From the IMG/VR virus record IMGVR_UViG_3300025128_000048, positions 1-55,873 of that record: a DNA stretch of 55,873 bases; one strand, 5' to 3'. Under the pieces are notes generated by a model, which was not told the origin of the DNA, did not search any database, and worked only from the letters and a program-made list of their open reading frames with translations. The stretch comes from a virus. The position numbers were made by a program, and so were the translations under genes. This document shows, in pieces, positions 1 through 55,873 of this stretch; position 1 is the first letter of the stretch; every line of letters starts with the position of its first letter.

Positions 1-116
1 AGATTATCTACATACTTTGCTATATCGCCTATATCGTTGGCGGTATTAATGGTAGACTTAATACCATCTACGGCACTCTTCACCAGTGCGATACCCGCAA
101 GGGTTTCTGCAATCAT
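1..116 (-). CDS. N-terminal fragment of the membrane-anchored coiled-coil protein (contig-end copy)
   Basis: Reading leftward from ATG at 116, this encodes the first 38 residues (MIAETLAGIALVK...) of the protein found complete at 54587-55060. It runs off the window start. The nucleotide sequence is identical to the right-hand copy. It is therefore the same gene seen twice because the contig ends overlap, and not a second gene. Confidence 0.85.
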   Translation of the reverse strand, partial: MIAETLAGIALVKSAVDGIKSTINTANDIGDIAKYVDN

Positions 117-930
117 CTCTGTTCCTCTTTGATTGGTTAATTGTCATATCTTTACGCTGCCAGTGCGGGATTACTAGCATCTACCTGCATCCATTTAGAC
201 CACTCATTGTAGTAGTGACGCATACCTACTTCATCGTGGATTGTACTATTCTCATGCCTACCATGCAAGATGTTACGGGGTTCTGTACCTTCTCGCATTG
301 TAGTACCTTGACCTGCGACACCAAGCAGGTCTTCATGTAAGTTTCTACCAAACGGTCCCCATATGGAGTTATGGTGTTTGATACGTGTCTGTCTTTCTTC
401 TTCTGTGTCCCTACGCAAGCCATAGCCACGGAACTCAATCAATACTTTGTTTGGTCCTAGTGGTGTTACGCTGTCACTGCGATAGGCACTGCCGCGTAGG
501 TTAAAGTTGTAACCGGGGAATAGGTCAACCATGTACCACTGGTTGGGCGGCAGATTGGGAAAAGATAACTCCCCCCTATCTTCAAATCCGTCATACTCTT
601 CATAGTTAACAGTAAAGCTGCTGACGTTAACATGACCATTATCAAAAGGAATATTCTTTCTAGCGAAATACTCATCGTTGAAACCTGACACACGATTAAA
701 ATAATGCATAAAGTCGTGATAGAACTCTGAATTAGTATCGTGCCACAATTTGTAGTTTGTGTCTATGACAGCTTTGTGATAGTGAAATACTTCTAGTTCT
801 TCTGCGTCAATGGCATCTGCAATACAGTCAAATGCGCCGCATGTCCACTCTTCTACACTTTGCGTTGGATTAGGGTCTAGTGTAACCCAGATCATACCAC
901 CGTGTTTTACTTCGCTATGCAGAGGTGTTT
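1..930. repeat. Contig-end overlap, left copy (partner 54945-55873)
   Basis: Bases 1-126 match 54945-55070 exactly. From there to about 930 the two ends stay collinear (offset near 54943) but diverge to an estimated 85% identity by eye across the oxygenase gene, mostly at third codon positions. The gene order on both sides fits one circular molecule. The divergence suggests that two allelic variants were assembled at the two ends. A genuine tandem duplication is the less likely alternative. Confidence 0.8.
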
Positions 931-1234
931 CTACGGTAGCAAAATCATAGGTAATATTTCCAGCAGGTTTACGATGGTCAATATCGTTAGTATTATAATA
1001 AGCCTGAACATTCTCACCATCTATGTTTATTGCAATAACTCTTTTGCCAGCAATTCTTGTAGTCCTGTAGTCACCCTTGTTTCGCATCTCACTGATGTGG
1101 CACATAGGCACCCATACTTTAGAAAAGATATTTTCTTGTTCCTGTTCATATAAACTGTAGTCAGAATATATTAAAGAGTTTATGTACTCTACTTTAGGTT
1201 TCTTTGTCCAGTCTTTATGGTTACGTGGGGGCAT
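152..1234 (-). CDS. Rieske-type oxygenase alpha-subunit homologue lacking the Rieske cluster (methanesulfonate monooxygenase-like)
   Basis: This 360-residue protein has the fold signature of ring-hydroxylating or methanesulfonate oxygenase alpha subunits. The N-terminal stretch FSKVWVPMCHISEM is typical of the family. The mononuclear iron site is visible as NYKLWHDTNSEFYHDFMH (two His, spaced H-x3-H) followed by the C-terminal acidic ligand region NLHEDLLGV. The expected CxH and CxxH ligands of the [2Fe-2S] centre are absent: after QAYYN the sequence goes straight to NDIDHRKPAGNITYDF and then GGMIWVTLDP, some 35-40 residues short of the family norm. It sits in the late arm beside lysis and structural genes. 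Its substrate is unknown. An auxiliary metabolic role, as proposed for HMO-2011, is possible, but electron entry through the usual Rieske centre cannot occur. Confidence 0.75.
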   Translation of the reverse strand: MPPRNHKDWTKKPKVEYINSLIYSDYSLYEQEQENIFSKVWVPMCHISEMRNKGDYRTTRIAGKRVIAINIDGENVQAYYNTNDIDHRKPAGNITYDFATVETPLHSEVKHGGMIWVTLDPNPTQSVEEWTCGAFDCIADAIDAEELEVFHYHKAVIDTNYKLWHDTNSEFYHDFMHYFNRVSGFNDEYFARKNIPFDNGHVNVSSFTVNYEEYDGFEDRGELSFPNLPPNQWYMVDLFPGYNFNLRGSAYRSDSVTPLGPNKVLIEFRGYGLRRDTEEERQTRIKHHNSIWGPFGRNLHEDLLGVAGQGTTMREGTEPRNILHGRHENSTIHDEVGMRHYYNEWSKWMQVDASNPALAA

Positions 1235-1237
1235 AGG

Positions 1238-1444
1238 CTACTCTATAATCTCCAATATCTGACCATCTTTTACTTTAACTTTTAATTCTTTGCATGACCA
1301 TTTCTGGTCAAAGTTATTAGTTGGGCCTACATTGCGTTTTATTTTACGCCGTACAGACAGACATTCAGATAAAGATTGATAAGGAGTATACTCTACTTTT
1401 TCTCCACCCATAACTAGTAACAATACAAAAGTAAGTTCAACCAT
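1238..1444 (-). CDS. Small exported Cys-pair protein
   Basis: This 68-residue protein starts with a hydrophobic, signal-like segment (MVELTFVLLLVMGG). A short domain follows with two cysteines in the pattern SEC...(about 25 residues)...WSC. The layout matches two other late-arm proteins (3827-4069 and 53426-53620), and the three look like a divergent paralogous set. The gene lies 3 nt upstream of the oxygenase start and overlaps the preceding gene by 8 nt, so it is translated in the same late operon. Function is unknown; envelope localisation is inferred. Confidence 0.65.
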   Translation of the reverse strand: MVELTFVLLLVMGGEKVEYTPYQSLSECLSVRRKIKRNVGPTNNFDQKWSCKELKVKVKDGQILEIIE

Positions 1445-1835
1445 CGCCGTTTCTCAACTTCTCTATGTTCTCTTCTAGGTTTGTAATGCGCTTTTCATAA
1501 AACTCTAGCGTTAGCTTTTGCTGCTGATCGTATGGAGCTTTACCACCCTCAATATCTGTCTGCAACTTTTCTAGTTCACTAGCCAAATGCTCAATGAGCA
1601 TAAACTGCTCACTGTCTGCTGGTAAGCTACCCATCTCGCCGCGAGGCCACTTTATACGAAACTCTGTGTTTTGTCCTAAATCAGCTTGCATCATAGTGAT
1701 GTTAGTTTCCATCTGATTTAGTCTTTCTATAATACCAAAGTATGCCCAAGTTGCCACAGACGCTGCAACTACCATGCTTAGTATGTTACGTAATGGTAGC
1801 GCAACTTCTGTGTTTTCGTTTAGTTTTGTAGGCAT
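1437..1835 (-). CDS. Membrane-anchored coiled-coil protein, possible inner-membrane spanin or virion protein
   Basis: This 132-residue protein has one transmembrane helix near the N-terminus (about residues 16-34, RNILSMVVAASVATWAYFGI). A long charged helical region with heptad character follows to the C-terminus (QMETNITMMQ, HLASELEKLQ, ITNLEENIEKL). That N-in, periplasmic coiled-coil topology is the one used by i-spanins, although no companion lipoprotein with a clear lipobox was found. It is translationally coupled on both sides (1-nt overlap upstream, 8-nt overlap downstream). Similar proteins recur in marine podoviruses as hypotheticals. The lysis role is an inference from topology only. 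Confidence 0.6.
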   Translation of the reverse strand: MPTKLNENTEVALPLRNILSMVVAASVATWAYFGIIERLNQMETNITMMQADLGQNTEFRIKWPRGEMGSLPADSEQFMLIEHLASELEKLQTDIEGGKAPYDQQQKLTLEFYEKRITNLEENIEKLRNGDG

Positions 1836-2023
1836 TAGCTTCTATAACCGCCACCTTTGGCTTTATATTGTTTTGCAAGCATCTGAGCTTTTCTAGCACT
1901 CCACTGACCTGCACCACCACCTTTAGTGCCAGCCTTGATGCGGTTAAATAAATTCTTCCGCATCGTAGGCTTGGTGTAGTTTCCGGCTTTGTTAACAGTG
2001 CTTTTTGGTTTATGTCCTGCCAT
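1835..2023 (-). CDS. Small basic protein
   Basis: This 62-residue protein is rich in Lys and Gly (MAGHKPKSTVNKAGNY..., KAGTKGGGAGQWSARKAQML, ending KGGGYRS). It shares a stop/start overlap with the downstream gene. It has no membrane segment or known domain. It belongs to a run of very basic small proteins (1835-3827) that are probably packaged with or bound to DNA. Function is unknown. Confidence 0.65.
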   Translation of the reverse strand: MAGHKPKSTVNKAGNYTKPTMRKNLFNRIKAGTKGGGAGQWSARKAQMLAKQYKAKGGGYRS

Positions 2024-2026
2024 AGC

Positions 2027-2404
2027 TTACTTCTTCTTTTTTGCCATACCGCCGCGCATCATTTTCTTTTTAGCCATCTTAGCCATACCGCCTCCGGCCA
2101 TACGTTTCGGCATTACACCGCCACCACGCATTTTCTTCTTAGCCATTTTAGCCATGCCACCGCCAGCCATCTTCTTTTTGGCTACGGCACCACCACGCAT
2201 CATTTTCTTCTTCTTATCCATTGTGACTCCTCCTCCGCGCATTTTCTTAATAATACCACCTTTAGCTCTACGGACTCCCTCTTCATCTACTTTGGTAAGT
2301 CCTAGCATATCAGCGATTTCGTTTTTTGAAAAACCGCCCTCACGAATCATTTTCATAAATTCAGATTCTCTAGTGGTTTTTTTATCCTTGTTGTGATTGC
2401 CCAT
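2027..2404 (-). CDS. Lys/Met/Gly-repeat basic protein
   Basis: This 125-residue protein has two parts. Residues 1-45 look globular, with a helix-turn-helix-like stretch (GFSKNEIADMLGLTKVDEEG). From about residue 48 it is a degenerate tandem repeat of units such as KKKMRGGG and MAGGGMAKMAKKK, carrying a very high positive charge. The repeat is visible in the DNA as alternating ccgcc(t/a)cc and ttcttttt blocks, and it opens a long spurious antisense frame. A nucleic-acid-binding or condensing virion component is the simplest reading; there is no direct evidence. It is tightly packed between neighbours. Confidence 0.65.
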   Translation of the reverse strand: MGNHNKDKKTTRESEFMKMIREGGFSKNEIADMLGLTKVDEEGVRRAKGGIIKKMRGGGVTMDKKKKMMRGGAVAKKKMAGGGMAKMAKKKMRGGGVMPKRMAGGGMAKMAKKKMMRGGMAKKKK

Positions 2405-2921
2405 TTCTTAATCTCCTTCTGTCTAATACTAGGCTATGAAACACTTCTACTGGGAAATGTTTATAATAACCAGACTTCTCCAGACTTAATGCTGCATCGT
2501 CTAGTTTTGATAGTAGCTGCACAAACACCATGCAATATTCTAATGTCTCATCTGTGACACCATCATCTACTAAGAAATCCAGACCTGCCTCTTGTGCATC
2601 ATAGTCTGGATGAAACACCATTAGGTGCATATCTACACCTGCTATGGACATGGCTTCATTTACACCATCGCACCACCCGTCTAGGTACTCCATCTCAGGT
2701 AAGTTTTCTTCGGCCCATACAACTATATCATAGTCATGTGAAGAAAACTTTTTTATTTCGTCTGCTAATCCTTCTAGCCCAGTATTAATACTGAAGATGA
2801 CTTTATCATCTAGCCATGCTTGTTTAGCATATGGGCAAGGCGGTAGTCCATTTAGTTTCTCACTTGGAACTTCAAGAAACTCATGTGACCATTTCCGTAT
2901 ATCAGCTTCTACGGGATGCAC
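2382..2921 (-). CDS. Conserved hypothetical protein with CPYAK motif
   Basis: This is about 179 residues if started at GTG 2921 (VHPVEADIRKW...). An in-frame ATG at 3035 would lengthen it but overlap the upstream gene by 134 nt. The sequence has a conserved-looking core: LNGLPPCPYAKQAWLDDKV, then HDYDIVVWAEENLPEM and VDMHLMVFHPDY. The CPxAK element recalls DUF1415-like proteins, but this is weak. The C-terminus overlaps the downstream repeat protein by 23 nt. Proteins of this type occur in other marine phages, often near oxygenase genes (from memory). Function is unknown. Confidence 0.6.
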   Translation of the reverse strand: MHPVEADIRKWSHEFLEVPSEKLNGLPPCPYAKQAWLDDKVIFSINTGLEGLADEIKKFSSHDYDIVVWAEENLPEMEYLDGWCDGVNEAMSIAGVDMHLMVFHPDYDAQEAGLDFLVDDGVTDETLEYCMVFVQLLSKLDDAALSLEKSGYYKHFPVEVFHSLVLDRRRLRNGQSQQG

Positions 2922-3204
2922 GGGTCTTTTTCTTCTGTGATTCAATGAACCTACGGTATACACTAGCTGCAGCAAATTTTCCCGCTGCTTTGGCTCGTTG
3001 TTCCATAGCGATAGCAGCTTGTGTCTTGTGAGCATGTGAACGTCCTGATGCTTTTATCTTACGCACAGATGCCTCCGCATCTTTGACTGTGGCAAACTTC
3101 AGACCTTTGATAGTACCTTTAGGGTTTTCATCCGTGTACAGGTCACTGTGTTTCTTAGACCCGGCGGGTTGGCCCTTTTTTCTTGGTATTCTTCTTAGCG
3201 ACAC
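2902..3204 (-). CDS. Basic conserved phage protein
   Basis: This 100-residue, strongly basic protein (MSLRRIPRKKGQPAGSKKHS...) has a helical, Lys/Arg/Ala-rich C-terminal half (ASVRKIKASGRSHAHKTQAA ... AAASVYRRFIESQKKK). Its composition resembles the 84-residue protein at 54312-54566. It overlaps both the upstream 49-residue gene (50 nt) and the downstream gene (about 20 nt), as is typical of this dense late operon. It is probably a DNA-binding virion or packaging-associated protein; the role is not known. Confidence 0.65.
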   Translation of the reverse strand: MSLRRIPRKKGQPAGSKKHSDLYTDENPKGTIKGLKFATVKDAEASVRKIKASGRSHAHKTQAAIAMEQRAKAAGKFAAASVYRRFIESQKKKTRASRRS

Positions 3205-3304
3205 TTGGTAACAATCCTTTGTTTACTGCTCTTGCTCTTTCACTGAAGCCTAACTTTTGGCCTGAACGTATCTTACGTTTTATTGTGGATACTTTAGCAA
3301 CCAT
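3155..3304 (-). CDS. Small basic protein (49 aa)
   Basis: ATG at 3304 overlaps the stop of the upstream gene (TAATG), and the frame runs to TAA at 3155. The product is 49 residues (MVAKVSTIKRKIRSGQKLGF..., ending KKKGPTRRV). Lys and Arg make up about a third of it. The exact stop-start overlap on one side, the in-phase filling of an otherwise empty 100-nt gap, and the compositional match to neighbours support it as real. Function is unknown. Confidence 0.6.
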   Translation of the reverse strand: MVAKVSTIKRKIRSGQKLGFSERARAVNKGLLPSVAKKNTKKKGPTRRV

Positions 3305-3525
3305 TATTTTTTTAGAATCTTTTTAACTACGTCTGGTCTTTCTTTAGCTAATGCTTTTAATCCGGGGTTTAAATTTTCTGTAACCAATGCACCTTCGTTA
3401 AGATACATATGCTTCTTTCCATTAGCCATGCCACCCATAGCCATTTTCATTGGACCTTTGCCCTTTTTCATTTCAGCCATACCTACAGATATAGCAATTA
3501 CGGGGACTTTTTTCTTCTTAGTCAT
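3304..3525 (-). CDS. Small Lys/Met/Gly-rich protein
   Basis: This 73-residue protein (MTKKKKVPVIAISVGMAEMK...) has a GGMANGKKHMYLNEGALV centre and a basic C-terminus (RPDVVKKILKK). The MKMAMGGMANGKK part resembles the repeat units of the 2027-2404 protein, which suggests shared ancestry of low-complexity segments. It is adjacent by stop-start overlap to both neighbours. Function is unknown. Confidence 0.6.
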   Translation of the reverse strand: MTKKKKVPVIAISVGMAEMKKGKGPMKMAMGGMANGKKHMYLNEGALVTENLNPGLKALAKERPDVVKKILKK

Positions 3526-3827
3526 TAGTATTTTCCTTTACGTGTTTTGGGGCTAGACTGTTTTGGTTTACCTGCCCCACCCCACAAGGTACGACATGCC
3601 CAATATCGTGCTGACAATATGTCACTAGCTGTATCACACTTGTGTCTGGCACGAAACGACTTACGTGCTGCAGCACTATAGTTGTGACCATAGCCTGTAG
3701 CACCAAAATGAATTAATCTGATTGTCTCACCCTTCTTGGCAAGAACCATTTTCTTTTTACCCGGACGATTAGATTTGATAGGTTTGTTATAGCCGGGAAA
3801 TGTTATGCCACGATATTTGACAGACAT
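3525..3827 (-). CDS. Conserved basic phage protein with HFGATGYGHNYS motif
   Basis: This 100-residue protein contains a recognisable block, RLIHFGATGYGHNYSAAARK, followed by SFRARHKCD and a terminal SARYWACRTLWGG segment. The same arrangement is common in short phage proteins of unknown function. His and Cys residues (HFG, GHN, RHKC, ACR) could form a small metal site, but no canonical zinc motif is present. It shares its start with the stop of the upstream gene and is part of the late operon. Confidence 0.7.
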   Translation of the reverse strand: MSVKYRGITFPGYNKPIKSNRPGKKKMVLAKKGETIRLIHFGATGYGHNYSAAARKSFRARHKCDTASDILSARYWACRTLWGGAGKPKQSSPKTRKGKY

Positions 3828-4069
3828 TATGTAGACAACTCCTCTGTAGGTAGTTCGGGTATTTTAGGTGATTCGTTAAACATTAAAGTCATTGGACCAC
3901 AAGATGCTGCCCAATCTCTTATTTCACCTTTATCTAATCTATGCTGATGCATTTGTAGCACAGCTTCTTCTGTAGGACACTCAACTACATTTTCTGTGTA
4001 GCTTTTAAGGGTGCCATCTGGCATGACTATTACGGATAGGAATACATAAAAGGTAATAGGTATCATCAC
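3827..4069 (-). CDS. Small exported Cys-pair protein
   Basis: This 80-residue protein has an N-terminal hydrophobic segment (MIPITFYVFLSVIVM). The body has the pattern VEC...(about 22 residues)...WAASC, matching the proteins at 1238-1444 and 53426-53620. A signal-anchored or secreted periplasmic location with a disulfide is plausible. It overlaps the upstream gene by 4 nt. The role is unknown; superinfection exclusion or lysis timing are only possibilities. Confidence 0.6.
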   Translation of the reverse strand: MMIPITFYVFLSVIVMPDGTLKSYTENVVECPTEEAVLQMHQHRLDKGEIRDWAASCGPMTLMFNESPKIPELPTEELST

Positions 4070-4284
4070 TCATCTTTCTCTTTCCACCCTTCAGCCCTCA
4101 TTGCATCTTCTACGTGCTTTAAAGTAAATGAACGACCATAGTGCGCCTCTACTGCCTGTCGCACATAGAAGACATCACTGTGGGGGATATGTAAACGGTC
4201 TAATGAATTAGTACAGATAGCACGATAAAATGCTTCTAGTACATTATCTGTGTATAGTTTTACAGATTTTTTAGCCAATGTCAA
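4066..4284 (-). CDS. First gene of the left late operon, unknown function
   Basis: This 72-residue protein (MTLAKKSVKLYTDNVLEAFY...) is predicted to be mostly helical, with a possible DNA-binding or adaptor fold (HSDVFYVRQAVEAHYGRSFT, HVEDAMRAEGW). It is the first gene downstream of the leftward promoter at 4445-4474, with a leader of about 150 nt that contains AAGTGT operator-like motifs. No domain is recognised. Confidence 0.6.
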   Translation of the reverse strand: MTLAKKSVKLYTDNVLEAFYRAICTNSLDRLHIPHSDVFYVRQAVEAHYGRSFTLKHVEDAMRAEGWKEKDE

Positions 4285-4366
4285 GAACTTTCTTTTATTT
4301 AATTACAGATATAGGCAGTTAAAGTGTATTAACAAAGAAAATTTAGTATAGTCTAACTTTAAAATC

Positions 4367-4438
4367 CATTTAAGTGCTATAGTTAAAGAGTTTTTAAAGA
4401 ATTACTATATAGACATTTAAGTGTAATCACTTTAAGTG
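4367..4438. promoter_or_regulatory. AAGTGT operator-like motifs downstream of the late promoter
   Basis: AAGTG-TAAT-CACTT-T-AAGTG (4419-4438) forms two overlapping perfect dyads right at the predicted start of the leftward transcript. The 10-mer CATTTAAGTG occurs at 4367-4376 and again at 4414-4423, 47 bp apart. Related half-sites lie at 4323 and, inverted, at 4574. A regulator binding here would sit on the start site of the left late promoter. No protein binding is demonstrated. Confidence 0.5.
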
Positions 4439-4444
4439 TGTTTA

Positions 4445-4474
4445 GTTATACATAATTATACCAGATTTTGTCAA
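4445..4474 (-). promoter_or_regulatory. Leftward sigma70-like late promoter
   Basis: On the minus strand, TTGACA (4474-4469), an 18-bp spacer and TATAAC (4450-4445) lie upstream of the late genes starting at 4284. The -10 belongs to the shared form GTATAAY seen at three other minus-strand promoters. Confidence 0.6.
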
Positions 4475-4710
4475 GCCCGTCAACCCCTACTATTAAAAAA
4501 TATTAATATGCCTAATATTTAGGCAATTGCACGATACTTGAGCATATACATGGTGTCAGTTGTTCTTGTGGTTAACACTTAATTTTCCTGATCTGTGTAT
4601 TTATACATATACATATACGCATACCCCCCCGGTGGCACCTGCCCTGCCGCCTTACCGCGCCTGCATGTGCCGCATTATGCCTCTGTGTAGCGCATGGTAA
4701 GAGCCACCTT

Positions 4711-4726
4711 GGTCCAACATTGGACC
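4711..4726. repeat. GTCCAA-N2-TTGGAC inverted repeat, copy 1
   Basis: GGTCCAA-CA-TTGGACC is a perfect 7-bp dyad followed by CTAAA. Related copies lie at 5501, 6285 and 7982. This copy lies in the intergenic control region. Confidence 0.75.
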
Positions 4727-4867
4727 TAAAGCATTGAAAATGCTGTATCTTATTCCGTCAAGCCAGTTGCTTGCAACTGTTATGGTATCAGTTGCCATCC
4801 GAAGGATGAATGTTGAAGGTCAACTTTTCCAGATTGCAACGAAGTTGAAGAGTTGATGCATCTATCC

Positions 4868-4887
4868 TGTATAGCCAGAGCTATACA
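4868..4887. repeat. Perfect 8-bp inverted repeat with 4-nt loop
   Basis: TGTATAGC-CAGA-GCTATACA lies about 200 nt upstream of the first early gene. There is no following T-run, so an operator or origin element is more likely than a terminator. Confidence 0.6.
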
Positions 4888-5070
4888 CTTTCAACCACAA
4901 ACCATACCCCCTACACGTGTACGCATGATGCGCATACACACACGCGGAAAACTTCACGCCTGTTTCCCCACGCATAATGCGCAGGAGAAATCGCGCACAG
5001 TTTTTTGTTGCAATTTTCAAAACAATCGGGTTACAAAGTAAGGGTCAAACGGCACTGATGCCACAACCAA

Positions 5071-5085
5071 CTAAACGGAGTTTAG
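5071..5085 (+). promoter_or_regulatory. Ribosome-binding hairpin with GGA loop (copy 1)
   Basis: CTAAAC-GGA-GTTTAG: a 6-bp stem places GGA, the Shine-Dalgarno core, in the loop. ATG at 5088 follows 8 nt later. The same architecture with different but complementary stems occurs at 5704, 6304 and 20874. The ACGGA core resembles the ANGGA loop motif bound by CsrA/RsmA proteins. Confidence 0.6.
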
Positions 5086-5087
5086 AT

Positions 5088-5675
5088 ATGACACAGAAAA
5101 TTGTTAACGAAGTTATCGCCGCTGAGATCAACACTCTTGAAGCTGAAGGCAAAGCCTTAGCCGAAATGTGGACAACTATCTGCAAGGCAGATAAGGCTCG
5201 GTTCACCAAGTCAGTCAAGGCAGATGGCTTTGACACACGGCTTGGAAAGCTGATGCAAAAGCTGAAGGCTGAAGGCGGTGAGCGGATTTCATCCGACAGG
5301 CTGAAAGATTGCAATATCAATGGAATTGATAAACGCCGCAGAGCAGAGGCTCTCTGGTTCGTTGAAAACGAAACTGAAGCAAGGGCCTTCATCAAAGCCT
5401 CAAAGAAAGGCTTCACCAACTTGACTGCACTGCAAGCCGCAATGCGGAAAGCCGCTAAAGCGGTTGAGCCAAAAGCTGAAACCAACGAAGTTGAGCCTAA
5501 GTCCAATGTTGGACCTACCAACGAAGTTGAGGCAAAGCCAGAGGCCAAGCCAACACCAGAAGCCCTTGTGCTTGCATTGCTTACACAATGTCGTGAAAAC
5601 GACATCCCTGTTAGCGAGGTGCTTGCCATCCTTAACCAAAAGGTTAAGCCCCAAAACAAAAAGGCAGTAGCGTAA
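5088..5675 (+). CDS. First early gene, helical protein with EVEPK-type linker
   Basis: This 195-residue protein starts at ATG 5088, chosen because a hairpin-displayed GGAG precedes it; an upstream frame back to 4977 lacks such a site. Residues 1-125 are charged and helical (IVNEVIAAEINTLEAEGKAL, ARFTKSVKADGFDTRLGKL). Residues 128-160 are a Pro/Glu/Lys linker with repeats (EVEPK, EVEAK, EAKP). The C-terminus is a short helical tail (LVLALLTQCRENDIPVSEVL). One GTCCAA dyad repeat lies inside the linker-coding DNA. As the first early gene it may be a host-takeover or regulatory protein, but no domain is recognised. Confidence 0.7.
   Translation: MTQKIVNEVIAAEINTLEAEGKALAEMWTTICKADKARFTKSVKADGFDTRLGKLMQKLKAEGGERISSDRLKDCNINGIDKRRRAEALWFVENETEARAFIKASKKGFTNLTALQAAMRKAAKAVEPKAETNEVEPKSNVGPTNEVEAKPEAKPTPEALVLALLTQCRENDIPVSEVLAILNQKVKPQNKKAVA
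5501..5514. repeat. GTCCAA-N2-TTGGAC inverted repeat, copy 2
   Basis: GTCCAA-TG-TTGGAC followed by CTACCAAC lies inside the first early gene, where it encodes SNVGPT in the low-complexity linker. The element is tolerated within coding sequence only at this flexible site. Confidence 0.7.
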
Positions 5676-5703
5676 GCTACTGTCTACCCTTCCTTTCAAC
5701 TTA

Positions 5704-5718
5704 CAATACGGAGTATTG
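5704..5718 (+). promoter_or_regulatory. Ribosome-binding hairpin with GGA loop (copy 2)
   Basis: CAATAC-GGA-GTATTG has a 6-bp stem with the SD core in the loop, 9 nt before ATG 5722. Relative to copy 1 the stem bases differ on both sides in a pairing-preserving way. Confidence 0.6.
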
Positions 5719-5721
5719 AAA

Positions 5722-5958
5722 ATGATTATCAACGAAATTATGCATGGTTTCCTTTGCGTATTCATGTGGTGTGTAGCATTCGCATTCTTCTGTGCTGGCC
5801 TCGTGACAGCTTTGCTAATTGACCCATATACTGGCGGCATGTGCTGGTGTGTAGCATTCGTAGCTTGGGCGGCTGGCTTGGCTTTCTACGATAGCCACTT
5901 GAGACTCCGCCAAAACCGTATTCACGAAAACATTTTGAGGCAGTACAATGCAAAATAA
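5722..5958 (+). CDS. Small two-helix membrane protein
   Basis: This 78-residue protein has two hydrophobic segments (about residues 9-32 and 37-54) and a charged C-terminus. The helices share the same start, WCVAFAFFCAGL and WCVAFVAWAAGL. The DNA shows an exact 16-nt internal repeat (TGGTGTGTAGCATTCG), so the second helix probably arose by duplication of the first. The hairpin RBS at 5704 fixes the start; a TTG at 5716 would fall inside the hairpin. It probably sits in the inner membrane. Function is unknown; candidates are superinfection exclusion or early membrane modification. Confidence 0.65.
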   Translation: MIINEIMHGFLCVFMWCVAFAFFCAGLVTALLIDPYTGGMCWCVAFVAWAAGLAFYDSHLRLRQNRIHENILRQYNAK

Positions 5959-6214
5959 AGGTGATTTATTTCAAGTCTGGAATGGTCGGGCAGACTTTGT
6001 GCCAGACCTACGGTCAAGAGCAAAGTGGGCTGGTAACAGCCCCAATGCCTACACACATGCCTATATGCCGGAGAGAAGCCTTGAGCCTCGTTGCTTTGTG
6101 ACGGGTCAAGCTGACGCGGCGCGGCAAGCGTATGAGGCACGTATACAACGTGAGGCTGACTTGCGGAAAATTGATGACGAGTTGGCGGCGTTGGCTGACC
6201 TTGACTTGCTTTGA
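5948..6214 (+). CDS. Early hypothetical protein
   Basis: This 88-residue protein (MQNKGDLFQVWNGRADFVPD...) has a helical, charged C-terminal half (AARQAYEARIQREADLRKID). It overlaps the upstream membrane protein by 11 nt and is probably translationally coupled to it. An intergenic promoter/hairpin region follows. No domain is recognised. Confidence 0.6.
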   Translation: MQNKGDLFQVWNGRADFVPDLRSRAKWAGNSPNAYTHAYMPERSLEPRCFVTGQADAARQAYEARIQREADLRKIDDELAALADLDLL

Positions 6215-6239
6215 CATATAGTGTAACTTACGTAATAAC
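6211..6239 (+). promoter_or_regulatory. Rightward sigma70-like early promoter
   Basis: TTGACA (6211-6216), a 17-bp spacer and AATAAC (6234-6239; four of six match TATAAT). The -35 overlaps the end of the previous gene. AAGTGT-type half-sites lie in the spacer and just downstream, so a regulator bound there would compete with RNA polymerase. Confidence 0.45.
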
Positions 6240-6280
6240 ACTTGAAACTTTGTGAAAGTGTTATTACTTAGATACACTTA
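6219..6280. repeat. Long imperfect inverted repeat with 12-bp perfect core
   Basis: GTAATAACACTT (6232-6243) pairs perfectly with AAGTGTTATTAC (6256-6267) across a 12-nt loop. The outer flanks AGTGTA (6220) and TACACT (6273) extend the symmetry. The element contains four AAGTGT-like half-sites in alternating orientation. No T-run follows, so an operator or mRNA leader structure is more likely than a terminator. Confidence 0.65.
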
Positions 6281-6284
6281 GCTA

Positions 6285-6298
6285 GTCCAATGTTGGAC
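6285..6298. repeat. GTCCAA-N2-TTGGAC inverted repeat, copy 3
   Basis: GTCCAA-TG-TTGGAC followed by CTAACCAAACGGAG lies directly upstream of the hairpin RBS of the next gene. The CTAACCAA tail is also seen after copies 2 and 4. Confidence 0.75.
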
Positions 6299-6303
6299 CT
6301 AAC

Positions 6304-6316
6304 CAAACGGAGTTTG
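6304..6316 (+). promoter_or_regulatory. Ribosome-binding hairpin with GGA loop (copy 3)
   Basis: CAAAC-GGA-GTTTG has a 5-bp stem with the SD core in the loop, 7 nt before ATG 6319. Confidence 0.55.
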
Positions 6317-6318
6317 AA

Positions 6319-6591
6319 ATGCAAAATCGTAAAGATGAATTGATACAAACCTTGTGGGATTTGTTCAAGGATGTGCATGGTGTACGTCCTCGTGGCATGG
6401 ACTATGACCGTTGGTCAGTGACTGACCTTGAGTGGGAAGTAGCTATGCTACAGCAATCCCTTGAGGATGACTTGCGCTGGGAGCGTGAGCAGGAAGACCG
6501 TGCAATCAATGCTTGCATGGAATTTGGTGCCAGTGACATAGCTACAGCTATGCGGTGGCTGGAAGAAGCGTATGATATGGAGTGGGTGTAA
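6319..6591 (+). CDS. Early acidic phage protein
   Basis: This 90-residue acidic protein has an N-terminal block ELIQTLWDLFKDVHGVRPRG, then DYDRWSVTDLEWEVAMLQQS. A similar layout recurs in many phage hypotheticals. The rest is helical and rich in Glu and Asp. The next gene starts on its stop codon (TAATG). No enzymatic motif is seen. Confidence 0.65.
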   Translation: MQNRKDELIQTLWDLFKDVHGVRPRGMDYDRWSVTDLEWEVAMLQQSLEDDLRWEREQEDRAINACMEFGASDIATAMRWLEEAYDMEWV

Positions 6592-6812
6592 TGACTGACA
6601 TTGGAAAAACTTTAACTTTGCAAGGCAAAACTAGGCATGGTAAAGAACGTATTGCTACACATGGTGAGCAATGGACAGTGATGCGTGATGATGTGAATTG
6701 GCGTGGCAATCCGGCATGGGCTGTTGTATCTATGGATACGACTGACCGGGGTGACTTTAACTCACGTTTAATTTTGAAACAAAATGACCCAGACTTTGAG
6801 GTGATAACATGA
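6591..6812 (+). CDS. Early hypothetical protein
   Basis: This is 73 residues from ATG 6591, which overlaps the upstream stop; a GTG at 6582 in frame is less likely. The sequence (MTDIGKTLTLQGKTRHGKER...) suggests a small beta-rich fold (WAVVSMDTTDRGDFNSRLIL). It overlaps the next gene by 4 nt (ATGA). Function is unknown. Confidence 0.6.
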   Translation: MTDIGKTLTLQGKTRHGKERIATHGEQWTVMRDDVNWRGNPAWAVVSMDTTDRGDFNSRLILKQNDPDFEVIT

Positions 6813-7507
6813 CTTACCAAATCTTAGGCGTTGGCAATAATGCCAAAACAATAAAGGGTGATGGCTCAGAATACGTAACAGCTATCCGCTATCTCAAGCC
6901 GTTCAAGTCCGTGTTCAATGGCAAGGTGCATAACCTATGCGCTATGGCTGAGAAAGCGCAGTGCCATGTCGGTTGCCTCAATACGGCAGGCCGTGGTGCT
7001 ATGAACGCAGTGCAACGTGGCAGGGAACGTAAGACTATGTGGATGCTGTCTGACCCTATCAGGTTCTATGATGCCTTGAATGCTGACATCGCCACGTTCA
7101 TACGCCGCCAGCGCAAGCAGGGCACACAGCCATGCATACGGCTTGGTGGCACGGATGACAAGGGTGACGCTATCAAGCTGGCTCCAAGCTATCCTGATGC
7201 ACAGTTCTATGACTACACAAAGGTAGTCAAACGTGCCTATCAGGACTTGCCAGCCAACTACCATATCACACTGTCTTACAGTGAAGCTGATATGGACTAT
7301 GCTGACCAAGTGTATCAGGCTGTGCTTGACACTGGTGTCAACATGGCTGTGGTGTTTCGTGACAAGCTACCTGCTACGTTCCGTGGCTTGCGTGTCATTG
7401 ACGGTGACAAGGATGACTTGCGCTTCCTTGACCCGAAGGGTGTGGTCGTTGGCTTGATTGCCAAGGGCAAGGCCAAGCGTGATGACACTGGCTTTGTCAT
7501 TGACTGA
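6809..7507 (+). CDS. Early protein resembling the mycobacteriophage gp88 family
   Basis: This 232-residue protein has an N-terminal cysteine cluster (NLCAMAEKAQCHVGCLNTAG; three Cys over about 18 residues). Helical segments follow, then IRLGGTDDKGDA and DKLPATFRGLRVIDGDKDDL. The cysteine arrangement and length resemble the gp88-type phage family of unknown role (recalled, not searched). A metal or Fe-S site is possible. Its position among early takeover genes suggests a function in host shutoff or DNA modification, but this is inference. It is coupled to both neighbours by 1-4 nt overlaps. Confidence 0.5.
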   Translation: MTYQILGVGNNAKTIKGDGSEYVTAIRYLKPFKSVFNGKVHNLCAMAEKAQCHVGCLNTAGRGAMNAVQRGRERKTMWMLSDPIRFYDALNADIATFIRRQRKQGTQPCIRLGGTDDKGDAIKLAPSYPDAQFYDYTKVVKRAYQDLPANYHITLSYSEADMDYADQVYQAVLDTGVNMAVVFRDKLPATFRGLRVIDGDKDDLRFLDPKGVVVGLIAKGKAKRDDTGFVID

Positions 7508-7647
7508 TGCGTATCAGACCCATCAATCCTGTGGCGAGGGCAGTGGCACAGTCACGCCGCAGGACAACCGTTGTGCCAGACAAGACCAAATACAACCGTA
7601 AAAAGGAACAAGACCGTGAAAACAAAGCACGAAAAAATGACCGCTGA
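7507..7647 (+). CDS. Small basic early protein (46 aa)
   Basis: ATG at 7507 shares its A with the TGA stop of the upstream gene, and the frame runs to TGA 7645-7647. The product is MRIRPINPVARAVAQSRRRT..., ending ENKARKNDR, with Arg/Lys near 40%. The pattern of a basic start, then VVPDKTKYNRKK, recurs in small proteins of marine podoviruses. It is probably nucleic-acid-binding. It overlaps the next gene in a different frame by 32 nt. Confidence 0.65.
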   Translation: MRIRPINPVARAVAQSRRRTTVVPDKTKYNRKKEQDRENKARKNDR

Positions 7648-7789
7648 GTTTGACCATGACTGGAATGACGTTAGCGTATTTGAAAAGTTGCCAGTGCGTA
7701 AAACTGCTGGCAAGCGTAACGATTGGAAGCGTGACCGCAAAGCGGCTCGTAAAGCAAAGCAATTTATGCAGGAGAAAAACTATGCCTAA
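7616..7789 (+). CDS. Small basic early protein
   Basis: This is 57 residues from GTG 7616, chosen for AAAAAGGA 8 nt upstream; ATG 7637 is the alternative. The C-terminal half is strongly basic and helical (KRNDWKRDRKAARKAKQF). It overlaps both neighbours. It is probably a nucleic-acid-binding early protein; no domain is recognised. Confidence 0.55.
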   Translation: MKTKHEKMTAEFDHDWNDVSVFEKLPVRKTAGKRNDWKRDRKAARKAKQFMQEKNYA

Positions 7790-8006
7790 TAACGATATGT
7801 ATGGCTGTTCAAGAGAGGAACTGCTAGACGTGTGTGAAAACGCACAGCAACCGTATATGGGTGGACTTACCATGCTGGCTATGTCCATCTTATCTGATGC
7901 ACAAGAGTGCATTGCCGTGGGGCGTAACGACATGGCACGACAGTTTATTAATCGTGCCAAGTTTGTTATCTCACAAAATGAGTCCAACATTGGACTAACC
8001 AACTAA
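7782..8006 (+). CDS. Early hypothetical helical protein
   Basis: This is 74 residues from ATG 7782, preceded by GGAG. The sequence (MPNNDMYGCSREELLDVCEN...) is helical and mixed in charge (SILSDAQECIAVGRNDMARQ). The C-terminal SNIGLTN is encoded by a GTCCAA dyad element that runs through the stop region. Function is unknown. Confidence 0.6.
   Translation: MPNNDMYGCSREELLDVCENAQQPYMGGLTMLAMSILSDAQECIAVGRNDMARQFINRAKFVISQNESNIGLTN
7982..7995. repeat. GTCCAA-N2-TTGGAC inverted repeat, copy 4
   Basis: GTCCAA-CA-TTGGAC followed by TAACCAACTAACCAAC covers the last codons of the upstream gene and the spacer before the gene at 8030. Confidence 0.7.
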
Positions 8007-8029
8007 CCAACAGAAAAGGAGACTTTATC

Positions 8030-8413
8030 ATGGCTATTAAAACTGTAACTTATCACCAGCGTTCAACAGGCAAAACAGGACAGGTGCTTGCATCACAAGA
8101 GATTGAGGCCAAGCTGTCTAAAGTTGAGGCACTCTATCGTGAGTATCACGGCGTGAAGCTGGGGCGTGGCAAGTTCTATGACCTTGCGTTGCAGTATGCC
8201 CGTGAATGCAAGTCGGACACAGGTGGCTACCTGCAGTACACGACAGAGGCTATCGCTGGCATCTTCCTTGACCACATGCACAAGGAGCTTGGCAAAGCTG
8301 TTAAGCTCAAGGATCGCAATCGTGATTTGTCCATTGAGATTGGTAGCATTAGCGTTAGCAATCTTCGTAAGCTTGCTCGTAATGGTCGGGGTAAAGCCAA
8401 AAAGATAGCATGA
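8030..8413 (+). CDS. Early protein, possible DNA-binding
   Basis: This 127-residue protein starts at ATG 8030 with a strong AAAAGGAG site. The first half is helical (ASQEIEAKLSKVEALYREYH, GRGKFYDLALQYAREC). The C-terminus is basic (LRKLARNGRGKAKKIA). It overlaps the next gene by 4 nt. A nucleic-acid-binding role is inferred from charge only. Confidence 0.6.
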   Translation: MAIKTVTYHQRSTGKTGQVLASQEIEAKLSKVEALYREYHGVKLGRGKFYDLALQYARECKSDTGGYLQYTTEAIAGIFLDHMHKELGKAVKLKDRNRDLSIEIGSISVSNLRKLARNGRGKAKKIA

Positions 8414-8607
8414 CCAAGTGGGTCTGCTACGAATGTGGTGGCACGAATGTGTGGGAACTCTCGTGGGTTCGTGCCAACCGCATTTCATGGATGCTGATGT
8501 GGGATGATGATGTTCATGCCTACACAGATACCTTCCCCACGTCTAACACAAAGTGTATGGACTGTGGCAAATTAGTTGAACTTAAAGAGGAGCAATACGA
8601 TGTCTAA
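8410..8607 (+). CDS. Small zinc-ribbon protein
   Basis: This 65-residue protein has two CxxC knuckles, CYECGG near the N-terminus and CMDCGK near the C-terminus, separated by a Trp-rich segment. The pattern is typical of a zinc ribbon that may bind nucleic acid or a host transcription protein. It overlaps neighbours on both sides (4 and 8 nt). Related small CxxC proteins occur at 9571 and 22819. Confidence 0.65.
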   Translation: MTKWVCYECGGTNVWELSWVRANRISWMLMWDDDVHAYTDTFPTSNTKCMDCGKLVELKEEQYDV

Positions 8608-8731
8608 GTGCATAACTGCACTGTGCGTATACAACCAGATGCCGTGGGACAGTGTGTTCATTGGCGGTTATCTGGTTGTATCTGTAGTCGGAATATGTTA
8701 TATAATATATAAACTGTATAAGGATGGGTGA
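8600..8731 (+). CDS. Small single-helix membrane protein (43 aa)
   Basis: ATG 8600 follows AGAGGAGC with good spacing; stop is TGA 8729-8731. The product has one transmembrane helix (about residues 19-38, FIGGYLVVSVVGICYIIYKL) and a short charged tail. It overlaps the upstream stop by 8 nt. Function is unknown. Confidence 0.55.
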   Translation: MSKCITALCVYNQMPWDSVFIGGYLVVSVVGICYIIYKLYKDG

Positions 8732-8732
8732 T

Positions 8733-8921
8733 ATGACTGACCAAAACCAAACAATAGTTGTGCGTGAAATACACACAGGAAAACTATTTGACATGACTAT
8801 AAAAGAAATGCTTGCACTGGTAAACGAGATGCAACCCTACGACTATCCATACAAACTGGATGAGTGGGAAGAGGGCTGGTATAGTCATTGTGAAGGTGAT
8901 TATTATGAAATTGTCACATAA
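8733..8921 (+). CDS. Early acidic hypothetical protein
   Basis: This is 62 residues from ATG 8733, spaced 9 nt after AAGGA; ATG 8724 in frame is too close to that site. It is acidic, ending WEEGWYSHCEGDYYEIVT. It overlaps the next gene by 17 nt. Nothing beyond composition can be said. Confidence 0.55.
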   Translation: MTDQNQTIVVREIHTGKLFDMTIKEMLALVNEMQPYDYPYKLDEWEEGWYSHCEGDYYEIVT

Positions 8922-9144
8922 CTGGAAGCCCACTGAAAAAACATGGGCTGATGCTAAGCTGTATCGCTGTGACCTATACGACACACGTTATCCTGTATGC
9001 GGCACACGTCTTGTCTGGGTAGTGGTGGGCAGAAAGTGGGTACGCTTTTGCACACCTATCCAGCATGACAAGTGGCGTATCAGGCGTGAGGAATGGGACA
9101 AGATACCACATGAATTATTTGTAAAGGAGATTGATGATGCCTAG
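8905..9144 (+). CDS. Early hypothetical protein with EIDD tail
   Basis: This is 79 residues from ATG 8905. The sequence is rich in Trp and Arg (HNWKPTEKTWADAKLYRC, WRIRREEWDKIPHE). The last residues KEIDDA are encoded by the AAAGGAGATTGATGATG junction that also supplies the SD and start codon of the next gene, so the tail is probably a by-product of coupling. Confidence 0.6.
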   Translation: MKLSHNWKPTEKTWADAKLYRCDLYDTRYPVCGTRLVWVVVGRKWVRFCTPIQHDKWRIRREEWDKIPHELFVKEIDDA

Positions 9145-9274
9145 ATACAAGGTGCGCATAGATTATGAGGTTGAGGTAGAGGCAGAAGACAGTGATGATG
9201 CTGAGAATATTGCCGCTGGCATATTTAACTATGCAGATGCTGACTTTGAAACAGAGGAGATTGATGATGACTAG
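9137..9274 (+). CDS. Small acidic protein, MPRY family member 1 (45 aa)
   Basis: ATG 9137 (or 9134) lies 7 nt after GGAG and overlaps the previous stop. The product is MPRYKVRIDYEVEVEAEDSD..., ending EEIDDD. It is a paralogue of the protein at 10083-10256: both share MPRY-x-V, alternating hydrophobic residues of a beta hairpin, then a D-AE-IA helix. It is strongly acidic; a DNA-mimic role is conceivable but unproven. Confidence 0.6.
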   Translation: MPRYKVRIDYEVEVEAEDSDDAENIAAGIFNYADADFETEEIDDD

Positions 9275-9410
9275 AAAAGAGTTTTGGGAATGGATGCTGA
9301 CTTGCCCAGCAAAAGAAAATGCTGACCCATCAGGTTGGTTTTTTGCAGATGACATGGGTGATGAGTGCCGTATATTCTTTTACTTTGATGAGGAGAATGA
9401 TGATGACTAA
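9267..9410 (+). CDS. Small acidic early protein (47 aa)
   Basis: ATG 9267 follows GAGGAGATTGATG and overlaps the previous stop. The product starts MTRKEFWEWMLTCPAKENAD and ends FDEENDDD. The compact alpha-then-beta, Trp/Phe-rich character suggests a small folded domain. The acidic end is encoded by the next junction cassette. Function is unknown. Confidence 0.55.
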   Translation: MTRKEFWEWMLTCPAKENADPSGWFFADDMGDECRIFFYFDEENDDD

Positions 9411-9567
9411 AACAGAATTACTGCAAGCTATATATCGCCTGACACATGGCACGGGTGTCGTGTATAAAATCATCTATGAAGATTTGGATGAAGGTACAGA
9501 ATTGACAATAGCTTTCACTGAGTTAAGTGACACACCTACAAACACAACATCTAGTATAGGTGGGTGA
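9403..9567 (+). CDS. Small early protein (54 aa)
   Basis: The start lies in a run of three ATGs (9397, 9400, 9403) after GAGGAG; 9403 is taken by spacing. The sequence MTKTELLQAIYRLTHGTGVV... has a helix then beta segments (YKIIYEDLDEGTELTIAF). It overlaps the previous stop by 8 nt. No domain is recognised. Confidence 0.5.
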   Translation: MTKTELLQAIYRLTHGTGVVYKIIYEDLDEGTELTIAFTELSDTPTNTTSSIGG

Positions 9568-9570
9568 GTG

Positions 9571-9738
9571 ATGGCTAAACTTGTGGAACATATTTGCGTA
9601 TACTGCAAAAGTGTGCAGTACATACCCACACGATTGCGTAACCTGATAGACAAGATGTATTGTTATGTATGTGGTAAGCGCATTGAGGAAAGAATACCCA
9701 AGTATCTGGGTGGAAAAAAGGAGATTGATGATGACTGA
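9571..9738 (+). CDS. Small zinc-finger-like protein (55 aa)
   Basis: ATG 9571 to TGA 9738. Two knuckles, CVYC and CYVC, are separated by about 20 residues with Arg/Lys between (TRLRNLIDKMY), giving a CxxC...CxxC zinc ribbon. The C-terminal KKEIDDD is encoded by the recurring AAGGAGATTGATGATG junction. It may bind nucleic acid. It is too short for most gene finders, but the intact Cys pairs support it. Confidence 0.6.
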   Translation: MAKLVEHICVYCKSVQYIPTRLRNLIDKMYCYVCGKRIEERIPKYLGGKKEIDDD

Positions 9739-10090
9739 CAATTACGACAGTGGCTTTGACCTTGTGTTATCTGATGATGAAAAAGACCAGTTAATACATT
9801 ACTACAGGACAGAGGCATACCCCGATTGGATAGCCAACTGGCTACCAACAGATGTAGACCCAAGCACAGGATTATACACTGATGAATCTGAGTACGCTGG
9901 CGAGGAGTACGAAGAGATGCATTACGATGGCATCCAGTTTGAGGACAGCGACAGAATGTTTGACCTGTGTATGCACTTTGTTGATGGCAAAGTGTGGGTT
10001 GATGTTTATGAATGTGATTGGGAAGGTGATAACTGGACTACTAACTGCCGCCATAGCTGGACACTGACAAAGGAGATTGATGATGCCTAG
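9731..10090 (+). CDS. Acidic early protein
   Basis: This is 119 residues from ATG 9731, overlapping the upstream stop. It is extremely acidic (LVLSDDEKDQLIHYY, DESEYAGEEYEEMHYDG) with several Trp and a Cys pair near the end. It ends KEIDDA, encoded by the junction repeat. Such acidity is common among phage inhibitors of DNA-binding host proteins, but there is no specific evidence here. Confidence 0.6.
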   Translation: MTDNYDSGFDLVLSDDEKDQLIHYYRTEAYPDWIANWLPTDVDPSTGLYTDESEYAGEEYEEMHYDGIQFEDSDRMFDLCMHFVDGKVWVDVYECDWEGDNWTTNCRHSWTLTKEIDDA

Positions 10091-10256
10091 ATACGAAGTA
10101 ACCCGAAGCTATACTGTTATCTGCGTTGCTACAGTTGAAGCTGATACGCATGACCATGCAGAGGAAATAGCTTGTGATTCTGGTGACATACACTGGAAGG
10201 AATATGATGGTGACTATGATACCGAAGTATATGTAGAGGAGATTGAAGATGCGTAA
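10083..10256 (+). CDS. Small acidic protein, MPRY family member 2 (57 aa)
   Basis: ATG 10083 to TAA 10256. The sequence MPRYEVTRSYTVICVATVEA... is clearly related to the protein at 9137-9274 (same MPRY start, VEA-D, AE-IA). The longer middle section reads DSGDIHWKEYDGDYD. The end EEIEDA is again encoded by a GAGGAGATTGAAGATG junction. The paralogue pair points to local duplication. Function is unknown. Confidence 0.6.
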   Translation: MPRYEVTRSYTVICVATVEADTHDHAEEIACDSGDIHWKEYDGDYDTEVYVEEIEDA

Positions 10257-10530
10257 CACATACAAACTAATCATGGATAGTAGATACAATCCGCTGTCCA
10301 ACATACCTGACGCAAACACAAGGCACATGGTCATGCAGATACTTGCATGGATGTGGTGCATTATCTTCTCCATGTGGGTAGGCTCTGTCGTTGTGTTCGG
10401 TATCAGTGCCGCACTACATGCCTTGCTGATAGCTGGTGTGTTCATTACGGCTGGTGTATTTGAAACAGCCAAGCGTAAGCCGCAGTATTTTGGTGGGCTT
10501 GGCAGGGGCGATGGGGGTGAGCATGAGTAA
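10249..10530 (+). CDS. Two-helix membrane protein
   Basis: This is 93 residues from ATG 10249, 8 nt after GAGGAG. Two hydrophobic stretches (about residues 29-46 and 50-68, WMWCIIFSMWVGSVVVFGI and LHALLIAGVFITAGVF) are followed by a basic, Gly-rich tail (KRKPQYFGGLGRGDGG). It is inner-membrane by prediction. The early position argues against a holin. It overlaps the next gene by 8 nt. Confidence 0.6.
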   Translation: MRNTYKLIMDSRYNPLSNIPDANTRHMVMQILAWMWCIIFSMWVGSVVVFGISAALHALLIAGVFITAGVFETAKRKPQYFGGLGRGDGGEHE

Positions 10531-10666
10531 GATATGGCACAAAGTGAGATATTATTATCTCACGCATGATGACATTGAAATGTTCTTGTTCTTTTGCATC
10601 TTTGCATTTTTAGGCTGGGCAGGTTATCATGCCATAGCTGGTATCATAGAAAGGATAATAGGATGA
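10523..10666 (+). CDS. Small membrane protein (47 aa)
   Basis: ATG 10523 overlaps the previous stop. The product is MSKIWHKVRYYYLTHDDIEM followed by one transmembrane helix (FLFFCIFAFLGWAGYHAI) and a short tail ending ERIIG. Function is unknown. Confidence 0.55.
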   Translation: MSKIWHKVRYYYLTHDDIEMFLFFCIFAFLGWAGYHAIAGIIERIIG

Positions 10667-10872
10667 ATGGTGTAGCAGTTATTCTTGCCTGTGTAGGCAC
10701 AATCAATACAAGCACAGTAGAGTTAGATGTGTGGTCTGGACATGCGTGGATGTCGCAGTGTCACATGGCATCTACCGTGCGTAGCTTTGACTATCCACAG
10801 CAACAATGCTTTTGCATAGAAAGGAGTGATGACGATGTACATAGACCCAATATACCCGGACAAGGCCAGTGA
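10663..10872 (+). CDS. Small possibly exported Cys-containing protein
   Basis: This is 69 residues from ATG 10663, overlapping the previous stop by 4 nt. The start is hydrophobic (MNGVAVILACVGTINTS), then CH, CFC and an acidic-basic tail (IERSDDDVHRPNIPGQG). The tail overlaps the next gene by 38 nt. A signal peptide is possible but weak. Confidence 0.45.
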   Translation: MNGVAVILACVGTINTSTVELDVWSGHAWMSQCHMASTVRSFDYPQQQCFCIERSDDDVHRPNIPGQGQ

Positions 10873-11038
10873 TAAACGACTGGTTCATGTAGCAGACGAG
10901 AAGCGTAGGCTCATGCGTGAGTTTGGTGACTTGGTATTTGAAGAGGCAGACCAAGCCCTGATAGATGCCAAGCACAAAGAATACATGGCTATGAAACAAT
11001 TAGACAAAGAGGGTGTCACTTTAGTGACCAAGTTTTAA
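10835..11038 (+). CDS. Early helical hypothetical protein
   Basis: This is 67 residues from ATG 10835, chosen for its 8-nt distance from AAAGGAG; ATG 10829 and GTG 10826 are in frame but too near. It is a charged helix-rich protein (KRLVHVADEKRRLMREFGDL, EEADQALIDAKHKEYM). It is the last gene before a promoter-containing gap. Confidence 0.55.
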   Translation: MYIDPIYPDKASDKRLVHVADEKRRLMREFGDLVFEEADQALIDAKHKEYMAMKQLDKEGVTLVTKF

Positions 11039-11039
11039 A

Positions 11040-11096
11040 ATGGAAATAGCAATAATTATAACGCTGATACAAATACTGTATGCAATTAATAGTTGA
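11040..11096 (+). CDS. Possible 18-aa hydrophobic peptide
   Basis: ATG 11040 follows the previous stop by one base, and the frame ends at TGA 11094-11096. The peptide MEIAIIITLIQILYAINS is nearly all hydrophobic, as small membrane peptides are. There is no independent SD, so it would depend on translational coupling. It may be chance. Confidence 0.25.
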   Translation: MEIAIIITLIQILYAINS

Positions 11097-11121
11097 CATA
11101 TATTTTTTTGCGTGATACAAC
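11093..11121 (+). promoter_or_regulatory. Rightward sigma70-like promoter before the DUF932/integrase/replication genes
   Basis: TTGACA (11093-11098), a 17-bp T-rich spacer and TACAAC (11116-11121). It lies in a 126-nt gap and would drive 11165 onward through the replication module. A second TTGACA at 11142 has no usable -10. Confidence 0.5.
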
Positions 11122-11164
11122 TCACACAAGATAATCGTCAGTTGACATGAAAGGAGACTATAGA

Positions 11165-11404
11165 ATGGAAATAACATACGAAGAGAGACTTGAATTTCTC
11201 AATGCTCACAATGACTTAAAGAATATAATTCAGACACTATATGAGTGTCAAGATCTGTGGATGTCTGATGTGGGCAAGCTAGAAAAAATGGAGTGCCTCA
11301 TGCACAGAGTGCTAAAGTTTGTGCCGCAAGAGGACGATGAGGGTAGACCAAAGCACTATGCAGATTGGGTGCTTGCTGATGATAACAACGAGGAAGGAGA
11401 ATAG
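11165..11404 (+). CDS. Early helical protein
   Basis: This is 79 residues from ATG 11165, 8 nt after AAAGGAG; ATG 11147 would place that SD inside the gene. The sequence is helical and acidic (EERLEFLNAHNDLKNIIQTL, ending ADDNNEEGE). It lies 2 nt before the DUF932 gene and is probably co-expressed with it. Function is unknown. Confidence 0.6.
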   Translation: MEITYEERLEFLNAHNDLKNIIQTLYECQDLWMSDVGKLEKMECLMHRVLKFVPQEDDEGRPKHYADWVLADDNNEEGE

Positions 11405-11406
11405 AT

Positions 11407-12255
11407 ATGCCATTTGATATTCCAATGAACATGATGATCCCAGAAGAACTAAACTTTAAGCCTGTGTTTGAGCCTACCAAGGTGAAGGACAAGAAATATG
11501 TTATCAATGGTAACACAGGTGACTATATCGGTGTGGTGGGTGACACGTTCAACTGTGCCAGTCACGCTGATTTCTTTGAGGGTGTGCATGATACCATCAC
11601 AGAGAACCTTGGTGATGCAGAGTGCGAGGGCATGAACATGAAGTGGAGAATTGCCCGACAGAACGCATGGGCTATGCTTGACATGACCCTGCCTAACGTG
11701 ACTGCTCGTATTGAAACAGACAAGCACAGTACCACTATTGCACAGCGTATCATTGCTTTGCATGGTATTGATGGTAGCTGTTCCAACCAGACATACTTTG
11801 GTGCTATAGATTTCTTCTGCACCAACGGCATGATTCGTGGTGAGCATGACAAGGTGCGCCGGAAGAACACTGCTAACTTTAGCATGGCTAGGTTTATTCG
11901 TGACCTGCGTGAATCTACGCAGTCATTCTATGCACAGTCAGAGCGTCTACAAGGCTGGGCTAACAAGCCACTGTATGTTGGTGACGTTAAGTCTATGCTT
12001 GAGACTCTGCTAAAGTCTGATCGCACTGCAGAAAAGATGCTTGCCTTGTATAACCAAGAGGCATCAGTTCGTGGTCAGAATGTCTGGGCTTTGTACTCTG
12101 CGTTTACTAACTATGCAAGCTATGCTGATGATCGTAACGGTTTCACCCTGCGTAACACTGGCAAGGATACTAACGCAGTGTCTATGTTCCAGCGTGAGAG
12201 CAAGGTGTCACAGTGGATTGACAGCAAGCCATTCAGGGAGTTGATTGCAGCATGA
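11407..12255 (+). CDS. DUF932 phage/plasmid-like protein
   Basis: This 282-residue protein is recognised by the DUF932 core: FFCTNGMIRGEHDKVRRKNT followed by the helical ARFIRDLRES region, and NVWALYSAFTNYASY near the end. Family members are widespread in phages and plasmids and are close in size to this one. Their role is not settled, though links to plasmid or phage maintenance and anti-restriction have been suggested. It begins the module driven from the 11093 promoter and overlaps the integrase by 4 nt. Confidence 0.8.
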   Translation: MPFDIPMNMMIPEELNFKPVFEPTKVKDKKYVINGNTGDYIGVVGDTFNCASHADFFEGVHDTITENLGDAECEGMNMKWRIARQNAWAMLDMTLPNVTARIETDKHSTTIAQRIIALHGIDGSCSNQTYFGAIDFFCTNGMIRGEHDKVRRKNTANFSMARFIRDLRESTQSFYAQSERLQGWANKPLYVGDVKSMLETLLKSDRTAEKMLALYNQEASVRGQNVWALYSAFTNYASYADDRNGFTLRNTGKDTNAVSMFQRESKVSQWIDSKPFRELIAA

Positions 12256-13130
12256 ACACCGTGAAACATCTTGTGGATAAATACTATAATTCCAATGATT
12301 TCAAGATGTTACGAAGCAGAACTAAGAAAGACTATCAATACTTTCTTAGTGTCATGGTGGCTGATTTTGGCTCTGTGAATTTTTGTGAACTCACAAGTAA
12401 GCAAGCCAAACATGCATACGAAAAGTGGGTTGAGCGAGGCATCAGTCTCGCCAACCACGTCTGCACTGTATCATCCATCTTGTTTCGTTACGCTATTGAG
12501 ATGGAGTATACGCACGTAAATCCATTCGCAAACATCAAACGAAAGACACCACCACAGCGTAAAGTTGTGTGGACTGACGATGATGTGCGTCAATTTCTTG
12601 ACACTGCCTACAGTGAGTTTCAATACCGTAGTATCGGATTGATAGTTCACATGGCGTATGATTGGTGCCAGCGATTGGGTGACATGCGCCTACTTACATG
12701 GGATAACATAGACTTTGAGGCTAAAAAACTATATCTTGAGCAATCAAAGCGTAGGGCAGAGGTAACTTTGCCTATACAAAATGATCTGCTTGAGATGCTG
12801 ACACAGCAGGAGCAAGACTTTGGCTTTCAACAGTACGTTGTTCCCCGTACAACGCCCGTACACGGGCAGTACGAGCCGTATAGTATGGAGAGACTGTCCA
12901 AAGCTGGACGGGCTGTCATGCGAGAAGCTGGGCTGTCTGATGAACTACGCCTGATGGACTTGCGGCGCACTGGTACAACACAAATGGTTGAAGCTGGTGT
13001 GCCTATGGGACAAATCATGTCGGTTACAGGACACAGTAATCCACAGTCAGTAAAACCTTACATGAAAAATACATACGAAAGTGCAAATAATGCATTGACT
13101 GCACGTAAATCGTATGGTAAAAGCACTTAA
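12252..13130 (+). CDS. int: Tyrosine recombinase / phage integrase
   Basis: This is a 292-residue site-specific recombinase. An N-terminal SAM-like core-binding domain (about 1-95) precedes the catalytic domain. Catalytic residues visible are Arg141 (QRLGDMR), Lys166 (QSKRR), Arg238 (MDLRRTG), His261 (VTGHSN) and the nucleophile Tyr270 nine residues later (VKPYM). The usual box II His is Met235 (MDLR instead of HDLR), a tolerated but unusual change. It is embedded in the replication operon by 4-nt overlap, unlike the integrases of classical temperate modules. No excisionase or CI-like repressor was identified, so a temperate life cycle is not established. Confidence 0.9.
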   Translation: MNTVKHLVDKYYNSNDFKMLRSRTKKDYQYFLSVMVADFGSVNFCELTSKQAKHAYEKWVERGISLANHVCTVSSILFRYAIEMEYTHVNPFANIKRKTPPQRKVVWTDDDVRQFLDTAYSEFQYRSIGLIVHMAYDWCQRLGDMRLLTWDNIDFEAKKLYLEQSKRRAEVTLPIQNDLLEMLTQQEQDFGFQQYVVPRTTPVHGQYEPYSMERLSKAGRAVMREAGLSDELRLMDLRRTGTTQMVEAGVPMGQIMSVTGHSNPQSVKPYMKNTYESANNALTARKSYGKST

Positions 13131-13155
13131 CTGCCGCAAAGGAGAGTGATATATA

Positions 13156-13926
13156 ATGAATAATATATATAACATTATAAGTGATTTAGAATTACCTAAT
13201 GGACATACTAAACGTATGGATTGTCCTAACTGTGGTGGTAAGAATACTTTCACTGTAACTAACAATCTTGGTAGTCTTGTGTGGAACTGCTACAAAGTAT
13301 CTTGTAATGTTCGTGGTGGTAATCGTGTGCATCTAACTGTAGATGACATACGTGCTGGTATGGGTAATGCACAACAGTTTGCTGAAGAAGAATTTAAGTT
13401 GCCTGACTACATTGTACCACATAGAAATACAAATGATGTCTTACAGTTTTGTTGTAGCTATCAGCTTGACCCAAATGAGTTGGGTGTGTTATACGATGTG
13501 AAAGAAGATAGGGTTGTGTTCCCCATATCACACAACGGTAAACTTGTAGATGCTATAGGGCGAGCATTGGGCAAGCGTTTACCAAAATGGAAAAGATATG
13601 GAAAAAGTGGCTTGCCATATGTGTATGGTTGTGGTAATGTCGCAGTAGTTGTTGAGGACTGTGTGAGTGCAGCCGTTGTTGGTTACGGTTCCTTTGTCGG
13701 GGTTGCACTTCTTGGCACCTCTTTACAGGAAGTGCATAAAGGGTATCTTGCACAGTTCTCAACAGCAGTCATAGCGTTAGACCCCGATGCGCTACCGAAG
13801 ACGCTACAGATGGCGAAGGAACTACGTGGTCATGTAAACGATGTTCGTGTACTACGTTTGAATGACGATTTGAAATATCGTAACCCGACAGATATGGAGA
13901 AGCTAAATGGAATTATCAATCATTAG
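13156..13926 (+). CDS. DNA primase, T7 gp4A-like (zinc ribbon plus TOPRIM)
   Basis: This 256-residue protein corresponds to the primase half of T7 gp4. The zinc ribbon uses Cys23, Cys26, Cys45 and Cys50 (CPNCGG...CYKVSC). The TOPRIM core shows the acidic EDCVSAAVV segment and ALDPDALPK (DxD). It would make RNA primers at the fork for lagging-strand synthesis. The helicase is encoded by the next gene, which overlaps by 20 nt, so the T7 fusion is split into two coupled subunits. Confidence 0.88.
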   Translation: MNNIYNIISDLELPNGHTKRMDCPNCGGKNTFTVTNNLGSLVWNCYKVSCNVRGGNRVHLTVDDIRAGMGNAQQFAEEEFKLPDYIVPHRNTNDVLQFCCSYQLDPNELGVLYDVKEDRVVFPISHNGKLVDAIGRALGKRLPKWKRYGKSGLPYVYGCGNVAVVVEDCVSAAVVGYGSFVGVALLGTSLQEVHKGYLAQFSTAVIALDPDALPKTLQMAKELRGHVNDVRVLRLNDDLKYRNPTDMEKLNGIINH

Positions 13927-15130
13927 AAGTCTGATGGACAAGTCATTCTACGATGACCATCGTGGTAGCAAATGCCCACCACGTTTGTTCAGCAAGGATG
14001 CACGTAAGATCAAAGAATCTATTGACACTGCTATGGACAGGTATTCGCGTACAGTCACGCCAGATGAGGTAGAGGCATTGTTCATGGCTAATAACCCCAC
14101 ACTTACTACGGCACAGAAGCAAGGCTATTCTTCTATGTTTGCTACGATCAAACGTGAGGAGCCAATGGGCAGTGACGTGGCACAAGAAGTGTTGTCCAAG
14201 CTGTTTCAACAGGTTGTGGGCGAGGATGTTGCCAACATAGGATTTGATATGGTCAATGGTGATGCGTCTACGCTAGAGCGTTTACGCAACCTGCTTGAGC
14301 AGTATGGTGATGACTTCATACCCAATATGAATATTGAGTGGGAAGATATTAGCATTGAAGCTATCATGGCGGCTGCAGAACTAGAAGCCAAGTGGAAGTT
14401 TAATATACCGTCTGTCGTGCGCAAGATAGAGGGTGTGAGTGGTGGACACTTGATTGAGGTAGGTGCTAGACCTAATGTGGGCAAGACATCCTTCCATGCC
14501 AGCTTAATTGCAGGGCCGGGCGGCTTTGCACATCAGGGTGCGCAGTGCATTATCTTGTGTAACGAAGAGTCTGGTAAGCGTGTAGGTGAACGGTATCTGA
14601 ACGCTGCCTCTGGCATGTCTCGTTACGAAATAAGTGATGAGTTCACCAAGGCATCCGCTAAGTATTACCCTATATCACAGAACATCAAGATCAAAGAATG
14701 TCAGGGCAGAGACATGGCTTGGGTAGAGTCTGTCTGTAAATCCTACAGACCTGACATACTTGTGTTAGATATGGGTGATAAGTTCAGCGCAGGTGGGAAC
14801 TATGCACGTCCAGATGAAGCACTAAAGGCTTGCGCTATCTATGCAAGACAGATTGCCAAGACCTACGACTGTGCTGTGTTTTACATGTCACAGCTATCTG
14901 CTGATGCAGAAGGTCGTGCGCAGTTAAATCAGAGCATGATGGAAGGTAGCCGCACAGGTAAGGCAGCAGAGGCTGACCTTATGCTACTGATAGGCAAATC
15001 ACCCTCTGTAGAGGGACAGGAAGAAGAAAGCCCCCTGCGCCACATTAACATTGTCAAGAACAAGCTCAACGGCTGGCATGGCATGGTGAACTGTGAGCTT
15101 AACTACCTTACCGCGAGGTACGAAGGATGA
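13907..15130 (+). CDS. Replicative DNA helicase, DnaB/T7 gp4B-like
   Basis: This 407-residue RecA-fold helicase has Walker A GARPNVGKTS near residue 186 and Walker B-like DILVLDMGDKF near 285. A later region, FYMSQLSADAEGR followed by MMEGSRTGKAAEADLMLLI, matches DnaB-family motifs H3/H4. The N-terminal 150 residues are the primase-interacting or linker domain. It is coupled to the primase upstream (20-nt overlap) and to endonuclease VII downstream (4-nt overlap). Confidence 0.88.
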   Translation: MELSIIRSLMDKSFYDDHRGSKCPPRLFSKDARKIKESIDTAMDRYSRTVTPDEVEALFMANNPTLTTAQKQGYSSMFATIKREEPMGSDVAQEVLSKLFQQVVGEDVANIGFDMVNGDASTLERLRNLLEQYGDDFIPNMNIEWEDISIEAIMAAAELEAKWKFNIPSVVRKIEGVSGGHLIEVGARPNVGKTSFHASLIAGPGGFAHQGAQCIILCNEESGKRVGERYLNAASGMSRYEISDEFTKASAKYYPISQNIKIKECQGRDMAWVESVCKSYRPDILVLDMGDKFSAGGNYARPDEALKACAIYARQIAKTYDCAVFYMSQLSADAEGRAQLNQSMMEGSRTGKAAEADLMLLIGKSPSVEGQEEESPLRHINIVKNKLNGWHGMVNCELNYLTARYEG

Positions 15131-15585
15131 GTCAGCTAGATTTCTTCCGTGACAATACTATTGAGGATCTGTGTGAGGATGGTCTTGTCTGTATAAAATG
15201 TGACATAAGACAACCTATACAAAACTTTCAGCAGATGTCTTATACAAAGACGGGAGAAGCTGAGATAAAAAGGACTTGTAAATCTTGTCAGAAAGGACAC
15301 CGACAAGTCATAGCTGACTTGAGAAAAGAAAATATGTATCCACAAGAGGCAAGCTATGCATGTCCTATTTGTACGCGCACGATAGATGAGGTAAATAAGT
15401 ACGGACAAAAGTTGCTGGGAACTTGGGTGTTAGATCACTGTCACGACACCAACACGTTTCGTGGTTACATATGTAAGCATTGTAATGATGGTCTGGGTGG
15501 GTTTCGTGATGACTTGACAACAGTTAAGAATGCTGTTAAGTATCTTGAAGAACATAAGGAGAAGCTAAATGAAACTGACACTTGA
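15127..15585 (+). CDS. Recombination endonuclease VII-like HNH nuclease
   Basis: This 152-residue protein has Cys pairs CIKC, CKSCQ, CPIC and CKHC for zinc. The His-Me finger core, WVLDHCHDTNTFRGYICKHC, is followed by NDGLGGFRDD, as in T4 gp49-type resolvases. It would cleave branched DNA during replication, recombination or packaging. It overlaps the polymerase gene by 17 nt. A second resolvase (T7 endonuclease I type) lies at 19578. Confidence 0.85.
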   Translation: MSQLDFFRDNTIEDLCEDGLVCIKCDIRQPIQNFQQMSYTKTGEAEIKRTCKSCQKGHRQVIADLRKENMYPQEASYACPICTRTIDEVNKYGQKLLGTWVLDHCHDTNTFRGYICKHCNDGLGGFRDDLTTVKNAVKYLEEHKEKLNETDT

Positions 15586-17611
15586 TATTGAGAACACAGT
15601 CACGAAGCGTGATGGTAAGATGCATCTTGATCCCTTTGAGCCAGAGAACTCACTAACCATGATTGGTGTGTTGACTGACCAAGACGTGGAGCGACACTTC
15701 CCATTTGACCATTGCGACGTACCTAATCAACAACATTTCTACGAGCAGGTGCAATGGTTCTTAGACGAAGCTACCATACTTATCTGCCACAATGCTGCGT
15801 ATGATTTGATGTGGCTGTGGGAGTCGGGCTTCAAGTATGATGGTCCTGTCTTTGACACTATGCTTGCGGAGTATGTGCTACAGCGTGGTATAAAAGAGCC
15901 GTTGTCCCTTGAGGCATGTGCGGAACGATACGAGTTGGACACTAAGAAACAAGATACGCTGAAGGAATATTTTAAGAAGGGTCTTAGCACTCGTGATATA
16001 CCGTATAATGAGTTGTGTGAATATCTTTCTGCTGATCTACATGCTACGCAACAGCTATCAAATAAATTGGTGCAACGTCTATATTCACCAGCAGATGCAG
16101 GTTTAATGGACACGGTTAACCTGACTAATCAGGTCGCTGTATGCCTTGCACGTATATATCAGCGTGGTTTTACTGTAGATAAGTCGGCACTTGAAACTGT
16201 GCGTGGTGAATTTGAACAAGAAAGAAAGCAGCTTATAGATGACCTGCAAGCACATGTTCGTAAGCTGATGGGTGATACCCCTATAAATCTTAATAGTCCA
16301 GAGCAACTGTCTTGGGTTATATACAGCCGTAAGGTTAAGGATAAACAGCATTGGGGTAATGCTATTGATCCATACATGGATGATCAAGACTTCCGTAGTT
16401 TAATATCCGGTGGCACTGAGCGTGTGTACAAGACACGTGCGGAGCAATGCCGTGACTGTAACGGCACTGGACAGATTAGAAAGGTAAGGAAAAATGGAAC
16501 ACTCTTTGCTAACACAAATAAATGTCCACGCTGTGGTGGGCTTGGTTATTTGCTTGTGGATACTACAAAATTGGCTGGACTAAAGTTCAAGCCCCCGTCA
16601 TCTAAGTGGTCAAGTGCAAATGGCTTTAGTACATCCAAACAAAATTTGGAAATATTAGAGTCTGCTGCAAGACAACGTGGTATGGACGATGCTGTTGACT
16701 TCTTGTACAAGGTGCGCAGACTATCTGCTGTAGATACATACCTATCCTCTTTCATTGAGGGTATCCAGATGTACACTAAGCAGGATGGTAAGTTGCATGT
16801 ACGCCTATTGCAGCATCGCACGGCTACTGGACGTTTCTCTGGTGCAGAACCTAATATGCAGAACATGCCTCGTGGCGGCACGTTTCCTGTTAAGAAAGTA
16901 TTTGTGTCACGATTTGCTGGTGGCAAGATTATGGAAGCTGACTTTGCACAGCTTGAGTTTAGGACTGCTGCCTATTTATCACAGGATGAGGTTGCAATAA
17001 ATGAAGTATCTACTGGATTTGATGTACACTCATATACCGCTAAAGTTATTACCGATGCTGGTCAACCTACGGATCGCCAGACTGCGAAGGCTCACACGTT
17101 TGCACCGCTTTATGGCGCAACGGGCTTTGGGAGAACAGCAGCGGAAGCAGAGTATTACACACACTTTACAGACAAATACAGAGGAGTCGCAGAATGGCAC
17201 TCCCGACTGGCTAAAGAAGCTATAAACACACGTAAGATTACGACACCAAGTGGTCGTGAGTTTGCGTTTCCAGATGTAGTGCGCAAAGTAAATGGTCGTG
17301 TGTCACACTTTACGCAGATAAAGAACTATCCTGTACAGTCTTTTGCTACTGCAGACATAGTGCCTATCGCTTTATTGCACATAGATAACTTGTTATCTGG
17401 AATGAAATCATGTATAGTAAATACAGTGCATGACAGTATTGTTATTGATGTGCATCCAGATGAAGAAAGGAGTGTTATCAATATAATAGATCAAACTAAT
17501 AAAGAACTACCTCAACTAATCACATTACGGTGGGGTATTAAATTTAATGTTCCTCTACTTTTAGAGGCAAAAATAGGACCAAATTGGCTTGACACCAAAG
17601 ACGTATCCTGA
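15569..17611 (+). CDS. polA: Family A DNA polymerase with inserted DnaJ-type zinc finger
   Basis: This is a 680-residue replicative polymerase. The 3'-5' exonuclease shows Asp6/Glu8 (DIE), Asp79 (HNAAYD) and Tyr152-x3-Asp156. Polymerase motif A is DFAQLEFR (Asp458). Motif B is RQTAKAHTFAPLYG (Arg503, Lys507, Phe511, Tyr515), with Phe at the position equivalent to E. coli 762. Motif C is VHDS (His621-Asp622). Between the two halves (residues 294-326) lie CRDCNGTG and CPRCGGLG, one pair of the four CxxCxGxG repeats of DnaJ. That insert is the signature reported for phage HMO-2011. It starts within the endonuclease VII gene. Confidence 0.93.
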   Translation: MKLTLDIENTVTKRDGKMHLDPFEPENSLTMIGVLTDQDVERHFPFDHCDVPNQQHFYEQVQWFLDEATILICHNAAYDLMWLWESGFKYDGPVFDTMLAEYVLQRGIKEPLSLEACAERYELDTKKQDTLKEYFKKGLSTRDIPYNELCEYLSADLHATQQLSNKLVQRLYSPADAGLMDTVNLTNQVAVCLARIYQRGFTVDKSALETVRGEFEQERKQLIDDLQAHVRKLMGDTPINLNSPEQLSWVIYSRKVKDKQHWGNAIDPYMDDQDFRSLISGGTERVYKTRAEQCRDCNGTGQIRKVRKNGTLFANTNKCPRCGGLGYLLVDTTKLAGLKFKPPSSKWSSANGFSTSKQNLEILESAARQRGMDDAVDFLYKVRRLSAVDTYLSSFIEGIQMYTKQDGKLHVRLLQHRTATGRFSGAEPNMQNMPRGGTFPVKKVFVSRFAGGKIMEADFAQLEFRTAAYLSQDEVAINEVSTGFDVHSYTAKVITDAGQPTDRQTAKAHTFAPLYGATGFGRTAAEAEYYTHFTDKYRGVAEWHSRLAKEAINTRKITTPSGREFAFPDVVRKVNGRVSHFTQIKNYPVQSFATADIVPIALLHIDNLLSGMKSCIVNTVHDSIVIDVHPDEERSVINIIDQTNKELPQLITLRWGIKFNVPLLLEAKIGPNWLDTKDVS

Positions 17612-17648
17612 TATAACTATGGGCCTACAATAAGAAAGGAGTTAATAT

Positions 17649-18524
17649 ATGACTGACATTACTACTATTGATACTAACAACTTTGCTGAAATGGCAAAGG
17701 CTATGGGCATGGCTAATGAAACTGCTTCCCAAAAGAAGCAGGGCATGTTCTTATCTAGACTACGCATACAGCACTCGCCTATTCTTGGCTCTGAGTCTAT
17801 CTTAGTTAAGGCGGGTACATACAAGCTGGAGATTCCAGACGGTCCAACTTACTACGCAGACTCTGCTGTAATTCGTCCGTTTCTGCAACGCTTCATGTAC
17901 AAGAAGTTTGTCATGGGACAGGGTGGTTCACCTAATCGTTACGTCAAGACTGTTATGGCTGATACGCTAAACATGGACTTGAAAGACAATGACGGTGGCT
18001 TTAACTGTGGAAAACCTGCAGGTTGGATACAGGACTACAAGTCCTTACCTGAAGCTACTAAAGACTTAATTAAGTCTATCAAGCGTGTGCGTGTAGTCTT
18101 AGGTGCTATTCGCTTGGTGAATCCTAAAGATGAGAGTGGTAAACCTGTAGAAGAAACCACTAGCAACTTTATCTGGGAAATAGAAAACCGTGATGCGTTT
18201 AAGACTGTGGGTGGTGTATTTAATCAGCTTGCTAAGATGAAGCGTTTACCTGTGCAGCATAACGTAACCCTGAATACTGAGGAGCGTAAGTTGCCTAATG
18301 GTAATAGCTTTTACTTGCCCACCACGTCTTTAGACATCACCAATTCTATTGAGTTGACTCAAGAAGACCAGACTTTGTTTGGTGATTTCATGGGTTGGGT
18401 TTCTAACTACAATGAGTATATCATCAATGCATGGACAGAGAAGTCTTCTAGAGTAGAAGATGATGACGATCTTGATATGCAATTGAATGACCTCATTGAT
18501 ATTGAGGAAGGAGAGGTAGCATAA
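17649..18524 (+). CDS. Probable single-stranded DNA-binding replication protein
   Basis: This 291-residue protein has a beta-rich centre (residues about 45-240) and a strongly acidic end (DDDDLDMQLNDLIDIEEGE), the classic layout of phage SSBs such as T7 gp2.5, whose tail contacts polymerase and helicase. It lies between the polymerase and nuclease genes, as SSBs often do. Near the start, AEMAKAMGMA is encoded by a 32-nt sequence repeated exactly in the DUF3310 gene at 20395. Assignment rests on context and tail, not on a recognised OB-fold motif. Confidence 0.5.
   Translation: MTDITTIDTNNFAEMAKAMGMANETASQKKQGMFLSRLRIQHSPILGSESILVKAGTYKLEIPDGPTYYADSAVIRPFLQRFMYKKFVMGQGGSPNRYVKTVMADTLNMDLKDNDGGFNCGKPAGWIQDYKSLPEATKDLIKSIKRVRVVLGAIRLVNPKDESGKPVEETTSNFIWEIENRDAFKTVGGVFNQLAKMKRLPVQHNVTLNTEERKLPNGNSFYLPTTSLDITNSIELTQEDQTLFGDFMGWVSNYNEYIINAWTEKSSRVEDDDDLDMQLNDLIDIEEGEVA
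17683..17714 (+). repeat. Exact 32-nt repeat, copy 1 (encodes AEMAKAMGMA)
   Basis: The 32 bases from 17683 are identical to 20480-20511, in the same reading frame relative to the encoded peptide. Bases flanking on both sides differ. Confidence 0.9.
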
Positions 18525-19381
18525 TGAAACACCCTGCTGAACTGGCGTTACATCAATACATGGAAAACGCTGTAAAAGGTAAGTCATCTATGGCTGATGA
18601 TACCATTAAACAAGTAGCGTCTGACGTGGCCTTCGCACTAAAGCGTCAGTTCGGCGGGGTCAACAAGCGTGACAAGTTTGGTCTGCGTATGTCTAATGTA
18701 GGTAGGCCAACTTGCCAACTCTGGTATGACAAGAATAAACCAGAGGCAGCTATACCCCTACCAACCACATTCGTTATGAACATGATGCTTGGCGATATAG
18801 TTGAAGCAGTGTTTAAAGCAGTATTAAAAGAAGCAGGAGTTAAATATGAAGACACGGATAAAGTTTCTCTTGACCTTGGTGATGATAGCGTTTCTGGTAG
18901 TTATGACCTCATCGTTGATGGTGCAGTGGATGATATTAAATCAGCTTCAGACTGGTCATACAGAAACAAGTTTGAATCCTATGACAGTCTTGCCAGCGGT
19001 GATAGCTTCGGGTATGTGGCCCAGTTAGCTGGATACGCAAAGGCGTCAGGTAAAAAGGCTGGCGGCTGGTGGGTTGTAAACAAAGCTAATGGGCAGTTTA
19101 AATATATACCAGCGACAGGTCTTGACATTGACAAAGAGATATCACATATTAAGAAGACTGTTGAAACAGTAAAGGAGAACAAGTTTGAAAAGCGTTTTCA
19201 ACCAGTACCAGAGAAGTTTAGAGGCAAGGAGACAGGCAATACTGTGCTTAATACTGGCTGCAAGTTTTGTTCTTATCGCTTTGACTGCTGGCCTTCTCTG
19301 GTGGAAAGACCTGCTGTAAAATCACAGGCAAAGAACCCACCTATCGTGGCATATGTGGAACTAAGAAAGGAGTATGTATAA
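18524..19381 (+). CDS. Cas4/RecB-like PD-(D/E)XK exonuclease with Fe-S cysteines
   Basis: This 285-residue nuclease has the active-site series Glu94 (GDIVEAVF), Asp128 (GSYDLIVDG) and Asp137-x-Lys139 (DDIKS), with a downstream AQLAGYA motif. Four cysteines, Cys64 (RPTCQLWYD) and Cys246-x2-Cys249-x5-Cys255 (GCKFCSYRFDC), are placed as in Cas4/AddB-type [4Fe-4S] nucleases. It would process DNA ends in recombination or degrade host DNA. It shares one base with the upstream gene's stop and is followed directly by a small coiled-coil gene. Confidence 0.8.
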   Translation: MKHPAELALHQYMENAVKGKSSMADDTIKQVASDVAFALKRQFGGVNKRDKFGLRMSNVGRPTCQLWYDKNKPEAAIPLPTTFVMNMMLGDIVEAVFKAVLKEAGVKYEDTDKVSLDLGDDSVSGSYDLIVDGAVDDIKSASDWSYRNKFESYDSLASGDSFGYVAQLAGYAKASGKKAGGWWVVNKANGQFKYIPATGLDIDKEISHIKKTVETVKENKFEKRFQPVPEKFRGKETGNTVLNTGCKFCSYRFDCWPSLVERPAVKSQAKNPPIVAYVELRKEYV

Positions 19382-19591
19382 ATGGAGATTGAAATAAATG
19401 AACTCGCAGAGCAAATCAAAGAGGCAGAGGCACATCTTGTGGAACTTAGGAAGGAGTATCGTGAACGGAAGACTGCAGGTTTACGTGCGGCGATATCAGC
19501 GCGTAATGAAGCAGATAAGGTCTTGCGCGAAGAGCTACAGGCTCTAGGATATCGCGGTAGTCCTTTTGTATCGTGGCGTGACGTTGGTTAA
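19382..19591 (+). CDS. Small coiled-coil protein
   Basis: This 69-residue protein is almost entirely charged helix (EINELAEQIKEAEAHLVELR, ARNEADKVLREELQAL) with a short GYRGSPFVSWRD end. It begins one base after the nuclease stop, and the upstream gene ends in AAGGAG. It may be an accessory subunit of the recombination proteins flanking it. No known domain. Confidence 0.6.
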   Translation: MEIEINELAEQIKEAEAHLVELRKEYRERKTAGLRAAISARNEADKVLREELQALGYRGSPFVSWRDVG

Positions 19592-20042
19592 CGCAAAACA
19601 ATTTAGAGCCGCACGTAAATACGGTTATCGCAGTGGATTAGAGTTAACTGTATCGGACAAGTTGAAGTCGGACAAGGTTAAGTTTAGATACGAGTCCATT
19701 AAAATAGAATGGGAAGACATAGCGTATAGAACTTACACCCCCGACTTCATTCTTTACAATGGTATTATTATAGAGGTTAAAGGTAGATTTACTTCAGCGG
19801 ATCGGCGTAAACATTTGCTAGTGCGTAAGCAACACCCACATTTAGATATACGTTTTGTATTTGAAAATAGTAATTCCAAAATTAGGAAAGGTTCTAAAAC
19901 AAGTTATGCTATGTGGTGCATAAAGCACAAGTTTAGGTACTATGACAGAATCATACCTGAGTGTTGGATTAAAGAAAAGGGTAAAGACAAACACCCTAAG
20001 TTTATACTACACCCTAGCTCAACAGTAAAAAGGAGAATGTAA
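19578..20042 (+). CDS. T7 endonuclease I-like Holliday junction resolvase
   Basis: This is about 154 residues from GTG 19578; TTG 19566 is the other option, and neither has a clear SD, so coupling to the upstream gene is likely. Family motifs are clear: YRSGLE (catalytic Glu), YTPDFIL (Asp), IIEVKGR (Glu, Lys), then DRRKHLLVRKQHPHLDIRFV and IRKGSKTSYAMWC. It resolves branched DNA and in T7 also breaks down host DNA. Length matches T7 gp3 (149 residues). Confidence 0.9.
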   Translation: MTLVNAKQFRAARKYGYRSGLELTVSDKLKSDKVKFRYESIKIEWEDIAYRTYTPDFILYNGIIIEVKGRFTSADRRKHLLVRKQHPHLDIRFVFENSNSKIRKGSKTSYAMWCIKHKFRYYDRIIPECWIKEKGKDKHPKFILHPSSTVKRRM

Positions 20043-20398
20043 TGGATAAAGAATACCTTAGAAAACAGATAAACGATGAAGATTACATTATCCGTGTTCG
20101 TCCCGGTCAAGATGAAGATGGTGTATGGACAGGTGAAATAGACCTATCAATTATTACTTTGCCGGGTAATTCACTTGATGATGATGCATATCATAGTGTT
20201 ATGCACCTAGTTAAAATGATGTGTGCTTCTGTTCCAATAATGGAAGAGATAGAAGCAGTGCGTGATTGCATACACGAATACGTAATGTCTATGGATAAAG
20301 ATGATGTTGAAATTACGCTTGAAGATGAAGTTGAAAAGGTGTATGATGGCAATGTTATTAAGATAGATTTTTCTAGTAGAACTAGGGGGTCAGCATGA
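20042..20398 (+). CDS. Early hypothetical acidic protein
   Basis: This 118-residue protein (MDKEYLRKQINDEDYIIRVR...) has an N-terminal beta portion and a helical middle (VMHLVKMMCASVPIMEEIEA). The end is acidic then basic (KIDFSSRTRGSA). It shares one base with the endonuclease stop and overlaps the DUF3310 gene by 4 nt. Not recognised. Confidence 0.6.
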   Translation: MDKEYLRKQINDEDYIIRVRPGQDEDGVWTGEIDLSIITLPGNSLDDDAYHSVMHLVKMMCASVPIMEEIEAVRDCIHEYVMSMDKDDVEITLEDEVEKVYDGNVIKIDFSSRTRGSA

Positions 20399-20736
20399 GT
20401 AGACACGAAGATTATATGAAAGCAATGATACAGCAAGAGGAGTTACGTATGGCACAAGCAAAGAAACAAAGTGATAATGTTGCTGAAATGGCAAAGGCTA
20501 TGGGCATGGCTGTTGATATGGTCAACAGTCCACCACACTACAATCAGACGGGCATTGAGTGTATTGATGCTATCTCTGCTGCCACTGATAGTAACTTCAA
20601 GTATTACTTACAAGGTAACATTATGAAATACCTGTGGCGATTTGACTATAAAGATAAGCCATTAGAGGATTTGCAAAAGGCCAAGTGGTACTTGGACAGG
20701 TTGATAGAAGAGGTTATGGCGAGTGATAAGAGTTAA
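20395..20736 (+). CDS. DUF3310 protein
   Basis: This 113-residue protein has a C-terminal DUF3310 domain recognisable from VNSPPHYNQTGIECIDAI, YLQGNIMKYLWRFDYK and DLQKAKWYLDRLIEEV. The family is common in phages next to nucleotide-metabolism genes and is sometimes called a nucleotide-kinase-like protein without firm evidence. The N-terminal extension holds AEMAKAMGMA, encoded by the exact 32-nt repeat shared with the gene at 17649. Confidence 0.8.
   Translation: MSRHEDYMKAMIQQEELRMAQAKKQSDNVAEMAKAMGMAVDMVNSPPHYNQTGIECIDAISAATDSNFKYYLQGNIMKYLWRFDYKDKPLEDLQKAKWYLDRLIEEVMASDKS
20480..20511 (+). repeat. Exact 32-nt repeat, copy 2 (encodes AEMAKAMGMA)
   Basis: Identical to 17683-17714, same frame. 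It lies just before the DUF3310 domain. Confidence 0.9.
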
Positions 20737-20737
20737 A

Positions 20738-20884
20738 ATGTACATAACCATTGAGGTGGACGATGAAGAGTATCCGGTCCCTGCTGATGGCAGGGTTGGA
20801 GAAGAATTAGAGGATAGCCTACACGATTATTTCCATGATATAGATGGGGCTAACATTAAGCATATTAGAACGATTACGGAGTAA
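20738..20884 (+). CDS. Small acidic protein (48 aa)
   Basis: ATG 20738 lies one base after the previous stop; the frame ends at TAA 20882-20884. The product MYITIEVDDEEYPVPADGRV... is acidic, ending IKHIRTITE, and looks like a small alpha/beta domain. The stop codon lies inside the RBS hairpin of the reductase gene, so its translation could open that hairpin. Confidence 0.55.
   Translation: MYITIEVDDEEYPVPADGRVGEELEDSLHDYFHDIDGANIKHIRTITE
20874..20884 (+). promoter_or_regulatory. Ribosome-binding hairpin with GGA loop (copy 4)
   Basis: TTAC-GGA-GTAA has a 4-bp stem with the SD core in the loop, 7 nt before the reductase ATG at 20888. It is the shortest of the four and the only one in the replication module. 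Confidence 0.4.
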
Positions 20885-20887
20885 GAA

Positions 20888-22819
20888 ATGATAAACAACC
20901 AATTACCAACAGACTACCAAAACTTTATAGCTCTCTCACGTTATGCACGTTGGAAAGAAGAAGAGCAACGTAGAGAAACATGGGGCGAAACTGTGCAAAG
21001 ATACTTTGACTACATGGATAAGCATCTAGCCGACAATCACAACTACAAACTATCTGATGAGTTACGTTCAGAGTTAGAAGAGGCTGTGCTTAACATAAGC
21101 GTCATGCCTAGCATGAGAGCGTTGATGACCAGTGGCCCTGCACTAGACAGATGCCATGTAGGTGGATACAACTGTTCCTATGTACCTGTAGATAGCCCAC
21201 GTGCATTTGATGAAACTATGTATATTCTTATGTGTGGCACGGGCGTAGGCTTTAGTGTAGAGCGTCACAACATTGAAAAGCTACCCATCGTGGCAGAAGA
21301 TTTCTACAAGACTGACACAGTTATCAAGGTAGGTGATAGCAGACCCGGTTGGGCAAAGTCTCTAAAAGAACTTATTGCCATGCTATATGCTGGACAGATA
21401 CCAGCATGGGATGTGTCAGAGGTACGCCCTGCAGGTGCTAGGCTCAAAACATTTGGTGGTAGAGCATCAGGTCCACAACCATTGGTTGAGTTGTTTGAGT
21501 TTGTTGTACAGAAGTTTAAGGGTGCAGCAGGTCGTAGGCTATATCCAATTGAATGTCACGATATCATGTGTAAGATTGGGGAAGTGGTAGTCGTGGGTGG
21601 AGTACGTAGATCAGCACTCATTAGCTTATCTAACTTAAACGATGACCAGATGGCTCATGCTAAATCAGGTAAATGGTATGAGTATGAAGGACAACGTGCG
21701 TTGGCTAACAACTCTGTAGCGTACAAAACTAAGCCTGAGATGGGTACATTCATGCGTGAGTGGTTGTCTCTGTACGACAGCAAGTCAGGTGAGCGTGGTA
21801 TCTTCAACAGGCAATCTGCTATTAAGCAAGCAGCTAAGAATGGTAGGCGAGATACAGAGCATGACTTTGGTTGTAATCCTTGCTCTGAGATTATTTTACG
21901 CCCCTATCAGTTCTGTAACCTATCTGAAGTAGTCATCCGTGAGAATGACACTATGGATACGTTAAAAGAAAAGGTGCGTCTTGCCACAATACTTGGCACG
22001 TTCCAAGCTACAATGACTAACTTTAAGTATCTACGCAAGGTATGGAAAGATAATACAGAGGAAGAGCGTTTACTTGGTGTGTCTTTGACGGGTATTATGG
22101 ACAATGTTATGACCTCTACTAACGGTGAAAAGTTGCCTATACTTTTAGGTGTGTTAAAAGACGAAGCAATTCGTACTAATGCAGCCATAGCAAAGCAGCT
22201 AGGGATATCACAGTCCACTGCAGTGACTTGTGTTAAGCCTAGTGGCACTGTGTCACAGCTTACTGATGCAGCGTCAGGTATCCACGCTAGACATAACCCA
22301 TACTATATACGCACTGTGCGTGGCGATAATAAAGACCCTCTGACACAGTTTCTTATATCTCAAGGCATACCTGCTGAACCTGATGTAACGAAACCTGAAT
22401 CAACAACAGTATTTAGTTTTCCTATGAAAGCACCAACAGGTGCAATAACTAGAACACAAATGAACGCCATTGAACAGCTAGAATTATGGCTTACTTATCA
22501 GCGTTATTGGTGTGAACATAAGCCATCTGTATCCATCACTGTCAAAGAACACGAATGGATGGAAGTAGGTTCTTGGGTATATAAATATTTTGATGAAGTA
22601 TCAGGTGTTTCATTTTTTCCTCACAGTGACCACACGTATGCACAGCCTGTTTATCAAGATATAGATAAAGATGAATATAAAAAGTTCTTGACAAAGATGC
22701 CAAAAAATGTAGACTGGTCATTGTTGCAAGAGTTTGAGAAGGAAGACACTACAACAGGTGGCCGCGAGTTAGCGTGTACTGCTGGTGTGTGTGAAATTGT
22801 AGACATAGAGGCAGCGTGA
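20888..22819 (+). CDS. nrdJ: Class II (adenosylcobalamin-dependent) ribonucleoside-triphosphate reductase
   Basis: This 643-residue monomeric reductase converts NTPs to dNTPs. Visible motifs: the N-terminal Cys region (HVGGYNCSYVPVD), the finger-loop and active-site segment FGCNPCSEIILRPYQFCNLS (thiyl-radical Cys and acidic partner), CVKPSGTVSQL, and the C-terminal redox pair ACTAGVCEIVD. The size and single-gene form match the Lactobacillus RTPR type. It needs host B12. It supplies dNTPs to the phage polymerase, next to DUF3310 and MazG. The start follows a GGA-loop hairpin RBS. Confidence 0.93.
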   Translation: MINNQLPTDYQNFIALSRYARWKEEEQRRETWGETVQRYFDYMDKHLADNHNYKLSDELRSELEEAVLNISVMPSMRALMTSGPALDRCHVGGYNCSYVPVDSPRAFDETMYILMCGTGVGFSVERHNIEKLPIVAEDFYKTDTVIKVGDSRPGWAKSLKELIAMLYAGQIPAWDVSEVRPAGARLKTFGGRASGPQPLVELFEFVVQKFKGAAGRRLYPIECHDIMCKIGEVVVVGGVRRSALISLSNLNDDQMAHAKSGKWYEYEGQRALANNSVAYKTKPEMGTFMREWLSLYDSKSGERGIFNRQSAIKQAAKNGRRDTEHDFGCNPCSEIILRPYQFCNLSEVVIRENDTMDTLKEKVRLATILGTFQATMTNFKYLRKVWKDNTEEERLLGVSLTGIMDNVMTSTNGEKLPILLGVLKDEAIRTNAAIAKQLGISQSTAVTCVKPSGTVSQLTDAASGIHARHNPYYIRTVRGDNKDPLTQFLISQGIPAEPDVTKPESTTVFSFPMKAPTGAITRTQMNAIEQLELWLTYQRYWCEHKPSVSITVKEHEWMEVGSWVYKYFDEVSGVSFFPHSDHTYAQPVYQDIDKDEYKKFLTKMPKNVDWSLLQEFEKEDTTTGGRELACTAGVCEIVDIEAA

Positions 22820-22977
22820 TGAATTGCTGGTATTGTGGAACAGAATTAATCTGGGGTGGGGACCATGACATAGGAGAAGAATTTGAAAACTTCTGTATGG
22901 AAACAAACCTATCATGCCCTAATCCAGATTGTAGGGCTGAAGTTATTATGTATTTGCCAAAAGCAGAAAGGAGTTAA
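22819..22977 (+). CDS. Small zinc-ribbon protein (52 aa)
   Basis: ATG 22819 overlaps the reductase stop (TGATG); the frame ends at TAA 22975-22977. Knuckles CWYC near the start and CPNPDC near the end give a two-Cys-pair zinc site (the second pair is CxxxxC). The middle is acidic. Resembles other short phage zinc proteins of unknown role. Confidence 0.6.
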   Translation: MNCWYCGTELIWGGDHDIGEEFENFCMETNLSCPNPDCRAEVIMYLPKAERS

Positions 22978-22978
22978 C

Positions 22979-23164
22979 ATGGAAGCATTATTAGTATTAG
23001 GCGCATTAGCATATGGTATTCATCATATGAACAAACAAGATGAACCAGAGGTAGCAGAAGTAACTGTGCAAAAATTAGAAGACATTGACTGGTCTAAAGC
23101 AGGTAACTTTAGGACAGCCAGCACAGAAAATAATGTGCAATGGGTAATAATAACGGAAGGATAA
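22979..23164 (+). CDS. Small membrane-anchored protein
   Basis: This is 61 residues from ATG 22979, 7 nt after AAAGGAG. A short hydrophobic N-terminus (EALLVLGALAYGIHHM) is followed by an acidic then mixed domain (VAEVTVQKLEDIDWSKAGNF). Likely a weak membrane anchor or signal. Function is unknown. Confidence 0.55.
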   Translation: MEALLVLGALAYGIHHMNKQDEPEVAEVTVQKLEDIDWSKAGNFRTASTENNVQWVIITEG

Positions 23165-23167
23165 AAA

Positions 23168-23422
23168 ATGAGAGATGTAATAATACGAGGAGCAAGAGCG
23201 CACTTTATTGGGAATATCAATAAACACTTAGCTAATATTGAAATATATATGAACAACACAATTGGTATCGGTGAACACTCTGATATCATAGAGACTGTAG
23301 AACTAGAACTTGAGCAGGTCGCTAACTATCACGATAAGTTAGAGATGCTTGAGAAATATTTTATCAAACCACAACAGAAACAAAATGAAGGAGTTGAGGA
23401 TGAGGTGGAACAATCTGACTAA
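23168..23422 (+). CDS. Early helical hypothetical protein
   Basis: This 84-residue protein (MRDVIIRGARAHFIGNINKH...) is mostly helical with an acidic end (NEGVEDEVEQSD). It overlaps the next gene by 23 nt. Composition suggests a small helical bundle. Not recognised. Confidence 0.6.
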   Translation: MRDVIIRGARAHFIGNINKHLANIEIYMNNTIGIGEHSDIIETVELELEQVANYHDKLEMLEKYFIKPQQKQNEGVEDEVEQSD

Positions 23423-23657
23423 ATATGATGCGCCTTTGCGTATACAATATCAATCAGGTTACGATGCATTTTATAGGGGTGGGGACTTTGTTCCTGACCC
23501 CGATCATAAAGATAGATTTGTATTTATAGAAATGCGTCCTAAGATTAGTCAGAATACTATGCAGTATCGTGAGTGGCAACGAGGCTGGAATACTGCGTAC
23601 TTTGAGAATCTAAGAAAGGTTAAGAGTCGTGAACAAGCTAGAGCAAGACGCAAATAA
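23400..23657 (+). CDS. Ribosome-modulation-factor-like small basic protein
   Basis: This is 85 residues from ATG 23400, 7 nt after GAAGGAG. The tandem aromatic-Gly pattern GYDAFYRGGDF...YREWQRGWNTAYF resembles the repeated G-x-x-A-x-x-x-G unit of ribosome modulation factor and related phage proteins. The C-terminus is basic (KVKSREQARARRK). If real, it might act on host ribosomes. The similarity is by eye only. Confidence 0.45.
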   Translation: MRWNNLTKYDAPLRIQYQSGYDAFYRGGDFVPDPDHKDRFVFIEMRPKISQNTMQYREWQRGWNTAYFENLRKVKSREQARARRK

Positions 23658-23676
23658 CTGGATGAGGGAGAGATAT

Positions 23677-24015
23677 ATGAGTAACATTACAGCAACGGAG
23701 TACCAACGTAAGGCTGCAGAGACTGCCATATTCCCTAAAGAAAAAGCCCTTGAGTATTTAACTCTGGGGCTTACTGGTGAGGCAGGTGAGATTGCCAACA
23801 AGGTCAAGAAGTTGATTCGTGACGGTGCAGATAGAGAAGAGCATCACGCTAAACTAAATGCTATTGGTCACGAGATTGGAGATGTTATGTGGTATTGTGC
23901 CATGCTTGCTAAAGAAGTGGACATGAACCTTGGTAGAATTATGGAAGACAACTTGGACAAACTGGCAGATAGGAAAGCTAGGAATCGTCTACAGGGTGAC
24001 GGGGATAACCGATGA
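23677..24015 (+). CDS. mazG: MazG-like nucleotide pyrophosphohydrolase
   Basis: This is 112 residues from ATG 23677, preceded by GAGGGAGAG. All-alpha NTP pyrophosphohydrolase motifs are present: LGLTGEAGEIANKVKKLIRD (metal-binding Glu residues) and IGHEIGDVMWYCAMLA (E-x2-D). Phage MazG is thought to hydrolyse non-canonical or surplus NTPs or to modulate host signalling nucleotides. It closes the nucleotide-metabolism block behind the reductase. An upstream in-frame GTG at 23629 is less likely. Confidence 0.85.
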   Translation: MSNITATEYQRKAAETAIFPKEKALEYLTLGLTGEAGEIANKVKKLIRDGADREEHHAKLNAIGHEIGDVMWYCAMLAKEVDMNLGRIMEDNLDKLADRKARNRLQGDGDNR

Positions 24016-24086
24016 TATCATTAGGTATTATAACAATAGCATACATGTATATGCTTCATGTACTAGCAAAAGAGCAGGGGATTTAG
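24012..24086 (+). CDS. Possible 24-aa hydrophobic peptide ending in the terminator
   Basis: ATG 24012 overlaps the MazG stop (ATGA coupling), and TAG at 24084-24086 lies in the loop of the following terminator hairpin. The peptide MISLGIITIAYMYMLHVLAK is a plausible membrane helix. Ribosomes on this frame would reach the terminator stem. It may be chance. Confidence 0.35.
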   Translation: MISLGIITIAYMYMLHVLAKEQGI

Positions 24087-24098
24087 TCCCCTGTTTTT
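24075..24098 (+). terminator. Intrinsic terminator of the early arm
   Basis: CAGGGGA-TTTAG-TCCCCTG (7-bp perfect stem) is followed by TTTTT. It overlaps the stop codon of the convergent late gene. Read leftward, the hairpin is followed only by a short T-run (CTCTTTT), so it may act weakly in both directions. Confidence 0.8.
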
Positions 24099-27000
24099 AT
24101 TTGTATACAGAGCGTAATACTTTACCAATTGTAGCTAGTTCATAAAGATCTTCTATCTTAGCACCATCTGCTGGTCTACCATTTCTCGCTATAAATTCTG
24201 ATGCTGCATTTTTACGTATTTCACGTGGTAGTCTACGATATGCTAACATAGCTTCAGTATAAGCAGGTGCATCTGCAGAAATACTTTTACCATCAGATAG
24301 TAGTCGTTTTACACTTTTTACTTGTTCTTTTATCAGTGCTTTCACTCTACTGTTGACAAACTCTTGTGCAGTCATTTCTTTTTGTAGAGATTCATTTTCA
24401 TTATACTCTATAATGGATTGTTTTTCATACGCTTGTGCCGCGTCAACCAAGCCGGGAATAATTTCACGCAGTTGTTCATTTTCAAATCTGCGTATGCTAG
24501 GCACCTTAGATGAGCTACCTAATTCAAATTCACTGATACCAAGACGTTTAATATACTCACCTTGCTCACTATCTCTTGTTTTGAGAGACAAACCTAATCC
24601 AACCTTAAATGCAGAACCCACTCTGCTTGGCTCTTCTTGGAACAGACTCTGACGTAAAGGTAATTGCTCATCTTCTTTACCCGATGTCAAGAACCCCCTC
24701 GCACGTAGTGGCTGTTTTAGATTCTCTGTGAATGTTCTACCAAATGTTAGTGTAGGATCTTGTGCTGTATCTCTAAACTCTTCTCCTCGCATACCAATAG
24801 CACGTTGTGTATCAATAATCTGCGCACCCGGCACAGCCCACGTAGATAGGTAATTACCCAAGGCTCTGGCTGTAGCACGAGCGAGTGCTTCATCACGAGT
24901 CAAGTCACCACCACCTGCTAAATTGACTACCTCTTCAATAATACTGTTTCCTACACCTGTTCTTACGTTTGTTCCTAAAAATGTTTCAGAGAACTCCTTG
25001 CCTTTAAAGAAGTCATCAAACGTGCCATCCATAAGACGCTTTGTTGCCTCTCCTAAATACAGATACTGACGCAGTGGGAACTGTGGTGTGGTATCCATCA
25101 CTGTGCCATCACCCATACTTAATTCTTTATAATCTGCAGGTGCATCTTCTGTGCTACGTGCTTGATATGCTGCATATACACCTGCCATACCTACAAGGTT
25201 ACGTGATATGCGCCTTCTATCTGCGGCAGACAGTTTAGTGCCTTTAGGTAACTGGCCCATCAGCTTCTTAGTAAGAGGTATAGAAGCACCGCCCATATAG
25301 TTACCCATCAACTCAAGGCTGTTGAACATGAAACGTGGGAATGGTATGGCTACCGTCAAACCATTACGAGTGATAAAGTTTGTTATTTCCCTAAACAGCG
25401 GAGTCTCTGGCTGCTTGGCATATGTTACATCAAGTGCTTTGTTCGTGGAGTCTGCTACAAGTTCCATAAAAGAACGTGCGCCTTTAGGACGTACTGTTGT
25501 AGAGTCATTTAATAAATCACGAATTTGCCCGTTATTAATGGTATCAATTAGATCAATTTTATATTCACGTTTTACCAGACGTTCTAACTCACCTAAAAAA
25601 GAACCACGGCGTACAAGATACTCTTGATATCTGTTTGCACTATTTAAAACGCTGACCGCATCCTCTAGTTCAGATAATACTGTATCCGTTCCTCGTCCTA
25701 GTGTGCTAAACTTACCACCAAGAATACCTTTGTCAGCAGCCGCTTCAGCTTCCTGTCTAACTTTCTTTGCATCAAATTTTGTTTTAGTGTCTTTGGCTCG
25801 TTGTTTCGCCGCTGCTATAAAATTATCCACCTGCTCTTTACGAGCCATGCCCCTACCAGTAGCAGATTGTAATTCATTTAGCTGATTAAACATAAGATCA
25901 AACTGCTTGGACAATTCAGGACGATTTAAAATAAAGTCCACATAGTCTTTAGTATCTAGTCTGCTTTCTGGCCCAAACATATACCGCATATGACGGAAGC
26001 TGTCGTTCCAGTTAGAGCGACTTAACACTGTGCCTGTAAATGCTGCTGTTTTACGTGCGACACCCGTTGCTTCTCCTGCATTATATAAAGCGGTATCCAT
26101 TACATTAGTAAGAGTGTCCAGAGGCGCACGAATACCTGCAGATGTCACGTTACGTGCAGCAGTCGCTAACTGTGATACTAACCCACCACGGCGTATACCC
26201 TCAATACGCATAATATTGTTACGTATCTTACCTTGCTGTGCCTGTGTAGCTACGCGCTGCAGTTCCTGCATCTCATTCAAAGGTCTTGCACGTTTAATCT
26301 GCGATAGTTTCTGCAGAGTCTTACCTGCCTCAGAGCCAGAGCCTACGACAGTTAAGATGTAATCTTCAAATGATACATTATACTTGTTCAGTATATCAAT
26401 CAGTTCATCGCCGGGTATAAGTTCTTTATCTATAGTCAAATCAAACAAATGGTCAATTAATCTATATTCTTTTCCATCTTCAAACTTTTTAGGAGCAAAA
26501 GCATTTGGATTTCTATCTTTTAATTCAGCCGCCGCTGCAACAAGCCCGTTAAGTTTATCAGACTTTAGTACGGGCATGGTAATCTTGTCTTCTTGACCTG
26601 CCAATAATGCAGCGTCATCTAATTCCACATCACTACCTAAAGCTCTTTGAACTCTAGTACGTGTGTCACCTGCGTCTAACTCTTTTGCTGTTTCTCTGCC
26701 AGCTTCACGTGCCTTATCTGCGTTTAGCACCTTCTTTCCATCTACTTCATCTGAAATAGTTTTACCAGTGGAAAGTTCAAAGTCTTCTATTAATGCTTGT
26801 CTAAGATCATCATTTTGATCGGCTATCTCTGCAGCCTCATCTGCTTTCTTAGTCACCTCTTCTGCTGTAGCGTCTTTAGCCCTATTAATATTCATCTTGC
26901 GATTGAGTAGTTTTTCACGAGCAGCTTCGCTACGCTTCTTTGCTTTCTCTATCTGTTTAGCTTCTCTAAATGTTTTACGTGCTACACCTGCTCCAGCAGC

Positions 27001-27816
27001 ACCCGGAACTACAGCTTCAGCCATCTCTAACATCATTGTTAAATCTGTACCAAACTTTCTCCCTGCAGTTTTAGGGTCAAACGGCAATAATTCCTTGCCC
27101 GTTTTACCTAGTAGCTTATTATCCTCTGTAAATGTTTCGTGCATATAACGAGTAAATGCCTCTCCTGTATCTTCTACAGTTTCTGACACAGCAGTAACGC
27201 CAGCAATCAATAATGCCAACCCCTCTTCACCTAAACCTGCAACAGCTTTTACTGTGCTACGTAGTGGTGCTGGTACTTTTTCTTCAAAAGCCGCACTGTC
27301 AATAAAGTCTCTATTACCTTGCTCACCATACATGGCTGCAATCATGTCACGAGTTTTATCAAAGTCAAATACAGCGTCAGTTTGCTCTGACACTGTTGGG
27401 GTAGGCGCATCAATTCGTTCTAGTTTGGGGAGATAGTCTTCTGGTGCATCGCCAGTAGGCACTGAAGGCACCACTCTAAACCCTGCAGGAACCTCACCAG
27501 TACGAGCGTATTCATCTACAGGTGTTTCTGCTGGCTCAGAAGGGTCTATAGGTATGTCTACCACACCCTCTTCAGCATTATCAAGTGCGTCTAGCGCATC
27601 AAGTTGTGAAGTTATGTTATTAGGAGTCTCAGCCTGAACATCAATGTCTTGAACATCACTTTCTTCTTGATCCTCAAGTTCATCAAGTCTTCTTAATTCA
27701 TCCGCTAAACTTGTGTTAGTTTCTTCGTCATCAACATTTAATGTATCTTGATCTTCCTCATCTGTATCAAGCTGATCTAAAAGGTCAAGTTGCCTAGACA
27801 GGTCAATTTGTGACAT
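24097..27816 (-). CDS. Large internal virion (DNA-ejection) protein
   Basis: This 1239-residue protein, the last gene of the late arm, has an acidic low-complexity N-terminus (LDLLDQLDTDEEDQDTLNVD, DELEDQEESD). Long helical, coiled-coil-rich regions follow (ERL, AREKLLNRKMN, TKKADEAAEIA), with a hydrophobic stretch around LVGMAGVYAAYQ in the later half. Size, position after tail genes and helical content match the large internal core proteins of podoviruses, which leave the capsid with DNA and line the channel through the envelope. No transglycosylase or protease motif was recognised. Confidence 0.6.
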   Translation of the reverse strand: MSQIDLSRQLDLLDQLDTDEEDQDTLNVDDEETNTSLADELRRLDELEDQEESDVQDIDVQAETPNNITSQLDALDALDNAEEGVVDIPIDPSEPAETPVDEYARTGEVPAGFRVVPSVPTGDAPEDYLPKLERIDAPTPTVSEQTDAVFDFDKTRDMIAAMYGEQGNRDFIDSAAFEEKVPAPLRSTVKAVAGLGEEGLALLIAGVTAVSETVEDTGEAFTRYMHETFTEDNKLLGKTGKELLPFDPKTAGRKFGTDLTMMLEMAEAVVPGAAGAGVARKTFREAKQIEKAKKRSEAAREKLLNRKMNINRAKDATAEEVTKKADEAAEIADQNDDLRQALIEDFELSTGKTISDEVDGKKVLNADKAREAGRETAKELDAGDTRTRVQRALGSDVELDDAALLAGQEDKITMPVLKSDKLNGLVAAAAELKDRNPNAFAPKKFEDGKEYRLIDHLFDLTIDKELIPGDELIDILNKYNVSFEDYILTVVGSGSEAGKTLQKLSQIKRARPLNEMQELQRVATQAQQGKIRNNIMRIEGIRRGGLVSQLATAARNVTSAGIRAPLDTLTNVMDTALYNAGEATGVARKTAAFTGTVLSRSNWNDSFRHMRYMFGPESRLDTKDYVDFILNRPELSKQFDLMFNQLNELQSATGRGMARKEQVDNFIAAAKQRAKDTKTKFDAKKVRQEAEAAADKGILGGKFSTLGRGTDTVLSELEDAVSVLNSANRYQEYLVRRGSFLGELERLVKREYKIDLIDTINNGQIRDLLNDSTTVRPKGARSFMELVADSTNKALDVTYAKQPETPLFREITNFITRNGLTVAIPFPRFMFNSLELMGNYMGGASIPLTKKLMGQLPKGTKLSAADRRRISRNLVGMAGVYAAYQARSTEDAPADYKELSMGDGTVMDTTPQFPLRQYLYLGEATKRLMDGTFDDFFKGKEFSETFLGTNVRTGVGNSIIEEVVNLAGGGDLTRDEALARATARALGNYLSTWAVPGAQIIDTQRAIGMRGEEFRDTAQDPTLTFGRTFTENLKQPLRARGFLTSGKEDEQLPLRQSLFQEEPSRVGSAFKVGLGLSLKTRDSEQGEYIKRLGISEFELGSSSKVPSIRRFENEQLREIIPGLVDAAQAYEKQSIIEYNENESLQKEMTAQEFVNSRVKALIKEQVKSVKRLLSDGKSISADAPAYTEAMLAYRRLPREIRKNAASEFIARNGRPADGAKIEDLYELATIGKVLRSVYK

Positions 27817-27817
27817 A

Positions 27818-29374
27818 TTAATATCCTCTAATGTATGTTGTTCCTGTCCATATACGTGCTACCTTTTTAGGTTCACCTGAATTTGTTGTTATTTCATATT
27901 CAACAATGTCACCCACTTTTAAGCCTTTAGTAAAGTTAACCTTTGAAGATTCAGCTTTTGTAGTTGGTACTAACTTTTTACCTTGCTTTTGACTTGCTCT
28001 AACTTGCTCTACATAATTATTAACATTATTTTGAAGTGTGCTTCTTTGCGTTCTTATTAAAGCGTTCATTCGTGCGTCATTTAATCCACTTACCTGCTCT
28101 GTTACATTATTTAAAGCCCTAGTCATACTGTCAAAATACTGAGTTTCATTACCTTTAATTTTGTAATCAAGTTGACCCTGTATATCAGTTACTAGACCTT
28201 TAGGCTCAAGTATGCGTTTAATTTCTCCATTGAGTATTGCTTGTCTGCTTTCTTTTGAGAATTGTGGTGTAGGCGCATCAGCAGTTTCAGTTTGTTCATT
28301 ATAGGCTTTAGCACCAGCTATAGCATCTGCTCTCATACGCTCAAAATCCGCAACTTGCTGATTGGTCAGACCACCTTCAGACAGTTTCTGTGTTGCATAC
28401 ACAGCCATATCTTCAAAGTCTTTAAACTGAGGATGAGACTTTGCTTTTTGTAATTCTAATTCGTCTTTTTCAATACCTATCTTTTTACTTCTCATGTTTA
28501 GTATGTGTGCTTCAGCTTCACGTGCTAGTGACTCTTGCCTCTGTAAAGCAGCAACTTCAGCACGAGCATTATCTAATGCACGTTGGTCTGCATCGGTAGC
28601 CTCTTTTCTTTGCGCCCGTGCTTCAGCCGCGTCAGCAATCTCCATAGCTTGGTCAATGCGTTTAGTGTTTTGCTTAAAGGCAGAAACTTTCATGTCATGT
28701 GCCGTAATGTCTCTTTCTATCTTACTTACTACTCTGCCTTCTTCCACAGCGGCTTGAAGCATTGATCTGTCTATTCTACCGATAGTAGGTAAACCCTCTA
28801 CCTCTTCTCTAGGTTTAATCATTGTTGCTTCTGTTTGTTTTCGTAAAGAAGCCGCTGCTTTTTCTGCTGCTTGCCCCTCTTTTCCAAAGAGCCTACCAAG
28901 AGGATCGTCTACACCTAATGTAGCACCAGAAAATCCAGTTGGTAATGATGTATCTTTGCGTTGATATAAAATTTGTGCCTCGCCCTGTTCATAATCCAGA
29001 GTTGCCGTACCTTTTTTAATGTCTTGAAACAGGGTAGTTACATCAAGGGGAGCATCACCCGGTTGCAACTTAGATCTACGCTCCTCTATGCTGTTTTTTA
29101 ATGCTAATGCATCATCAGCCGTACCTAATTTTTTCATAGCAGCAGTAGCTAAAGCAGGATCACCTAATTCATCAGCAAAATATCTATAGGCTTCTTTAGC
29201 CTTTTTATTGTATTCAGCTTCCTCCTTATCTTCTGCTTCCATTTTACGTAATCGCGTTTGTTGCCAAAAAGACTTAGCGGCAGAAATTTCACGATCACGT
29301 TTTTCCATAGCGTTTTGTAGACTTCTATCTACGCTACTAGCTAATCCTGTTGTAAATCCTGTCCAAAAACTCAT
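27818..29374 (-). CDS. Internal virion protein, coiled-coil
   Basis: This 518-residue protein starts with a Gly/Ser-containing segment (MSFWTGFTTGLASSVDRSLQ). A long alpha-helical body is rich in Ala, Glu, Lys and Arg (MEIADAAEARAQRKEATDAD). The C-terminus is a small beta domain (GDIVEYEITTNSGEPKKVAR). It sits 1 nt upstream of the 1239-residue protein and 1 nt from its own upstream neighbour. It probably forms part of the internal core or ejectosome. Confidence 0.55.
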   Translation of the reverse strand: MSFWTGFTTGLASSVDRSLQNAMEKRDREISAAKSFWQQTRLRKMEAEDKEEAEYNKKAKEAYRYFADELGDPALATAAMKKLGTADDALALKNSIEERRSKLQPGDAPLDVTTLFQDIKKGTATLDYEQGEAQILYQRKDTSLPTGFSGATLGVDDPLGRLFGKEGQAAEKAAASLRKQTEATMIKPREEVEGLPTIGRIDRSMLQAAVEEGRVVSKIERDITAHDMKVSAFKQNTKRIDQAMEIADAAEARAQRKEATDADQRALDNARAEVAALQRQESLAREAEAHILNMRSKKIGIEKDELELQKAKSHPQFKDFEDMAVYATQKLSEGGLTNQQVADFERMRADAIAGAKAYNEQTETADAPTPQFSKESRQAILNGEIKRILEPKGLVTDIQGQLDYKIKGNETQYFDSMTRALNNVTEQVSGLNDARMNALIRTQRSTLQNNVNNYVEQVRASQKQGKKLVPTTKAESSKVNFTKGLKVGDIVEYEITTNSGEPKKVARIWTGTTYIRGY

Positions 29375-29877
29375 TACTTTCTCCGTGCCATTAAACCTTT
29401 AGGCTTTTCTTCTTCATCTGATTCTTTAACTTCTTTTACTGCTGCTTTAACATCTTTCTTTTTTAGGTCATCCTCATATTCTTTAAGCATCTTTGAGAAT
29501 AGAGAGTCACGTATGGTTCCTTTATTTGGATCTTCCATACCTGTGTCATACTTAATGCCAGCACTATCGCCTAACAACATCATCATTTCCATTAACATAG
29601 GTAATACTAACATACCTACATCAAGGCTATGCTTTCCATCCATAACGCTGCCCATCTGTATTGTGTTAGCCAGTACAGTTACAGGTACACCGGATTCAAG
29701 AGTTTCTACTAGCTGCACCATAAACTCTTCACTACTCATGCGTTCCATGTAGTAATCAATAGCTTCATCAACATTAGTTAACTGTGCAGGAGTTTGCCAA
29801 GGTCTATCGCCTAACTCATGCGTTAATGCCATGCCCGGTATGGGTGCATCAAATATTGGTTCTTGACTAACTTCCAT
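29374..29877 (-). CDS. Conserved structural-module protein
   Basis: This 167-residue protein begins EPIFDAPIPGMALTHELGDR, followed by RPWQTPAQL, a block I recall from many marine podovirus and myovirus late proteins. The centre contains Met-rich hydrophobic helices (MLVLPMLMEMMMLLGD) and the end is Lys/Glu-rich. It overlaps both neighbours. A virion-associated role is inferred from context. Confidence 0.6.
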   Translation of the reverse strand: MEVSQEPIFDAPIPGMALTHELGDRPWQTPAQLTNVDEAIDYYMERMSSEEFMVQLVETLESGVPVTVLANTIQMGSVMDGKHSLDVGMLVLPMLMEMMMLLGDSAGIKYDTGMEDPNKGTIRDSLFSKMLKEYEDDLKKKDVKAAVKEVKESDEEEKPKGLMARRK

Positions 29878-30094
29878 TTATCTCATCCCTATATTTACGA
29901 ACAACTTGCATTTGCTTTGCCACTCTAACTGCAGGATTTTTGTAATCTATGCCGTCACCAGAAGGCTCGCCCATAGAGCTTCTAACTAACAAGCCACCAG
30001 TTTTTTTAGGCTCCTTTGGTTGTTCTAATTTATTAAAGTCATCTAGATTCATTCTTCTATATGCTGAAACTGCAGGGTTATATTGTCTGGACAT
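29867..30094 (-). CDS. Small structural-module protein
   Basis: This 75-residue basic protein (MSRQYNPAVSAYRRMNLDDF...) has a KTGGLLVRSSMGEPSGDG centre and a C-terminal helix (QMQVVRKYRDEIN). It lies between two virion proteins with overlaps of 17 and 11 nt. Function is unknown. Confidence 0.55.
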   Translation of the reverse strand: MSRQYNPAVSAYRRMNLDDFNKLEQPKEPKKTGGLLVRSSMGEPSGDGIDYKNPAVRVAKQMQVVRKYRDEINGS

Positions 30095-32285
30095 TATGCT
30101 TTCTCCGTTTGTGTTCTACTACTATATCCATTAACTGTTTAGTTGCCCATTTTAGTGGAGGCACTTTTGATATAAGTTTAGCATAGGATTGCCCATACTT
30201 AGTGTATAGCTTCTTAAACCATTTAGGGGCATCATACTGTAACCATGTGCGGAATACAAACCACTCAGCGTTTTCTTTGCCATACACTTCTCGTGCTACG
30301 TGGCACGACATTATAAACGCACTGCCTAATGTGCCTATCAAACTACCGATAGCATTACCTGCTGCAGATTTACCTGCCGCACTTGACGCAGCAGCAGATG
30401 TTTTAGCATCTAGTTCTGCAATAGCCATAGCACTGTATCTGTCTAGCTCACTTTCTGCAGATTTCCATGCCCACTCCATAGTGTCTGCATAGTAACCCCA
30501 CAAGTTGTTGTACGCTTGTTTACTTATATCTAGTACGTTGTTAGCGTTTATTTCATTTGCTCTGTTTATAGCAGCAGTGTCTGCTGTAGCTATTTGTTTA
30601 CGCCACTGTGCATTTGATTGTGCAATCACCAACTGGTTCTGTGCATTAAACTGATCACGTTGGTTGTTTAGCTCTGCGTTGAAACGCTCAATGGTATTTG
30701 TTTGACCTGCGTTAAACTGTGACTGTGCATTTTGTTGTGATGCATTAAACTGTGCAGTTGAACTGGCAAGGTTAGCAAAGAACTGATCCACTTGATTCTG
30801 TGAAGATGCGTTAAACTGCCGTGCAGCATTTTCTGCAGCCTGATCTGTAAAGAGTGACTGTACTCTCTGCTGTGCTTTAAACATATCTGTCTGCTGTTGA
30901 TTAGAAAGATTAGCCATGTCCATCTGCAAGAATGACTGTGCGTTCTGCACTGCAGCTTGTTGTCTGTTGTTGAGATTAGCAGCGTCAAGTTGTGCTAGTG
31001 CAGCAGCCTCTGACATTACAAGAGCTTGATTATTGGACAGGTTATTTAAATCCATTGTATTAGCAGCACGTGAGTTTTCTAACTGCACTTGTTGCTCTGC
31101 TGTAAAGTTCTGATTGGCAATATCGCTAATCTTACTAGCGTTCATCACCTTTGTTTGAAAGGCTTGATCAAACTCCATGCCAGCAAACTTAGCACGTTGC
31201 TCTGCCGCAAGCATCGCTGATTGCTGTCTGTTAGATAGATTCTGTGCTTCAAATCTAGCTACTGTCTGCGCATCTGCCATTGCAATAGGCATGGCTGATT
31301 CCATAGCAGCCTGTACAATAGCTTGTCCTGCCATAGAGGATGCACCCAGACCACGTGCAGCCATTGCTGCCGTAGCACTACGCATAGCCCCTGCAGCCCA
31401 TGCTGGTGTGGCACCACCTTGGAACTGTTGCATCAAGCCATCAAGTTGTTGTGCCACCATAGTCTGTGCAGATGGATTAGCTGTAGCTGCCGCAGCCTGT
31501 GTTTGTGCAGTTACCTGCGCCGCTTTTACAGCATCTACACCCGTGCCTGTTACGAGTTCACCAGCTTGAATCTGTCGTTGTACAGGGTTGTTTATAAGAG
31601 TAGCATTACCTTGTGCTGCTTGTAGGTTGCCTACAGATGAAGTTGTTTGTTGTGCAGCAGCAACTTGCGCACGAGGATCGTCTGGGTTTGTCTGCGCTGC
31701 TTGTGTCGCTTGAAGAGCAGCGTCCACCCCAGCAGCAGCCTGTGATGCTTGCACTGTATTTGCAGCAGTTTGTGCTGTCATACCTGCTTGTGCTGTTGCC
31801 GCTTGAGCAGGATTTACATTTACAGTAGCACCAGTAAGCTGTCCAGTGCCAGCAGCTATCTCTTGATTGGTATCAAAATCTATACCTTTTGCAATAGTTG
31901 CACCACCCACAGGTAGGCCGGGGTCATATATTTGCTCTGTTGTAAAAGCAGCTATACCGGGTGTTGTTGCTGTTTGTGTTACTGGATTGCCTTGAGCATC
32001 TAATACTGGATTACCACTAACATCTAAAACAGGAGTTTGTGTTGTTTGTGAAGTTGTTGGGGTTGTGACAGTCGGCACAGCTTGTTGACCACCGGGTTGT
32101 CCTGTTCCAGTAGCCATACCACCAGTAGCCATTTTAACTGCAGCACGTGTGTATTTATTCATTTGCTCCTGACGCTGCGGATCTTCTTCAAGAAACGATT
32201 GAAACTCATTCATGTTTCCTTGATACCCCATAGCTTGTGCTATTTTATTCATAGCTTCAGGTTTAAATCCTTTAAATATAGCCAT
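30078..32285 (-). CDS. Gln/Ala/Asn-rich internal virion protein
   Basis: This is 735 residues from ATG 32285, chosen because it abuts the upstream stop; an in-frame ATG at 32366 would overlap that gene. Residues up to about 330 are Gln/Thr/Ala-rich low complexity with dozens of AAQ/QAA units. Residues 330-600 are long helices with repeated NLSNxQ and FNA motifs, suggesting a fibrous, self-associating part. The C-terminal 100 residues hold the conserved-looking SCHVAREVYG, FRTWLQYDAPKWFKKLY segment. Probably an ejection protein. Confidence 0.55.
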   Translation of the reverse strand: MAIFKGFKPEAMNKIAQAMGYQGNMNEFQSFLEEDPQRQEQMNKYTRAAVKMATGGMATGTGQPGGQQAVPTVTTPTTSQTTQTPVLDVSGNPVLDAQGNPVTQTATTPGIAAFTTEQIYDPGLPVGGATIAKGIDFDTNQEIAAGTGQLTGATVNVNPAQAATAQAGMTAQTAANTVQASQAAAGVDAALQATQAAQTNPDDPRAQVAAAQQTTSSVGNLQAAQGNATLINNPVQRQIQAGELVTGTGVDAVKAAQVTAQTQAAAATANPSAQTMVAQQLDGLMQQFQGGATPAWAAGAMRSATAAMAARGLGASSMAGQAIVQAAMESAMPIAMADAQTVARFEAQNLSNRQQSAMLAAEQRAKFAGMEFDQAFQTKVMNASKISDIANQNFTAEQQVQLENSRAANTMDLNNLSNNQALVMSEAAALAQLDAANLNNRQQAAVQNAQSFLQMDMANLSNQQQTDMFKAQQRVQSLFTDQAAENAARQFNASSQNQVDQFFANLASSTAQFNASQQNAQSQFNAGQTNTIERFNAELNNQRDQFNAQNQLVIAQSNAQWRKQIATADTAAINRANEINANNVLDISKQAYNNLWGYYADTMEWAWKSAESELDRYSAMAIAELDAKTSAAASSAAGKSAAGNAIGSLIGTLGSAFIMSCHVAREVYGKENAEWFVFRTWLQYDAPKWFKKLYTKYGQSYAKLISKVPPLKWATKQLMDIVVEHKRRKHNVQTI

Positions 32286-32491
32286 TACCCAACCCCTACA
32301 AGTACAGTGCCAGCTAGTCCTATTATAGTCACTGTAGATGCCATAATCATAGCTTCTAAACGCCACAGACGTTTATCAACACTTTCTAATTTATCATTCA
32401 TCATTTGATAACGGACAGCGCACTCTTTTTCATGTGCGTCTAATTCCATTTGAACTTTAAGCTCTGGCTCTAAAGATTGTGTTAACTTCAT
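32285..32491 (-). CDS. Small coiled-coil protein with C-terminal membrane helix
   Basis: This 68-residue protein has a charged helix (LKVQMELDAHEKECAVRYQM, ESVDKRLWRLEAMI) followed by one terminal transmembrane helix (ASTVTIIGLAGTVLVGVG). The layout resembles XhlA-type phage membrane proteins. It is the first gene after the promoter at 32519-32547. It may assist lysis or anchor the ejection apparatus; this is not established. Confidence 0.55.
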   Translation of the reverse strand: MKLTQSLEPELKVQMELDAHEKECAVRYQMMNDKLESVDKRLWRLEAMIMASTVTIIGLAGTVLVGVG

Positions 32492-32518
32492 TTGTCAATA
32501 CCTAATTTGTATGTTCTA

Positions 32519-32547
32519 ATTATACCACATTTGTGTGTAAAAGTCAA
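32519..32547 (-). promoter_or_regulatory. Leftward sigma70-like promoter before internal-protein genes
   Basis: On the minus strand, TTGACT (32547-32542), a 17-bp spacer and TATAAT (32524-32519), with an extended TGG before the -10. It is the best -10 match in the window. It lies in the 59-nt gap between the genes at 32551 and 32491. Confidence 0.7.
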
Positions 32548-32550
32548 GTT

Positions 32551-33120
32551 TTATATCTTATCAGGCCAGTCATTAATTTTTGCTACAGCCGTAATGTTGC
32601 CATCGCTATCTCTGGTGTCTTCAAACAAAGCCATGAACGCTGTTAAGTTCGCCGCGCCATTCAAAGCTGTCTCTATCTCTGCACATTTGGTACGGACTGC
32701 ATCCCTGTATGTCGTAACTGAACTAGGTATCGCCGTTCCTTTTTCTGCTTTGCGAGTAACATACCAATCATATACTGAAAGTTTTTTGTTTGCAGTTGTT
32801 TTTGTCTGTGCTACCCAAACAGATTTCAAACCCAATGTAACCGCTTGGTTGCCTTGCATGTCTAATATAGGATTGCCATCCCCATCTACCTGATTAGTAT
32901 CTGTTAGACTGCGCGGTATAAGCGTACCGTCACTTTCACGACCCCGGTAGAACCTATTGTCATAAGGTGTCTCTGATGCTGATGGGTCTTCCCATGTTAA
33001 ACCAAATGCTTTCTTTTGAGAATCGCTGTACCTCATCCATACTTTAGGATGCTGAGTACCATCAGAACCAGTCCATTCTTTTCCCTCTCTAATTATACTA
33101 TGTCCAAGTTTCCACGGCAT
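32551..33120 (-). CDS. Tail-fibre-associated protein
   Basis: This 189-residue protein has an N-terminal beta-rich region (HSIIREGKEWTGSDGTQHPK...) and a C-terminal helical segment (SVTTYRDAVRTKCAEIETAL, NLTAFMALFEDTRD). The latter recalls DUF4376-type tail-fibre assembly proteins. It lies 9 nt downstream of the large fibre gene. A fibre chaperone or distal fibre part is likely. Confidence 0.5.
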   Translation of the reverse strand: MPWKLGHSIIREGKEWTGSDGTQHPKVWMRYSDSQKKAFGLTWEDPSASETPYDNRFYRGRESDGTLIPRSLTDTNQVDGDGNPILDMQGNQAVTLGLKSVWVAQTKTTANKKLSVYDWYVTRKAEKGTAIPSSVTTYRDAVRTKCAEIETALNGAANLTAFMALFEDTRDSDGNITAVAKINDWPDKI

Positions 33121-33129
33121 TATTTTCTC

Positions 33130-36100
33130 CTATCGTGCGTTCGCAAATTTAAATGGGGCTTCGGCAAATGCCAAATAGATGTATGTGTTACCTGACGCAT
33201 TCATATTGTCAAAATCCGTTCTTAGTTTAAATCCATTACTAACAAAATCTATATGAGGTGGACCGCTAGTGTTTTCTGCCCCAGTGTCTTGTGCCTCAAT
33301 CCTTACATCTATTTCATTCCCAGCATTAAAGTAGTCGCCATCAAATGATCTCTTATTATCAAACATGTGCCAGCCCCCACTGCCACTACGCTTTATCATA
33401 ACCCACGCTGGTCTAAATCCCAAGTAGACAAACGTGCCATTTGCATCATTGTTGCCTATATAGCTGCCGAACTTGCTGTAGCCCTCAATCGGAGCAAATA
33501 CATACGCTATAAAATCATCACTGCTGTTATTAGTAGAGCCAGCACTGCCGACACTAAAAACATTTGCCGTAGGAGCAGTATTGTTGAAATATGTACTACC
33601 TGAAAATGTTGAACCTGTACCGTTTAATTCAAGATAATTATTACCTAATACAGTCGGATAAAGATTCCAATTTTTTGTGTCGTCATCTAAATTTTTAACA
33701 TATATAAATTCAGGAGTTGCCCCTAAACCATGAGGAATTGTTCCTGCTGATCCCGTCCCTGTCCAACGCACAATGGAAAATCCCGATGTAGTGTTTGCTG
33801 AAAGTTTTTTAATTGCTATAGAAGGAGAGCCAGAAAATGCACCGCTTTGATTAGAACCATCTATTTTAGCGGAACCTGCTGTGGGTTCTGCATCATTCGC
33901 AGCAGAATTATCCGCAGTGGGTGTGCCACCTGCTCCCCACACCCAACCTACATAGCTGTATGTGCTTTGATTAACATTGCTACTGTCGCCTACTGTAAAA
34001 CCTTGACTATCAAAACTTAACAAATAATTAGCATTGTCTTGCTGTCCATCAGGAGCGTTTGATTGTAATAGCTGTGTCCCTCTCAACGTATCGTGCAAAC
34101 TGTGTACTGTAGTATTGTTTCGTCCTTTTATCCAAACCCAATCAGGACCAATTACATCACTTTTTCTAGGTAGGTTGTCATCCATCAATGCTAAAAACCC
34201 AGTTGGCGGTGTATCATAAAACCTGCCTACGCCGTTACCATCTGCCGCCACTGCACTGCCGCTAGTTTTTAAACCGTTAAAACTATCATCTTGTCCAAAG
34301 TTAGCGATATGAAAACAGTTACCAGACCCGATACCACCCTCAGATGCTATTGCAAATCTGAAAGGGCCAGTAACACCACTAAAAGCAGGAACCCCAGAAT
34401 TTTGCACTGTGCCATTTTTAGTAAAAGAAATTTCCCCGTCATCAGCATTAATCATAACACCGACAATATCACTTGAACCATCTGCGGCAACTGTATAACT
34501 ATCTCCATATGATGTGTACGAGTTATTGTTTACTTTACGTCCATCAAAGTAATATGCGTAAGTGTAAGCATCTTGTCCTAAATATTTGTTTGCGGCAGGA
34601 AGTGTATTTCCAGCAATCACGCCTACACCACTGTTTCCTACATCTAAATAAAACTCAGCATAAAACTTACCTTCTGTTATAACCACATTTGAATAGGCTT
34701 GTGCAAAATGAGTGCTTGTCCTTTCTGCTTTTAAGTTACCTTCAGAGTATGTTAGCGTTGTGCCTGAAGAACGAGTGGGATCAAAAGTGGCAAAGTTTTG
34801 TGTGGGGCTATCAAAAACTTTATCTGTCGCAGCCAAACCGGATACCGCAAAGTCGTTAGTATTTCCGCTAGTATCATCTCCCAATGCACTGCCGTCTGCA
34901 AAAGTTAATCTAAACCCATTATTACCATAAGAGCCGGAATAAGCTATTGGTATCCAGTCATCATTTGCTCCTACTTGACCAAAAGCCGTTGGGTCAACTA
35001 TGCTACCATCAATTACATTCATTTCAGCAAGGTAGCCATCAAAGTGATAGGAACCATCAGTGTCATCACCGATATAAGTTGTAACACCATTACGCAATAA
35101 CATAGTGGCTGTATCATCTGCAACAAAAGAGCCACTGGTAGTTCCTGATATCAAATTACCATTAATATAAACTTTGTGGATATTTGCACCTGTTTGTCCA
35201 TCGCTGTCTGCTTGAGCCAGAATATGATACCACGTTCGCACATCTTTAAACTCTCTATCACTTGTAAAGCTGGTATATCCTGTATTGTATGCGTTCCATA
35301 CTATTTTGTCATTTGCATCAAAATGTAAAAAAGCACTACTACCACTTTTTGCAAATATAATGGTGTCTCTTCTGCCTAGAGTAGCACGTTTGACCCATAC
35401 AGATATTGTCATTTTCTTAGTATTAGTCTGTGTGCCGAAATCGTTTTTTGATAATGCTGGCTCATCACCCTTCTCAAATCGTAAACTCTGTGCAATAGAA
35501 ATTGTGTCAAGTGGCCTTCGCATACCACCCGTGCCGACTGCTAATTCATTGCCATTGCCTGTGTAAAGTATGGTGTCAAAAAAGTCATTTGCTTGATTAT
35601 CTTGCCCGGGGCCGATGGTTACGTCTGGTAGGTTGGATGTACACCATGCTTTACCATTAGAAGCTTGAGAATATTTAAACAGACCAATACCGCCGTCACC
35701 GGATGTAGCTGTATGGGTTGTTTCTGTTCCGGCAAAACTGTCATCTTGTCCGGGGTTTACAGTGCAAGACTTATCACTGTGGCCTGAACAGAAAAATCCT
35801 ACAGGATCAGTTTGATTTGGTAAATTTTCAGCACTTCCTGCGGCAGACCCATTAACATAAAACTGAACAGTGTGTGCATCCATATCTAGCAACATACCAG
35901 TTATGTCACCCAAAGAATTTGTTGTAGACAAACTGGACTGCGCTGAACTGCTAGCATTATTTCTTATGGTTCCATTGGATAAATAGGTGACGCACTCATG
36001 GTCAACAAGAACTCCAAAATTAGCGTCATCGTGATATCCTTCAGCTACTGCATGATTTAATCCTGTCGGAGTCCAACAACCGACATAATGTCCATTTGAA

Positions 36101-37041
36101 CTTGCAGTGCTTGTTCTAAACTCAACATACCATTTTCCTGAATCGGGAGGCACTAACATGGTTGATCTATTCGCACCAGATTCCCATTTAAGACTACCCT
36201 CTGTTAATGTAGTTGTAATGTCTAATGGATTAAAAGTAGCAAAATTATTAGTCGGGCTGTCTGGCACGACATCGCTTGCGACTAGATTAGAAACTGCAAA
36301 ATTGTGTCCTTCGCCAGATTGGTCATCGCCAATATTTGTTTGCGCTGTAGTGCCTTGACTTGTGGTGCCTGTGCCTGTGCCTTCAAAGGTTAAATGAAAA
36401 CCATTATTGCCATAGCTACCATCATAGGCTTTTGGCACCCAGACCCCATCTTTTGTTTCTGCAAAGCTAGTGGGGTCTAAAGCAGTACCGTCAATAAAAT
36501 TGATATCTGCCATATAGCCATCAAAAAACTGTCCACCATTTACCCAACGGCTAATGTAATGAACATTACTATTTGCATTTAGTCCTGTGTCGTAATCTTG
36601 TGAAAAACTAGACCTATTATCTGTTGAAAATGAAGTTATTTGAGTACCGTTGACATATAGTTTTGTTCTAGCATTTACATCTGCTTGGGTAGTGTCGTTT
36701 TCAACAACGATATGATACCACGCACCTACATCACGGAAGAGAGCAGTCGTGAGAAAAAGATATGTGCCGTTTGTGTCAAGCAATCTAATGGCATCAGTTG
36801 TTTCAAAAGAAAGCTCTACGCTTTCTGATCCACCAGTGCCGCCAGAAAAAATAGTTTGGACAGACCCTAAATTTCCACGCTTTATCCACGAACTCCAAGT
36901 CCAAGTTTTTTGATTGCCAGCAACTTGAGTTCTACTTAAAACTGGACTATCACCATCCTCAAAACGCAGAGACTGATTTACATTAAAATCAAAAAATCCG
37001 GTGCTTACTTCACCTGCACCTGCTGCCTTAATAACACTCAT
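33130..37041 (-). CDS. Tail fibre with tandem LamG-like and SPRY-like modules
   Basis: This 1303-residue protein contains two copies of the same block. A concanavalin/LamG-like domain (FDGYMADINFIDGTALDPT; second copy FDGYLAEMNVIDGSIVDPT) is followed by an NNGF-LTF strand and NFATF linker. An SPRY-like domain then follows (GKWYVEFRTSTASSNGHYVG; second copy GKFYAEFYLDV). The C-terminal third (GYVGWVWGAGG, PAWVMIKRSG, FVSNGFKLRTD) is another beta module. Carbohydrate- or surface-binding folds of this kind fit a host-recognition fibre. It shares a base with the upstream gene's stop. Confidence 0.7.
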   Translation of the reverse strand: MSVIKAAGAGEVSTGFFDFNVNQSLRFEDGDSPVLSRTQVAGNQKTWTWSSWIKRGNLGSVQTIFSGGTGGSESVELSFETTDAIRLLDTNGTYLFLTTALFRDVGAWYHIVVENDTTQADVNARTKLYVNGTQITSFSTDNRSSFSQDYDTGLNANSNVHYISRWVNGGQFFDGYMADINFIDGTALDPTSFAETKDGVWVPKAYDGSYGNNGFHLTFEGTGTGTTSQGTTAQTNIGDDQSGEGHNFAVSNLVASDVVPDSPTNNFATFNPLDITTTLTEGSLKWESGANRSTMLVPPDSGKWYVEFRTSTASSNGHYVGCWTPTGLNHAVAEGYHDDANFGVLVDHECVTYLSNGTIRNNASSSAQSSLSTTNSLGDITGMLLDMDAHTVQFYVNGSAAGSAENLPNQTDPVGFFCSGHSDKSCTVNPGQDDSFAGTETTHTATSGDGGIGLFKYSQASNGKAWCTSNLPDVTIGPGQDNQANDFFDTILYTGNGNELAVGTGGMRRPLDTISIAQSLRFEKGDEPALSKNDFGTQTNTKKMTISVWVKRATLGRRDTIIFAKSGSSAFLHFDANDKIVWNAYNTGYTSFTSDREFKDVRTWYHILAQADSDGQTGANIHKVYINGNLISGTTSGSFVADDTATMLLRNGVTTYIGDDTDGSYHFDGYLAEMNVIDGSIVDPTAFGQVGANDDWIPIAYSGSYGNNGFRLTFADGSALGDDTSGNTNDFAVSGLAATDKVFDSPTQNFATFDPTRSSGTTLTYSEGNLKAERTSTHFAQAYSNVVITEGKFYAEFYLDVGNSGVGVIAGNTLPAANKYLGQDAYTYAYYFDGRKVNNNSYTSYGDSYTVAADGSSDIVGVMINADDGEISFTKNGTVQNSGVPAFSGVTGPFRFAIASEGGIGSGNCFHIANFGQDDSFNGLKTSGSAVAADGNGVGRFYDTPPTGFLALMDDNLPRKSDVIGPDWVWIKGRNNTTVHSLHDTLRGTQLLQSNAPDGQQDNANYLLSFDSQGFTVGDSSNVNQSTYSYVGWVWGAGGTPTADNSAANDAEPTAGSAKIDGSNQSGAFSGSPSIAIKKLSANTTSGFSIVRWTGTGSAGTIPHGLGATPEFIYVKNLDDDTKNWNLYPTVLGNNYLELNGTGSTFSGSTYFNNTAPTANVFSVGSAGSTNNSSDDFIAYVFAPIEGYSKFGSYIGNNDANGTFVYLGFRPAWVMIKRSGSGGWHMFDNKRSFDGDYFNAGNEIDVRIEAQDTGAENTSGPPHIDFVSNGFKLRTDFDNMNASGNTYIYLAFAEAPFKFANAR

Positions 37042-39347
37042 TAAGTCAAAGCCCCCGATGCAGATACGGCTATTGTATTAGCAGTACCACTGTCGGCACT
37101 GCAGAAGTAAGCAAGGTGATAAGTCCCAGCCGTAGACAAAGAAGTTAGCGCTGTAGCGTTGATTGCTATATCAGCATGAGCAGAAACCGTGTGACCGCCC
37201 GTGTTAATTAAGAGTATATTTCCTGACTGTCCTTGATCACCATTTGTAAATGTTAATGTAAAGTCACCACTAGGAGTACATTTAAAATCATTACTTACAG
37301 ATAAATCAAAACTACCATCGTTGTCTGTGGTCATGGTTCCGACTGCTCTACCTGCCACTGTGATGTCATCACCTACAGCCACATCACCTGTAACTGTTGC
37401 GCTGTCAATATAAGCATCCTTAAATCTGGCACCTGTTGTGCCTAAGTCTACATCGCTATCTGTCTGTGGTCCAAACACACCGTCTGATACAAATACCTGT
37501 TCAGCATTTGCAGCATAAAAATGTATTTCATCAGCAGTCTCAAAGTCAATCTTAGTCTGATCGTCTTCACCTATTTTTAAATCTGTTGCTAGTACAGATG
37601 TTATAGCTGTTTGTGCAGCAGCCATTCTAGCAGCGGCTAATGTTCCAGAACCAATGTTACTCGCGTCAGTTGTATCTGTGGTTGCTGAAGCAGCTAATCC
37701 AAGATCGGATCTAACTTCTGAAGCAGATCGTCCTTCTACAGAGGTGCCATCAATACGTAAAAAGTCATCGTCTGCAACACCACTTGTAAATACAGCTACG
37801 TTGCCGTTGCTAATGCCTGTGTCTGCCGTTGATGATGAACCAAGTCCCATAGAGGTACGTGCAGTGGCACCTGTCTCAAGCACAAAATTTGAACCATCCC
37901 CAACAATAAAGCCACCATCTGTAACGGCAAGACCTGCTACATCTTGGAGTTGCGCATCAAGACGTGCGTTAGCAACTGTACCAGAAAGCTGACTAGCATC
38001 AATTGTTTTGTTTGTAAGTGTGGCGGTTGAGGATGTTGATACTAATCTAGCATCACCACCAGTGCTAGGAAGGGTTAAAACATTACTAGCACTCTCTGAA
38101 TGTGGTGCTGCTTTAATTTGCTGCCCGTGAGAATTATTTTCGCAGTTAAGTTGAAGCGTACCTTGATTAGTGTTACCCTTAATAGTAACATGACCTGTGC
38201 CATTTGGTGCAAGTTCAATATCAGCATTTGATGTAGTCACGATATCTTGACCATTCATGTCCAAATCGCCACCAAGTTGCGGTGTACTATCATCTGCTAC
38301 ATTTGATATCGCTCCTGAAGCAGCTAATCCAGACACTATAGCACTACGTGTTATTTTCTTTAAACCACCACCAGAAGTATCTACGGCTATAAATACATCA
38401 TCGTTTGCTACAGTTGATATTTCTGATAAACTTCCTACTGCTACAGAATTAAAGTTAGTACCATCTGCAATAAGCAAATTGCCAGCAGTGTTAGTACCCA
38501 TAGTTATATCATCACCAGAGACAGTCAAATCCCCTGTAATAACTACGTCCTGAGAAAATGTAACATCTCCGTCAGAGGCAATGGCTATGGCATCTGTATC
38601 TGATGTGTGACCTATATTAGTTCCGTTGATAACAATATTGTCAACAGTTAGCGTAGTTAGAGTGCCTACAGATGTTAGGTTAGGCATCGCTGTAATTTCA
38701 TCATCTAAATAAGCAGCAAGAGTTTGCACTGTGGTTTGTGCCATAGTGCCACCATGATTCATTACAATACCGTGTCCGTCAGATACAGCAGTTGTTCCTA
38801 TGCTAGTATTACCATCTAAAATATTTAATTCTGTAGTGGTAACAGTTGCGCCATCTAATATCTCTAACTCAGCTTCAGATATACCCGCACTACCAATTGT
38901 CAAAGTTCCAGATATGTCTACGTTACCATTTATGTCAATTGTTGTAGCTGCTATCTGTACTTCTGTATCTGCTACAATATCTAGTTGTCCGTCTGTGCTA
39001 GAGTTAATATATAATGCTGTGTCTCTAAATTGTAACTTTTCTGTAGTGGACATTAGTATGTCATCAGAAAACTCAAAGTAGTCTTCATCTTCCTTCCACG
39101 TCAACACACCATCACTAGTATTTGCATCAAATGTTATAGCAATGTCTGTGTCTGCACCTGTACCAAACGTAATTGAGTTTGTCGCAAGCGCAGTGATAGG
39201 TCCACCCTCACCAGTAGTTCCATCGTGAGTATGTCCTGTGCTGGCTGCGAAAGCAGCAACTAGCTGGTCAAATTCATCATTGGTGTGTGCGGCGGTAATA
39301 GTATCGCCATCTGAATACGTGGATTGTCTTGTATAAGTTGCACCCAT
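37041..39347 (-). CDS. Tail fibre / appendage protein
   Basis: This 768-residue protein is rich in Thr, Ser, Asp and Gly with beta-helix-like strand repeats (VDISGTLTIGSAGISEAELE, ITGDLTVSGDDITMG, LSGTVANARLDAQLQDVAGL). The N-terminus (GATYTRQSTYSDGDTITAAH) resembles virion-attachment domains of phage fibres, with a GHTHDG element soon after. It probably forms a trimeric fibre. It is joined to neighbours at both ends by single-base overlaps. Confidence 0.65.
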   Translation of the reverse strand: MGATYTRQSTYSDGDTITAAHTNDEFDQLVAAFAASTGHTHDGTTGEGGPITALATNSITFGTGADTDIAITFDANTSDGVLTWKEDEDYFEFSDDILMSTTEKLQFRDTALYINSSTDGQLDIVADTEVQIAATTIDINGNVDISGTLTIGSAGISEAELEILDGATVTTTELNILDGNTSIGTTAVSDGHGIVMNHGGTMAQTTVQTLAAYLDDEITAMPNLTSVGTLTTLTVDNIVINGTNIGHTSDTDAIAIASDGDVTFSQDVVITGDLTVSGDDITMGTNTAGNLLIADGTNFNSVAVGSLSEISTVANDDVFIAVDTSGGGLKKITRSAIVSGLAASGAISNVADDSTPQLGGDLDMNGQDIVTTSNADIELAPNGTGHVTIKGNTNQGTLQLNCENNSHGQQIKAAPHSESASNVLTLPSTGGDARLVSTSSTATLTNKTIDASQLSGTVANARLDAQLQDVAGLAVTDGGFIVGDGSNFVLETGATARTSMGLGSSSTADTGISNGNVAVFTSGVADDDFLRIDGTSVEGRSASEVRSDLGLAASATTDTTDASNIGSGTLAAARMAAAQTAITSVLATDLKIGEDDQTKIDFETADEIHFYAANAEQVFVSDGVFGPQTDSDVDLGTTGARFKDAYIDSATVTGDVAVGDDITVAGRAVGTMTTDNDGSFDLSVSNDFKCTPSGDFTLTFTNGDQGQSGNILLINTGGHTVSAHADIAINATALTSLSTAGTYHLAYFCSADSGTANTIAVSASGALT

Positions 39348-41059
39348 TATCTTCTAGCCCCTAATTGATATTCCATTTGAAATCCTTTTAATGAATATGG
39401 TGCTGTGCTTGTAGCCCCATCTTCTACTCGTAAAGCTACAGCAAAACCAGAACCTTCTACTGCTTTACGCACAATTGGTTGTGAAGGTCCACCGTATGAT
39501 GTAGTTCCATACGTTGATGATCCGTATATACCACCAACATTTAAACTGTCTAATGGATACGCTGCTGGTCTAGATGATTGAGCAGATTCATAATCGTAAC
39601 GAACAAACATGTCTGCATCTATCGTGGACTCAGGAGCGTAGTTAATATTAACTCGTTGCATATATTTTCTGACACCCGGATCTCCAAAAGTTATGTCAGG
39701 ACTTCTATACTTAGCTAATATTAAAGCACCATCAAATGTGTTACCTTTGTCTTGCCTATAAACAAATCCGTCAAATCCACCATGCACAGGTATTACTTCT
39801 CCATTTTCAACAACGCTATCTGTAGCTGAAGGTTTAATACCTTTTAACTCAGCAAACTCAAAGCCTGTACTTTTCATAACACATATTACACCTTTAGTCG
39901 CTGCTTCCGTGCTATCCTTGCTAAAGAATATTCTATATTGTGTTTTGTCAGGTATAACTAATGAGTCAAAATTATCTGCATCTTCTAAGTTTTCTCTGAA
40001 GATAGACTGCACGGCACCACTAATAGTGCCAAGTTCAACGTCACCAATTCTTGCAGTACCAGCAATTGTTCTCAAACCATCTGGCCCTAAGAATATTAAG
40101 TCACCCGCAAATTCTTGTATAGTAAATCCGTTGATGCAGCCAATGTCACGAGTAACCGCTGTAACCGCAAAGTCTGAACTAGAAGTTCCAGACAATTTAA
40201 ATATTCTATTTTCACAAAATACAAACAAGTCATCGCGAAAAACTTTAAGACCAGTAATAGTGTCGTCAACTTTTAGACTACCTGCACCGCTACCAGAATT
40301 AAAACCGTCTTCATTAAACGGCTCACTAAAAACTATTTCTTGTGGGGTGCTTGATTTACCAGCATAGAACATGTGGTTTTTAAAAGAAGCCACAAATTTA
40401 GAACCAGCCACACTGCTATCACTTACATCTGTTGCAGATAAAGAAGCGTTAAATACTGTAGGTGCATTAACCTGATCAACAACTACAATTTTATCAGTTC
40501 CGTCAAAGTTAAATCTTTCAAACTGATATTTTAAAGCTCCTGTTCTACCATTGTCCCTAGTAGTCCAAGACTCCGATACCACATCTGTAGTGGCATGATT
40601 TGCTGCTGTGGTGCTACTTGCTGCTCTAGTCACGCCCGTGAAAGATGTAGCAGACTTACCAGTGTAAGTAAAGATTTCAGAATTAATTTGTAGTGTACCG
40701 CTTGAACTAAAAGAAGTAGTATCTCCTACACTAATTGTGCCTGAACCAGTCATACCCGTACCTGATTCTATTTTTAAAGATAGAGTAGTAGATGCAGAGC
40801 TATATATCAATCTACCTCTAGCTGCTAGTACAAAGTTATTAAATAGTGCAACCATAGTGACGCTTTCAGTTGGATCTGCATCCTCTGGTACTTGTTGGTT
40901 TATGTGTTTTGTAAAACCATTTATTCTTCTGTAACCACCTTCAACGTCAGGCTCAAAGTTTGTAAGCTCTAGTGCTTGACCGGGTTCCATAATAAATGTA
41001 GAACGGTTTAATACTAGACCACCTTCACAGTTGAAAGCGAAAGGTACTATGTCTGCCAT
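39347..41059 (-). CDS. Tail tube / stabilisation protein, P22 gp10- or T7 gp12-like
   Basis: This 570-residue protein opens with DIVPFAFNCEGGLVLNRSTF and FEPDVEGGYRRINGF, and later has DRGCINGFTIQE-like and QEFAGDLIFLGPDGLRTI strands, typical of beta-propeller tail hub proteins in podoviruses. Residues about 90-160 carry an inserted small beta module (GTLQINSEIFTYTGKSATSF, GVTRAASSTTAANHA) also present in the next upstream gene product. It probably extends the tail below the connector. Confidence 0.6.
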   Translation of the reverse strand: MADIVPFAFNCEGGLVLNRSTFIMEPGQALELTNFEPDVEGGYRRINGFTKHINQQVPEDADPTESVTMVALFNNFVLAARGRLIYSSASTTLSLKIESGTGMTGSGTISVGDTTSFSSSGTLQINSEIFTYTGKSATSFTGVTRAASSTTAANHATTDVVSESWTTRDNGRTGALKYQFERFNFDGTDKIVVVDQVNAPTVFNASLSATDVSDSSVAGSKFVASFKNHMFYAGKSSTPQEIVFSEPFNEDGFNSGSGAGSLKVDDTITGLKVFRDDLFVFCENRIFKLSGTSSSDFAVTAVTRDIGCINGFTIQEFAGDLIFLGPDGLRTIAGTARIGDVELGTISGAVQSIFRENLEDADNFDSLVIPDKTQYRIFFSKDSTEAATKGVICVMKSTGFEFAELKGIKPSATDSVVENGEVIPVHGGFDGFVYRQDKGNTFDGALILAKYRSPDITFGDPGVRKYMQRVNINYAPESTIDADMFVRYDYESAQSSRPAAYPLDSLNVGGIYGSSTYGTTSYGGPSQPIVRKAVEGSGFAVALRVEDGATSTAPYSLKGFQMEYQLGARR

Positions 41060-41994
41060 TATTCAGCCCTTACGTTTGTGGCACCTCGTGTATTACCAGT
41101 GTGTGGTATATAAGTTGAGCGTACATATTCAAATTTATTTACTAAGAGGGTTTGCATATTTTTGATGCCCTGTTCAAATCTAGCAAAGTTTATTCCGTAC
41201 TGTTGTGCTTCTCCTCTGTACTGGTATACAAAAGCACAAGCACCGTCTACGATTACAGGTGCAAATCTATCAGGTATAGTTGTAGTGTCTCCGTGTGCTG
41301 ACATATCACTGGGAAAGGTAAAAAAGTCATACTTTAATGTGTACGCTTTGTCGGGATATGGGTGCAGTAAATAATTATTGTCTAGCGTCCTAACAATAAA
41401 ATCTGGTCTACTGCCTTCTTCAAATTGAGTTACGGTAGTTCCATCAGCATGTGCTGCAGCAGTGGTACTTTCAGCACCTCTGGTGCAACCAGTTATGTCA
41501 TTGCCTAATATTCCTGTGTATGTTATTATTTCACTTCCTATGTGAACTTTACCTGTAGCATCTAATCCCGTTGTAGATGTGAGAGTTAAAGTTGTCACAC
41601 CTGCAGAGTGTGAGCCATTTAATGTTGTAGAGACAATATCATCTTCTTGCTCACTATATAAATTAAGATATTCATTGTAGTCTAGTTTGCGTAAGCGACC
41701 GCCAACGATACCATTAGCTTGATCTTTTACAATTCTAAAAGTATTATAGTCTACTGTTTTTGCTGTAGTAGGTATGCTGTAACGAACTACCCCAGCAGTC
41801 AGCGTATCAGATTGACTAGAGTGATTAAATGGATAGTTAAATTCTCTTTGATTAATATATCTTATGGCTTCGTTAACTGCGTTTTTTGCTTGCGTCTGTA
41901 TGCCGCGAGATGTAGCAAACGTAGAAGACGTTAACTCTACTTCATTTAAACGTGCCAGAACTTTATTTGTTATTGTTAAAAATGATTCAGCCAT
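41059..41994 (-). CDS. Head-to-tail connector / tail tubular protein A-like
   Basis: This 311-residue protein begins FLTITNKVLARLNEVELTSS, with helical sections (AKNAVNEAIRYINQREFNYP) and a C-terminal part (FAPVIVDGACAFVYQYRGEA) like adaptor proteins of the T7 gp11 / P22 gp4 kind. A 65-residue beta insert (TGKVHIGSEIITYTGI, GCTRGAESTTAAAHADG) interrupts the helical fold and is homologous to an insert in the following gene. Position after the capsid and decoration genes supports a connector role. Confidence 0.6.
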   Translation of the reverse strand: MAESFLTITNKVLARLNEVELTSSTFATSRGIQTQAKNAVNEAIRYINQREFNYPFNHSSQSDTLTAGVVRYSIPTTAKTVDYNTFRIVKDQANGIVGGRLRKLDYNEYLNLYSEQEDDIVSTTLNGSHSAGVTTLTLTSTTGLDATGKVHIGSEIITYTGILGNDITGCTRGAESTTAAAHADGTTVTQFEEGSRPDFIVRTLDNNYLLHPYPDKAYTLKYDFFTFPSDMSAHGDTTTIPDRFAPVIVDGACAFVYQYRGEAQQYGINFARFEQGIKNMQTLLVNKFEYVRSTYIPHTGNTRGATNVRAE

Positions 41995-42057
41995 GTGTTT
42001 GTTTCTCTTTAATCAGATGTAGTGAGGGGGCAAGTTGCCCTGCCCCTTCACATAAGA

Positions 42058-42552
42058 TTACGCGAGTTGATCGCGGTCTACCTCTTGAGCAGTCATGTCG
42101 CCCGGATCGTCCACGTCCAAGCAGACAGCAAACATGCGGATCTTACCGCCTGTTGTTGTACCTGTCATTGCTTGAATTTCAACGTCAATGGTATCAGAAG
42201 TGCCACCGATAAGAACAGGAGTTTGACCTGCCTTAAAAGCGTAATCACCTACTGATGCACCATCAAAATCAAAACCGTCAACGAAGTTATCCAAGTCACC
42301 ACCTGTGATACCGAAGTCAAAATCTGTATCGGTTGAAGTGCCTGTATGAGCAGACGTTACTTCAAAACCAGCACACATGATGAGGGTATTCGCAGGAATA
42401 GTCAAACCCGGAATAACATCGTTAGCAGCGAGGGCTGTACCCTTATCGCTTGCAGCAGTTGCAAAGTTTAACTCTGCTGAAAGCAAGTAAGGCTTACGAC
42501 CACGTGCGTCATTGCCACGTGCTACGGAAGTAGTATTATCACCTAGAGCCAT
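42058..42552 (-). CDS. Probable capsid decoration protein
   Basis: This 164-residue, Thr/Asp/Gly-rich beta protein (GDNTTSVARGNDARGRKPYL...) lies immediately downstream of the major capsid gene. It has no helices or membrane segments. The middle (TSTDTDFDFGITGGDLDNF, GQTPVLIGGTSDTIDVEI) suggests a compact beta sandwich. Head decoration or stabilisation is inferred from position and size. Fibre-like alternatives are less likely. Confidence 0.5.
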   Translation of the reverse strand: MALGDNTTSVARGNDARGRKPYLLSAELNFATAASDKGTALAANDVIPGLTIPANTLIMCAGFEVTSAHTGTSTDTDFDFGITGGDLDNFVDGFDFDGASVGDYAFKAGQTPVLIGGTSDTIDVEIQAMTGTTTGGKIRMFAVCLDVDDPGDMTAQEVDRDQLA

Positions 42553-42566
42553 AACTCAATCCTCCC

Positions 42567-43625
42567 TTACACTAAGCAGAACCGGGCATTAACAAGAGCC
42601 TCTGGTCGGAGAATCTTGCGCCCATACAAATGCATACCACGAACAATATCAGCGAAGCTGTCAGGGTCACGATATGTCTCAGTCTTGTTGATTTGCTCTG
42701 CGGTAGCAACAGCAGATGAATGTCCACCAACAATCACACCGAAGTTAGAAGAGTTCGTGCCACCTGTGGTAGCAGAGCCTGTTCCAATTTCTGGCAGGTT
42801 GTTTGAAACATACACTTGGAAGCCGTGCAGATTATTAACAACAAGTCCGTTACGAAGTCCACCAGACTCACCGTAGTCTTGGTTCAGAAGTTTTGAATCT
42901 TCGTCCTTCAAGATCTCCAAGAAGACTGGGTTAACAACGAGCCAGCGGCCTTGCGTATCAACATTTTGCTGGTCTAGCTTACGAGCCATACGAGCAATAA
43001 TCATGGTTGGGTTAGCGTTACCTGAACCCGGTACTGCAGAAGCACCCGGTAGGCGTGGCTGAATACCAATACCATTATCTGCTGATCCACCAAAGTCATT
43101 GGCGTCAACTTGCATTTCAGCCAGCAGTTCGTTAGTCCCTGCTGTAGAAATTGCCTTTGATCCATTCACAGTAGTATTTGCTGTGTCAGCAACACTGTGA
43201 AGAGATGATTGCTTAAAGCCGCACATATAGCCAAGAACATCTTGGTCAAACTGGTCGGCTAGGCGATACGCAGCACGGTCACTTGCCAGAGCTTGGAAGT
43301 TCACGTGTGAGTGCGCCTCTTCAATGTCATCAACCTTAAATGCAAAGTAGTTAGCTTTGTCAATTGTTAGGTTGAAATCTTCATCGTCAAGATCTTGCGG
43401 GGTAATAGTTGTACCACGCGCATACGCCTTAACGGTGATTTCGGGTTCCTTGATAATCTTAACGGAATCTCCCATCTGTGCAATCTCACCAAAGTAGTCG
43501 TTATTGGTGATCGCTTCAGCAACAGCACTCTTGCGGAAAGCAAGTTGCACCTGTTTGCTGTAGATAATAGGGGAGAAATTACCGTTGGGAAGATTACCAT
43601 ATCCCGACGCGGTAGTAAATGCCAT
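42567..43625 (-). CDS. Major capsid protein
   Basis: This 352-residue protein has the N-terminal arm (FSPIIYSKQVQLAFRKSAVA), a spine-helix-like region (ASDRAAYRLADQFDQDVLGY) and a C-terminal region (VVNPVFLEILKDEDSKLL, NGLVVNNLHGFQVYVSNNL) expected of an HK97-fold coat protein of the podovirus type. It follows scaffold and oxygenase genes and precedes the decoration gene. It has its own promoter (43827-43854) and a leader of about 200 nt with a hairpin, which fits the high expression coat proteins need. Confidence 0.85.
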   Translation of the reverse strand: MAFTTASGYGNLPNGNFSPIIYSKQVQLAFRKSAVAEAITNNDYFGEIAQMGDSVKIIKEPEITVKAYARGTTITPQDLDDEDFNLTIDKANYFAFKVDDIEEAHSHVNFQALASDRAAYRLADQFDQDVLGYMCGFKQSSLHSVADTANTTVNGSKAISTAGTNELLAEMQVDANDFGGSADNGIGIQPRLPGASAVPGSGNANPTMIIARMARKLDQQNVDTQGRWLVVNPVFLEILKDEDSKLLNQDYGESGGLRNGLVVNNLHGFQVYVSNNLPEIGTGSATTGGTNSSNFGVIVGGHSSAVATAEQINKTETYRDPDSFADIVRGMHLYGRKILRPEALVNARFCLV

Positions 43626-43780
43626 TTCAAATTCTCCTAATTAGCATTTTGACAGATGCAAACTCACGAGACTTTTAGAGGCTGATTTACTTGGGTGCGT
43701 TCTATAATAAGGTGGCCGCCCTACTATACAACGGGCCTTGTCAATCAGGTAATCCGTAAGACTTTGCGGTTTGCTAATAA

Positions 43781-43811
43781 AGTGTAACTAGGTGCGCAAT
43801 AAAGTTACACT
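43781..43811. promoter_or_regulatory. AAGTGTAACT inverted repeat in the capsid leader
   Basis: AGTGTAACT (43781-43789) and AGTTACACT (43803-43811) form a perfect 9-bp dyad with a 13-nt loop. It lies about 10-40 nt downstream of the predicted capsid-promoter start. It could be an operator of the AAGTGT family or a 5' mRNA-stabilising hairpin. Confidence 0.6.
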
Positions 43812-43826
43812 ATCTTTGTGACTATA

Positions 43827-43854
43827 GTTATACTGATAAATAACTATTTGTCAA
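43827..43854 (-). promoter_or_regulatory. Leftward sigma70-like promoter for the major capsid gene
   Basis: On the minus strand, TTGACA (43854-43849), a 16-bp spacer and TATAAC (43832-43827). The -35 overlaps the last codons of the upstream oxygenase gene. The 43626-43843 gap holds this promoter and the leader hairpin and no ORF. Confidence 0.65.
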
Positions 43855-44512
43855 CACTTTTCTCTTTCGGCACTTCAATAAAATTCATATTCATGCTGAA
43901 AGACCTACGCTCACCCTTTGTGTAAAAAGGATAAACGCAGTGAAATAGTTGTGATGGAAATACGTAGAAGTCACCTACTTGTGGTTTTATTATAAAGTTT
44001 GTACAGGTATAGCCTGAAGCTGTTCCGTATGCAAACTGTATATGTCCGTTAGCAGGATGATGATCTTTGTAATCTTCTTCCCATTCTTCCTCTATTCCAT
44101 CAGGAAGTTTTAAATAACCCACACAAGATAATCTAGCACCCGTGTGAATATGTAATGGATTATATTCATTTTCAAACTGACGTACAAACCAACCTGAAGC
44201 TATTTGTAATCCATAGTTGTTATTTTCTGTATCTAAAGTTTTTGCACCCATAGAGTTTCTATATTCTGTATAGTTTTGATATTTGCCTACAAACTGCCCT
44301 AAACCTTCTTGAGCAATACGTACAATCTCATCATCAAAAGCTAACTCTTCAGAAACTTTACCTACAAGTTGATCAGAGTAGTCTTCTAGTCTGGCAGACA
44401 TTCTATCATTTAGTTTATCTACCAACTCATCTGGCATACGATAATATCCCATCGTAGGCCCAAAGGGTGCAAATAACTGCGTGTCTTTTTCAGGAGTAAA
44501 GATGATACTCAT
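43844..44512 (-). CDS. 2-oxoglutarate/Fe(II) oxygenase-like protein in the capsid module
   Basis: This 222-residue protein has the cupin-core signature of the putative 2OG-Fe(II) oxygenase family common in marine phages: SGWFVRQFENEYNPLHIHTG, GYLKLPD, then PQVGDFYVFPSQLFHCVYPF and GERRSFSMN. The His of PLHIH, the later His of LFHCV and the Arg of ERRS are the likely iron and 2OG ligands; the usual HxD acid is not obvious. It is fixed between scaffold and major capsid genes. Hydroxylation of a virion or host protein is possible; the substrate is unknown. Confidence 0.7.
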   Translation of the reverse strand: MSIIFTPEKDTQLFAPFGPTMGYYRMPDELVDKLNDRMSARLEDYSDQLVGKVSEELAFDDEIVRIAQEGLGQFVGKYQNYTEYRNSMGAKTLDTENNNYGLQIASGWFVRQFENEYNPLHIHTGARLSCVGYLKLPDGIEEEWEEDYKDHHPANGHIQFAYGTASGYTCTNFIIKPQVGDFYVFPSQLFHCVYPFYTKGERRSFSMNMNFIEVPKEKSVDK

Positions 44513-45384
44513 CGTGCTGACCCTGAAATGTCGTAAATAAATTTACCACTGCGTATCGCTTCCATAATGTTATCCGCTTCTTTTTCATATTGTTGCGGTG
44601 ACATTTTTTGAACGTCTGACTCTTTTAAGTAATTAGTCGTTTCGTCCTGTTGTGGCTTACTACGTGTGTTTTTAGTGGCTACAGATTTAGCTGCTGCTTT
44701 ATCTGACTTAGGCTTTTCTTTAATACCCATGTCAGCCTTGTACAAGTCAATAGCTCTAGCAGCAGAACGTGCATCGTTGTCATTGTCATACAGTGCATCT
44801 TGTACCCACTTAGGCTGTTCTTCTGCCCAGTTGTGAAACTCGTCACTGTCACGTATCTCACCAAAGTCAGGGTGCATACGCATTAGTTCTGCTTCTGCTT
44901 TTTCTTTTGTCGCAGTAGTCTGTAGCTCATCAATTGCCTTCATGCGTTCTTCAAGAGCAGTAGATTGCTCTTTAGCTTTCTTCATGGCAATTGTCTCAAC
45001 TATAGCTGCTACATCTGGGTAGTCTGCTGCCCACTGTTCAATGTCCTCATCAGACTTAGGCAGTTTCATTTCTTTCTGTGCAGCTTGACTTAGTTGACTT
45101 TTAAGACTTTCAATCTCTTTCTTAAAATCTTCAGCTTGCTGTTGTTGATGTCTACGCAGATCAGAGTAACGCTTTTTAAATGTTTTCTCTTCTGCATTAG
45201 TAGGTTCAGCTTCTTCGGGTTCAGCAGCTTCTTGTTCTACTTCTCCCTTCTGTTCCTTTATCAACTGTTCTAGTTCTTCTTCTTCCATCTTGCGTTTTTC
45301 TTCGTTAGTGTACTTACGATTTGCAAACGCAACTTTTCTTTGCGGCTTCATTTCTTCAGCCATGATTGTAGCTTCTTCAGCCAT
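44509..45384 (-). CDS. Scaffolding protein
   Basis: This is 291 residues from ATG 45384, preceded by AAAGGAAG; a TTG at 45408 is rejected. It is highly charged and almost wholly helical, with Glu/Gln/Lys runs (EELEQLIKEQKGEVEQEAAE, DFKKEIESLKSQLSQAAQ). The C-terminus is basic then mixed (KSVATKNTRSKPQQDE...). Composition, size and position directly before the coat gene (with the oxygenase between) are those of podovirus scaffolds that guide procapsid assembly and are then released. Confidence 0.75.
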   Translation of the reverse strand: MAEEATIMAEEMKPQRKVAFANRKYTNEEKRKMEEEELEQLIKEQKGEVEQEAAEPEEAEPTNAEEKTFKKRYSDLRRHQQQQAEDFKKEIESLKSQLSQAAQKEMKLPKSDEDIEQWAADYPDVAAIVETIAMKKAKEQSTALEERMKAIDELQTTATKEKAEAELMRMHPDFGEIRDSDEFHNWAEEQPKWVQDALYDNDNDARSAARAIDLYKADMGIKEKPKSDKAAAKSVATKNTRSKPQQDETTNYLKESDVQKMSPQQYEKEADNIMEAIRSGKFIYDISGSAR

Positions 45385-45463
45385 TGTACTTCCTTTCGTT
45401 GGGGCCAACCGTAGCCACGGGGTGGGGGATTAGGTAGCCAACATATTGTAAGATTTAAGCCTC

Positions 45464-47206
45464 TTACGCAGCTTCTTGACGTACTTCTCTGTATCTACCG
45501 TGAACAATATATGTATTATCTTCAGTATATACGTTGAAGCTATTACCATCAATTACGATGGATACCGTTGGTGTCATGCGGTCAATATAATTTAGGGATG
45601 TAACTTTAATACCATTAATAGTGTCTCCTACTACTAACTGTTCTGGAACTATCCAGTCAGCTTTACCAAGACCGCCAGACTTAGCCCATACAGGATGGTC
45701 ATTCGTAATTTCAAGTTCGTTGTTAATTACAAAGTAACCGCTACGCATATGCTTGTGCAGAACTTCTTTCACAACATAACCATCAATCATGTCATCAACT
45801 TTGATGTTTGTTACAAAGTCAATTACACCGTTAAGTTTGACTTTCATGTTTTCTGTCAAGCAGTCTGTGCCTGAACCAAGACCAACATCACCCTGATCCG
45901 TCATACCTTGACCTGCTCTGCCACCTCTATCACCTTGATCGCCTCTATCTTCACCTTCTCTACTGTAGTCACCAAACGCAGTAAAGTCTCTAGCCGTTCC
46001 AGCCGCCTGTTTTGCTTGTTCTTTCATTGCTTCTATTCTTGCTTTTTCAGCTTTCTTAGCTGCTGATCGTCTTTCTGCTAATTCCCGTAAACCTTCTCTT
46101 GCTCTTTCTGCCTTCTCTTTTATTTCTTCATCTTTTTTTGCCTTTTCCTCTGTAGACATACTAACTCTATCAAAGAAAGAGGTAAAACTATCAAATACAG
46201 GTTGACCGAATTGATCTTTTGCTATACTACCATCTGAATTACGAGCCATACCATCTGGACCCATAACAGCACCCGGCATACCCGGTACTGCATCACCCAT
46301 TTCATATCCTACATATCCTGTTGGTGTAATACCCATGCCATTTATAACATCTAGACGTGCTTGAATTTGAGAGGATGTTAATGCGACACGCCCATATTGT
46401 TTTCTATCCGTAGGAGACATGCTCCCGAAAGGGGTCTTTTGACCAGAGGAATCTAAATTAGCAGTGAGTGTATCATAATCAAGAAATCCCGTGCCAGCCA
46501 TAGGTTCTTCTCCAAATGCATACCCCATACTTCCGGGTCTATCTTTTTGAAAACCTAGTTTATCTGCACCTACTTTACCTGCAACATTTAAAGCAAGGCC
46601 CGGTAAACCACCTGAAACTGCCGAAGCAAATGTTCCTAACATGCCTATATCTGCACCTCTAACTCCTGTAGCTCCATATATATCTGCACCCGCTTTAGTT
46701 GCTTCGTTTGAGTCTTTGTATGAAACGCCGCTATACTCAAAAGTAGTGTCTTCTCTGCCGCCCCCATCTTGTTGTGCAACTGTCGTAGGTTGTTGTTGTG
46801 TAACTTGAGTTGTTTGCACAGCAGCGGCTGGATCTCCCTCTGTATATCCGGGTGGTATAGGATAAATAGGATTACCGCCTATAAATGGTATCCGTAAAGT
46901 TTGACCTGCTTCATTTGAATACGTTCTTAATTCATCGTATCTACCCGGAGTAGATGTTCCTAGTTGATCAACAAAACTTGTAGTCGTTGTTGGAGTACCC
47001 ACTGTCGGCACTGTTACCGTAGGCACGTTTGGTACATTAGGGGTAACTGGCTGAGTGCCGGGTAAAGGTGGCGGTGTGTACGTAGGAACTTGGGATTGTA
47101 TTTGAAAAGTACCGGGCTGTTGCATGTTAAATGTTCCAGTCTGTGGATTTACAACCCCACCAGTTTGAAAAGCTAAAACTGTTTGATCTTTTAATGTTTT
47201 ACTCAT
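45464..47206 (-). CDS. Virion-module protein with C-terminal Hint (intein-like) domain
   Basis: This 580-residue protein has three parts. The N-terminus (1-200) is Pro/Thr/Gln-rich. The middle has a charged helical stretch (STEEKAKKDEEIKEKAERAR) and Gly/Asp linker. Residues 449-580 form a Hint module: block A starts at Cys449 (DCLTENMKVKLNG), block B has ITNDHPVWA (Thr-x2-His), later WIVPEQLVVGDTI, and block F ends NTYIVHGRY. The C-terminal Asn and the +1 nucleophile of inteins are missing (VHG, then 10 residues). Cys-dependent N-terminal cleavage or thioester chemistry is possible; splicing is not. It lies between portal and scaffold genes. Confidence 0.75.
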   Translation of the reverse strand: MSKTLKDQTVLAFQTGGVVNPQTGTFNMQQPGTFQIQSQVPTYTPPPLPGTQPVTPNVPNVPTVTVPTVGTPTTTTSFVDQLGTSTPGRYDELRTYSNEAGQTLRIPFIGGNPIYPIPPGYTEGDPAAAVQTTQVTQQQPTTVAQQDGGGREDTTFEYSGVSYKDSNEATKAGADIYGATGVRGADIGMLGTFASAVSGGLPGLALNVAGKVGADKLGFQKDRPGSMGYAFGEEPMAGTGFLDYDTLTANLDSSGQKTPFGSMSPTDRKQYGRVALTSSQIQARLDVINGMGITPTGYVGYEMGDAVPGMPGAVMGPDGMARNSDGSIAKDQFGQPVFDSFTSFFDRVSMSTEEKAKKDEEIKEKAERAREGLRELAERRSAAKKAEKARIEAMKEQAKQAAGTARDFTAFGDYSREGEDRGDQGDRGGRAGQGMTDQGDVGLGSGTDCLTENMKVKLNGVIDFVTNIKVDDMIDGYVVKEVLHKHMRSGYFVINNELEITNDHPVWAKSGGLGKADWIVPEQLVVGDTINGIKVTSLNYIDRMTPTVSIVIDGNSFNVYTEDNTYIVHGRYREVRQEAA

Positions 47207-48009
47207 GCTGGCCTCACTTGTATTTTATCTCGCATAGAATCCGGTATTGTTGATAAATCTGCTATATAACCTGTCTGATTATTAAAAGTTACAAAACCGC
47301 CTTTGTCATCTCGCGGATCTTTCATGGTAGGCATACCGCCCTGAGACATATTATTATCATCTTCAATGTCTAAATCATACATATCAAATGGCAAGTCATC
47401 TGGCATAGTAGCTTCTTCACTGTTGCCCATCTGACCCATAGCTTCCATCTGTGCCAAACCTTGCTTTGCTTCTTGACGCATACGCATTAAGTTTTCAAGA
47501 CCGATGTAACGCACTACATCTGCAGGGAATACAAACTCACCCTCGCTAAGTTGGGCAGGGATGTCATCACGTACTTCTTCTCTTAATGAACCGGATGGTA
47601 CATCATTGCCAGACTCTTCGTCAATCATACCGCCCTCATCAAGTAGGCCACCCTCGTTTAAATTGTACTCATTTTTAAGTTTCTTGTATTCCTCTACAAA
47701 TGCACGTTTTTCTTCATCAGACATGTCGGCAGTTTTACCAGTGGTAAGCATACGCTGCATTTCTTTAAAACGAGTTCTAGCACCTAACTCTTCTTCCAAA
47801 CCCTGCATACCATACGCAGCAGCATCTTCTGCTGCTTGTTGTGGAGTTTTACCCTCGCTAGTAGGAGCAGCTTTTCTTTCTCTTTCTAGACGCTTTGCCA
47901 TTTCTTCAGGCATGTTACCATCTCTAGTAATTGTACCCTCTTCTGTTTTTTCAACAGAAAAGCCGCGATTACCAAAAAGTTCCATTTGCTCCGCTACTTG
48001 TTTAGCCAT
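47203..48009 (-). CDS. Conserved acidic structural-module protein
   Basis: This 268-residue protein has an acidic helical N-terminal half and a conserved block SGSLREEVRDDIPAQLSEGE followed by FVFPADVVRYIGLENLMRMR and a Met/Gln-rich helix. I recall this block from many marine podoviruses between the portal and scaffold genes. It may be a head-assembly or tail-completion factor. It overlaps neighbours by 4 and 8 nt. Confidence 0.6.
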   Translation of the reverse strand: MAKQVAEQMELFGNRGFSVEKTEEGTITRDGNMPEEMAKRLERERKAAPTSEGKTPQQAAEDAAAYGMQGLEEELGARTRFKEMQRMLTTGKTADMSDEEKRAFVEEYKKLKNEYNLNEGGLLDEGGMIDEESGNDVPSGSLREEVRDDIPAQLSEGEFVFPADVVRYIGLENLMRMRQEAKQGLAQMEAMGQMGNSEEATMPDDLPFDMYDLDIEDDNNMSQGGMPTMKDPRDDKGGFVTFNNQTGYIADLSTIPDSMRDKIQVRPA

Positions 48010-48244
48010 TTATTTCGTCCCTTATCATTTTAAGTCTACGTAAAGCTGCCACAGCACCCTGTGATCTATGCATTATAATAGCGTTATCTGATTGCTCTAA
48101 CGCACGTTGTTGTTGTTCTATAAGAAGGTCAATATAACTATTGAACGCTTCCCATTGCTGCTTGTTGTTCACCAGCGGCTTGAGGCTGCTGAGTACCTGC
48201 TTGTGGTTGAGGTTGTTGTGCATTTCCACTAAATCCTTGTTCAC
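48002..48244 (-). CDS. Small helical protein overlapping the portal gene end
   Basis: This 80-residue protein (SSLKPLVNNKQQWEAFNSYI, IEQQQRALEQSDNAIIMHRS, then GAVAALRRLKMIRDEING) starts inside the portal coding region, with a 107-nt overlap in another frame. The pattern of a WxxFxxYxxxxIEQ helix and a C-terminal RDEI recurs in small podovirus proteins next to portal genes. Its regular amphipathic helices argue that it is real. An alternative start downstream is possible. Confidence 0.6.
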   Translation of the reverse strand: MNKDLVEMHNNLNHKQVLSSLKPLVNNKQQWEAFNSYIDLLIEQQQRALEQSDNAIIMHRSQGAVAALRRLKMIRDEING

Positions 48245-50282
48245 CCGGTACAGGAGCTTGTCCCATACCTATGTTACCGCCGCCAGCACCAGTTGGGTCC
48301 ATAGCATCTGCACCAGCAGGTGCGCCCGGTTGTGGCTGATCACCTTGGAACTGTTTCATTAGTTCTGCTTGCAGGGCGGCTTCACTCATATTGTTGGTAA
48401 CTTTGTCGGGATCTAAATCCATTGACTTAGCAATCTCACGAATGATATATTGGAATTTAGCAAAGGGTGCTAGTGCAGGGCTACTTGCTATTTGTAAGAA
48501 CTGCATCAAGCGTTGACTACGCACTTCATTCTTCATAAGGCTTTCTGTGCCACGTGCCTTAACTTCTAAGTCACCTTTTATTTCTTTGTCAAAATCAAAC
48601 TGCATGTTGAAACGAAAGAAACCCTCTCCAAGTGGACGGAGAAGGTAATCGTCAACATTCTTAATAACTGTTTTAATATGCCCACTAGCTGCACCCATCA
48701 GCATAGATATGCCAGAGGCTGTGCGTCCTACACCCGTCACACCTGTCTGACCATGAGAAAAGCTAGGTAGTCCGGTGCTTTCATCAGCAAGCTGTCTAGC
48801 TTTGTCAAATAGCTGCATATTTTCTGAAGACACATTTGGAAACTTAGTACCAAAGATAGCCTGTCCCGGTGCGCCAGATTGTCTACGGAATACTTTACCC
48901 GGATAGATAGACATGTCCTGACCCGGCACTAGATTAGTCTCATCTACTTCTATAAGCAGATTGCCTGATAATACAGCATTGTCTACAGCCATACGCATAA
49001 AACCATTCATCAGCGTTTGAGTATCGTCCATGTTTTCTGCGATACCAATGCCAAAGAATGAGTATGGGTTTAGTTCATACGGCGCAGCACAGTATGGTAT
49101 CTTAGCTGGCTTAAATGGATTAAGCACCATGCGCAATAGTTTGTTATTACACACCCATACGTTTGCTTGCAGTTCATCAAAATCTTTTAGTTCATCTGGT
49201 ATATCAACACCCTGCTCTTCCAGCATGTCTGTATCTACCATACCCCAATACTCAAGAACTTCAAAACGCTCTATACCATGCTCTGGTGCATAGTCCGTTA
49301 AATCATCTTCCCAATATTTTTTGTTATAGTTTTCTCCCATTGCGATACACTCATCAATTACAGTGTCGCGGAAGTATGGACGCTTTTTTAGACCACGTAG
49401 TTGTGATCTTGACATCTTATGTCTTTCAATTACAAACTGTGCCTCATCCATGTTGTTGGCATCTGGATCTGGATAAAAGTTCCAGCATGACACATGGGAT
49501 ACCTGTGGCACTGTTTTGAACAACGGGTCATATTCACCATCATCCCCCCAGTTAGGATATTCTTTGTCTGTAGCAAACGGGCCTTTCATAATACCTGTAC
49601 CAAACAACGCCATCTCAAAAGCACTGCTACGTAAGTTTTTATTAGCACCCGACTCTTCTAGCTGATCGTGTATTTTCTTTTGCATCTTCTTAGCCGCAAC
49701 CATAGCTGGGCTAAACTCAATAGCTGTTGGTGTTTTACCGGGGCCAGCTTTAAGTTGATCAGATACACCTTCTAGTTTATTCTGGAATACACCTAGCTTT
49801 TCTTGGAGCGATCTTTCCGTAGCCCCTTTAGGAAACTCTTTACCATCGTCTGCAAATCCATAAGGCGATTCCAAATCGGCATCACCACGCAGTTCTTCAG
49901 GTTCTTTAGGATCAAAGTGAACGTCTTCCACAACTCCTTCAGGAAGCTCAGTGGGTTCAATAGACAAAGGGAACTTGTTGTTAGCAAAAAGGACATCCAC
50001 GATTTGACTGTATGCAGCCAATGTTTTGGTTTTAGTAACTTTGATAAATACACGCGACTTCTCCGCTTCTGTAAATTGCACATCTGGACTATACAATCCG
50101 CGATAATTACGATAGGCTCTTAGCCATCTTGATTCATCCTGATACCTATAATCTTCTGCGCGATTGTACCGTTCTACAATGAATGGAATAATGCTAGATA
50201 CATCACTATCTTCAACTTCTGACTCATCTGTATCGTCTAATGCAATAGCATCGTCTTCAATCATAATTTCATCTTCAGCCAT
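48138..50282 (-). CDS. Portal protein
   Basis: This 714-residue protein has an acidic N-terminus (EDDAIALDDTDESEVEDSD), then SSIIPFIVERYNRAEDYRYQ and SRWLRAYRNYRGLY, typical of P22-like portal proteins. Long helical regions follow. The C-terminal 70 residues are a Gln/Pro/Gly-rich low-complexity tail. It forms the dodecameric DNA channel and docks the terminase. The size and the place directly after TerL are as expected. Confidence 0.85.
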   Translation of the reverse strand: MAEDEIMIEDDAIALDDTDESEVEDSDVSSIIPFIVERYNRAEDYRYQDESRWLRAYRNYRGLYSPDVQFTEAEKSRVFIKVTKTKTLAAYSQIVDVLFANNKFPLSIEPTELPEGVVEDVHFDPKEPEELRGDADLESPYGFADDGKEFPKGATERSLQEKLGVFQNKLEGVSDQLKAGPGKTPTAIEFSPAMVAAKKMQKKIHDQLEESGANKNLRSSAFEMALFGTGIMKGPFATDKEYPNWGDDGEYDPLFKTVPQVSHVSCWNFYPDPDANNMDEAQFVIERHKMSRSQLRGLKKRPYFRDTVIDECIAMGENYNKKYWEDDLTDYAPEHGIERFEVLEYWGMVDTDMLEEQGVDIPDELKDFDELQANVWVCNNKLLRMVLNPFKPAKIPYCAAPYELNPYSFFGIGIAENMDDTQTLMNGFMRMAVDNAVLSGNLLIEVDETNLVPGQDMSIYPGKVFRRQSGAPGQAIFGTKFPNVSSENMQLFDKARQLADESTGLPSFSHGQTGVTGVGRTASGISMLMGAASGHIKTVIKNVDDYLLRPLGEGFFRFNMQFDFDKEIKGDLEVKARGTESLMKNEVRSQRLMQFLQIASSPALAPFAKFQYIIREIAKSMDLDPDKVTNNMSEAALQAELMKQFQGDQPQPGAPAGADAMDPTGAGGGNIGMGQAPVPGEQGFSGNAQQPQPQAGTQQPQAAGEQQAAMGSVQ

Positions 50283-50299
50283 TATACTTCCTTTACTTC

Positions 50300-51859
50300 T
50301 TAATATCCGAATGTAGAATCGGCTACCTGCATACCCACGCTGGGTCTGCCCATAGGATCATAATCAAATATACTAAATCTTGGTCTAGACATTATACCAT
50401 ATCTTAACGCATCATACAAGTGGTCTTCACTCTTTGTATCCACGTCTTCCGGGTTTTTCTTATCCAACGGTATGGCGGGTAATTGGGATATGACATGTGA
50501 GCAAGTATTAAAGAAAACAAGTCTAGGTTCCTCTGTAAATTCGTCTATCTGTAAACGCCTATGTATTTCGTTTTTGCCAGCTACCCGGCTACCTCTACTT
50601 CTATCTGATGGACGCCAACGGCAACCCTTACTAATCATTTGTTCTGCCAGAGAAGGACCAGTATCGCCACGTTTATGCCACAGAGAGCTATCCAAAACAC
50701 CGTACTTAATATTACCATCTTCCGCTTCCACATCCAGAATCATATCTGCCAAGTCTGTGGCAAGGACTTTAGAAACGTAGAGTTCTCTATATACCACAAG
50801 TTGTTCGCTAGGCGCAACGGCAAACCAAATAACACCACTATAGCTACCGTAGCCATAATCGCAAGCGCGAAACTTAACCCAGTTACTAGGTATACGATAA
50901 GGTTCAACAACATGAACCCGCCTATCAAACTCAGTAAACGCTGCTCCTTCTTTAATATCCCAATCGCCTTCAAGAAGTTGCCTTCTTTGTTGCTCTGGTA
51001 GTGAGAGAAGCATGGCTTCGTAATCACCTGCTTGCGCAAGGTATGGGTTATCAGAAAGTCTCGCTGGAATAAATCTTCTTTTAAATAAAGGTTTTCCTGC
51101 CTTGCTATGTCCTGCTGGATACCGTAGGACTTCGGTTGTTTCAATATCGGTTGCATCAAAGGCTCTATTATACGCTGCAGGGTCAATGAACATCTTCTTA
51201 ACCCACTGATGACCTCTGCCGCCGGGGTTGGTCGTAGCCCTCATAAAAATTGGCAAGTCGCTTGCAGTGGACCGTAGACGTGACCGCATGTAATTCCATG
51301 CATACGGTGTGGCCCATTGTGTCAACTCGTCAAAGCCTATCCAGCTAAAAGCCAGACCCTGATAGCGCAAGACATCTTCATCCCTGTCTAGGTAAGACAT
51401 CCACAACCTTGCACCAGATGGCGCAGTCCACTGCATCTTTCTTTCTGACCACTTTATACCGGGCCAGATTTTTGGGTACAACTCCTGCGACTTAAATATA
51501 AGTTCGCGCAACTCCTCTGTGGTGTGTCGCAGCAGAAGCCCACTAAACTGTGGATGCCCCATGTATCGCAAAGGGTCTGCAAGCATGGCATAACTTTTGC
51601 CACCACCTGCAGAACCACCGTACAAAACTTCTCGTTCACTTGCAGCCAAGAACTCCGTCTGTGGTCCGGGGTTTGGCTTGAACAACACATTAGCATGTTC
51701 TTCTATGCTCTGTGTTTCATATGAAACTTCTTTTACTTTAGCTGCTGGCTCTGGAGCCTGTTCTTTGGCTACTGATTTCTTCCGCTTTGGCGATTGCCTT
51801 TTCCGCATACTCTGCCCACTTGCGGAGGCTTGCAGCTTGATTCTTACGTCTTCGCTCAT
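50300..51859 (-). CDS. terL: Terminase large subunit
   Basis: This is a 519-residue packaging motor. ATPase Walker A is GGSAGGGKS (residues 81-89) and Walker B with the catalytic Glu is FSWIGFDELTQW. The motor motif III region is MRATTNPGGRGHQWVKKMF. The nuclease domain shows FRACDYGYGSYSG (first Asp), VLDSSLWHKRG, and a late acidic cluster near KSEDHLYDALRYG. The first 50 residues are basic and variable and overlap the upstream gene by 122 nt; Met18 would shorten the overlap. Confidence 0.92.
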   Translation of the reverse strand: MSEDVRIKLQASASGQSMRKRQSPKRKKSVAKEQAPEPAAKVKEVSYETQSIEEHANVLFKPNPGPQTEFLAASEREVLYGGSAGGGKSYAMLADPLRYMGHPQFSGLLLRHTTEELRELIFKSQELYPKIWPGIKWSERKMQWTAPSGARLWMSYLDRDEDVLRYQGLAFSWIGFDELTQWATPYAWNYMRSRLRSTASDLPIFMRATTNPGGRGHQWVKKMFIDPAAYNRAFDATDIETTEVLRYPAGHSKAGKPLFKRRFIPARLSDNPYLAQAGDYEAMLLSLPEQQRRQLLEGDWDIKEGAAFTEFDRRVHVVEPYRIPSNWVKFRACDYGYGSYSGVIWFAVAPSEQLVVYRELYVSKVLATDLADMILDVEAEDGNIKYGVLDSSLWHKRGDTGPSLAEQMISKGCRWRPSDRSRGSRVAGKNEIHRRLQIDEFTEEPRLVFFNTCSHVISQLPAIPLDKKNPEDVDTKSEDHLYDALRYGIMSRPRFSIFDYDPMGRPSVGMQVADSTFGY

Positions 51860-52139
51860 TAGTTAACCGTTTCCTCAAACCTACATGCGAGATGTATCTG
51901 CCAGTCTGCGTACTCAACCAGTTTGCTACTTCACGATAGCTGTATTGATTTACGTGTGACCTAGCTTTCTCTAGCAAATCCAATTCTATTGGTATAGGTT
52001 GAAGAATGTCGGGGTCTTCATCATCCTGTTTATATCCGAATGGCACTGTACGTGCAATACGTGGAATAGCTATCCACTCGTTTTCTTCTTTGATGTCTGT
52101 TGGCTGTGGTAGCTTCCACTTGCCTATGCTTCTACTCAT
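51738..52139 (-). CDS. HTH DNA-binding protein of the terminase region
   Basis: This is 133 residues from ATG 52139, overlapping the TerS stop by 8 nt. A clear helix-turn-helix-like segment (YSYREVANWLSTQTGRYISH, then VGLRKRLTNERRRK) lies in the second half, followed by an Ala/Glu-rich helix. It could act with TerS in recognising the packaging site. The last third overlaps the TerL N-terminus in another frame. Confidence 0.6.
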   Translation of the reverse strand: MSRSIGKWKLPQPTDIKEENEWIAIPRIARTVPFGYKQDDEDPDILQPIPIELDLLEKARSHVNQYSYREVANWLSTQTGRYISHVGLRKRLTNERRRKNQAASLRKWAEYAEKAIAKAEEISSQRTGSRASS

Positions 52140-52506
52140 CGTCCTCAACAGGTGCTTTAGGTGGCATAAGCATAACGCCGCCACTTGCTTCTACCTGCAT
52201 CTTCTCTGTTTTTACTAGACCTACACGGTCAAGCAGTTCTTTTGCTGCAGACATCTTATCACGAATACCCAACTCAGTCGGGTCATACAATGCACCTGTC
52301 ATCGCCATCGCAGCTTTCGGTGCGTTACGTGCCATGTACATTTGTGTTGCCTCAAGGATCTCTTCCTTAATACCTTTAACAATTTCCGAAGTGCTAGAAG
52401 TGTCAGCATACCCCGCCATCTTTTTTGCTACTACCATATCGCCACCTGCCTCTTCAAACAGGACGTTTAGAAATGCTTGTTGCTTTTCTGTGAGTTCTCT
52501 AGCCAT
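52132..52506 (-). CDS. terS: Terminase small subunit-like protein
   Basis: This 124-residue protein has LTEKQQAFLNVLFEEAGGD, then AGYAD, the early DNA-binding segment seen in many TerS proteins. Helical oligomerisation sequence follows (SEIVKGIKEEILEATQMYMA, RDKMSAAKELLDRVGL), with an acidic tail (PPKAPVEDDE). It would recognise phage DNA and recruit TerL. It lies two genes before terL. Confidence 0.75.
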   Translation of the reverse strand: MARELTEKQQAFLNVLFEEAGGDMVVAKKMAGYADTSSTSEIVKGIKEEILEATQMYMARNAPKAAMAMTGALYDPTELGIRDKMSAAKELLDRVGLVKTEKMQVEASGGVMLMPPKAPVEDDE

Positions 52507-52512
52507 TAATTA

Positions 52513-52767
52513 TTACCTTCTACGTGTAGGTCTACGGGTTCTACGTGTGGGTAGTTTCATGCCACCACCAGTTCTTGGCCTACGCACTTTAGGTCGTGTT
52601 GGATCTACTTGAAGTCTTGGCCTACGCACTTTGGGTGGCCTCAGACCCCCACCAGTATCAGATACTCTGGGCTTTGGTATTGACGGACGACCAGCAATTG
52701 CTCTTGCTCTTCGTCTTGTGTTTGCCATTGCTCTTTGTCTAGAAACATTTGATCGTCTTCCTAACAT
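52513..52767 (-). CDS. Arg-rich protamine-like protein
   Basis: This 84-residue protein has about one-third Arg (RRRARAIAGRPSIPKPR..., ending RRTRRPTRRR). A Pro/Arg unit is repeated in tandem (LRPPKVRRPRLQVDP and TRPKVRRPRTGGG), and the DNA repeats cctacgcactt accordingly. No folded domain is evident. Such charge suggests DNA compaction or neutralisation in the capsid, or RNA binding. It lies between TerS and a 57-residue basic protein. Confidence 0.65.
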   Translation of the reverse strand: MLGRRSNVSRQRAMANTRRRARAIAGRPSIPKPRVSDTGGGLRPPKVRRPRLQVDPTRPKVRRPRTGGGMKLPTRRTRRPTRRR

Positions 52768-52770
52768 AAT

Positions 52771-52944
52771 TTATTTCCCCTTTTTAATAAATTTTTTGAA
52801 CAACCCGTCCAAATATCTACTATCACCAAATCTTTTTTTATCTGATGGTTTCCCCATATATTGTTGACCAGATGCTGTTTTACTAACTTTAAAAATACCA
52901 CCCTCGCCTTGATACTTTGATTGGTAAGTTTTTGCACTAGCCAT
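52771..52944 (-). CDS. Small basic protein (57 aa)
   Basis: ATG at 52944 overlaps the lysozyme stop; the frame ends at TAA 52771. The product (MASAKTYQSKYQGEGGIFKV..., ending FKKFIKKGK) is basic and fills the only gap in this stretch exactly, 3 nt before the next gene. Composition matches other late basic proteins. Function is unknown. Confidence 0.6.
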   Translation of the reverse strand: MASAKTYQSKYQGEGGIFKVSKTASGQQYMGKPSDKKRFGDSRYLDGLFKKFIKKGK

Positions 52945-53429
52945 CAAAACTCTCCATTGTGCATAGCATTAGCTAACTTAGTAGCCCTGCCTTTTACTTG
53001 CTTTGCCCATCTGCTGTCAAGCATCTCCTTTGCTGCAGTAGGAAAGTCTTCAGCTTCTACAGCAGCCCACATCTTCTTAAACTTACACAGTCTAGGCACT
53101 CCCATATTAAATGCCATATCTATTAATATAAGCTGACGTACAGAGTCTAATCTGTCCACGCAAGGGTGCGCACGTACCAGTTCTTCCTCAACAATCTGTA
53201 CGTCATTCGTTGCTAGATAGACCGCATCAGCTTCGGTGATTCCCCATTCATATACGTGATCAATAGATGGTATATCCATCCAGTCAAGCTCTTCCTTGCT
53301 TATACCACGGTCTTCTAGGTTTCGTCCGATACCAATAGTATCAATTCCTAATGTGTCTTTATATACCTGTAATCGCAGACCCTCTGCAACTATAAGTTTT
53401 TCAATTAAATCTTGTCTATCATATTTCAT
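52944..53429 (-). CDS. T4-type lysozyme (GH24 endolysin)
   Basis: This 161-residue muramidase has the catalytic triad Glu16 (VAEGLRL), Asp25 (VYKDTLG) and Thr31 (IDTIGIG), with the same spacing as T4 lysozyme Glu11-Asp20-Thr26. The C-terminal lobe has LIDMAFNMGVPRLCKFKKMW. There is no signal peptide, so release would depend on a holin. The neighbouring genes at 53617 and 53929 are holin candidates. It overlaps the upstream gene by 4 nt. Confidence 0.9.
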   Translation of the reverse strand: MKYDRQDLIEKLIVAEGLRLQVYKDTLGIDTIGIGRNLEDRGISKEELDWMDIPSIDHVYEWGITEADAVYLATNDVQIVEEELVRAHPCVDRLDSVRQLILIDMAFNMGVPRLCKFKKMWAAVEAEDFPTAAKEMLDSRWAKQVKGRATKLANAMHNGEF

Positions 53430-53620
53430 GTACCAATAGCCCCTACTATTCCACAGCTATATTCAACAGTTTTCCAATCACCATCTCTTGGTATTGATTC
53501 GTGTATGGCTTTATACTCTAAACACTCGGGTTCATTTTCAAACCACTGGATAGTTTGATTAAAACATTGACCATCTGCAAAACAAACATTTAACACCAAC
53601 GCCCAGATTATGTGTGTCAT
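53426..53620 (-). CDS. Small exported Cys-pair protein
   Basis: This 64-residue protein has a signal-like N-terminus (MTHIIWALVLNVCFADGQ) and the pattern PEC...(about 20 residues)...YSC, like the proteins at 1238 and 3827. Position between lysozyme and holin candidates suggests an envelope role in lysis, for example as an outer-membrane partner. The LNVC segment is not a good lipobox. Confidence 0.6.
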   Translation of the reverse strand: MTHIIWALVLNVCFADGQCFNQTIQWFENEPECLEYKAIHESIPRDGDWKTVEYSCGIVGAIGT

Positions 53621-53868
53621 TTAGAACGACTTTCTCTGTCCAGTCGTTTTGCTTGGGTTTGATGTGCATTACCCTCGTGGCTCATCCATACCGCAAATGC
53701 ACCTGTCATGGCCCCCGTGACTACACTCACCAGTGCCGCTTGTTGACTTGTTGGATCTTCCAGTGTCATAAACCATTCTACTACTCTCCATGCTGACACT
53801 GACATCATTAGCATCATTAGTCGTGGTAGTAACTTCCACGCCAACACTCTTTCCATTACGCCTGTCAC
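53617..53868 (-). CDS. Small membrane protein, holin candidate
   Basis: This is 83 residues from GTG 53868, 6 nt after AAGGAG; ATG 53856 is in frame but poorly spaced. Two hydrophobic helices (LLPRLMMLMMSVSAWRVVEW and AALVSVVTGAMTGAFAVWM) are followed by a basic, charged tail. The segment FMTLEDPTSQQAALVSVVTG recurs in phage membrane proteins. Holin or antiholin is inferred from position next to the lysozyme. Confidence 0.55.
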   Translation of the reverse strand: MTGVMERVLAWKLLPRLMMLMMSVSAWRVVEWFMTLEDPTSQQAALVSVVTGAMTGAFAVWMSHEGNAHQTQAKRLDRESRSK

Positions 53869-53928
53869 GGTTTCTCCTTGCCTGTTCTTCTGTGGTTCGG
53901 TTGGACATACTCCACATCTGCACTAGGA

Positions 53929-54312
53929 CTACCTCTTACCAAAGAATTTTGTAGCACTGCGTACACCAAAGCTGGCAGCAACAATAACACCAAGGCTGTA
54001 TTGATACCACTCAGGCATTTTGTTGAGTTGTTCAAATCCATTCTGCACTATACCTTCCATACCGGGGATGAACGCCAGTATTAACGGTATACTAAATAAA
54101 ACGACTAGCCACTCATCCTTCCAACTTGATGCCGAAGAACGAGCCATTTCAATGTCCCAATCAATTTCGCCAGTGGCTTTCTTTTCCATGATAGCCGCTT
54201 CAGCTTTAGCTCTTGCGACATTAGCATTTGCTTTCGCCTTTGTTTGCTCAACTTTGCCATCCATCCAACTCCCTGCAATATTTGCAATCGGACCTATAAG
54301 TGCTGTCCACAT
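53929..54312 (-). CDS. Holin-like membrane protein (3-TM family)
   Basis: This 127-residue protein has an N-terminal helix with Ala/Lys/Glu repeats (KAKANANVARAKAEAAIM), then two clear hydrophobic helices (EWLVVLFSIPLILAFIPG and QYSLGVIVAASFGVRSATK). The block WKDEWLVVLFSIPLILAFIP resembles 3-TM holins of gene-transfer-agent type. It would permit lysozyme to reach the cell wall. It abuts the upstream basic-protein gene. Confidence 0.65.
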   Translation of the reverse strand: MWTALIGPIANIAGSWMDGKVEQTKAKANANVARAKAEAAIMEKKATGEIDWDIEMARSSASSWKDEWLVVLFSIPLILAFIPGMEGIVQNGFEQLNKMPEWYQYSLGVIVAASFGVRSATKFFGKR

Positions 54313-54566
54313 TAGCTTCCTACTCCCCGTCTGAACTGCGCCGTTTTCTTTTGTATTTTTTTAGGCTGCTTGACGAATTGCTTACCAGCACGAGTTCCTG
54401 CTCTTTTAGCACGGGTGGTAGCGGCGTATTCAGATGGCGATAACGCCTTGATAGCAGCGGTTGGTAAGTAACGCTCACCTGTCTCTGAAGACTTTTTACC
54501 ACTCTTGGTTCTCCACTTTTGTTTAGTCCAAGACTTTAAACTCTTTTGTGATTTTGCTAGTGTCAT
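54312..54566 (-). CDS. Basic conserved phage protein
   Basis: This 84-residue protein has a recognisable block, KWRTKSGKKSSETGERYLPT, then AAIKALSPSEYAATTRAKR and a basic tail (KQFVKQPKKIQKKTAQFRRG). I recall this short family in many marine phages as hypothetical. Strong positive charge suggests packaged DNA-binding. It is the first gene after the promoter at 54573-54601. Confidence 0.7.
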   Translation of the reverse strand: MTLAKSQKSLKSWTKQKWRTKSGKKSSETGERYLPTAAIKALSPSEYAATTRAKRAGTRAGKQFVKQPKKIQKKTAQFRRGVGS

Positions 54567-54572
54567 GTTTAA

Positions 54573-54601
54573 GTTATACCATCATATTACATAATTGTCA
54601 A
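54573..54601 (-). promoter_or_regulatory. Leftward sigma70-like promoter before lysis/packaging genes
   Basis: On the minus strand, TTGACA (54601-54596), a 17-bp spacer and TATAAC (54578-54573), with extended TGG before the -10. It overlaps the stop of the upstream gene and lies 7 nt before ATG 54566, leaving almost no leader. That is odd and may mean a leaderless transcript. Confidence 0.6.
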
Positions 54602-55060
54602 GAGAAAAATTAAAAAACCCACACCAAGGGCTACTATTAAGCCAACGCCAGCAGCAAGTTTCATACTATCTATCATTTCTTGCTGACGTAGTCTTGCCTC
54701 TCGTCTAGCTTTAGCTGCCGCTTCTTTTGCCTCTTTAATACGCTTTGCTCTTAAATCTACTATACTTTGCCACGTACCCGGACCAAATCTCATATCAATC
54801 AACGTGCGCATCTCTTGTATTTTTTCTTGCGCTATACGTGCATCTATAACTTCTTGGGCTACTGACTCTATTCCAAACTGGTCCCCAATACTGGCTCCAG
54901 ATTTCTTAGCCCTTTGTTGTTGTACTTGCTTTTCACCCTCAAGTAGATTATCTACATACTTTGCTATATCGCCTATATCGTTGGCGGTATTAATGGTAGA
55001 CTTAATACCATCTACGGCACTCTTCACCAGTGCGATACCCGCAAGGGTTTCTGCAATCAT
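54587..55060 (-). CDS. Coiled-coil protein with C-terminal membrane anchor
   Basis: This 157-residue protein has helical segments (IAETLAGIALVKSAVDGI; AQEVIDARIAQEKIQEMR), a conserved-looking FGPGTWQSIVDLRAKR block, a long basic helix, and a terminal transmembrane segment (KLAAGVGLIVALGVGFLIFL). A similar protein type is frequent in marine phages. It might anchor a lysis or ejection complex to the membrane. Its N-terminal part is duplicated at the other contig end (1-116). Confidence 0.65.
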   Translation of the reverse strand: MIAETLAGIALVKSAVDGIKSTINTANDIGDIAKYVDNLLEGEKQVQQQRAKKSGASIGDQFGIESVAQEVIDARIAQEKIQEMRTLIDMRFGPGTWQSIVDLRAKRIKEAKEAAAKARREARLRQQEMIDSMKLAAGVGLIVALGVGFLIFLLTIM

Positions 55061-55873
55061 CTCTGTTCCTCATTGGTTGGTTGATAGTCATTGTTTACGC
55101 TGCCAGTGCAGGATTACTAGCATCTACCTGCATCCACTTAGACCACTCTGCATAATAGTGGCGCATACCTACTTCATCATGGATTGTGCTATTCTCATGT
55201 CTTCCATGCAAGATGTTACGGGGTTCTGTACCTTCTCGCATTGTTGTGCCTTGACCTGCGACACCAATCAGGTCTTCATGTAAGTTTCTACCAAACGGTC
55301 CCCATATGGAGTTATGATGTTTGATACGAGTGTTACGCTCTTCAGGCGTATCCTTTTTAAGACCATATCCACGAAATTCAATAAGAACTTTGTTTGGCCC
55401 AAGAGGTGTAACGCTATCGCTTCTATAAGCACTACCCCGCAGATTAAAATTAAATCCGGGGAATAGGTCCACCATGTACCATTGGTTGGGTGGGAGATTA
55501 GGGAAACTAAGCTCTCCTCTATCCTCAAAGCCATCGTACTCCTCGTAGTTGACTGTGAAGCTGCTGACATTAACATGTCCGTTATCAAATGGTATGTTTT
55601 TTCTAGCAAAATACTCATCATTAAATCCTGACACACGATTAAAGTAATGCATAAAGTCGTGGTAGAACTCGCTGTTGGTATCGTGCCACAGTTTGTAGTT
55701 TGTATCTATTACGGCTTTGTGATAGTGGAATACTTCCATTTCTTCTGCATCTATTGCATCTGCTATGCAATCAAATGCACCCGCTGTCCACTGGTCTACA
55801 CTTTGAGTTGGGTTAGGGTCTAGTGTAACCCATACCATGCCGCCGTGCTTAACTTCACTGTGCAAAGGTTTTT
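54945..55873. repeat. Contig-end overlap, right copy (partner 1-930)
   Basis: Identical to 1-126 over its first 126 bases, then a diverged but collinear version of 127-930. See the left copy. Trimming one end gives a circular map. Confidence 0.8.
55095..55873 (-). CDS. Rieske-type oxygenase homologue, second allele (5' part beyond window)
   Basis: The visible C-terminal 259 residues match the left copy with about 12 substitutions in 256 (for example Glu-Glu-Trp-Thr-Cys to Asp-Gln-Trp-Thr-Ala, Arg-Arg to Lys-Lys), so about 95% identical, while many more synonymous changes separate the DNA. The iron-site segment NYKLWHDTNSEFYHDFMH is unchanged. The missing start would lie past the window end and correspond to 930-1234 of the left copy. 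Confidence 0.8.
   Translation of the reverse strand, partial: KPLHSEVKHGGMVWVTLDPNPTQSVDQWTAGAFDCIADAIDAEEMEVFHYHKAVIDTNYKLWHDTNSEFYHDFMHYFNRVSGFNDEYFARKNIPFDNGHVNVSSFTVNYEEYDGFEDRGELSFPNLPPNQWYMVDLFPGFNFNLRGSAYRSDSVTPLGPNKVLIEFRGYGLKKDTPEERNTRIKHHNSIWGPFGRNLHEDLIGVAGQGTTMREGTEPRNILHGRHENSTIHDEVGMRHYYAEWSKWMQVDASNPALAA

Follow-up and report, generated by a model that had tools for sequence, protein, structure and literature searches.

SD-sequestering hairpins in general enclose the Shine-Dalgarno sequence (SD), so that the ribosome has to unfold them. The operators of MS2 coat protein and T4 gp43 are small hairpins, each located at a phage gene's ribosome-binding site. A GGA in a hairpin loop that overlaps the SD is a typical geometry of CsrA targets (PMC7366521). 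The hairpins described here resemble all of these and match none. What sets them apart from SD-sequestering hairpins at large is the fixed C-GGA-G tip, which recurs at the first genes of a phage group on stems that change in a compensatory way. Unlike in the MS2 coat and gp43 cases, the element recurs before several early genes, its stems are free and any protein that binds it is putative. As in a structured ribosome-binding site, the SD lies in a hairpin directly 5' of the start and pairing is kept by compensatory change. We found no description of this SD hairpin element in the open-access papers that we searched.

The window is the whole stretch of DNA that was analysed, 55,873 bases of a virus record. 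A 20-kb query from it matched Puniceispirillum phage HMO-2011 at 77% identity over 36% of its length, and the order of the replication genes is that of HMO-2011; on these similarities, we class the window as a marine phage of the HMO-2011 type. Phages of this type are one of the dominant marine phage groups, and the hosts of those in culture are SAR116, Roseobacter and SAR11 strains (PMC9038755). The window also carries, on the minus strand at 152-1234, a phage gene with a match to PF00848 (ring-hydroxylating oxygenase alpha-subunit catalytic domain, E 4e-8).

Three hairpins that hold the SD core in the loop precede early genes of the window (Table 1), with 6, 6 and 5 Watson-Crick pairs around the GGA in hairpins 1, 2 and 3. 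All four strings listed in an earlier reading made from the sequence alone (the sequence-only reading), these three and TTAC-GGA-GTAA at 20874, are present where it placed them. Comparative sequence analysis gives the anatomy of the element as a stem of 5-7 bp, mostly A-U, a GGA triloop and a stem end 0-5 nt before the ATG. The SD is GGAG, the final G of which forms the closing C-G pair from the 3' side. Predicted pairing probability in context is 0.92-0.99 for hairpin 1, 0.69-0.98 for hairpin 3 and low (0.09-0.34) for hairpin 2. Folding predictions in a 120-nt context are uneven across sites. An Rfam covariance-model search of the hairpins gave no match at the gathering score; hairpins this short rarely have a model.

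Table 1. Positions of the SD hairpins, of the genes that follow them and of the ribonucleotide reductase site in the window
Feature	Position	Strand	Remarks
SD hairpin 1, CTAAAC-GGA-GTTTAG	5071..5085	+	ends 2 nt 5' of gene 1 ATG (5088)
Gene 1	5088..5675	+	195 aa, function unknown
SD hairpin 2, CAATAC-GGA-GTATTG	5704..5718	+	ends 3 nt 5' of gene 2 ATG (5722)
Gene 2	5722..5958	+	78 aa, small protein, hydrophobic stretches
SD hairpin 3, CAAAC-GGA-GTTTG	6304..6316	+	ends 2 nt 5' of gene 3 ATG (6319)
Gene 3	6319..6591	+	90 aa, phrog_21968, function unknown
TTACGGAGTAA before ribonucleotide reductase	20874..20884	+	not in hairpin family; upstream ORF end doubling as SD

Short A-U-rich stems could arise by chance, and the contigs compared here are related, so that common ancestry without selection on structure could also account for the hairpins. 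To this explanation we assign next to no probability, given where the hairpins lie. Every GGA on both strands of the window was scanned against 200 dinucleotide shuffles, and hairpins exceeded the shuffled expectation at stems of at least 4 bp (10 vs 5.1), at least 5 bp (7 vs 1.3) and at least 6 bp (5 vs 0.31); some of them fall in coding sequence, unrelated to starts (e.g. at 5322). When only GGAG sites are counted, a stem of at least 5 bp occurs at 3/54 start-proximal sites and at 0/128 elsewhere. Thus, the comparison with random positions that the sequence-only reading had raised places the hairpins at starts and not elsewhere.

The same enrichment was observed in relatives, whose loci were collected via a gp01-like protein, gene 1 and gene 3. 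The set fetched by gp01 has hairpin sites at 32/1017 start-proximal positions vs 2/1578 others (redundant contigs included). Among 83 non-redundant CGGAG start sites of the close group, 44 have at least 5 pairs and 24 have the C-G pair alone; stem lengths are therefore two-peaked, and a rough composition estimate predicts at least 5 pairs in only ~1-2 of the 83. A later set, fetched by CRP-345 gp04 and not selected for hairpins, gave 22/201 start-proximal vs 7/228 others with G-U pairs allowed, and all 22 are C-GGA-G; this set is not fully independent, as it includes a few contigs closely related to earlier ones (e.g. L350 and L299). In this set, too, stems stay paired although their arms differ in sequence. 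A generic scan for SD hairpins with loops of 3-8 nt was mostly at the shuffled level outside the close group, indicating a signal confined to the triloop class. Viral contigs were also pattern-scanned for AAACGGAGTTT before ATG, a search in which the matches listed give no frequency.

Compensatory change in the stems, far beyond that in shuffled and slid controls, is the second line of evidence against chance or ancestry. Leaders were aligned gap-free on GGAG. The least selected alignment is that of the gene 3 family, in which non-pairing members were kept: 75.8% of its cells are paired, with a covariation score of 0.427 vs at most 0.170 when slid. At the gene 2 position, 91.0% of cells are paired and the score is 0.675 vs at most 0.187, in an alignment that mixes small proteins of more than one family sharing this place and is thus positional, not strictly orthologous. 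The pooled leaders, drawn from hairpin-bearing families and excluding many gp01-family leaders clearly without a hairpin, have 80.6% of cells paired, a score of 0.584 vs at most 0.142 and 75 doubly changed cells. Since pairing is kept while both arms change, these alignments indicate that the fold itself is under selection and that the stem sequence is free. At gene 1, for example, leaders of relatives read CTAAAC, ATAAAC/GTTTAT or TCATC/GATGA. Such free variation of the arms at the same gene makes a sequence-specific DNA operator for a protein unlikely. The claims of the sequence-only reading that three early genes have their SD core in a hairpin loop, and that the stems differ yet pair, thus hold: the hairpins are above chance by position and by shuffles, and the compensatory changes recur in the leaders of related phages.

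The element extends to cultured phages. HMO-2011 has three sites, at 85, 247 (with a U-G closing pair) and 458, the first and last with a predicted 120-nt-context pairing of at most 0.1. At least one site is present in each of the roseophages CRP-1 and CRP-345. In CRP-1, whose gp01 is 40% identical to gene 1, TAAATC-GGA-GATTTA precedes an unannotated 54-codon ORF 3' of gp01; in CRP-345, TTAAC-GGA-GTTAG precedes gp04. The CRP-1 ORF (L303, ~658-822) lies between CRP1_gp01 and gp02, which is the position of gene 2 in the window. One phage (L299) has the hairpin on five of its genes. Several orthologues, including the window's own gp01, are without it, and the hairpin is therefore not indispensable. 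Two distant relatives have a GAA triloop and a shifted register: TTAAAAG-GAA-CTTTTAA, with the SD in the 5' arm and loop (L123, 45-83 and 760-797), and TATCCT-GAA-AGGATA, with the SD in the loop and 3' arm (L308, 4219-4280 and 4962-5001). From its pairing, the SD of the L308 hairpin is plainly sequestered.

The fourth hairpin of the sequence-only reading, before ribonucleotide reductase, did not survive comparison. A conserved short ORF directly 5' of the reductase (20738-20884) ends in ...IRTITE-stop, and its last codons are the reductase SD. In the reductase leaders of 80 contigs, ACGGAGTAA usually closes an upstream frame (T-E-stop, M-E-stop or Q-E-stop) and at the same time supplies the SD. 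Relatives keep this coding-plus-SD string (ACGGAGTRA, ATGGAGTGA, CAGGAGTGA) mostly without pairing, TTAC/GTAA occurs in ~7/80, and predicted context pairing at 20874 is 0.01-0.03. We therefore rejected this hairpin as a coding coincidence, and with it goes the proposed link to ribonucleotide reductase and dNTP synthesis.

That reading had also taken the loop for the ANGGA core bound by CsrA/RsmA-type regulators and suggested translational control by such a protein of host or phage. CsrA/RsmA targets, e.g. the hcnA leader, do present GGA at the tip of a hairpin that overlaps the SD, and such binding would coordinate several genes. CsrA targets share this geometry with the hairpins here, but not the core (PMC7366521): in those targets ANGGA sits in a larger loop, whereas here the near-invariant core is C-GGA-G, a C-G-closed triloop of just 3 nt. 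The adenine of ANGGA is not invariant, being replaced by U in TC-GGA-GA variants (ATC-GGA-GAT) that keep the fold, and the L308 relative has GGA buried within the stem. Its register shift and that of L123 favour a gate on the SD over plain display of GGA to a CsrA-like protein. CsrA is present in 36/190 sampled genomes of the class of a metagenome-assembled genome (MAG) bearing a related phage, and is thus patchy in that class; it was not found in two MAGs whose bins include related phage DNA, nor was csrA found in eight phage records of this type. Accordingly, we consider CsrA/RsmA an extremely improbable ligand. Coordinated control, the broader part of the same proposal, may plausibly apply to the early genes; the dNTP-synthesis and CsrA/RsmA parts are not supported.

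A different protein might read the hairpins instead. A phage or host RNA-binding protein that recognises the C-GGA-G triloop hairpin could block or open the early SDs jointly, acting like CsrA, MS2 coat protein or T4 gp43 while being none of them. In the main group, loop size, GGA and the closing C-G hardly vary, A-U or U-A follows as the second pair and the rest of the stem is free; moreover, several genes within a phage share the element. The near-constancy of the loop there keeps a dedicated protein conceivable. Nevertheless, GGAG would be fixed anyway since it is the SD, the two distant relatives alter loop and register yet keep the hairpin, and there was no candidate among the proteins scanned. 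We regard such a translational operator as possible but rather unlikely. Its more specific form, an early-gene translational regulon in which the phage encodes an RNA-binding protein, of unknown family, that recognises the hairpin and co-switches several early genes, is a shade more doubtful again.

The loop is also that of the single-stranded DNA hairpin promoters of the N4 virion RNA polymerase, which have a GGA-type loop of 3 nt closed by a C-G pair, a sheared G:A and non-conserved stem bases that are free if paired (PMC4496689). This pattern is the one seen here, likewise before early genes, and the identical loop is what raised an N4-type DNA promoter as a candidate. It was rejected mainly on orientation. 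In N4 the GGA of the loop belongs to the template DNA strand, so that transcription from the hairpins here would head away from the gene; the GGA of these hairpins is always on the coding strand, and all lie at SD distance from a same-strand ATG. N4 requires -8G, where A or U is found here. The giant N4 polymerase has ~3,500 residues (PMC12633501), but the largest ORF of the window has 1303 aa, ten large window proteins scanned included no polymerase, and an RNA_pol family search, run without a ringing control, gave no match. Such a promoter has, in our view, only a negligible chance of being correct.

The explanation that we favour, with slightly better than even confidence, is that the hairpins act in cis on RNA to control how translation of the first early-region cistrons is initiated. 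In the folded hairpin, the SD would be unable to pair fully with 16S rRNA, as its last G is engaged in the closing pair and the triloop is too small for a 4-bp duplex. The 30S subunit would then have to open a marginally stable hairpin, resulting in damped and adjustable initiation. Calculated stabilities at 37 C are -0.5 to -2.8 kcal/mol for most hairpins and 0 for two 5-bp stems made of A-U pairs plus the C-G; at 15 C they are -1.4 to -5.6 kcal/mol. The stems are thus predicted to be weak at 37 C and of moderate strength at the temperature of the sea. The hairpin may also keep the SD from pairing with the structured upstream leader, and the balance may be shifted by S1, ribosome load, a phage protein or temperature. 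Whether the effect is to repress, delay or protect is something we infer. Start sites in these phages comprise 398 AGGAG vs 83 CGGAG; the hairpin needs a C before GGAG, which excludes the longer AGGAG SD of most other genes. This loss would fit damping, not maximal initiation. With its fold under selection, the hairpin probably sets the timing of early-gene translation.

Protection could also be directed at a nuclease, with the fold hiding GGAG from an endoribonuclease that targets SDs, whether of phage or host-defence origin. T4 RegB cleaves the GGAG of early SDs, and RNA structure protects (PMC3014915). RegB sites resemble those here as GGAG SDs of early genes, but RegB favours GGAG that is unstructured and has A-rich sequence after it. 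In T4, however, the early messages are the ones cut, and a search of eight phage records for RegB, without a ringing control, gave no match; we find a nuclease shield very unlikely. T4 RegA sites are unstructured and A+U-rich with the AUG (PMC3014915), unlike the structured targets here, and a RegA family search, which also had no ringing control, gave no match.

Two other repeated elements occur in the same region. A long inverted repeat, GTAATAACACTT-GAAACTTTGTG-AAAGTGTTATTAC, lies 5' of gene 3 (6232-6267) and at the same place in HMO-2011 and relatives; its loop is conserved, its arms co-change between phages, and it may be linked to a promoter or to RNA processing. A palindrome of 16 bp, AGTCC[A/G]NNNN[T/C]GGACT, is found in the window at 4711, 5500, 6284 and 7981, in a relative (L083) at 60, 1261 and 1926, and in many others. 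Its copies sit between early promoters and SDs and also within gene 1. Nearly all copies in one phage are alike (all AGTCCA or all AGTCCG) and phages differ, as expected of operators that co-change with their regulator. A role for this element as a switch pairing with the SD was dropped, since the CGGAG SD is identical in AGTCCA and AGTCCG phages.

Gene control in HMO-2011-type phages is little known. A short SD hairpin that covaries and recurs at the first genes would set early translation in a compact way, and the hairpins can be tested directly in the cultured phages HMO-2011, CRP-1 and CRP-345. The combination of a fixed loop and a sequence-free stem shows one way in which a set of mRNAs can be marked.
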